From NCBI RefSeq assembly GCF_000264995.1, contig NW_006767439.1, positions 1,620,102-1,643,253 on the forward strand: a DNA stretch of 23,152 nucleotides, in the 5' to 3' direction. This document shows, in pieces, positions 1-23,152 of this stretch. Made by a program: the position numbers and the translations under genes. The DNA comes from Punctularia strigosozonata HHB-11173 SS5 (lineage: Eukaryota; Basidiomycota; Agaricomycetes; Corticiales; Punctulariaceae). Within the stretch, counting starts at the first letter, position 1. Every line of letters begins with the position of its first letter. The notes below the pieces were generated by a model. The model was not told the origin of the DNA. It worked only from the letters and a program-made list of their open reading frames with translations, and did not search any database.

Positions 1-310
1 GACTGACAGAGAGACGCTCGACCCCAAATGAACACCCGTTGGGGCTACCAACTGACCAGACAGCCGAAATGTCCGATCAATCGGCTAGAGTCGATAGGAA
101 TGGGGGTACGAGCCACACTAGACCTCAGGCTGTCACACAGCCAAGGCTAGGAAGGGAGAGGGACGATCGAGAAAAGAAGCTAGACGGCAAGTTGCAGCCA
201 GCAAAGACGCGCGCAAAGTCGATCGAGATTCAGAGTTACGAGAGCTCAGGGCTCATAACCTGATGAACTTCTGGATCTGAAGGCAAGAGCGATAATTCCC
301 TAATATATGA

Positions 311-342
311 TCCTCAGTCAAAGTATAAGGGAAAAGACTGAG
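311..342. repeat. Hairpin-forming direct repeat, copy 1
   Basis: This 32-nt unit begins TCCTCAGTC and ends GACTGAG and is identical to the copy at 430-461. Inside each unit, CTCAGTC (313-319) and GACTGAG (336-342) are perfect 7-bp inverted arms around a 16-nt purine-rich loop. Confidence 0.85.
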
Positions 343-429
343 TTACGCATGTAGTACCTAATATATGACTACAGAGGCATCATAAGTACGTTAGGACATA
401 AGGGACATGAAGGGACATGGCAGACTCAC

Positions 430-461
430 TCCTCAGTCAAAGTATAAGGGAAAAGACTGAG
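430..461. repeat. Hairpin-forming direct repeat, copy 2
   Basis: Second identical copy of the unit at 311-342, starting 119 nt downstream. Both the stem and the loop are conserved, so the copies are recent or under constraint. Confidence 0.85.
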
Positions 462-1081
462 GAGATGCGAAGGGAGAGCTCCTGGTATATGTGAGGGAGC
501 TCGAGGGAAGCATTTCCATAAAGGGAACAAAAGAATGTGCCTAAAGCGGTAATATCAATCAGGAAAGATAGAAGATCGCAAAGAAGAACACAAGAATAGA
601 ACATGTGAGAGAATCTGTACATAATAGGTAACGAGCGTGTGATATTTCCTTATATATACAATATACAAAGTTCAACAATGCTCCTAGATCTGATGAAGAT
701 GATGCATCTCCACTTCGAGCTTCGGCACCTTTGGATGAAGGCGGGAGCGTTGGCGCAAATCAGACGCTGCAATTCATTACTTACCTGGAGTGTCGTATGA
801 AGTACCGCCATCCCTCTCCACCACAGCAAGCCTGAATCCACCTCGCGCGCCACAGGCGGTGGGGCTTATCGCACGGTCCCAAATTGGTGAAGCGTGGCTA
901 CTATATGTACCGTGCTACTATGACTCCGACTTGCGATTGCAACCAGCTCGCCCCGCACACTACCAATCTGGAGGACTCGCTTAGAATCAATCAACAATAT
1001 TCAATCGTGATTGTATGCATAGAGTTACTCGATATGATCCGCATCCGAGAACTGACCCCAACAGTTCACATAGAGTTATAC

Positions 1082-4000
1082 ATGGGCACCGTCGCTGTCG
1101 TTCGAGGCCGGCGGAGATATTGGCTTGCTGCCATGGACGCGTCCATAGCTGCCTCCAGGCTAGCGCTTGACGCCCACCTGCAGAACCGGCTGCGTGATCT
1201 TGATTTGCATCATAATCTGGCAACACAACTTCTTCTTCGGTATGAAGAAGCTGGCGGCGACCAACTGATGGACGAATGCATCCGCCTGCACCGCTTATTA
1301 CTCTCGTGGACGAACCTCGGTAGGGAGCGGAGAGCGTCGGTGAAGGAGAGCCTGGCCCACGCCCTAACACTTGATTATTGGCGCACCAGCAAATCCGACG
1401 TACTTGAGGAGGCGCTTGCGCTGTCCAAGGCTGCGATGACGACGAGAAGTGATACAGGTCGCGGTCTGGCATGGCCTGCCGCTATTTGCGCGATGGCATG
1501 CAATGCGTTATTCTACAGCAATCCCGCCGGTGATGCGATCCAGCAGATGACTTCCTGCTTGTCTGCACTGACCGAGGATCTAAACACCCCGGAAGCCGAC
1601 ACACCCTGCAATTTTAGGATCCTGCGCGCTATTTCGTATTGCCTCCATCGTCAGGGGGTGGCACTCAGAAATATCCATGCGCTTGATGATGCAGTTGCTT
1701 ATGCTCGCAACACCTGCAGGAGCTGCGAAAGCATGATACCGATTGATCAGCACCGGTGTCTCTATTCTCTGGCGCAGGCGCTTTATTCGCGTTATACCCA
1801 TTTCCATACCACTCGCGAAGATCTGCATGAGGCCATCGCCTGCTATAGGCAGGCAATCGAGCATACTATTGAAGTGGTTCCGCCAAGCAGCCTCGCCACC
1901 AATCTTGCGTATGCGCTCTTAACACGCTTTGAAGACACCGGAAGCATGGACGATTTAGATGAGGTCATTCTAAACCTCCTGCCCCACGTCGGTAACACTC
2001 CATGCGGGTACGAGTGGTCCGTACGGCATGTGTTATGCATTGCGCTTTTTAGAAGGTTTGAGCGGACAGGCAACCCATCGGAGTTGGATGAAGCATCAAT
2101 TCATGCTCGCACTTGCTATGATTCGGCCAAGTCCGCCAGACGGCGCGTTGTTGGCATATCCTGGATTTGCGAGCTTTTGACTGCAGATATCCAGAGACGT
2201 AACTGGCTCAATCTTCCTTGTGATCCAGCACTTCTCTTTGAAGCATGCAAATTCAGCCGTGATTATCTAGCACTGGCTCCTCAAGGAAATCCGGCGAGAT
2301 ACGAGGCGCTTCGCCATACCGCCTACGCCTTGCAGAGGCTCGGGTCCTTGAAGGAGTCCATATCTGACCTAGACGAGGCCACCGGTCACTGTCGCGAAGC
2401 ATTGCAGCTCTGCCCTCAAGGCCATACGGATCTTGCAGAAACACATAACATCCTAGCAGATACGTTGCAATCTTATTCAAAGTTAAGCGGTGACTTGGCC
2501 CTTGTTGGAAAGGCCATTGAGCACAGGAGAATTGCTCTCAGTCTGACGGCAACCGTGCGGCCGGTGTACGGTGCCATGCTCTCCGGCCTTGCAGACGATT
2601 TCTATGCTCAGTTTCAAGTGACACGGGACAAGCACGCATCCGCAGAGTGTGTACGCGCCCATGCAAAGGCCGCCAATCATCCCTATTCCTCTATTACCAG
2701 CCGATTGAGCTACAACGAGCGATGCATCTATGTGGCAATGGAGGTGAACGACAGAACATCCATCTCCGCGGCTCATCATCAAGCAATGAATCTTCTGCCT
2801 CGAGTTGCATACCACGGAATGGATGTGAGATCTCGACTGGAGGCTCTGAAGAGCGCCCAAGGTCTTGGTGTGACAGCTGCGATACATGCCATATCCAATC
2901 AGCAACCACGCATCGCTATAGAATTTCTGGAACACGGACGAGCGGTATTGTGGAACGGCGTTCTGCAGCTCCGAAATCCTTTTGAAGGCCTCCCGGCTGA
3001 ACTATGTGTTCGATTGCGAGAAGTATCTCGTAGCCTAGACAAAGCGGGTCTGACATCATTCCGAGATACTGGAGAGACCGAAGCTTCCCGACGGCGCAAA
3101 CTCGCCGACGAGTTCGAAGAACTCTTGCAACGATCTCGGCGGATCCCTGGCTTTGAGCATTTTTTACTCCCTCCCGGGTTTGAGGATCTACGGGTAGCTG
3201 CGTCTGGAGGGCCCGTCGTACTATTGGTTGCTACAAGCGACGTGGCACACGGCATTATAATACCGTCGGATACAGAGGAGCCCTGCGTCGTTCCATTGCC
3301 CCACGTCAGCGTGTTGTGCGTGTCAAAATGGTCGGAGACACTCACGCACGCTCAGCGAAGTGCGCGCAATCGACATCATCGTGCTATACCTGGCGGAAAC
3401 TCGGAGCACGGCACCTCCGATCCAAGCAGAGCCCTAGTGAAAGTCAAGGTACCCAAACCGAATATGTCTCACGTCTTGGAGGGAGTATGGGAGAACGTAG
3501 TCATGCCAATCCTCGCCGCCTTGCAGCTTCCGGTAAGTGCTCCCGAACTCTTCACGATCCGTCGAGTTGACGCGGGAGTTCAGTATAAGCGCAACGAGGC
3601 CCGCCCTCGGCTGTGGTGGTGCCCAACCGGAAATTTCGCATTCTTGCCAATGCATGCCGCGGGAAACTCATCCGGCGTGTGCACATCTGACTACGTCGTC
3701 TCGTCCTATACCCCGTCACTCGGCGCTCTTGTCGAAGCGCGGAAGCAGCGCGACGTCAGCGTCCCTCCTTCAGCTGCCCGAGTAGTACTCGTCGCGCAGC
3801 CCAATGTCGTGGGCAACGCTACTCTCCCGGTTGCGGCGGCAGAGGTATCACAGTTAGCGACCCTGCATCCGCCCGAACAGACTATACGCATAGATCAGGA
3901 GGTGCTTGAATCGCCAACGGACCGCGGCGGGCGCAGCGCGGCAGCGGTCACGGACGTATACGAGGCGATTCGGCACGCGTCTGTCGTGCACCTCGCTTGC

Positions 4001-4454
4001 CACGCAAAACAGGATCGTGGCGACCCCATGAGCAGCGGATTCGTCCTCGAGGGTGGGATGCTGACGATAGCCGACATCGCTAGGGCTAGGATGCCCCGAG
4101 CGTTCTTTGCATTCCTTAGTGCGTGCGAGTCAGCTGCCGGAGACGAAAGTCTACCGGACGAAATCGTGCATCTCGCCGGATCCATGTTGTTTGCGGGATT
4201 CAAGTCTGTGGTGGGCACTATGTGGTGAGTACCGCCTCAAATAACAAGGAACCACCGCACTGACCCCCGAAACAGGGGAGATGTACGACTTGGATGGACC
4301 TGATGTGGCAAAGGAAGTCCACGAAGCACTGCTGAACGGCGGATACGAGGAATCCAGCTTGATCCCTCGAGCACTCGATTCCGCTGTTCGGAAGCTTCGC
4401 GAGAGAGGGCTACCCCCGGAACGGTGGGCTACCTATGTTCATATGGGTATCTGA
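1082..4454 (+). CDS. TPR-CHAT domain protein 1 (caspase-fold protease)
   Basis: Proposed exons are 1082-3532, 3584-4224 and about 4277-4454 (about 1089 residues). Residues about 30-560 form TPR-like helical repeats of the pattern LA-x-LL-x-R(Y/F)-x3-G-x4-DLDEAI. The rest is a CHAT domain with the expected catalytic pair: His957 in HLACHA (codon 4001-4003) and Cys998 in LSACES (codon 4124-4126). CHAT is a caspase/separase-like cysteine protease fold; TPRs usually bind a partner or substrate. The ATG at 1082 was chosen because MGTVAVVRG...WLAAMDASIA aligns with the start of the paralogue at 14552; the frame is open back to at least 884. Intron 3533-3583 (GTAAGT...CAG) lacks a stop and is a multiple of 3, but the paralogue has an intron at the same position. 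The last exon encodes MYDLDGP...WATYVHMGI. Its only nearby canonical acceptor (AG at 4274-4275) leaves it one base out of phase, so the gene may be frameshifted, or the base may be an error. Substrate unknown. Confidence 0.85.
3533..3583 (+). other. Stopless 51-nt intron in TPR-CHAT gene 1
   Basis: The segment begins GTAAGT, carries a branch-like TTGAC and ends TTCAG. It reads through in frame as 17 residues. The paralogue on the other strand has an intron at exactly this point (12023-12080), and after removal both proteins read LP followed by a (C/Y)K(G/R)NE(S/A)RPRLWWCP-type sequence. The match supports a real intron that could be retained without breaking the frame. Confidence 0.8.
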
Positions 4455-4589
4455 GGAAGCGATCGTAGCACTCGATGCAGGCGGCTTGACGTCGTTCAAG
4501 GCTGCAAAGTACAAGTTTGGTCAAGCTGCCAGAGCAGTGAAACGACATTCGTGACCGTAACCTTTCCACCCTCACTACTGTCGCCGGTC

Positions 4590-6292
4590 TCACAGCAGCA
4601 TCCTCCCCGCCCATCGTGGCATCGCTATACACTCCCTCACATTCTCCACGCCGCCCACCCACCCGATCAAGCGCTCGAACCCCAAGCCGAACCCGCCATG
4701 CGGCGCCCCACCGTACCTCCTCAAATCCACATACCACTCGTACGCCTCCCTCTCCAGCCCGTGCCTCCCGATCGCCTCCTCCAACAGATGCACCCTATGC
4801 TCCCTCAACGACCCGCCCGCCAGCTCGCCGAGCTGGGGCACGAGCAGATCAAAACACGCGACGGTCCGCCGGCCGTCGTCGTCGTCGTCGTCGTTGGCGC
4901 GCATGTAGAACGGCTTGAGCGCGGCCGGGTAGTCGGTCACGAACACCGGGCCGCCGACGAGCGATTCCGCGAGCCATCGCTCGTGCTCGCTCTGCAACGC
5001 CTGGCCCCACCTCGGCTCGAACGCGAACGCCCGTCCGCTCGCCTCCAGCGCGCGCACGGCCTGCGTATAGCTCATCCGCGCCCACGCCTTATCCGCCCTC
5101 GCCGCGTCTTCCAACGCCGCGCGCCGCGCTTCGTCGACCTCGGCGCCGGCGAGCGCGTCGCGCAGGACGCGCTTGACGGACCCCTCGACGACGTCGCACA
5201 CGTCCCGGACGCGGTCGACGAACGTCCACTCGGCCTCGAGCATCCAGAACTCGGCGAGGTGCCGGCCGGTTTGGGAGCGTTCGGCGCGGAAGCAGGGCCC
5301 GAGGGTGTAGACGCGCGAGAGGGCGGCGGCGAGGGATTCGAGGTGGAGCTGGGAGGAGACGGTGAGGTAGGCCGGGCGGCCGAAGAACTCGTCCGTGGAC
5401 GGTGGGGCCGGTGCTTGAGGGGTGCGAGAAGGGGAGCGGTCGGGCGACGATGGGACGGGCGAGGGGTGGGTGATGCGGAAGGTTTCGCCGGCGCCTTCGC
5501 AGTCGTTGGAGGTGACGACGGGTGTGTGGGTGTAGACGAACCCGAGGTCCTGTCGTTTTAGATGTGGGGGGTGAGGAGGTGAGGGAGATGTAAAACTTGA
5601 GGAGGGACAACGCACCCTGAAATGGTGGTGGAAGGAGGACGCGGCGCCGTCCCTGAGCCGGAGCATGGACGCGATCGCGTCCGTCTTCGTGCGGAGATGA
5701 CAGTGGTCGCGGAGGTACTCTGTCGACAGCGCTTGTTTTTGTATCGGATACGTCTACCCCATTCGTGACCGTCTCAGAGGCGTAGGCGAGCGGATACGGA
5801 CACGCTTACCTCCGGGTCGCACTCGCCGATGACATCGACCCCGTCGACCTGCAATTCCCTATCCTGCCCCTTCCCGAGGCTCTCCACGAGCCGCCCGGTC
5901 AACCGCACGCTCGCGCCGTTCGTCAACCTAGATATTACGAGACGTTATCGGCATGATCGAAGAGCGAACAACGCGGAAAGGTAACCCCCCGCATATATAT
6001 ATATATAGATATATACGCACGGTTTGGCGAGCTCGGGGTCGCGAAAGACGGCCTGGAGGCCGCGGGCGGAGCTCCCGTCGGACACGACCGCGAACGCGAC
6101 GCGTTTCTGGCGCCGGACGGATTTGATCCAGCCGTGGACCTGCACATTTTCTGCTGCTGCTGCTGCTGCTGCGGGTGGAGTGCCCGTACCGACGGGGATG
6201 CTTGGGGAGGCCAGGAGTTGCTTGATGGTCGGGGGCAGACCCGACCTGAACCCGGGCGCGGTGGTCGCGGTCGAGAAGAGACGGCGGAGCAT
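4590..6292 (-). CDS. SLM5: Asparaginyl-tRNA synthetase, mitochondrial type
   Basis: Exons on the minus strand are 6292-6021, 5927-5810, 5753-5616 and 5549-4590, giving 495 residues. The enzyme charges tRNA-Asn with asparagine, presumably in mitochondria. The N-terminus MLRRLFSTATTAPGF is basic and hydroxylated like a mitochondrial presequence. An OB-fold anticodon-binding domain follows (VHGWIKSVRRQKRVAF, then LTNGASVRLTGRLVES). The class II core has the AsnRS signatures ETYPIQKQALSTEYLR, VTSNDCEGAGE, motif 2 FRAERSQTGRHLAEFW (263-278) and motif 3 GFGLGFERLIGW (about 462-473). Oddities are a polyalanine tract from a CTG microsatellite in exon 1, a six-Asp run (4875-4892), a Pro/Ser-rich insert at about 203-227, and a 66-nt stopless third intron (5550-5615). 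A cytosolic AsnRS is less likely given the presequence and the missing N-terminal extension. The symbol is the yeast orthologue's name. Confidence 0.93.
4875..4892. repeat. GTC trinucleotide repeat in AsnRS exon 4
   Basis: Six GTC units on the plus strand encode six aspartates on the minus strand, lengthening the loop between PFYMRAN and GRRTVACFDLLVPQLG. Confidence 0.9.
5993..6015. repeat. AT dinucleotide microsatellite in AsnRS intron 1
   Basis: A run of AT repeats with one G interruption lies just inside the donor (GTGCGT at 6020-6015) of the 93-nt first intron (5928-6020). Confidence 0.85.
6151..6172. repeat. CTG trinucleotide repeat in AsnRS exon 1
   Basis: Seven CTG units on the plus strand read as GCA on the minus strand and give a polyalanine stretch between the presequence and the OB fold. 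Confidence 0.9.
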
Positions 6293-6747
6293 GGTCGGCG
6301 GTGACGCGACGCGTTGCGTTCAAATTTATCGTGTACACTGTATCACACAGGGCTTCGGTCCGAGAGTCATCGTCGTACTACATGATATAATATCATGGCT
6401 CAGAGGGCGCGTTTTTTGCGAGTCATCTTTCCTTTGGCGCTGCTGTGAATATCGTTCATGCATTACACTATGCGCGGCGCAAGGGGGGGGGATGGAGTTA
6501 CACGCAGACGGGGGGCGCATGTTCACGAAATACGCCGTGAATTTTTCTCGTTCTTTCGACGCACCACGGAGGATGGCGGGCGCGCGGGGGCAGATAGCCG
6601 AAAAAAAACACAAACACGTAGGCCTCCCCCCCTGCACCGTTCGGGACCACGGTTCTCGCCCGTCGATGGGCCCGACACCGACCCGAGGGGGCCGTCCAAC
6701 AACACGCGCAACGCGGCATTACATCGCGCGCGCTCAAGCTCCCAAAA
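6293..6747. promoter_or_regulatory. Spacer: Sm D1 3' end and AsnRS promoter
   Basis: These 455 nt separate the end of Sm D1 from the start of AsnRS, both on the minus strand. They should hold the 3' UTR of the first and the promoter of the second. No gene was recognised. Notable contents are the 17-nt palindrome at 6381-6397 about 90 nt upstream of the AsnRS start, a G run near 6483-6492 and an A run near 6600-6608. Confidence 0.5.
6381..6397. promoter_or_regulatory. Perfect palindrome upstream of AsnRS
   Basis: CATGATAT, one central A, then ATATCATG: two perfect 8-bp arms. It contains TATA-like sequence on both strands and lies about 90 nt before the AsnRS ATG, so it may be the core promoter or a dimeric factor site. 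Function is inferred from position only. Confidence 0.4.
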
Positions 6748-7440
6748 TCAGAACCCGCGTCCCCGGCCCCTCCCGCGTCCCCTCCCCCTCGCGCGGTCCC
6801 CGCGCCCGCCGCGCCCGCGCCCGCGCACGTCGTCCTTCTTCTTGCCCTTGGGCTTGGGGGCGTCGTCGACGAGGAGGGTGTCGAGGGGCAGGGCGTCGGG
6901 GAGGACGAAGTAGCGGATGTTGTTGCCGCGGATGGAGAGCGTGTCGAGGCTGACGGGCTCGCGGTTGCGCATCGACATCTTGACGGTTTTGAGGTGGGTG
7001 TTCATCTGCATGTCGACGCCTGGCGTGCCGGGGGGGCCGGGGGTGAGGGTGGTAGAGAGGGTGGTAGAGAGGGTGTGTGTTTTTGTGGTGGTGGTGGTGT
7101 TGAGGGGCGATGCGTATCGTTGGGTGGAGGGGGATTGAGGTCAGATTCGACGAGAATAATGAAGACGAGAGTGCGTTACCGGTGATGGTGCCGTGCACGA
7201 CGGACCCGTTCTTGAGCTCGATCGTCACCGACTCGTTGTTCAATTTCATCAAAAACCTATCGGGGGCGAAGAAAGAGACATCAGTACACGGATCTTTCAG
7301 GCGGAGGCATGCGTTCTGGAACCAAATCGCGCGCGCTCCCATTCCATCCAGGTTTTTTTTTGTGTTGCTCCAGCATCCCTTTGCATCCTTCCTCGATCAC
7401 GCTGGGGCGAGTCAGCTGGTACTCACCTGACGAGCTTCAT
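6748..7440 (-). CDS. SMD1: Small nuclear ribonucleoprotein Sm D1
   Basis: Exons are 7440-7427, 7256-7180 and 7019-6748 on the minus strand (120 residues; human Sm D1 has 119). Sm D1 is one of the seven ring proteins that assemble on U1, U2, U4 and U5 snRNAs in the spliceosome. The spliced protein begins [19 protein letters not shown], continues through Sm motif 1 ([20 protein letters not shown]) and Sm motif 2 ([14 protein letters not shown]), and ends in a GRG/RGG-rich tail of the kind that is symmetrically dimethylated on arginine. The first exon is only 14 nt and ends two bases into the Arg5 codon. Introns are 170 nt (7257-7426) and 160 nt (7020-7179). The tail is low in complexity but in frame to its stop. 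Confidence 0.96.
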
Positions 7441-8307
7441 GGTGGATGCCTTGGTCCTCGACGCGAGGTATTGGGGAAGAAGGGCGTGGCGAGGCGAGGC
7501 AAGGCTCACACGCAGAGCTGAGCGCCTGTAAGATGCGGCTGTGTAGCGGGCGCTTATCGTCATCGTGGCTGTGTAATGCATATTTTGGACCGAATTTGTG
7601 CCCCAATCTCGCTCTTCATGCACCCTGCTCAGTGCTCTGTCTTCGCGCCGTGCATTGCAGGATCGCGACCGGCTCAGTCCCGCCGTGCACGTATGTAGCT
7701 TTCCATCGGCAACTTTGCTATTCAATCTCGCCGCTGCGACTGTAATGCTTTCCCTCCCACGCAGATGACGATCCGGCGACCCGGCCTTTCCTTCGACTTT
7801 GCCGGGGCGTTTTGCTCGTCCCGTGGATCCGACGGGGCGCAATCGTCTCGTGTTTCTGAGTCTGACTACAGCGTCGCGCGCACCACCTCTTCCTCCCCTC
7901 TCAAAGGCTATGTGCCCCCCTCTTTCCGAAGCCCATCCCGAACGGGAAACCGAGCCCCGAACCCCATGACCTTCCCCCTCGCCGCTCCTCTGGGAACGCG
8001 TCCCCAGATAGCAGGCGCTATACCATACTTCGACCTGCGCAGGCGGATCAGCTGGTCGATCAATGATACGCCGTGGGGGCACCCCGGCGTGCTTCCTCCC
8101 TCCCGCCGCCCATTCATTCGCTTTCGATTCCGCCGCGGTTCGGCGCCCAGACTCGGACGGGGCTACCGAGTTTGGGAGGGAACGGTATGGAAACCTTGTC
8201 CGGAGCAGCGTGAGGTCCGATGACGGCAGATAAGGACCGGACGGTGCAAGCGAGGAAGGACGCGCTCCTGCCCTTTGCGCTCCTCGACGTCTACGCCGGT
8301 GGCCACT
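7441..8307. promoter_or_regulatory. Divergent intergenic region between Sm D1 and sugar transporter
   Basis: This 867-nt stretch lies between the divergent starts of Sm D1 (minus) and the transporter (plus), so it should hold both promoters. It is pyrimidine-rich, with no clear TATA box. A plus-strand open frame (7765-8223) is Arg/Pro/Ser-rich, resembles nothing I know and is probably chance in GC-rich DNA. Two hexamers fit the CreA/Mig1 consensus SYGGRG (CCCCAG near 7999, GTGGGG near 8071). Such sites could mean glucose repression of the transporter, but they are common by chance. Confidence 0.4.
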
Positions 8308-10917
8308 ATGAGCGTCCTGCAGAACATCCGCGTCTACTGTCCGTCCCCTCCTCTCCTCCTCCTCGCCGCTCGCGCTCACATGATCACCGTCCAGGGCTCG
8401 CGTTCATCGCCTACTGGGGCATCGTCCTCTTCGGGTACGACACCGGCATCGCCGGTGGCGTCGTCTCCCAAAAGTACTTCGAGACCCGCTTCCACATGCT
8501 CAACCCGGACGGCACGACCAACACCAAGAAGGCGAACGACGTCTCGTCCAACGTCGTCTCCGTCCTCCAAGCCGGCGCCTTCTTCGGCGCCCTCTCCTCC
8601 GCCCCGCTCTCCTCCCGCATCGGCAGGCGCCTTACCCTCGTCGCCTACTCGCTCGTCTTCACCGTCGGCGCCGTGCGTTCCCTGCTTTTTTTTTATTCGT
8701 CTCTCGAGTTCGCCCCTTCTTACGAGCATCGTCTCCGCAGATCCTGACGACGGTCGCGGGCGGCGGCTCGCACGGCCTCGGCCTCATCTACGCCGGCCGC
8801 GTCATCTCCGGCTTTGGCATCGGCGGCATCTCCGCCGTCGCCCCCGCCTACGTCTCCGAATGTTCCCCGAAGGACGTCCGGGGCCGCATCACCGGCCTCT
8901 TCCAGATCATGGTCGCCCTCGGCGTCATGATCTCCTACTTTATGAACTGTACGTCCCTACCTCGCTTCCTTTCACCCCCCCCCCTTCTCCCCGAGCTCCC
9001 CGCACGCACCCCCCCCCTTTTTTTTTTTCCTCTCTCGCTCACGTTTTTTTACTCGCTTGCCGGTTCCGTCAACAGACGGCATCAGCCTCAACCCCTCCCT
9101 CGCCAACTCGCCCCGCGTCTGGCGCATCCCCTTCGGCTTCCAGCTCGTCCCCGCCGGCATCATGTCCCTCGGCCTCCTCACCGTGCGCGAATCCCCCCGC
9201 TGGCTCGCCGCCGTCGGCCGCTCCCCGGACGCCCTCGCCAACCTCGCCTACCTCCGGCGCCTCCCCCCCGACGACCCCGCCGTCCGGCGCGAGCTGTCCG
9301 AGATCGAGGCCGCCATCGCGGAAGAGCGCGCCGCGCGGAGGGGGTTGGGCTGGAAGGAGGCGTTCCTCGGGCGCGGCAACTGGCCGCGGTTCGTGATCGC
9401 GATCGTGATCTTTATCCTCCAGCAGTGGTCCGGCCAGAACAGCGTCAACTACTACGCGCCCCAGATCTTTAAATCCGTTGCGTGTCTTTTTCCTCTTCCT
9501 CTCCCCCACGGAATCGAAGCTTAAAAAAATAAAAAATAAAAAACTGACATATATGCACGCACGCACGTCCCTCGCTAGATCGGATACACGGGCCAAACGC
9601 CCTCGCTCCTCGCCTCCGGCATCTACGGCGTCGTCAAGCTCGTCTCCACCGCCCTCTTCGTCTTCTTCCTCGTCGAGTCCCTCGGCCGCAAGCTCTCCCT
9701 GCTCGTCTCCGCCCTCGGCATGGGCACCTTCTTCTTCATCATCGGCGCCATCCTCAAGACCCACCCGCCGCCGCCCGCGCCCCCCGCCGGCGGCTCCCCC
9801 TCCCACCCGCCGCGCGCGAGCCAGGCGATGGCGGGCATGATTTACATCTATGTCTGTTTTTACTCGATGGGATGGGGCCCGCTGCCGTGGGTGTACGTGA
9901 GCGATATTTTCCCGACGCGGACGAGGCATTACGGGCTCGCGACGGCGAGCGCGACGCAGTGGCTCTTCAGTGCGTCTTTCGCGTCCCCCTTCTCTCGCAT
10001 GGGAGGGGGGGGGGGGGGGTTTTTTTTCGTTATCGTTCGTTTGTGTTCTNNNNNNNNNNNNNNNNNNNNNNNNNNNNNNNNNNNNNNNNNNNNNNNNNNN
10101 NNNNNNNNNNNNNNNNNNNNNNNNNNNNNNNNNNNNNNNNNNNNNNNNNNNNNNNNNNNNNNNNNNNNNNNNNNNNNNNNNNNNNNNNNNNNNNNNNNNN
10201 NNNNNNNNNNNNNNNNNNNNNNNNNNNNNNNNNNNNNNNNNNNNNNNNNNNNNNNNNNNNNNNNNNNNNNNNNNNNNNNNNNNNNNNNNNNNNNNNNNNN
10301 NNNNNNNNNNNNNNNNNNNNNNNNNNNNNNNNNNNNNNNNNNNNNNNNNNNNNNNNNNNNNNNNNNNNNNNNNNNNNNNNNNNNNNNNNNNNNNNNNNNN
10401 NNNNNNNNNNNNNNNNNNNNNNNNNNNNNNNNNNNNNNNNNNNNNNNNNNNNNNNNNNNNNNNNNNGGGGGGGGGGGGTGGTTTCTTATCGTTCGTTTGT
10501 GTTCTCCCCTCTGATATATAAAAAAAAGACTTTGTGCTGTCGAAGGTGACGCCGACGATGGTGACCAACCTCGGCTACAAGCTCTTCCTCATGTTCGCCA
10601 CCATCAACATCGCCGGCATGGGCACCTTTGCGCTCCTCATCCCCGAGACCAAAGGACGTGCGTTAGCCCACGCTATCCCTCCCCCCCCTCCCCCTCCCCC
10701 TCTCCCTCTCTTTTCTCTCTCCTGTACAGCTTGCTGACGCTTTTTTTTTTTGCAATTCGGGTGGTTAGGCTCGCTGGAGGAGATGGACATTATATTCGGC
10801 GCGGTGTCGGCCGAGCAGCGCAGGGAAGATGTCGAGCGCGTCGAGCGGGAGATGGCGCATGCGGTCCAGGGCGTGACGAGCCACAGCAGCGAGGACGAGG
10901 CGGCGATGAAGGTGTGA
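8308..10917 (+). CDS. MFS sugar porter (hexose/quinate permease-like)
   Basis: Exons are 8308-8338, 8395-8672, 8741-8948, 9076-9476, 9579-9969, 10529-10657 and 10769-10917, giving 528 residues, the usual size for a 12-helix sugar porter. It should import a monosaccharide by proton symport at the plasma membrane. Signatures in order: MSVLQNIRVYWLAFIAYW, GIVLFGYDTGIAGG (TM1, 19-32), RIGRR (loop 2-3), GFGIGG...PAYVSECSP, VRESPRWL, QQWSGQNSVNYYAP (from 288), ESLGRK, GWGPLPWVYVSDIFPTRTR, and PETKGRSLEEMD at the end. The ATG at 8308 has A at -3 and splices in frame to TM1. A Pro-rich loop (KTHPPPPAPPAGG) precedes GMIYIYVCFYS. The assembly gap lies wholly in intron 5: exon 5 ends TTC-A and exon 6 starts AC-TTT-GTG, restoring NFVLSKVTP. 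Introns are full of homopolymer runs. Sugar specificity cannot be read from sequence. Confidence 0.94.
10050..10466. other. Assembly gap (417 N) in transporter intron 5
   Basis: The unknown bases are flanked on both sides by a long G run and then by the same 20-nt sequence (10030-10049 and 10486-10505). No exon appears lost, because the coding frame closes across the intron. Confidence 0.95.
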
Positions 10918-11150
10918 TTTGTATGTGTGTATACGTTTGTACGATATATCGAGATGAGGGGGTAATCGGGATGGTATGTGTGCGTGATTATCTGTCGTTG
11001 GCCTTGTCGCTGTACGCCTTTCAGGTTTCGAAGACGGCACCAACGATGAACCACGAAACAGTGAACGCCAAAAGTATAATCAAGGCAACGGTAGGACAAT
11101 CGATGCAGAACACGAACAGAAAAGACCTCAACGTCGGCCCAGTGGCCCCA
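10918..11150. other. Convergent 3' spacer, transporter and TPR-CHAT 2
   Basis: Only 233 nt separate the two stop codons. It should contain both 3' UTRs; I see no gene and no clear polyadenylation signal. Confidence 0.5.
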
Positions 11151-14100
11151 TCAAATACCCATGTGGACATACGTGGCCCATCGCTCCGGAGGTATCCCTC
11201 CCTCACGCAACTTCCTGACGGCGGAGTCGAGCGCGTACGCGATCAGACCGGGATTCTCGTATCCCCCGTTCAGCAGCGCTTCGTGGACCTCCTTCGCCAC
11301 GGCGGGCCCGTCCAGGTCGTACATTTCCCTTTGCATCTGGGTTTAAGTCGCGGTGTTTCCTCATGACTGACGCAATGTGCTCACCACATGGTACCCACTA
11401 CGGACTTGAATCCGGCGAACAGCATCGATCCGGCCAGGTGCACGATCTCGTCCGGAAGACCTTCGTCTCCGGCGGCCGACTCGCATGCGCTAAGGAAGGC
11501 GAAGAACGCCCGGGGCATCCTGGCTCGCGCAATGTCGGCTATCGTCAGCACCCCTCCCTCCAGAACGAATCCGCTGCTGAGAGGGTCGCCGCGATCCTGC
11601 TTTGCGTGGCAAGCGAGGTGCACGACGGATGATTCGCCCATGGCCTTGCACACATTTTCCACCATGCTAGCGTCGTGATGTTTGACCTCCCCTGGTGGTG
11701 TATCACGAATCTTCTGATCTATGCATATCAGGCGTCCAGACTGATACATGCTCGCCAACTGGGAGATTTCCTCCGCAGCCATCGGCAGAGGTGCGTTGCC
11801 TGATACATTTGACTGAGCGACGAGTAAGACTTGGGCATCTGCCGAAGAGACGATGCGTTGCTTCCTTGCTTCCACTAGAGCTCCGAGAGATGGGGTATAA
11901 GAAGAGACCACGTAGTCCGAGGTGCATGCCCCCGATGACATGCCCGCGGCGTGCAGTGGCAAAAATACGAAACTCCCGGTCGGGCACCACCACAAACGAG
12001 GACGTGATTCATTCCCCTTGCACTAATCATCGTTAGCTCAGATATATTCAGTCACCTTGTGCGGATCTTCAATGACTTACTGGAAGGTTCAAGGAGGTCA
12101 GAATCGGGCACACGACATTCTCCCATACTTCCTGCAGTACGTGCGAGGTCCTTGCTATGTATGTTGGCTTGATCTTGACTATATAACGATTCGTCTCAGC
12201 GCCATTTCCGGCCAGAATAGCCATTTCCCCTAAGCTCTGGCGACTTCGCGCAGCTCGTTGAGCATGCGAGAGTGCCTCCGACCATCTTGATATGCGAAGA
12301 ACGCCAACCTGGGGTAACGGCACGACGTATGGCTCGGCGGCCGCCGACGGCATTACGATGCCGTACGCCAGAGCATCTGTGGCCATCAGCAACACCACTG
12401 GGCCTTTTGATGCCGCCTGACGCAGTTCCGCGAATCCTGGGGGAACAAGGAAGCGCTCGAAGCCTGGAATGCGACGAGACTGTTGTATAAGCTCTTCGAA
12501 CTCGTCGACCAACCTGCGTCGTCGTGATGCTTCGATCTCGCTTGTAGTGTGCGACAAATCTAACCCCGCTGCGTCTAGGCTTGAGGATACCTCGCGCAAA
12601 CGGTCTGACAGTCCCGCCGGGAGACCCTCGAAAGGACTGCGTAACTGCAAAAGACCGTTCCAAAGGATTGCACGTCCGTGTTCCAACAATTCTATCGCGG
12701 TCCGTGGCTGCTGAATGGACATCGCGTGCGCCGCGGCTTCTAAAGCGAACCCTTGGGCGCCTTTGAGAGCCTTGAGTCGAGCTCTCGCATCCATCCCGCG
12801 GGAAGCCACCAGAGGGAGAAATGACATCGCCCTTTCGTGACCTGCAGAGATAGAGGCTGCATCGTTCATCTCCTTTGCCACTGCAATGTATCGCTTGTTG
12901 AAGCTAAGCCGATGGAATATGGAGGAGTATGGATGATCCACGGCGCCCACCCAAGCCTGCATGCATTCTGCATAATCACCCTTGTTCTGTGTAATCTGGA
13001 AACGGGCATACAAATCCTCGGCAAGGCCGGAGGACACCGTGCCGTATAACGGCTCAACGATTGGCGCACGTTTCAAGGCGATGCTGCGATGCTCAATAGC
13101 CTCGTCGACAAGTGTGTGGTCGCCGGTCAAAATCGAGGAAGACTGCAGTATGTCCGCTAGGATGGTATGTGTATCTCTCTGCTCCCCATGTCCAGGAGGG
13201 CATAGATGCAATGCTTCTCGACAGTGATCCGCAGCCTCTTCGAGGTCGGAGATCGACCCTCGAAAAGCGCCAAGCTTTTGCAGGGAATATCCGATGTAGC
13301 AAAGGGCCTCGTATCGTATAGGAGTTCCCGGAGGGCATAATGCCAGGTAATCGCGGCTCGCACTGCAGGCTTTGAGGAGGAGTGGCTCGCTACAAGGGTA
13401 TCCTAACCATCGCTGCCTCTCGATCTCTGCAGCCAGAAGCACGCAAACCCAGCTGAGACCAAGACGCCGCTGTTCCAGAGACTTGCTCGTAGTGTAGCAT
13501 ATTCTAGCGTGAGATGACGCCTCGTCATAATCCGCTTGGGCACCCAATCGCTCGAACCTTCTGAGTAACGCTATGCACAATCCAAGTCGCGTATACCATT
13601 CCTGTCCGAAATTGGGCGAACCTACACAAATCCCAGCCCGCAGCATTAGAATGACCTCGTCCAGGTCCTCCATAAGCCCTGTGTTTTCGAAACGCCTCAG
13701 CAGCACGATAGCTAGGGCCCTACGAGTCAAGTTCGGAGGAACCACTTCGGTAATCTGTTCCATGGCCTGCCGATAGTAGTTGATGGATTCGTCCCGGTCA
13801 TCGCAAGCGGTGTGGAAATGGGCATATCGAAGCCAAAGTGCTGAACCAAGACTGGCAACGAACCGGTGCCGCAATATATCTGTAGTTGCGCACGCACCAC
13901 AGGCCTCGCGAGCGTGAGCAATGACATTGTCCACAGCATGAATATCTCTGTCCACCAATATCCGAACAACGCGGCGACGCACGAGAGCATGGAGAGCCTT
14001 TGCTCTCTCTAGAACAGTTGCGTCGTCCGAGCTGGTTAATCTATCCTGAATAGCGGAAATACACAGTGTCGTTTCTTCGACTGTTCCGTCATTGTCGTTC

Positions 14101-14552
14101 CCTGGAAACATTTGCCAGTAAAGCGCCATTGTCGTGACCCGGACAACCGCGGCCGATGCTAGACCGTACCCTAGAGCTTTTCTAGCTGTCATCGCAACCT
14201 GCGAAAGATCAAGGGCTTCTAAAATTGTGTCGGTATCATTGGTTCTAAAATAATGGAGGCTTAGGGCATAAGCAAGGTCTTCAATCGTCATCGCCTTCCG
14301 TTCCGCATCGAGCTCGTCGTTGGCGAGTAATGAGCGATATAGGCGGATGGATTCGTCTAGCATTTCCTCCCCGCCAGCTTCTTCATACCGCAGACAGAGC
14401 TGTGTTGCTAAATTGAATTGTGTGGCCTGACTCTCCAGCAAGTGTGGTGAGGCGGAAACGAGCATTCGCCGAGCGGCAGCGATAGACGCATCCGTGGCAG
14501 CGAGCCATGCTCGACGCTTTACTCTGATATTGATGACGGTGTTGGTGTCCAT
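11151..14552 (-). CDS. TPR-CHAT domain protein 2 (caspase-fold protease)
   Basis: Exons on the minus strand are 14552-12081, 12022-11385 and 11328-11151, giving 1095 residues. It is a close paralogue of the protein at 1082-4454, with the same architecture: about 600 residues of TPR-like repeats (for example RYEEAGGEEMLDESIRLYRS, RFENTGLMEDLDEVILMLR), a linker (LEHGRAILWNGLLQLRSPFE), and a C-terminal CHAT domain with His963 in HLACHA (codon 11608-11606) and Cys1004 in LSACES (codon 11485-11483). The 41-residue spacing of the pair equals that of protein 1. Intron 1 (12080-12023, GTAAGT...TTAG, branch-like CTAAC) has in-frame stops. Intron 2 (11384-11329) starts GTGAGC. Reading frame requires the AAG acceptor at 11331-11329; the CAG 8 nt upstream would give a stop at once. 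The start aligns with protein 1. It is likely a regulated intracellular protease; the substrate is unknown. Confidence 0.9.
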
Positions 14553-14673
14553 GTGCAGGGAAACTACGAACTGTTACATCGCGCTATTGAAACGCGAGGA
14601 GAGGACAAGACGTACTGTGCTTGTTTTTTGTATAGATACCCGCTTGGCATCTCCGGCTGTTGGTCAGGCTCGA

Positions 14674-14680
14674 TATATAT
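14674..14680 (-). promoter_or_regulatory. Putative TATA box of TPR-CHAT 2
   Basis: The only TATATAT-like run in the upstream region lies about 120 nt before the ATG at 14552, a usual distance for a fungal core promoter. Assigned by position and sequence only. Confidence 0.4.
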
Positions 14681-14738
14681 GCTGAACAGGTCGCCTTAAG
14701 CCAAAAAAAGCATGCTGATGGCAGTTTAGGTAGCCATG

Positions 14739-14771
14739 CATGGCGCACATAGAGTCTGATTGTGCGCCATG
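14739..14771. repeat. Perfect 11-bp stem hairpin
   Basis: CATGGCGCACA (14739-14749) and TGTGCGCCATG (14761-14771) are exact reverse complements around an 11-nt loop. The hairpin lies between the TPR-CHAT 2 promoter and the LINE fragment. Confidence 0.85.
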
Positions 14772-14829
14772 TTCAGGATGCGAGGTCATTAGTGCTGCCG
14801 CAGGGTGCGGTAAGGTGAGGTGAGGTACG

Positions 14830-15993
14830 TGTCCAACAGCATTACGTGCGCAAGCGCTCCGACGCACATACCGTTGCCAACACGACTTTGCCATCCGCTC
14901 CAAAATTGGTGACTTGCGCCCCGCCGACGCGTTCAAGCTGTATATGGCAAGAGTCGACCCTAACTTAGTGCACGCCTGCGAGATTGCCCTTGACATAGAC
15001 CCTGTCCTGCTGAGGCGACTGGAAAGCGTACAATTCAAGTTCGTTCGTCGCGCGCTCGGCCTCTCGTCACGATCACACACAGCAGTGCTCTTCACGGAGA
15101 CTGGCCTGATGCCGCTACGTCACCGCCGAGTTATCCTTGCGCTCCGTTACCTCGTCCACCTCCTCACCATTCCTCGCGGTCGCTACGCATCTTTGGCGTT
15201 ATACAAATCCTTCGAGCTTGCCAACGCCAACGTCCAATGCTGGATATCGGACATTCGTATCGTTCTAGCGGCGTTACCCGGCATGCCTGACGCTTGCGCC
15301 CCACCCGTTGCATGCCTCATGGACCCCCTGCAGGTGGATGAGCTCATCAAAACCGTGACTGCGGCCGTCGACATCTGGCTTGTCCAGCGTATCAACGATT
15401 CCCCCAAGCTCATTATGCTCAGGGATCATGTACATATCGGCAAGAAAGGCGAGGTAACGCGCCCTGTGCGATGCTTCCGCAGATATCTGACCATCACCGT
15501 CGCAACGCATCGTATAGCTACCACGAGGATGCTCGTGTCCGACCACTCCTTGGCCATTGAGCGTCTGCGCTGGGCAGAAAGGTATCACCCGAAAGTCCCC
15601 AGGGAATGACGACTCTGCCGATTCTGCGAGGCCGCTATAGAGGATTCGGGTCATCTCTTGCAATGTGATGCATCCCCTGAACTCTGCGATCTACGGATCT
15701 CGTTCCTCGCCACAATATGCACGATTCGCCCATCCCTGAACGCCCGGCTTCGGGAGCCTGGCGACTTCCTCATGTGGGCGACCGCTGACCAGGCGTGCGT
15801 GGACTACGTCGGTCAATTCCTGCGGAACGCTTTGCGGATATTCGATGCCGCTCCACCCTTTTACCCTGCGCATATTACGCACTCAGTCCCGCCTCCCCCT
15901 ACCGTGGGGACCTTACACGGCGACTTCGAGGTTCGAGAAGGCGAGGGTTCCAGCGACGATGAGGTCGACCCCATTGCCAAAGCGGAGGAATAA
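14830..15993 (+). pseudogene. LINE (non-LTR retrotransposon) ORF2 C-terminal fragment, broken
   Basis: One reading frame runs from about 14830 to the stop at 15991-15993, interrupted once by TGA at 15607-15609. The translation matches the region downstream of the reverse transcriptase palm in fungal LINE ORF2 proteins: YMARVDPNLVHACEIALDID, RRALGLSSRS, LFTETGLMPLRHRRVILALR. Just after the stop comes a zinc knuckle, C-x2-C-x8-H-x3-C (CRFCEAAIEDSGHLLQC, 15619-15669). Endonuclease and palm motifs are absent, so the copy is 5'-truncated, as LINE insertions usually are. The stop probably replaced a tryptophan or arginine codon just before RLCRFC. The exact left end is unclear. The acidic tail to 15993 may be element-specific. 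Confidence 0.8.
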
Positions 15994-16334
15994 CTATTAC
16001 TCTTCGCTACACTCTACTATAGCCACTACGGACGATCTCATGACTTGTCCGTCGTCTAGTTCGTCGCCGCTGTACAACTCTGGCTACACCGGCTATCGTA
16101 CAATGCATTAGAAACGCCTTACCTTGCCCATTGCGCTTGACTGTCGATGTAGGCCTGTGTTTCCTTCGAGGATGCTTTTCCCCCCACCCCGCTTTTTTCC
16201 CAAGTGGTTTTGCGGGGTGGTCGGGGTTTTTAATGCACTGACGAGGAGCCGGACTTCCACCAGTAAGCTGAAGACGGCTTGCCTAGCATACATTACATAG
16301 CACCGTATGTACACATGTACCTAGGACTTTTTTT
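15994..16334. other. LINE 3' flank or 3' UTR
   Basis: No gene is visible here. The stretch follows the LINE stop codon and may be its 3' UTR. It contains the hairpin at 16184-16220 and a T run near 16328-16334. I could not identify a poly(A) tail, tandem 3' repeat or target-site duplication. Confidence 0.4.
16184..16220. repeat. GC-rich 9-bp stem hairpin
   Basis: CCACCCCGC (16184-16192) and GCGGGGTGG (16212-16220) are exact reverse complements with a T-rich 19-nt loop. It lies about 190 nt downstream of the LINE ORF. Confidence 0.8.
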
Positions 16335-16500
16335 GTGCCGGTGGTGAGACAGTGCGGTCGGCTTCATCAGCTCACGAAAACCGTCGAGCTGCTTGGCACG
16401 CTGTCGACTGCACGAGTGGCGTACGTGCAGCGCAGCAACCGGCTGTTCCGCTACCGGGACCTCGTCGGCAATATACCAACTGCGCCGATCCGCAGCACTC

Positions 16501-16688
16501 GATGGCCAACGCGTCCGCCTTCGCCTGCGTCAACGCGCCCACCTTCGCTGCGCCAATGCGCCCGATGTTCGCTGCACCAACGCGCTCGCCCCGGACTGCA
16601 TCAACCCCGCCCCGCCGGACTGCGCCAACGCGCCTGCCACCATCTTGCCAACGCTTCCGCTCCCGGCTGCACCAACACACCGCATTCG
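16501..16688. repeat. Degenerate 24-nt minisatellite, about 8 units
   Basis: Units follow CTGCGCCAACGCGCCC-x-C-x-TTCG with substitutions. Approximate starts are 16501, 16525, 16548, 16572, 16596, 16620 (27 nt), 16647 (20 nt) and 16667. Because 24 is a multiple of 3, open frames run through it, but none has family resemblance, and I treat the region as non-coding. Confidence 0.75.
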
Positions 16689-17151
16689 ATGGCTGGCGCA
16701 ACTTCGCCGCTGGCCTGCACACTCGATCACCCCGGCGCTGGCGCATGCACTCAAAGATCCTTGTGCAAGCTTGCACCATCAATGATCCGGGCACGGCGCA
16801 TTTGCCATCCCCCACCCGGCGCACCTCGACTCGCCTTCCATGATGTACTCGACACCTACGGACCGTGCTCAACTTGTGGTTGAACCCGCCTGTCTCCCGT
16901 GCTGGTCCCCGCCCCGCCTCCTTCGCTGGGCTCCGCTCCGCTGCCGTGCTCGGGTCCGCCCCGCCGCCGTCTGCCCGGCTGCCGTGCTCGAGGCTGCCCC
17001 GCTCCCGGTGTTGGGTGATGCCCGGTCTCTCGCACGCCGCTCTTGGCGCCCCCGACCTGCTTTGTTCGTGCGCCGCTCGTCGCCGCCCCGGTGCCCCGTG
17101 CTCGGTGGGTGCGCCGCAGCCGATTTGACGCGATCATTGCAGCAGACTTGA

Positions 17152-17848
17152 CGCGTACACCACGGCCGACTGAATGTTAATCATAGAGCTTGTAATGTAA
17201 TAACATCAATGCCATCTGTTTTGGCTTCCTATGAGATATGATACAAAAATACCGTCATAGACCACCGGACGGCCGTATAACCAGGGTTCCGCCTCCGTTC
17301 GACACTTAGCACAGGAGGGTGATTCGTTGTACCATCGAAGGGGCGGAGCTGAAGGCTCAAACCTCCGCGAAACATATCCGAGTCAGTCTGACGTGGAGTT
17401 CACTGACGATTGCTTATTACGAGAGAATTCGCAGTCGGTGACGAAAGCATGGTTCGGATCTTGCGACGGGACATGTAGATGCGGCTTGACGCCATAACCT
17501 CGGTATGACGGGGAAAGTGTGAGGGTACGTCGTTCCGCTAAGGGGCAACGCGACCAAAGAATCCCCTGTTTGCGAAGACAAAGCACGGGATGATCGGCGG
17601 GTTTTAAGTGTGACGTTATACCGGAGTTGGACGCTGGCGGGAGGGGGCGGAGGGAGTGGCGGAAGCGGCGGGTGAAGCGCGGATACGTGGCGGATAGCGG
17701 ATGACTAGCAGACCGATCCACTTTGGTCAATCTCTATAAAGAGCTGATCAGTTCGAGAGGATGAAGCAAGCTCGAACTGCTACCTTCTCTCCCCCCACAA
17801 ATACCCACACTATTCCTGCGATCTTCCACAACGCTATCCAACTCCACG
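17152..17848. promoter_or_regulatory. Upstream region of the secreted repeat protein
   Basis: These 697 nt contain no recognised gene. They include three or four AGGGG pentamers (near 17339, 17541 and 17642), which resemble stress-response elements, a GGGGCGG-rich stretch at about 17640-17670, a TATA box and a CT-rich block just before the start codon. The stress link is only a hint. Confidence 0.45.
17735..17740 (+). promoter_or_regulatory. TATA box of the secreted repeat protein
   Basis: TATAAA lies 109 nt upstream of the ATG at 17849 and is followed by a C/T-rich stretch typical of fungal transcription start regions. Confidence 0.6.
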
Positions 17849-18577
17849 ATGGTCTTCTCGCGCTCCTCGCTTTTCTTCACCACCATCGCCATTGGCTCTG
17901 CGCTAGCCGCACCCATCACACCGAACTCTGCAGACGCGTCTACCATCACCTCGAACGGCTTGGCGTTGACCGCCTCGACTTCGACATCCGTGCTTCCCAC
18001 CACCGTCTTCACCGACGCGGCCACCACCACTACCGAGGAAGGCAGCTACACCATCCAAACCAGCCCCGCCAGTCCGGACGAATCATACGAACGCAGTTCC
18101 GCGCCGCCCAAGTCGACGAGCGGTCCCATCCCCGCCGCATTCGAAGACATGACCGTCGTCGGCATGGGTGGCATGTCGACCACGGACGCCATCGCTGCCG
18201 CGCCGCGTCCCACCAACCCTGCTCAGCTCTTCAAAGTCGCCTCTCATCCGAACTCCGACAACGACGATACGACTCTCCTCCCTTCGCTGGCGTTTGAGCA
18301 ACCATCAGCCGCGCCGACAATGACGTCCGCCTTCGACGACTCGTCGGTGTCAACCATTGGCACAATGTCGACGTCCGATGTCACATTCACGTCGGCGCCA
18401 ACCACATTTTCCCGGGACATCATCCCGGCCGAATTCGAGGGCTCGTCTGTGCTGAGCATAGGGACCATGTCGACCACGTACACTAGCTTTGAATGGGCGC
18501 CTGAGGCGACCCTCGCCCCATCCATTTTCGAACAGCTTTCGGTGACTTCCCTGGGTGGAATGTCGACCACGGATTAA
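17849..18577 (+). CDS. Secreted Ser/Thr-rich protein with four 16-residue repeats
   Basis: This single-exon gene encodes 242 residues. The first 21 form a clear signal peptide (hydrophobic LFFTTIAIGSALAA, likely cut before APIT or PITP). The mature part is rich in Ser, Thr, Pro and Ala, has no cysteine that I can see, and should be heavily O-glycosylated if secreted. It carries four copies of a 16-residue motif: FEDMTVVGMGGMSTTD (98-113), FDDSSVSTIGTMSTSD (162-177), FEGSSVLSIGTMSTTY (196-211) and FEQLSVTSLGGMSTTD (227-242, the exact C-terminus). No Lys-Arg sites separate the repeats, so it does not look like a Kex2-processed repeat precursor. No GPI signal is evident. I recognise no family. 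A TATA box sits 109 nt upstream. It could be a cell-wall or extracellular matrix component; that is inference. Confidence 0.8.
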   Translation: MVFSRSSLFFTTIAIGSALAAPITPNSADASTITSNGLALTASTSTSVLPTTVFTDAATTTTEEGSYTIQTSPASPDESYERSSAPPKSTSGPIPAAFEDMTVVGMGGMSTTDAIAAAPRPTNPAQLFKVASHPNSDNDDTTLLPSLAFEQPSAAPTMTSAFDDSSVSTIGTMSTSDVTFTSAPTTFSRDIIPAEFEGSSVLSIGTMSTTYTSFEWAPEATLAPSIFEQLSVTSLGGMSTTD

Positions 18578-19465
18578 TCCATTGTATCAATACGTCGCAT
18601 TTTGTTATCGCTGTATCTGTAGAAGTTATTCAAACATGCATCTTGACTTGTCACAAGGGATTCGTTGACCATGAAAGGCATAAACGGCGTCAGGCTTAGT
18701 GATATTGATTGTGCTAACCTCATCCTCGCGCTTTCAATCTCATGCCATAGTAACCGGAAGGATTTCATCATAGAAACCACTGGATACAGCGCGTTCAGCG
18801 ATAACATTATTCGCGGACTTCAAGACTTATACCTGCCGCAGGTAGATCAGGGACACCATTTCCCCCTCCCTAGGCAGACCAGGAGCATACCAGCGTGACC
18901 GTGAAAGCGACTCGTTCTCCTGCCATTTCCCCTACGAATTCTCCCAACGCCGTCCCGCGACTCATGCATCTTTCAGATTTCCATCGTGTATGCCTCGACG
19001 TTCAGCCCATGAGATGAACACAATGCGGGTTTGGAACCAGGGGAGCCCGATATCAAGCCGAGGGCTCAGGTCTCCTATCTTGAACCCCCCGACTAGTCGA
19101 GACGGGACCGACCGGATGCAAGGCAACTGCGCGTGTCTTGAAGTGTGACAAACAAGACGTTCGGAACGTGCACATCGTCAGAACAGCCGTACATCGAAGC
19201 GAGCCACGAGTGCAGGTTCGGCTGAGAGTGGCAGACTATTGGGCGCAGGGTTGACGTCGAGAGCAAGATGAAACGCGCGCACACAGGCTCAGCGCGAGAT
19301 GTGCACTTTACATACAACGCTCGACGTTCGGCCACATTTGCAGTACTCCAGAAAACAGATGATTATTATCATATCGATACAGGGTCCGTAGAACACAAAT
19401 AAGCAAGCCCGCGTATATCTCCCCCAAATTGTCCAGCCGAATCATCCGCGACGAGTACAGATGGA
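18578..19465. other. Convergent intergenic region, no gene recognised
   Basis: These 888 nt lie between the secreted protein (plus) and Vti1 (minus) and should contain both 3' UTRs. A 77-codon frame at 18665-18898 matches nothing I know. No repeats or RNA genes were seen. Confidence 0.5.
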
Positions 19466-20433
19466 CTACGCAAAGACCTTCTCGTATACAATGATGCAGA
19501 TGAGGATGATCAAGACGGCGATGATACCCGCGGTGATGAAGCGTTGTTGGTACATCCTAGCAAGCGACAGGATGTAAATTGGAGAGGGAAAGAATCAGAA
19601 CCAACTTCGTCAGCCTCGTGTATGTGCTCGAGAATGAACTGTGGAAGGTAAGGACGTACCGCCTGATCATCTTCTTCAGCGTGCCACTTGCGCGGTCTAT
19701 TGACGAGTCGGCCGCTTGAAGCTGAGGAACAAGGCCAGTTGTCAATATTCTGTGGACAACGGCGTCGCAACGATGTGTGCCTCACCGTGTTGCGCGAGTT
19801 CTCGATCTGTTCTCGCTGGATGCGGAGGTTGCGGAGGATATCGGCGCCTGTCTCCTCCGTTTCAAGGGCGATGCTAATAGGGGAGCATAGGAGTTAATGT
19901 TGGGGGAAGTGACTGTGGGACGGGATCCAGTATGACATACCGTTGAGATTCCTGCAACCTCCTCGAGCCATCCTCCAACAGCGACGTACCGGCCAGTAAC
20001 CGGGACCTGTCAGAAGTAGGCGCGTACGGATCGTCGGAAGTGGGCTATTAGAACGGTGTCAATGGCGCCGGGTTCATTGCATAGAAAGCGAATAACTGAC
20101 GCCTCCACCCCGGCTCCCGATTAGCTCGCTCCTTCCCAGAGAGACATGCGCGTCCTTGGCCTGCTTCTTGAGCGTAGCAAGCGTCTGCTTCGACGTGCGG
20201 ACGCGGGTCTGGTAGGACGGGCGGATGCTCTGCGGTATACCCTGTATCTCTATCTCCATCTGGGACACCATCTCGTCCGCCTCGTCGAGCTCCATCTCGA
20301 CCCTCCGCAGCGCGGCCTTGCCGCTCTCCCCGCCGGCGTTGGCATCGTTCGCGAGCTTGTCGCGGATGCTCGACACAATCTGTTGGAAGTCGGACTCGTA
20401 CGAGTCGAAGAGAGCGGTCGGTGACGGGTCCAT
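19466..20433 (-). CDS. VTI1: Vesicle transport v-SNARE Vti1
   Basis: Exons on the minus strand are 20433-20101, 20044-19941, 19873-19786, 19721-19660 and 19556-19466, giving 225 residues, close to the family's usual length. Vti1 is a Qb-SNARE acting in Golgi, endosome and vacuole fusion. The start MDPSPTALFDSYESDFQ is the typical fungal Vti1 N-terminus and is preferred over an upstream in-frame ATG at 20526. An N-terminal helical domain follows (ALRRVEMELDEADEMVSQME, IQGIPQSIRPSYQTRVR). Next comes a low-complexity SRGGG-PTSDD linker, and then the SNARE helix (GADILRNLRIQREQIENSRN, LQAADSSIDRASGTLKKM). The C-terminal anchor is ITAGIIAVLIILICIIVY (about 203-220), with a short tail EKVFA. Introns are 56, 67, 64 and 103 nt. 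The first donor is GTCAGT, weaker than usual, but it is the only one that keeps the frame. Confidence 0.94.
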
Positions 20434-21861
20434 GCCGGCTGGAGGTCGAGAGGATATATAACGAGGTCGAGGTGGACGTCGCAGACGATGACGGTGTGAG
20501 CGGCCGGCAGTGGCGCAGCCGAGCACCGCAGTTCAGGACGGTTCAGGGCTGACAGCGAGGTCAGTGTCAACTACGTTGGTCAGTGCTGCACTGCCATTGA
20601 TCCCATGTTGCTCTCGACGACCGACGACGCCGGACTCGATATTCCGGAGCTGCAACGCTACCGAACATCCGCATGTAGCCTTTTGATTCCCTCTGGTTGG
20701 ACGGAATGAACGAATCATCAAGAGGATGTGCAATGCTAGCGACCGCACACTGGGTATCTGTCACCGCCCTGCGCATAACGGCACCGCCTTGCATGTCTAT
20801 AAAAATATGACTTCGGTGTTTATGCATTATGCTTGAGTCTTGTTACGGCGTCATGTTTCCGGAAGGCTCATATCAGCGAAACACTTCTCGAACTTTTACG
20901 CGCGAAGAAATCGGGCACGTACTCTAGATCAACGAGAGCATGCACGGCCACATCTGCCCTTCTGTTCATTAACTGGTGGTAGCAAGCAGTTCATATGTAT
21001 GAATGGGATGTTGAGCTAGCTGTGTATCCTGGTGGAAGTCTGGTGGGCGCTTCATTTTTTCTGGCTCATTTGAGCCTTCGATGTGGTTCCCTATTAGCAC
21101 TGTGATGTCGAGGCATCCGCATCAAACGTGCTCAGAAACCAAGAAATCAGTCTATCATCTGCCGCATGTCCTCGGTCTGCGACACAGCCCCCACACAAGC
21201 AGGAACATCAATGCCACTGTCTAGCCCGTATCCACCGGATCCCGGTGAATTCACGGCAGTGTGGGAATCATGAACATGCCACCTTGTCCAGATCTGCGCA
21301 TATAACGGGGCGTGTCAATGTCGCCTCGAGTTCCCTGCATTTGCTATCGCCCTCCCCGATCCATGTCCAGACCCCTTTCGCAAATCATCTCTAACGATCG
21401 CTCCAATCTTTGTCTCGCGCCCGCCCTCGCCCGGCATCGTGTCTCCTTCTGCAGTGGAACAGACTGCACATGACTGGCGCTCGCCAGGTCCAGTGGGCTG
21501 CAAGGCACTAGCCCTGTTGTCAACTGATTCCTCAGAATTGTGGGAAAGCAGATCGTGCGCGCATCGCTCACTGCCGACGAATTACTGCGCTCAGGCCCAA
21601 GCGCGCTCATGGTCCGTGTGTTCTGCGACGAAGACTTCAAGTACGATGTCTGCGTGCCATGCACTGTCACGCAAACTGTAGTGCTAGTATATAGTCACAC
21701 AGTTGCCTAGGGTCCCGGTCTATCTAAGTCAGGGATGACCTAGTTGAATCAGGAGAAAGAAATGGGCCGCTTGAATGTATTCACATAAACAGAGAACTAC
21801 ACTCTGTCCTTTTGTCTGTACTTGACATCTGTTCCCACGCTTATGGGGAAGTCACTGAATA
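20434..21861. other. Gene-poor region upstream of VTI1
   Basis: About 1.4 kb with no recognised gene. The part nearest 20433 should hold the VTI1 promoter; a TATATAT run at about 20454-20460 is only some 20 nt from the ATG and is more likely in the leader. Short frames at 21128-21394 and 21344-21681 on either strand lack family resemblance. The DNA becomes AT-richer after about 21700. Confidence 0.45.
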
Positions 21862-22263
21862 TGTTGTCAGTCTTCTGGGAGCGTCTTGTCACTCTATCTT
21901 CTGGAAGCATCTTGTTGCTTCAACGTATCCTATTTCCTATATCGTATGTCCTGGAGTGATACTTAGATCTATTGCCTAAGTCAACACTCAAATGTTTTCT
22001 TAATCTTGCTCTTGCTGCTTAATACTAATAGAGACTGATCTACAGTCTCCTGTGATCGATCGTTGATTCTGGGTGAAAGTGAATTGATTGCTTCAAAGGG
22101 CTCATATGCCCTCCTTTTATGCTAATTTGGCCAATACCACTCCATCCAATCAGATCACAGGCTTACTAAGCACCTGCTGCGCCACAGCATGCTTACTAAT
22201 ATCCGCAGTAAGCTTACTAACCTGCACAGCCTTGCAACACAGCCCTGTGATACCATAGCAACA
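21862..22263. mobile_element. LTR-like block (possible solo LTR, minus orientation)
   Basis: A 402-nt AT-richer block begins TGTTG (21862) and ends CAACA (22263), the short inverted ends usual for Copia-type LTRs. On the minus strand it contains a TATA-like ATAAAAGG near 22120-22113. It carries three GCTTACTAA copies (about 22162-22220) and a 22-nt imperfect direct repeat (from 21871 and 21898). The flanking 5-mers (GAATA and TGTCT) do not match, so no target-site duplication supports it, and no gag or pol sequence is adjacent. The call rests on structure alone. Confidence 0.45.
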
Positions 22264-22562
22264 TGTCTGAGTACCCACATATTCCCCTTTTCTGAGGTGT
22301 ATCTAGACTACTCTGACCGTCCGGTCCATAATATGTGATCATGATAGTGTAGTGAACAGTCAAATGTGTACATAAATAAAACTATTATACTACCCAAAAA
22401 TATTTCAATACTAATGTGAGTTGTTTCTGAGTACTGGGAAAGAAACTAGCATAACTAAGGATTGGCTACTATGATTGAAGTCATGCAAGTTGTACTCTAT
22501 AGTAATTGTGAGTGGCTACCCATAGACTACATTCATGTTTCCGGCATGCATTCTATGCATCT

Positions 22563-22683
22563 CGCACCTAATCACTTTAGGGGTGGGACAGCGCTCACAG
22601 GTTCGTCAATGCCCACAGCCCGTTTGCCCTCGCGGGTTGCCAATAGCCGTCACGGTGTCCCGCCCCTAAAGTGAATAGGTGCG
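22563..22683. mobile_element. 121-bp inverted-repeat element (MITE-like)
   Basis: The left arm (22563-22590, CGCACCTAATCACTTTAGGG onward) and the right arm (22656-22683) are inverted repeats of 28 bp with three mismatches. They share the core CACTTTAGGGG(T/C)GGGACA. The 65-bp centre is GC-rich and non-coding. If the true ends are at CACTTTAG/CTAAAGTG, the flanking AAT on each side would be a 3-bp target duplication, as in PIF/Harbinger elements, but the symmetry continues outside that point, so the boundary is uncertain. Confidence 0.65.
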
Positions 22684-22859
22684 GAACTGCTCGAAAACCT
22701 CCATTTTTTATTCATTCTGCAGCCTCTCTGTTATGTAGTAGTATAGAATCTAAGTAGAATAGACCAAGCATGTACCTTAAATGGGCCCAGGAAAGTTTGA
22801 CCATATTAGGAAAGGGATTACTAAGCGGTGCCCAATCTTAGTCAGCACATGACAAATCA

Positions 22860-22915
22860 TGACTCGGCTGAGTCAGAAGCTGACTCAGCACTGCTAGGAT
22901 TACTAATATGACTCA
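22860..22915. promoter_or_regulatory. Cluster of TGACTCA (AP-1/Gcn4-type bZIP) sites
   Basis: Exact sites are TGAGTCA at 22869-22875, TGACTCA at 22881-22887 and TGACTCA at 22909-22915, with a one-mismatch site TGACTCG at 22860-22866. The first two sit in a perfect 10-bp inverted repeat (GCTGAGTCAG / CTGACTCAGC, 22867-22889). The known ligands of this sequence are Gcn4/CpcA- and AP-1-class bZIP factors. Confidence 0.6.
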
Positions 22916-22937
22916 GAAAGCTGGCCTAGCTAAGGAG

Positions 22938-22944
22938 TATAAAA
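22938..22944 (+). promoter_or_regulatory. TATA box downstream of the bZIP cluster
   Basis: TATAAAA lies 22 nt after the last TGACTCA site and is followed by a leader rich in C and T, arranged like a plus-strand core promoter. Confidence 0.55.
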
Positions 22945-23152
22945 TGTAGCCGAATCGGCATGAATGAGCAATCAATCAGTTCCACTCTAATCGCGCCCGG
23001 CAGTCGTCTGCCGATCCCTCTCTGTCAGGCCTCGAGTGCCTGGACAGCTCCTCTATCGACTCTACACAGCCGCCGTAGGCTGTTCGAATTCGTTTCCCTC
23101 GCTCTATCGTCTTCGCGACCAAAGGAACAACTGACCTCTCTTTATTTTTTTT

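Follow-up and report, generated by a model that had tools for sequence, protein, structure and literature searches.

Two facing TPR-CHAT genes in Punctularia strigosozonata as ordinary members of a large family of predicted regulated proteases

The window analysed here is a stretch of 23,152 nucleotides from the basidiomycete Punctularia strigosozonata. It carries two genes, A and B, each predicted to encode a TPR superhelix fused to a CHAT domain with a caspase/separase-like fold and a catalytic dyad, as the initial annotation had proposed. Our main conclusion, held with a probability of roughly 0.6, is that both belong to a large and old family of TPR-CHAT cysteine proteases, latent and switched by their TPR region, and that they came to lie as a pair by accident, through birth-and-death evolution. 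The protein type itself, a regulated TPR-CHAT protease, is predicted with high confidence. As a pair the two genes have little significance, being ordinary members of a known architecture; the more interesting fact is the size of the family in this genome.

Structure of the two genes and their surroundings

The genes lie in opposite and convergent orientation, A starting at position 1082 on the forward strand and B at position 14552 on the reverse strand, and their paralogy is clear: the first two exons of A have 57% identity with B over 1040 aligned positions. Both intron positions match, and in both genes the second His of the HLACHA motif is 41 residues from the Cys of the SAC motif. The block between them contains a class-II D/K/N tRNA synthetase, an LSM piece that scores below the cut-off and a Sugar_tr piece, in agreement with the housekeeping genes named in the initial annotation. 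The features are collected in Table 1.

Table 1. Features in the window (positions counted from its first nucleotide).
Feature	Position	Strand	Remarks
Right LTR of retrotransposon (copia-like by eye)	261..677		100% identical to C7:1614176-1614592 (L031:1977-2393), upstream of gene A
Gene A exon 1	1082..3532	+	open frame; N-terminal TPR superhelix and start of catalytic half
Gene A intron 1	3533..3589	+	57 nt; GTAAGT donor; site matches B intron 1
Gene A exon 2	3590..4224	+	CHAT domain, PF12770 E 3.2e-24
Gene A intron 2	4225..4275	+	GTGAGT...CAG; site common to other genes checked
Gene A last exon	4276..4454	+	conserved, yet out of frame with exon 2
Asparaginyl-tRNA synthetase-type gene	4590..6300	-	PF00152 E 1.9e-58 for 4590-5753 (3' exon); 5' extent by eye
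LSM/Sm-type gene	6734..7444	-	PF01423 E 8.4e-4 for 6734-7396, below Pfam cut-off; extent by eye
Sugar transporter gene	8384..10917	+	PF00083 E 4.9e-16 for 8384-9472; extent by eye
Gene B last exon	11151..11328	-	in frame
Gene B intron 2	11329..11384	-	56 nt
Gene B exon 2	11385..12022	-	CHAT domain, PF12770 E 1.6e-26; His963 and Cys1004
Gene B intron 1	12023..12080	-	58 nt
Gene B exon 1	12081..14552	-	open frame; TPR superhelix and start of catalytic half

The CHAT domains score 86.3 bits in A and 93.8 bits in exon 2 of B, against a Pfam cut-off of 24. Structural models predict a two-lobed, caspase-like fold in which the His-Cys dyad is present, and the predicted fold also matches separase; the AlphaFold model of A has 31 helices across residues 4-686. 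The catalytic codons of A are at 4001-4003 (His) and 4124-4126 (Cys), which are His955 and Cys996 in the spliced model. For intron 1 of A, lengths of 51 nt or 66 nt, or no splicing at all, would likewise preserve the frame. Gene B gives a protein of 1095 aa with a complete CHAT domain. A sequence search of the PDB with exon 1 of B alone as query found no match, and a tandem-repeat search of A and B found only short arrays, with units of up to 10 bases.

Of the two proteins, only B reads as intact. A looks broken near its 3' end, a defect that the initial annotation overlooked: the CAG acceptor leads to nine foreign residues and then a stop. Joins to the last exon were compared in 23 distinct genes, using AG acceptors located some 30-130 bases downstream of the family donor site, for which the search was scripted, and dropping joins with fewer than 20 residues ahead of the stop. 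A conserved tail ending in W-A-x-x-x-H-x-G is reached in frame in 22 of the 23 genes, the exception being A. Its best spliced score is 22, against 259 (measured against the tail of B) in another frame, and the tails of intact close relatives score 239-267. Given that the last exon could not be joined in frame from the family donor, A as read probably lacks its conserved C-terminus, or else the assembly has an error of one base. If A is truly broken, the frame break is recent, since the last exon is still so well conserved. That the gene is intact and the break a one-base assembly error is a serious possibility, if somewhat short of an even chance. The conservation of the last exon speaks for it, and there are gaps and homopolymer runs in the assembly around the gene; however, the run of bases at the break site is short, and assembly errors are less usual in short runs.

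A retrotransposon lies just upstream of A. Its LTRs are 417 bases long, with TG...CA ends and a 5-base target duplication (ATGCT), and the element, which is about 6.6 kb and partly an assembly gap, ends 404 bases ahead of the ATG of A. The identity of the two LTRs suggests a recent insertion, which may have affected the promoter of A. There are 19 LTR matches in the genome, and one of them lies some 230 bases away from a further CHAT match (C1:74127). To the left of the retrotransposon, frames are kinesin-like by eye, and three left-flank ORFs have no Pfam match. Just upstream of B (14824-15993) there are remnant frames, the first of them without a Pfam match, that by eye resemble the C-terminal region encoded by a non-LTR retrotransposon. 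Beyond these, a frame for a short protein (17849-18577) has a start resembling a signal peptide and several G-x-M-S-T repeats, with no Pfam match, and positions 21665-22004 are 89% identical to L022:8967-9323, apparently a dispersed repeat; in L022 a run of N follows just past it. A further run of N (10050-10466) lies in an intron of the sugar transporter gene, with poly-G on both sides, and to the right of the window all of the 14.8 kb sampled from the next 16.6 kb is N. Homology between the flanks of A and those of B was considered and rejected, only short, chance-like words being shared.

The pair within a genome-wide family

The genome contains at least 80 matches to PF12770, at 78 places when pieces less than 2 kb apart are merged, so that A and B are two among many. 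The sequences of 24 of the 78 places were checked, of which 23 span the dyad region and were scored; the other is a fragment in L015. His and Cys are both kept, at a spacing of 41, in all 23, and in all 23 a [GA]T[ML]W motif closes the CHAT exon and marks the site of the last intron. The 41-residue spacing and the last-intron site had been put forward as marks of the pair. Being present in every gene checked, they are family features, and we dropped them as pair-specific characters. One paralog (L026:6121) apparently has a GC donor at its last intron. Mushroom-forming fungi commonly carry large CHAT families. The literature searched, which included reviews, a fungal NLR survey (PMC9815663), a further overview (PMC9119436) and the Aspergillus fumigatus study discussed below, yielded no account of an expanded CHAT family in a basidiomycete, a negative that proves little.

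Adjacent CHAT genes within 20 kb of each other occur nine times, against a random expectation of 3.1 (P 0.003, contig ends being ignored). Five of these close pairs are tandem, three convergent and one divergent, and there are thus two facing pairs besides A and B. Local duplication can explain the clustering, and neighbouring CHAT genes face each other often enough for the orientation to need no special cause.

Nor is B the only close relative of A. At the end of contig C7, about 140 kb from A, there is a TPR-CHAT copy (L029:3423-5351) that lacks the N-terminal TPR half, with its frame still open and constrained. Over the C-terminal half, identities are 67% for A and B, 68% for A and this copy and 66% for B and this copy; on these sequence comparisons the three are about equally related. 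They fall with L020 and L023 in one clade (support 100/97), whose inner order is unsettled, and four of the five members lie within about the last 210 kb of the contig.

To judge from substitution rates, A and B arose by an old duplication, and purifying selection acts on their active-site region. Between the two genes dS is about 1.3 and dN 0.33 (dN/dS 0.25), and over the last 82 codons dN is 0.02 with dS 0.96. Gene conversion between A and B is not supported, since dS is near 1 even in stretches with 95-97% protein identity. Several alignment windows are saturated; in those where the ratio could be computed dN/dS is never above 1, and diversifying selection was not detected there. Three other paralog pairs have dS of 1.5-2.2 and overall dN/dS of 0.12-0.14, with no alignment window above 0.32 where computable; the constraint on A and B is weaker, with a ratio of 0.25. 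These data also bear on whether the CHAT likeness is structural only, the domain being a dead scaffold of the pseudoenzyme type. The constant His and Cys in 23 of 23 genes and the near absence of replacement in the last 82 codons make this highly improbable.

Taken together, accident in a large family with birth-and-death evolution is the best explanation of the facing arrangement. It is quite improbable that selection has kept A and B together as a linked functional pair in a locus for non-self recognition, whether as sensor and executor or as two specificities. In favour of such a locus, the two are close paralogs whose ends are 6.7 kb apart, and close CHAT pairs are commoner than random; but local duplication accounts for the clustering, the close pairs are mixed in orientation, A has two about equally near relatives rather than one, and it has probably lost its C-terminus. 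No partner gene was found beside the CHAT genes either, in what is a weak test (see below). The unit formed by the facing pair, as the initial annotation saw it, is therefore not upheld, although each of its two genes is where it was placed.

Proposed role of the family

A latent protease switched by its TPR arm is proposed on the precedents of Craspase and of a gene pair in Podospora. As in both, the TPR arm would bind a ligand or partner; the CHAT domain, thereby released from inhibition, would then cut a specific protein. The most likely outcome would be regulated cell death, or stress or non-self signalling.

By analogy with the published cases, we give even odds to the idea that the family acts in cell death or in responses to non-self. 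The initial annotation had suggested such a role, and the precedents make it plausible, although A and B themselves lend it no further support; against it, there is no gasdermin match genome-wide and no recurrent neighbour, both being weak tests. The gasdermin model PF04598 has no match in the genome at E values up to 1, but may miss fungal gasdermins. Close to A and B, ten ORF pieces of the window were scanned, and the only Pfam matches among them are to tRNA synthetase, LSM, sugar transporter/MFS and SNARE models, in line with the earlier remark that no gasdermin-like gene was recognised. For neighbours, ORF pieces from 21 fetched CHAT stretches (L009-L029), L031 and the window were compared all against all and judged by eye, a procedure weakened by introns. 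No recurrent non-CHAT neighbour was found among them: every match came from the CHAT genes themselves, from frames lying across or next to these, from fetches that overlap, or from repeats.

A different reading is that the family is housekeeping or developmental, comprising cell-cycle or cytoskeletal regulators like separase or TTC28, with no part in immunity or death. The age of the paralogs, the purifying selection and the structural match to separase all suit it. On the sequence evidence, moreover, the three old, constrained paralog pairs do not resemble the fast diversification of immune-type genes. In addition, TTC28, a putative human TPR-CHAT homolog, is reported in cytokinesis (PMC12314368); by analogy, a housekeeping role for some family members is possible. 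For the family as a whole we consider it unlikely. At least 78 places, including truncated and broken members, would be unusual for housekeeping genes, and the two characterised fungal CHAT cases found both act in cell death or incompatibility, as far as the accounts of them go.

Returning to the latent, TPR-switched protease, a bolder and rather doubtful extension is that the roughly 78 TPR-CHAT proteases feed death or defence effectors not yet described, their TPR arms reading different cues while the active site stays fixed. The TPR-CHAT places far outnumber the matched pieces of NACHT (23, of which 18 are over the cut-off) and of metacaspase-type C14 (2). The HET model PF06985 had no match in the genome, but no control matched it either, so that this result does not speak for an absence of HET domains. 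If the substrates of these proteases are not gasdermins, what they are is a testable question.

Comparison with known systems

One known system is Craspase, the TPR-CHAT protein (Csx29) of type III-E CRISPR. As described in PMC9729208, binding of non-self RNA brings its dyad into position, and cleavage of Csx30 follows. Residues 585 and 627 of the Craspase chain 7x8a_D align with the His-Cys dyad of A and B; identity is 12-15%, and A is about 350 residues longer on the N-terminal side. Craspase is accompanied by genes for its partner Cas7-11 and its substrate Csx30, whereas the Pfam matches in the neighbourhood of A and B include no Cas gene.

The nearest prokaryotic relatives found are actinobacterial TPR-CHAT proteins, for example from Streptomyces sp. 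SID14436 (L039), whose genes, unlike A and B, have no introns. Identity over the CHAT domain is 34-38% for the nine best full-length rows, and 29% over 686 positions for L039. The conserved C-terminal tail is recognisable in many bacterial relatives too. A fungal-bacterial tree was built from the sequences that span the domain, which are those of 21 of the 23 fungal genes and of 11 out of 17 bacterial loci. It places the five-member clade next to bacterial rows, but the support is weak (85/52), and no transfer is claimed.

Within the fungi, a two-gene cluster of Podospora anserina encodes a TPR-bearing CHAT protease that activates a gasdermin (Clave et al. 2022, cited in both PMC12881547 and PMC10197012). 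From these citations, it is like A and B in coming from a filamentous fungus and in joining TPR repeats to a CHAT domain of the cysteine-protease type; it differs in its gasdermin, none being recognised in our window or, by the Pfam model, in the genome. According to PMC10197012, the gasdermins of fungi are found in clearly greater abundance among Ascomycota. In Aspergillus fumigatus, hetB has a CHAT idiomorph with a demonstrated role in incompatibility, as outlined in PMC11138114. It too is a large fungal CHAT protein, but, from that outline, hetB is a single locus whose two alleles are unlike each other, whereas A and B are paralogs.

For the size of the family, the closest comparison is with corals: two Acropora genomes have 276 and 304 TPR-CHAT genes (from the account in PMC12314368). 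These share the architecture and have likewise been expanded by duplication in a eukaryote, although on that account they are metazoan, more numerous and extensively tandem. The TPR-CHAT architecture, already linked to CRISPR in bacterial defence, to a gasdermin in Podospora and to incompatibility in Aspergillus, can thus be a major expanded class in the genome of a mushroom-type fungus.
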